From contig DAOVSY010000224.1 of the NCBI GenBank assembly GCA_030633365.1, positions 1 through 5,348 of the forward strand: a stretch of 5,348 bases of DNA. The letters run 5' to 3'. Both the position numbers and the translations under genes were made by a program. The notes beneath the pieces are model-generated. The model was not told where the DNA came from and did not search any database. It worked only from the letters and a program-made list of their open reading frames with translations. This DNA is from Spirochaetaceae bacterium (lineage in GTDB: Bacteria > Spirochaetota > Spirochaetia > B11-G9). Below, one piece after another: positions 1-5,348 of the stretch; the stretch's first letter is position 1; every line of letters starts with the position of its first letter.

Positions 1-2
1 CA

Positions 3-83
3 GGGAAAAGCTTCAAGGAAGAATATATGGGATTACTTCAAGAGAATGATGTAGAAATTGACAAGCGATATGTATGGAGGTAA
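3..83 (+). CDS. Transposase of the IS200 / REP-associated tyrosine (Y1) type, C-terminal end only
   Basis: An open frame enters from the left edge and ends at TAA 81-83, giving 26 visible residues. They include SFKEEYMGLLQEND and end in DKRYVWR. This tail (a K/E-rich helix, then an acidic stretch and Y-[VL]-W just before the stop) resembles, from memory, the C-terminus of bacterial Y1-type transposases of the IS200-like / RAYT group. Those enzymes cut and join single-stranded DNA at short hairpins. The catalytic HUH motif and tyrosine would lie upstream of the window and cannot be checked. Support comes from context: a cluster of GC-rich hairpins starts 7 bases after the stop, as expected for a RAYT beside its REP sequences. 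Whether the gene is intact is unknown. Confidence 0.62.
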   Translation, partial: GKSFKEEYMGLLQENDVEIDKRYVWR

Positions 84-89
84 TATTAT

Positions 90-172
90 GCCCTTTCAGG
101 GCTTTAGAGAGTTATGGCTTCGCCATAACACAGGGCTGCACCCTGTGTTTGTATACTACGCCCTTTCAGGGC
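90..172. repeat. REP-like cluster of four hairpins beside the transposase end
   Basis: Four inverted repeats are packed into 83 bases. The palindrome GCCCTTTCAGGGC (5-bp stem, TTC loop) occurs identically at 90-102 and 160-172, exactly 70 bases apart. Between them are GTTATGGC/GCCATAAC (111-118/122-129, loop TTC) and AACACAGGG/CCCTGTGTT (127-135/141-149, loop CTGCA). The two inner hairpins share bases 127-129, so both cannot be fully formed on one strand. The block is much richer in GC than the DNA on either side. Its position just after a RAYT-like stop suggests a REP/BIME-type substrate of that transposase. It could instead act as a transcription terminator for the transposase, although no T-run follows. 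The hairpins are seen directly; the REP assignment is inferred. Confidence 0.72.
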
Positions 173-311
173 TATTTCAGCTATATCACTTTTTAATTCA
201 CATCGATTCATATTCTCTAATTAGTAGAATAATTAAAACCGAGATTGGAAATCGCACCCAATTCCCCTTTCTATTGCCACAACCCCTCATATCTGATATC
301 AACTCAATACC
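173..311. other. Gene-free AT-rich spacer upstream of the transporter
   Basis: No coding signal or strong promoter is visible. The best -10-like hexamer is TAGAAT at 225-230, but nothing close to TTGACA lies 16-18 bases upstream. There is no Shine-Dalgarno sequence before the ATG at 312. The spacer may carry an unrecognised promoter for the transporter, or transcription may enter from upstream. Confidence 0.5.
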
Positions 312-1208
312 ATGAAGAGCAAAGAGCAGATTAAAAGCGAACTTATGTTAATACTCGTAACCCTTATCTGGGGAGGGACCTTCCCTGTAATAAAAGCAGG
401 TCTAAGTGATATTTCCCCTTTGCTTATGGTAGTTATTCGTTTTTTTCTTGCATTTTTATTTTTTCTTCCACTTATAATTAAAAGACGAATACTCCTGACA
501 AAAGGGCTTATAAAAGCCGGTTTAATACTAGGGTTTTCTACTTTTATAGGTTATGGAATGATGACAATTGGGCTTACAATGACAACAGTAGCAAAGTCGA
601 GTCTTATTTCTTATGGTTATGCTTTAATGACTCCGCCTTTACAGTTTCTTCTTCTAAAAAAGAAAGTAAGCCCGGTTAATCTTATAGGTCTTGTAATAGC
701 ATTTACAGGCATGATGATTTTTACTTCTCCATCAGCTTCGGGTTGGAATATGGGAGATTCGATAACTGTTTTTGTAGCTCTTGGTTATGCATTTACCGTT
801 GTACTTCTGGATAAATATTCCCGAATTTATAATGTTGAAGTTCTTACTGGGGTGCAATTTTTCTTTACAGCTCTTTTTTCTGTAATACTTATACTATTTT
901 TTGAGACTCCTGTTTTTATTCCAACTTTTAATCTATTAATAGCGCTTTCTTATCTTGTTATTCCAGGTACAGTAGGTGCGCTTTATATAATGAACAAATT
1001 TCAAAAAAGAACTACACCTGTTCGGGCTGTTGTTATTTATGCTCTTGAACCAGTAATAGCAATAATCTTAGGTTATTTTTTTCTTGCAGAATATATTGGA
1101 TGGCAGGAATTTATTGGTGGAATTATAATTTTAAGTGGGGTTCTTTTTAGTGAGATATGGGGATTGTTTGTATCTCCAGGGGTATCAATACGTTCAGTTG
1201 ATAAATAG
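312..1208 (+). CDS. EamA-family (drug/metabolite transporter superfamily) inner-membrane permease
   Basis: 298 residues, the usual length of a 10-TM DMT exporter. Hydrophobic segments fall at about 12-30, 34-56, 67-88, 92-115, 121-139, 149-167, 177-197, 204-226, 237-260 and 265-286, forming two EamA repeats (about 11-138 and 148-281). Family landmarks are LIWGGTFPVIKAG near the N-terminus and ALEPVIAIILGYFFLAEYIG plus GGIIILSGVL in the second repeat. Members move amino acids, metabolites or drugs across the inner membrane; the substrate cannot be read from sequence. The start is uncertain. The frame is closed by TGA at 294-296, so only ATG 312 or ATG 345 (residue 12) are available, and neither has a recognisable ribosome site. 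ATG 312 is kept because it leaves a short charged N-terminus before TM1. The gene stands alone and converges on the next one. Confidence 0.93.
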   Translation: MKSKEQIKSELMLILVTLIWGGTFPVIKAGLSDISPLLMVVIRFFLAFLFFLPLIIKRRILLTKGLIKAGLILGFSTFIGYGMMTIGLTMTTVAKSSLISYGYALMTPPLQFLLLKKKVSPVNLIGLVIAFTGMMIFTSPSASGWNMGDSITVFVALGYAFTVVLLDKYSRIYNVEVLTGVQFFFTALFSVILILFFETPVFIPTFNLLIALSYLVIPGTVGALYIMNKFQKRTTPVRAVVIYALEPVIAIILGYFFLAEYIGWQEFIGGIIILSGVLFSEIWGLFVSPGVSIRSVDK

Positions 1209-1245
1209 GAGAAAGAAAACCCACTTTTCTATGATTTCCTTTCTC
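1209..1245. terminator. Possible weak inverted repeat between convergent genes
   Basis: GAGAAAG at 1209-1215 pairs with CTTTCTC at 1239-1245, immediately after the transporter stop, with three more A-T pairs possible across a one-base bulge. It sits in the 65-base gap between two convergent genes, where a two-way terminator is expected. The loop is long and there is no clean T-run, so the call is weak. Confidence 0.28.
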
Positions 1246-1273
1246 TATTCATCATGTTTCCAATAGTTCTTAT

Positions 1274-1864
1274 TTAAATACTAAAACCCCCAAAAAAAGC
1301 AAGCTGAAAGTTTTTTAAAGGATAGGTTTCAAACTGAGTGGCAGGAATTGGAGAATTACCTATTCTGTATAATAATTTTCCACCTATATGCATGTTATCC
1401 AGTCTAAGAGCTGCACCACCACCTGCCTGGGTAAATAATGATAACTGGAGAGGTTCTCTGAAACCTTCATTACCTTCATAATCAGAAATATCTACCCTGC
1501 CGGCACTGCCCATTCCAAATTCGAGAAAGGGATCTATGGCAAAGTTTCCAAGAATATGGTATCTAAAATCCATTGATCCAATCCAGTCAAGATACCATTC
1601 ATACTCCAGATCAGGTATGGTTGTATCTACTGATGTGAAATTAACCAGATATGTCATTCCAAATCCCATTTTCCCAAGTATAACTTCCCAGTACAGGCCA
1701 GGGATAATATCGATATCTGTATCAAATTCCTGTCGGTTTTCTTCATTAATTGGATTATTCATCAGTTCCATAGCACCAATACCACCCATTCTGAATACTT
1801 CTGCAGATAAAAACCCTGTAGTTAAAGTAAATATCAATATTATAACCATTAGTTTGTGTTTCAT
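1274..1864 (-). CDS. Secreted protein, probable small outer-membrane beta-barrel, family not recognised
   Basis: 196 residues. The N-terminus MKHKLMVIILIFTLTTGFLSA is a standard Sec signal peptide with likely signal peptidase I cleavage after Ala21; there is no lipobox cysteine. The mature part is Gly- and aromatic-rich with alternating hydrophobic stretches that look like beta-strands, at about 56-75, 88-116, 140-153, 158-168 and 184-196. These are joined by polar loops such as DISDYEGNEG. The chain ends in a strand, NFQLAFFGGFSI, though the last residue is Ile rather than the classic Phe. Length and pattern suggest a barrel of about eight strands in the outer membrane. I do not recognise a named family and infer no function. 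The start is supported by AAGGAG (complement of 1871-1876) six bases before the ATG. It is transcribed away from the 2100 gene and toward the transporter. Confidence 0.82.
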   Translation of the reverse strand: MKHKLMVIILIFTLTTGFLSAEVFRMGGIGAMELMNNPINEENRQEFDTDIDIIPGLYWEVILGKMGFGMTYLVNFTSVDTTIPDLEYEWYLDWIGSMDFRYHILGNFAIDPFLEFGMGSAGRVDISDYEGNEGFREPLQLSLFTQAGGGAALRLDNMHIGGKLLYRIGNSPIPATQFETYPLKNFQLAFFGGFSI

Positions 1865-1870
1865 TTGTTA

Positions 1871-1876
1871 CTCCTT
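1871..1876 (-). promoter_or_regulatory. Ribosome binding site of the minus-strand barrel gene
   Basis: CTCCTT on the plus strand reads AAGGAG on the minus strand, six bases before the ATG at 1864-1862. This is a near-ideal Shine-Dalgarno site and fixes the start. Confidence 0.85.
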
Positions 1877-1943
1877 TTATGTTCATCTAATATATGGAAC
1901 ACCTTTACAAGTTTAATATGTCACTCCTAATTATTTGATTGTT

Positions 1944-1967
1944 AAATTTTTTTAAGTTTAAAAAAAA
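1944..1967. promoter_or_regulatory. Opposed T- and A-tracts in the divergent intergenic region
   Basis: A run of seven T (1947-1953) and a run of eight A (1960-1967) form a nearly contiguous inverted repeat (TTTTTTTAA at 1947-1955, TTAAAAAAA at 1958-1966). Phased A/T tracts between divergent genes often bend DNA or act as UP elements for RNA polymerase. The tracts are seen directly; the role is inferred. I could not assign a convincing -35/-10 pair beside them on either strand. Confidence 0.35.
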
Positions 1968-1994
1968 TCTTTTCTATGTTATATTAATTGAATA

Positions 1995-2015
1995 AGCTTA
2001 CTAATTAAGTAAGCT
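1995..2015. promoter_or_regulatory. Perfect 8+8 inverted repeat, candidate operator
   Basis: AGCTTACT (1995-2002) and AGTAAGCT (2008-2015) are perfect reverse complements around a 5-base AT centre. It lies in the divergent intergenic region, about 85 bases before the 2100 start and 130 bases before the minus-strand start. Two-fold symmetry of this size is typical of a dimeric regulator's site. A terminator is unlikely because neither neighbouring gene ends here. Confidence 0.45.
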
Positions 2016-2018
2016 CTA

Positions 2019-2058
2019 ACCGGATCTGTAGCAGCATGCTCATCCTAAATTACCGGAT
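2019..2058 (+). promoter_or_regulatory. Direct repeat ACCGGAT x2 upstream of the 2100 gene
   Basis: ACCGGAT occurs at 2019-2025 and 2052-2058, start to start 33 bases, close to three helical turns. The second copy overlaps GATAAT (2056-2061), a possible -10 hexamer that would place the transcription start near 2068 and give a leader of about 30 bases. No good -35 is present, which would fit an activator-dependent promoter. An 8-base palindrome AGCATGCT (2033-2040) lies between the copies. Speculative. Confidence 0.3.
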
Positions 2059-2087
2059 AATTATATGTCACAAAGTATAATTTGATT

Positions 2088-2092
2088 AGGAG
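2088..2092 (+). promoter_or_regulatory. Ribosome binding site that sets the start of the CsgG-like gene at 2100
   Basis: AGGAG lies seven bases before ATG 2100-2102. An in-frame TTG at 2082 lies upstream of this site and would put the Shine-Dalgarno sequence inside the coding region, so it is not the start. Confidence 0.88.
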
Positions 2093-2099
2093 CAAAAAT

Positions 2100-3467
2100 A
2101 TGAAATACTTTTTTCTTGTTTTCCTGCTGCTTCCCACTATGCTGTTCTCCCTATCAGTTTCAGATACCATTTATAGTCTTGTCGAAGAACTTGCTGCTGA
2201 ATACACAGCACTTAAATCTGAAGATCCCTTCTATTCTAAACAAACAGTATCAATAATCGAGATAAAAAATGCATCGAAAGATGCTGCTGAAAACTATGTG
2301 GGTGAGGCTGTTGAGGAACTGCTGAAAAGTGCAATTACTGACAGTTTGGTTTTTAAATTTATAGACCGCCGGGCTCTGGATACAGCAATGGAGGAGATTA
2401 AACTTTCCCTGACGGGACTTACTGATGAAAATGACAGTATGGAGATTGGAAATATCCGTGGGCTCCGACTCTTAATGGATGGAAGTGTGACCTCAGACGA
2501 TGGCAATTTTATATTAAGTCTACAGCTTATTGAGGTAGAAACAACAGAACTTATTGCAACTGTAAGCAAATCTATCCCCAAAGAGGAGATGATAGAGGTC
2601 GGGAAGCAGATAGCATACGAGTATGTAACAGCCAATGGAATTGGAACCTCACTGTTTTTTACTCCTACAAGATATCTTCTTGTCCCTCAGGATGAAGCTG
2701 TAAAAGTTGGAGATGATTTAATTCATGCCGGATCAGCAGGAGGAAGGCTTACCTACAGACTGGGACCGAAGTGGAAGGTAAGCCTGAATATCGATTTTAA
2801 ATTTCATGATGTGTTTTTTGATTATAGACCCATTGGGGGTATGGCTAATCTGACGGCTATAGATGATATATTTTTTGATCTCGATATATTAGGTGTATGG
2901 CAAAATGATGGAAGTTTAGACTCGTATCCAACTGGAAGCTTTGCTGATGAAGATGCTGTCAGAGCTTATCTTAACGCACAGTCCAACTACTACACCTTAT
3001 CACAATTTACAACTACAACAGGTCTGGTTTTCTCCTATGTCCACTCCATCAATCAGAAAATGAACATATCCGCAGGACTTGGTCCTCATATAAACTTTAT
3101 GCAGCTTAGACAGCTCTACGATAACGTACCCATACTTATAAATCAGGGTATTGCTTTTAAAAGATATGAGGTTGTGATGAACTTTATCGGGCTTGGAGCT
3201 ACGACTGCCATAGATTTCGAGTACTTCATTCTTCCGCGGTTTGCACTTAACATTGGTTGTACTTATCTGTTTTCTATAATGTTACCGCCCTCAGAACTTG
3301 ATGCTCAAAGTCCAACAACAGGTGAATACTACTATTCTACCGATAACTTTGCAATTGAGTCTTTTGGTTTGAATCCCTTTATGATGCCCGATGGAAGAAT
3401 GATCAGTGAGAGTCTATATTCACCTAATCATTTTAAGGTCTATCTGGGGTTTTCAACTTATTTTTGA
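2100..3467 (+). CDS. Exported protein: CsgG-like N-terminal domain plus C-terminal predicted outer-membrane beta-barrel
   Basis: 455 residues from ATG 2100. Residues 1-18 (MKYFFLVFLLLPTMLFSL) form a Sec signal peptide without a lipobox cysteine. Residues about 48-160 resemble the CsgG/LpoB/FlgO-type periplasmic alpha/beta fold. Cues are a strand (VSIIEIKNAS), a helix (VGEAVEELLKSAITD), FKFIDRRALDTAMEEIKLSLTGLTDE, then IGNIRGLRLLMDGSVT and a beta pair ending LIEVETTELIATV. From about 185 the chain becomes strand-rich with amphipathic, aromatic segments (WKVSLNIDFKFH, TTGLVFSYVHS, MNISAGLGPHI, FALNIGCTYLF) and ends HFKVYLGFSTYF. The terminal Phe is typical of barrels recognised by the BAM machinery. 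Classical CsgG is a lipoprotein that makes its pore from this fold; here anchoring seems to come from a dedicated C-terminal barrel. Exact role unknown: perhaps an envelope sensor or assembly factor. The gene is monocistronic, divergent from the 1864 gene. Confidence 0.85.
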   Translation: MKYFFLVFLLLPTMLFSLSVSDTIYSLVEELAAEYTALKSEDPFYSKQTVSIIEIKNASKDAAENYVGEAVEELLKSAITDSLVFKFIDRRALDTAMEEIKLSLTGLTDENDSMEIGNIRGLRLLMDGSVTSDDGNFILSLQLIEVETTELIATVSKSIPKEEMIEVGKQIAYEYVTANGIGTSLFFTPTRYLLVPQDEAVKVGDDLIHAGSAGGRLTYRLGPKWKVSLNIDFKFHDVFFDYRPIGGMANLTAIDDIFFDLDILGVWQNDGSLDSYPTGSFADEDAVRAYLNAQSNYYTLSQFTTTTGLVFSYVHSINQKMNISAGLGPHINFMQLRQLYDNVPILINQGIAFKRYEVVMNFIGLGATTAIDFEYFILPRFALNIGCTYLFSIMLPPSELDAQSPTTGEYYYSTDNFAIESFGLNPFMMPDGRMISESLYSPNHFKVYLGFSTYF

Positions 3468-3500
3468 TTTATTAAAACATTGAATCTATTCCCCTGTGAC

Positions 3501-3531
3501 CTTTAATATCTTGATTAAACTGATATTAGGG
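3501..3531 (+). terminator. Stem-loop after the CsgG-like gene, weak terminator candidate
   Basis: CTTTAATATC (3501-3510) pairs with GATATTAGGG (3522-3531), giving seven Watson-Crick pairs, two G-U pairs and a closing C-G pair around an 11-base loop. It starts 34 bases after the stop. The stem is AT-rich and no T-run follows, so it is a poor intrinsic terminator; Rho or another signal may act instead. Confidence 0.3.
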
Positions 3532-3748
3532 TAAATGACTAAAATAGTTATATTTAAACAATAATGAATAATAAGCAAATAAAATCTCTATTATCTGCAA
3601 ATAATTTAAACTTTAATGATAAAATGGTAGTTAATATGTACTAACTTTCTAAATATTTAAGTGTAATAGGTTATTAAAATCAAATATGGTGATAAAAGTT
3701 AATGACATTAAAACAATATGCAGTTATGCTGTTAAAGATAGTTTTAAT
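3532..3748. other. AT-rich gene-free region
   Basis: No open frame with a ribosome site is present on either strand. The longest plus-strand ATG-led frame I followed by eye starts at 3702, has 16 codons and lacks a Shine-Dalgarno sequence. A minus-strand frame at 3680-3877 crosses the start of the lipoprotein gene and looks like its shadow. The visible structure is the palindrome at 3699-3711 and a weaker AGTTA/TAACT pair near 3630-3650. It is either a long upstream regulatory region or degraded sequence. Confidence 0.55.
3699..3711. promoter_or_regulatory. Palindrome TTAATG-A-CATTAA, candidate operator
   Basis: A perfect 6+1+6 inverted repeat, 37 bases upstream of the putative -35 hexamer of the lipoprotein gene. 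That is a plausible position for an activator dimer. In DNA this AT-rich, chance occurrence is a real possibility. Confidence 0.3.
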
Positions 3749-3776
3749 TTGACTCTCTATGTTTATAGATAATAAT
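3749..3776 (+). promoter_or_regulatory. Putative sigma-70-type promoter of the twin FmdE-like lipoprotein gene
   Basis: TTGACT at 3749-3754 (five of six with TTGACA) and AATAAT at 3771-3776 (five of six with TATAAT) are separated by 16 bases. Initiation near 3783 would give a leader of about 45 bases ending at the AGGAG site. This also excludes an in-frame ATG at 3759, which would lie upstream of the transcript. Confidence 0.5.
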
Positions 3777-3815
3777 TGCTTGAGATTCTTAGAGAAACTT
3801 AAATCTACACTAAAT

Positions 3816-3820
3816 AGGAG
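3816..3820 (+). promoter_or_regulatory. Ribosome binding site of the lipoprotein gene
   Basis: AGGAG is followed after seven bases by ATG 3828 and after ten by a second ATG at 3831. Spacing favours 3828. A start at either gives a proper lipoprotein signal peptide; the in-frame ATG at 3759 does not. Confidence 0.85.
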
Positions 3821-3827
3821 ACAGGGG

Positions 3828-5306
3828 ATGATGAAGAAACTGCATTTTATTTTTGCGATAGCAATTGTTGCTATCATGTTCTTATCTGCATGTGCGAGTT
3901 TAACTCAGGGGGATGCTATCTATGATGGAAAGATAGCTGAAGAAGTAGATTTTTCCTGGGACCAGGATTATATTACTGAAGTACCTCCCATTATGATGAT
4001 TGATCCGTATTTTCAGATTTTTGGACAGTCTCAGGTAGCTGTGCCATATACTTATGAAAATGCTGTTAAACTGGCTGGTCACTCCTGTGGTGCAGTTACA
4101 GGTGCATGGACAATAGCCCGTAAAGCTCTTGAAGTGCTTTATCCTGGTGGTGAAATTCCTGTACGTGGTCAGATTGCTGTAGAAGCTCCTGGTGCAGAAG
4201 ATGAATGGTTTGTTGGTGTCTTTGGTGAAGTTATTACATTTATAACAGGTGCCGCTCCTAAAACTGGATTTATTGGTGCAGAATTTGGGCAGACAGATGA
4301 TGTATTTATTCGTCAAAACAAAATGACCTATCCGGATGAACCTGTAGGAACACCTCCTCCTAAGATGGAGTGGATTTTTACACGAACTGATACAGGTGCA
4401 AAAGTTGGAGTTATATTTAACCTTGCTGTAATTACACCAGTTGCAACACCTGAACGTCAGGAAATGGGTAAAAAAATGGCTGCTGGTACAGCTACTTCAG
4501 AAGAAGCTGCTGACTATTACGAATACTGGAATAAAAGGGCAACATTTGTATTGGATAATGCAGATTCCCTGGATGGTTTTTTTAGAGTAACTACTTATAA
4601 AGAAGGTCCTGCCACAACAGCTTCTGCTGTTGCTCCAGCATCCTCTGAGGGGTTTTCCTGGGATCAGGAATATATTACACAAGTACCGCCAATTATGGTA
4701 ATTGATCCTTATTTCAGCATTTTTGGACAATCACAGGTTCCTGTTCCTTATTATTACGAAGAAGCTGTTAAGCTGGCCGGACATTCATGCGGTGCAATAA
4801 CTGGAGCATGGGAAATGGCCCGTAAAGCCCTTGAAGCACTTTATCCTGATGGAGAAATCCCTATGCGTGGGCAAATTTCTGTAGATGCCCCTGGTGCAGA
4901 AGATGAATGGTTTGTTGGTGTCTTTGGTGATGTAATAACCTTCCTTACCGGAGCTTCACCTCACACAGGTTTTATTGGTGCAGAGTTTGGAAAAACAGAT
5001 GATATCTTTGTTCGTCAAAATAAAATGGTCTATGATGAAAAACCAACCAAACAAATGCCTCCTGCCAGAGAATGGATTTTTACACGAACTGATACAGGTG
5101 CAAAAGTTGGTGTAAAATATAACCTCGTTATCATTCTTCCAATTCCAACTCCAGGACGTATAGCAATGGGAAAGAAAATGGCCGCAGGTACAGCTACACC
5201 TGAAGAAGCTGCTGATTATATTGAATACTGGAATGCCAGAGCAATATATACATTAGAAAATTCTGATGAAATAGATGGTTTTATTTCAGTTAAAGTTTAT
5301 AACTAA
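3828..5306 (+). CDS. Lipoprotein with two tandem FmdE-like domains
   Basis: 492 residues. The signal peptide MMKKLHFIFAIAIVAIMFLSAC ends in lipobox L-S-A-C, with Cys22 the lipidated residue. Two homologous domains follow at 42-257 and 276-491, offset by exactly 234 residues with no gap and about 74% identical by hand count. They are joined by an Ala/Ser/Thr/Pro-rich linker (258-275). Each contains KLAGHSCGA, APGAEDEWFVGVFG, TGFIGAEFG, RQNKM, RTDTGAKVGV and GTAT-EEAADY-EYWN-RA. From memory, this order (GHSC, then a Gly-rich block, then R-x-DTG, then a W-x-x-R helix) matches bacterial proteins annotated as FmdE family, named after subunit E of formylmethanofuran dehydrogenase. Such proteins usually have one domain and GHSCP; here Gly replaces Pro. 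His85/Cys87 and His319/Cys321 are the only His-Cys pairs and may bind a metal. No CxxC zinc finger is seen. Substrate unknown; it should sit at the periplasmic face or cell surface. Confidence 0.85.
   Translation: MMKKLHFIFAIAIVAIMFLSACASLTQGDAIYDGKIAEEVDFSWDQDYITEVPPIMMIDPYFQIFGQSQVAVPYTYENAVKLAGHSCGAVTGAWTIARKALEVLYPGGEIPVRGQIAVEAPGAEDEWFVGVFGEVITFITGAAPKTGFIGAEFGQTDDVFIRQNKMTYPDEPVGTPPPKMEWIFTRTDTGAKVGVIFNLAVITPVATPERQEMGKKMAAGTATSEEAADYYEYWNKRATFVLDNADSLDGFFRVTTYKEGPATTASAVAPASSEGFSWDQEYITQVPPIMVIDPYFSIFGQSQVPVPYYYEEAVKLAGHSCGAITGAWEMARKALEALYPDGEIPMRGQISVDAPGAEDEWFVGVFGDVITFLTGASPHTGFIGAEFGKTDDIFVRQNKMVYDEKPTKQMPPAREWIFTRTDTGAKVGVKYNLVIILPIPTPGRIAMGKKMAAGTATPEEAADYIEYWNARAIYTLENSDEIDGFISVKVYN
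3951..4598 (+). repeat. Internal duplication, copy 1 (FmdE-like domain A)
   Basis: Encodes residues 42-257, from FSWDQDYIT to FRVTTY. It pairs without indels with copy 2 at a constant offset of 702 bases. Stretches 4188-4228 (41 bases) and 4371-4408 (38 bases) are identical to 4890-4930 and 5073-5110, while other conserved stretches differ at silent sites. Confidence 0.93.
4653..5300 (+). repeat. Internal duplication, copy 2 (FmdE-like domain B)
   Basis: Encodes residues 276-491, from FSWDQEYIT to ISVKVY. It differs from copy 1 mainly in the region between RQNKM and EWIFTR, where nine residues in a short span change, and in the last third. It carries one extra histidine, His379 (ASPHTGF), where copy 1 has Lys145. 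Confidence 0.93.
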
Positions 5307-5330
5307 GAATATTTTTATAAAATTAAAAGA

Positions 5331-5348
5331 GTCCGTGTCAGCACGGGC
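5331..5348 (+). terminator. Probable intrinsic terminator, cut by the window edge
   Basis: GTCCGTG (5331-5337) pairs with CACGGGC (5342-5348) around TCAG, with one G-U pair. It lies 24 bases after the lipoprotein stop and is preceded by an A-rich stretch (AATTAAAAGA). A matching T-run would be expected just beyond the window and would make a two-way terminator; it cannot be seen. Confidence 0.65.

Follow-up and report, generated by a model that had tools for sequence, protein, structure and literature searches.

The window, by which we mean the whole 5,348-nucleotide stretch analysed, ends in a plus-strand gene for a protein with two domain copies on one chain, here called the twin protein. 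Its features are the following.

3816..3820, plus strand: AGGAG, probable ribosome-binding site, read from the sequence, 7 bases before the ATG at 3828
3828..5306, plus strand: whole gene, open reading frame of 492 amino acids plus stop, ATG start
3828..3890, plus strand: signal sequence, residues 1-21, ending in LSA; hydrophobic, read by eye
3891..3893, plus strand: lipobox Cys22 (LSAC), predicted lipid attachment site; a lipobox is found likewise in two-motif relatives
3951..4598, plus strand: FmdE-type domain 1, residues 42-257 (profile search, copy alignment, full-length model)
4077..4088, plus strand: GHSC motif of domain 1, residues 84-87 (sequence reading, motif count in relatives)
4599..4652, plus strand: linker, residues 258-275; low model confidence at about 261-270
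4653..5303, plus strand: FmdE-type domain 2, residues 276-492
4779..4790, plus strand: GHSC motif of domain 2, residues 318-321 (sequence reading, motif count in relatives)

Aligned with each other, residues 42-257 and 276-492 are 74% identical over 216 residues with no gap (protein alignment, E 1e-125), bearing out the tandem arrangement described in an earlier sequence-only reading. Its limits of 42-257 for the first domain and 276 for the start of the second also stand, but the second domain ends at residue 492 rather than 491. At the DNA level the gene contains a repeat at 702-base spacing, the two stretches of which are 80% and 75% identical, far beyond chance. The lipobox that the same reading had placed at Cys22 is present after the hydrophobic signal, and the twin protein therefore has the signal sequence with lipobox that characterizes bacterial lipoproteins. 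From these features we infer that it is exported and lipidated; its place would be the outer face of a membrane. Besides Cys22 the only cysteines are Cys87 and Cys321, each within a GHSC motif and hence one per domain.

Elsewhere in the window, positions 2100-3467 (plus strand) encode a CsgG-domain protein with a long C-terminal part (PF03783, 2.3e-7), and positions 1274-1864 (minus strand) encode an exported-looking protein of 196 residues with no Pfam or NCBIfam match. At the start of the window, positions 83-103 and 153-173 form a non-coding 21-base direct repeat, 90% identical, with the core CCCTTTCAGGGC; it may be a REP-like element. An Rfam scan gave nothing at gathering scores. As had been noted from the letters alone, no methanofuran-pathway gene is seen, and no fmd or fwd catalytic-subunit gene lies beside the twin gene within the window, which reaches about 4 kb upstream and only 42 bases downstream of it.

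Family match, fold and metal site

The name FmdE derives from a methanogenesis operon, and the function of FmdE proteins themselves is unsettled. The proposed family match holds for the whole protein, which PF02663 matches at E 7.1e-5 with 23.3 bits (gathering cut-off 22.9), whereas each copy alone stays below the cut-off, at 16.6 and 12.3 bits. PF02663 also matches 19 of 66 aligned relatives at E 0.05. We compared the predicted structure with solved FmdE-family proteins, and three of these, 2glz, 2gvi and 3d00, were its top three structural matches (in a second look with VIA-align only). The model has the alpha+beta core fold of the solved members and a whole-chain pTM of 0.84, and we predict from it an FmdE fold and a compact two-domain arrangement. 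Foldseek with the model against the PDB gave no match with E < 1, and searching the solved structures by sequence, both with the protein and with the twin profile (A1), gave nothing at E <= 10. Aligning profile A1 with 16 Spirochaetota PF02663 proteins by hhalign gave 17.6% probability over 30 columns, with GHSC placed on FHGH.

According to Axelrod 2010 (PMC2954224), the FmdE metal ligands are His15, His17 and Cys19 of the motif FHGHxC, plus Cys55; 3d00 has likewise lost two of the four and has no metal bound, and most PF02663 genes adjoin metal-ion transporter genes. The terms lipoprotein, periplasm, signal peptide, tandem and secreted are absent from the text of that paper covered by a term search. 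The solved proteins resemble the twin protein in domain fold and in the His and Cys of GHxC, and their dimers would correspond to the idea of a fused pair. Unlike them, the twin carries a signal and lipobox and has two domains per chain. Its GHSC motifs supply the counterparts of His17 and Cys19 but nothing replaces His15 or Cys55, and with no Cys after residue 321 it also lacks the C-terminal treble-clef zinc finger of the 2gvi and 3d00 subset. Because GHSC retains only two of the four ligands that characterize the 2glz and 2gvi subset, the twin protein is, by its sequence, a member of the FmdE family outside the four-ligand metal-binding subset; family membership does not need that site.

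Metal binding by the twin GHSC motifs is nonetheless likely on our analysis, because this His and Cys are among the residues with which solved FmdE proteins hold their metal. The envelope function proposed earlier is partly supported: the family, the predicted anchor and the tandem copies stand, while a metal, a cofactor or a carbon compound would be no more than a candidate ligand; two of the four FmdE metal ligands are absent. An organic ligand or cofactor, one of the options then named, seems to us very unlikely. A large cleft is present in FmdE dimers, and in 2gvi an unknown ligand is bonded to Cys61 (Axelrod 2010, PMC2954224), but the twin has no Cys at the Cys61/Cys55 position, and no C1 or solute-uptake set was recognized as recurring beside the Anaerolineae forms, several of whose neighbours lack an assignment. 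Another possibility is that the GHSC Cys reacts directly with NO or related species, making the twin a thiol-based scavenger or sensor at the envelope without a metal. Such a role would suit the single Cys per domain, always in GHSC, and the loss of two metal ligands, but the invariant His beside that Cys suits a metal ligand at least equally.

The motif is widely kept. We assembled 239 proteins (the window protein and the best of two listings, up to 120 each), and among these listed matches 116 have two motifs; a lipobox is present in 109 of the 116 and exactly two cysteines after residue 35 in 112. Single-motif proteins (lipobox in 57 of 104 among the matches listed) were kept out, as many of these rows are contig fragments. 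The aligned proteins of Alphaproteobacteria, haloarchaea and spirochaetes share GHSC as well as a number of Arg, Gly and Pro positions, with one exception, a lipoprotein of spirochaete G508 that has GHVC.

Distribution and descent

A scan of genome contigs gave 21 loci, 20 in Chloroflexota and one in a Spirochaetales MAG (L002). In even draws, profile A1 had matches in 3 of 400 Chloroflexota genomes (two of the three found previously) and in 4 of 392 Spirochaetota genomes; of the latter, G001 has a twin and the other three have distant single domains. Within the order of genome G006, 9 of 151 genomes match, four with a twin and five with a single-domain form. The Anaerolineae twin lipoproteins (L001, L003, L007, L020 and others) are direct relatives of the window protein, up to 89% identical over 448 columns. 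The twin belongs to a conserved family centred on Anaerolineae.

In contrast to these lipoproteins, ordinary FmdE proteins of spirochaetes appear to stay in the cytosol, as the sequence-only reading had supposed for the family at large: PF02663 occurs in 38 of 247 Spirochaetota genomes, and none of 30 inspected loci encodes a lipobox, the possible starts lying shortly before the motif. At 23 of these 30 loci (L048-L077) the motif Cys is replaced by Ala (FHGxxAPG), as it is in a large group of FmdE proteins that lack this ligand.

We built a domain tree from 22 of 25 twins (those with two motifs) and from single-motif proteins of 195-310 aa, taking only the even-numbered ones of the latter. A single set (support 99) unites the 22 first domains with 8 single-motif rows, some of which are perhaps fragments of twins. 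Because the first domains group in this way, the duplication is old, and a recent duplication was rejected. In a 92-row tree made by a quick method, the window copy belongs to a set of six (SH-aLRT 99), four of its five set-mates being named Anaerolineae or Anaerolineales MAGs; L002 was placed elsewhere in the tree.

The genes next to the window copy look spirochaetal in sequence. Its CsgG-domain neighbour has a full-length match in spirochaete G669 at 55% (E 1.9e-159) and weaker ones in two other spirochaetes, with no match in G001 or in the five Chloroflexota tested; EamA relatives lie on the same stretch of G669 as its CsgG-domain relative. GC3 of the twin gene is 0.217, against 0.207, 0.279 and 0.34 for its window neighbours and 0.36-0.38 for three Anaerolineae copies. 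Judged from such sequence comparisons, the twin gene probably moved from Anaerolineae into a spirochaete and adapted later, with the qualification that MAG contigs can be misplaced.

Gene neighbourhoods of the relatives

Whereas the window copy sits among spirochaete-like genes, Anaerolineae twins lie with a recurrent membrane-protein family (16 of the 21 loci), CRP/FNR-like regulators (14 of 21) and a NapH-like protein with two Fer4_5 stretches (13 of 21), L002 being among none of these; neighbour families were identified by scanning representatives. A UbiA protein, a formylglycine-enzyme-like lipoprotein, MarR and a protein with a sub-threshold NnrS match also recur, and these last four surround single-domain forms as well. 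No partner gene was found beside the twin on the window contig or the L002 contig. Given how often the NapH-like protein and the membrane family recur, and given that the same gene set surrounds single-domain forms, the twin might be the extracytoplasmic subunit of an uncharacterized Anaerolineae respiratory complex. We consider this improbable, however: the domain has no recognized redox cofactor site, the window and L002 twins are without these genes on their contigs, and so are the cytosolic relatives in the regions read.

The same Anaerolineae island recurrently holds a membrane protein of about 512 residues with conserved GHLH and GHWH (L011:9554-11086; L079:2900-4435, minus strand; alignment A3). 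Neither Pfam nor NCBIfam has a match to it, and it may be a metal or heme protein. Directly after two single-domain FmdE genes lie genes for Tat-signal proteins with two 4Fe-4S motifs (L129:10333-12120 and L130:10247-11962), which have a sub-threshold match to reductive dehalogenases (PF13486, 8e-5 and 6.4e-4). A reductive-dehalogenase operon was rejected, there being only two such loci, with scores under the Pfam cut-off.

In genome G020 a cytochrome cd1 protein (PF02239, 2.7e-127) is encoded 3.5 kb from the twin, the two being separated by three CRP/FNR-like genes and a membrane-protein gene. No twin-type FmdE gene was found at the cd1 loci read in 10 other Chloroflexota carriers, several of which end at a contig end, and in the non-carrier G126 cd1, a cupin and an NnrS-like membrane protein occur together without FmdE. 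A fixed nirS operon was discarded, as cd1 lies near the FmdE gene only in G020. At the genome level, full-length cd1 is present in 9 of 15 Chloroflexota carriers versus 5 of 248 others in the phylum draw (p 6e-10; Fisher, ancestry ignored), the non-carriers being genomes of the 400-genome draw unmatched by profile A1. The closer control, the order of G006, gave 6 of 9 carriers versus 25 of 142 others (p 0.0026; Fisher, ancestry ignored), and four of those six carriers hold the single-domain form. NosZ is a copper enzyme, and copper supply to it in Anaerolineae was set aside, since NosZ (TIGR04246 only) is found in none of the 9 carriers of this order, against 10 of the 142 others. In carrier G014, a protein with the look of a cytosolic FmdE relative (L113:15748-16398, minus strand) is encoded about 4.2 kb from a cd1 gene.

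More distant relatives of GHSC type, annotated as 'FmdE family protein' in Azospirillum, Paracoccus, Turneriella and haloarchaea, share GHSC, Pro-x-Arg, Thr-Gly-Ala and Gly-Phe-x-Gly with the twin, and their homology to its profile is detectable (L045 against A1, E 7.9e-33). In contrast to the twin, they have about 200 residues, one domain and no signal, and are encoded beside nirK, NnrS or heavy-metal ATPase genes; those with such neighbours are about 31-35% identical to it. Of 38 matching plasmid records we read 15 regions, three of them without annotation. In Azospirillum (four regions), hemerythrin adjoins the FmdE gene in all four and nirK in three, lying 4.9 kb off in the fourth with insertion sequences between; NorQ-family and oxidase-subunit-I genes, read as norQ and norB, occur in two, as does hmpA. 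All three Paracoccus regions have NnrS nearby (Pfam), and DUF1971 adjoins the FmdE gene in two (Pfam), with a similar ORF in the same place in the third; an Rrf2 regulator in P. ferrooxidans is similar to RirA and to NsrR but reaches the cut-off of neither. The Sulfuricurvum region contains napAGH, Crp/Fnr, MoaA and FmdE; a Ciceribacter region was read from a record without annotation. In all six haloarchaeal regions the order is HMA protein, heavy-metal P-type ATPase, FmdE, and no nitrite or NO genes are present in these regions. Copper specificity could not be assigned to this ATPase: its motif is CPG, and the single protein that we scanned passes the cut-offs of the cadmium and the copper subfamily models alike.

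The company of the relatives points to nitrite/NO metabolism and heavy-metal transport rather than C1 chemistry. NnrS, hemerythrin and hmpA would also suit a thiol protein reacting with NO, but the haloarchaeal relatives belong to an operon with a heavy-metal ATPase, where the regions read show neither nitrite nor NO genes, and we hold a metal-free thiol role to be unlikely. In a limited literature collection (titles and abstract openings) we found nothing tying FmdE to NO, and the limited collection likewise gave nothing on Anaerolineae with NO reductase, NirS and lipoprotein, or joining formylmethanofuran dehydrogenase, NsrR and nitric oxide.

A predicted role in metal handling at the envelope

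We favour the view that the twin is a lipid-anchored two-domain FmdE protein acting, through GHSC, as a predicted envelope metal buffer or carrier for cells handling nitrite or NO, and give it a little less than an even chance. The signal and lipobox would place it outside a membrane, with a metal ion held in each domain by the His and Cys of GHSC; double-headed in this way, the protein would serve as a buffer or carrier of metal at an envelope exposed to nitrite or NO. We infer the link to nitrite or NO solely from neighbours and co-occurrence in relatives. In weighing this model we counted in its favour the structural matches, the conserved GHSC with its two cysteines, the nirK, NnrS, nap and cd1 company, the cd1 co-occurrence in one order, the haloarchaeal ATPase company, the metal-ion transporter neighbours described by Axelrod 2010 and a distant FmdE lipoprotein near a TonB receptor (G508). 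Against it we counted the half-lost metal site (3d00, with a similar loss, has no metal there), the lack of partners in the window and on L002, the cd1 loci read without a twin-type FmdE gene, the G126 set without FmdE, a cd1 statistic that ignores ancestry, the absence of NosZ from the 9 carriers and the distance of the relatives with the clearest context.

More broadly, the FmdE proteins of GHSC type might be one overlooked family for metal handling in nitrite/NO metabolism. Its members would be cytosolic in Proteobacteria and archaea, whereas Anaerolineae and spirochaetes would export a lipid-anchored, double-headed version, the twin, that has passed between phyla; we regard this as possible, with the odds somewhat against it. 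A conserved exported twin, taken with the relatives' company of nitrite reductases, NnrS, hemerythrin and heavy-metal ATPase, would give these misleadingly named proteins a testable role, within reach in organisms kept in the laboratory, among them Paracoccus, Azospirillum and Haloarcula.

The lipoprotein of spirochaete G508 (L078) is a distant single-domain FmdE protein. At this locus (ORFs 115-861, 907-1749 and 1898-3952, all minus strand) it adjoins a lipoprotein-like protein and the TonB receptor, suggesting metal or chelate uptake, and the genome has a full-length cd1.
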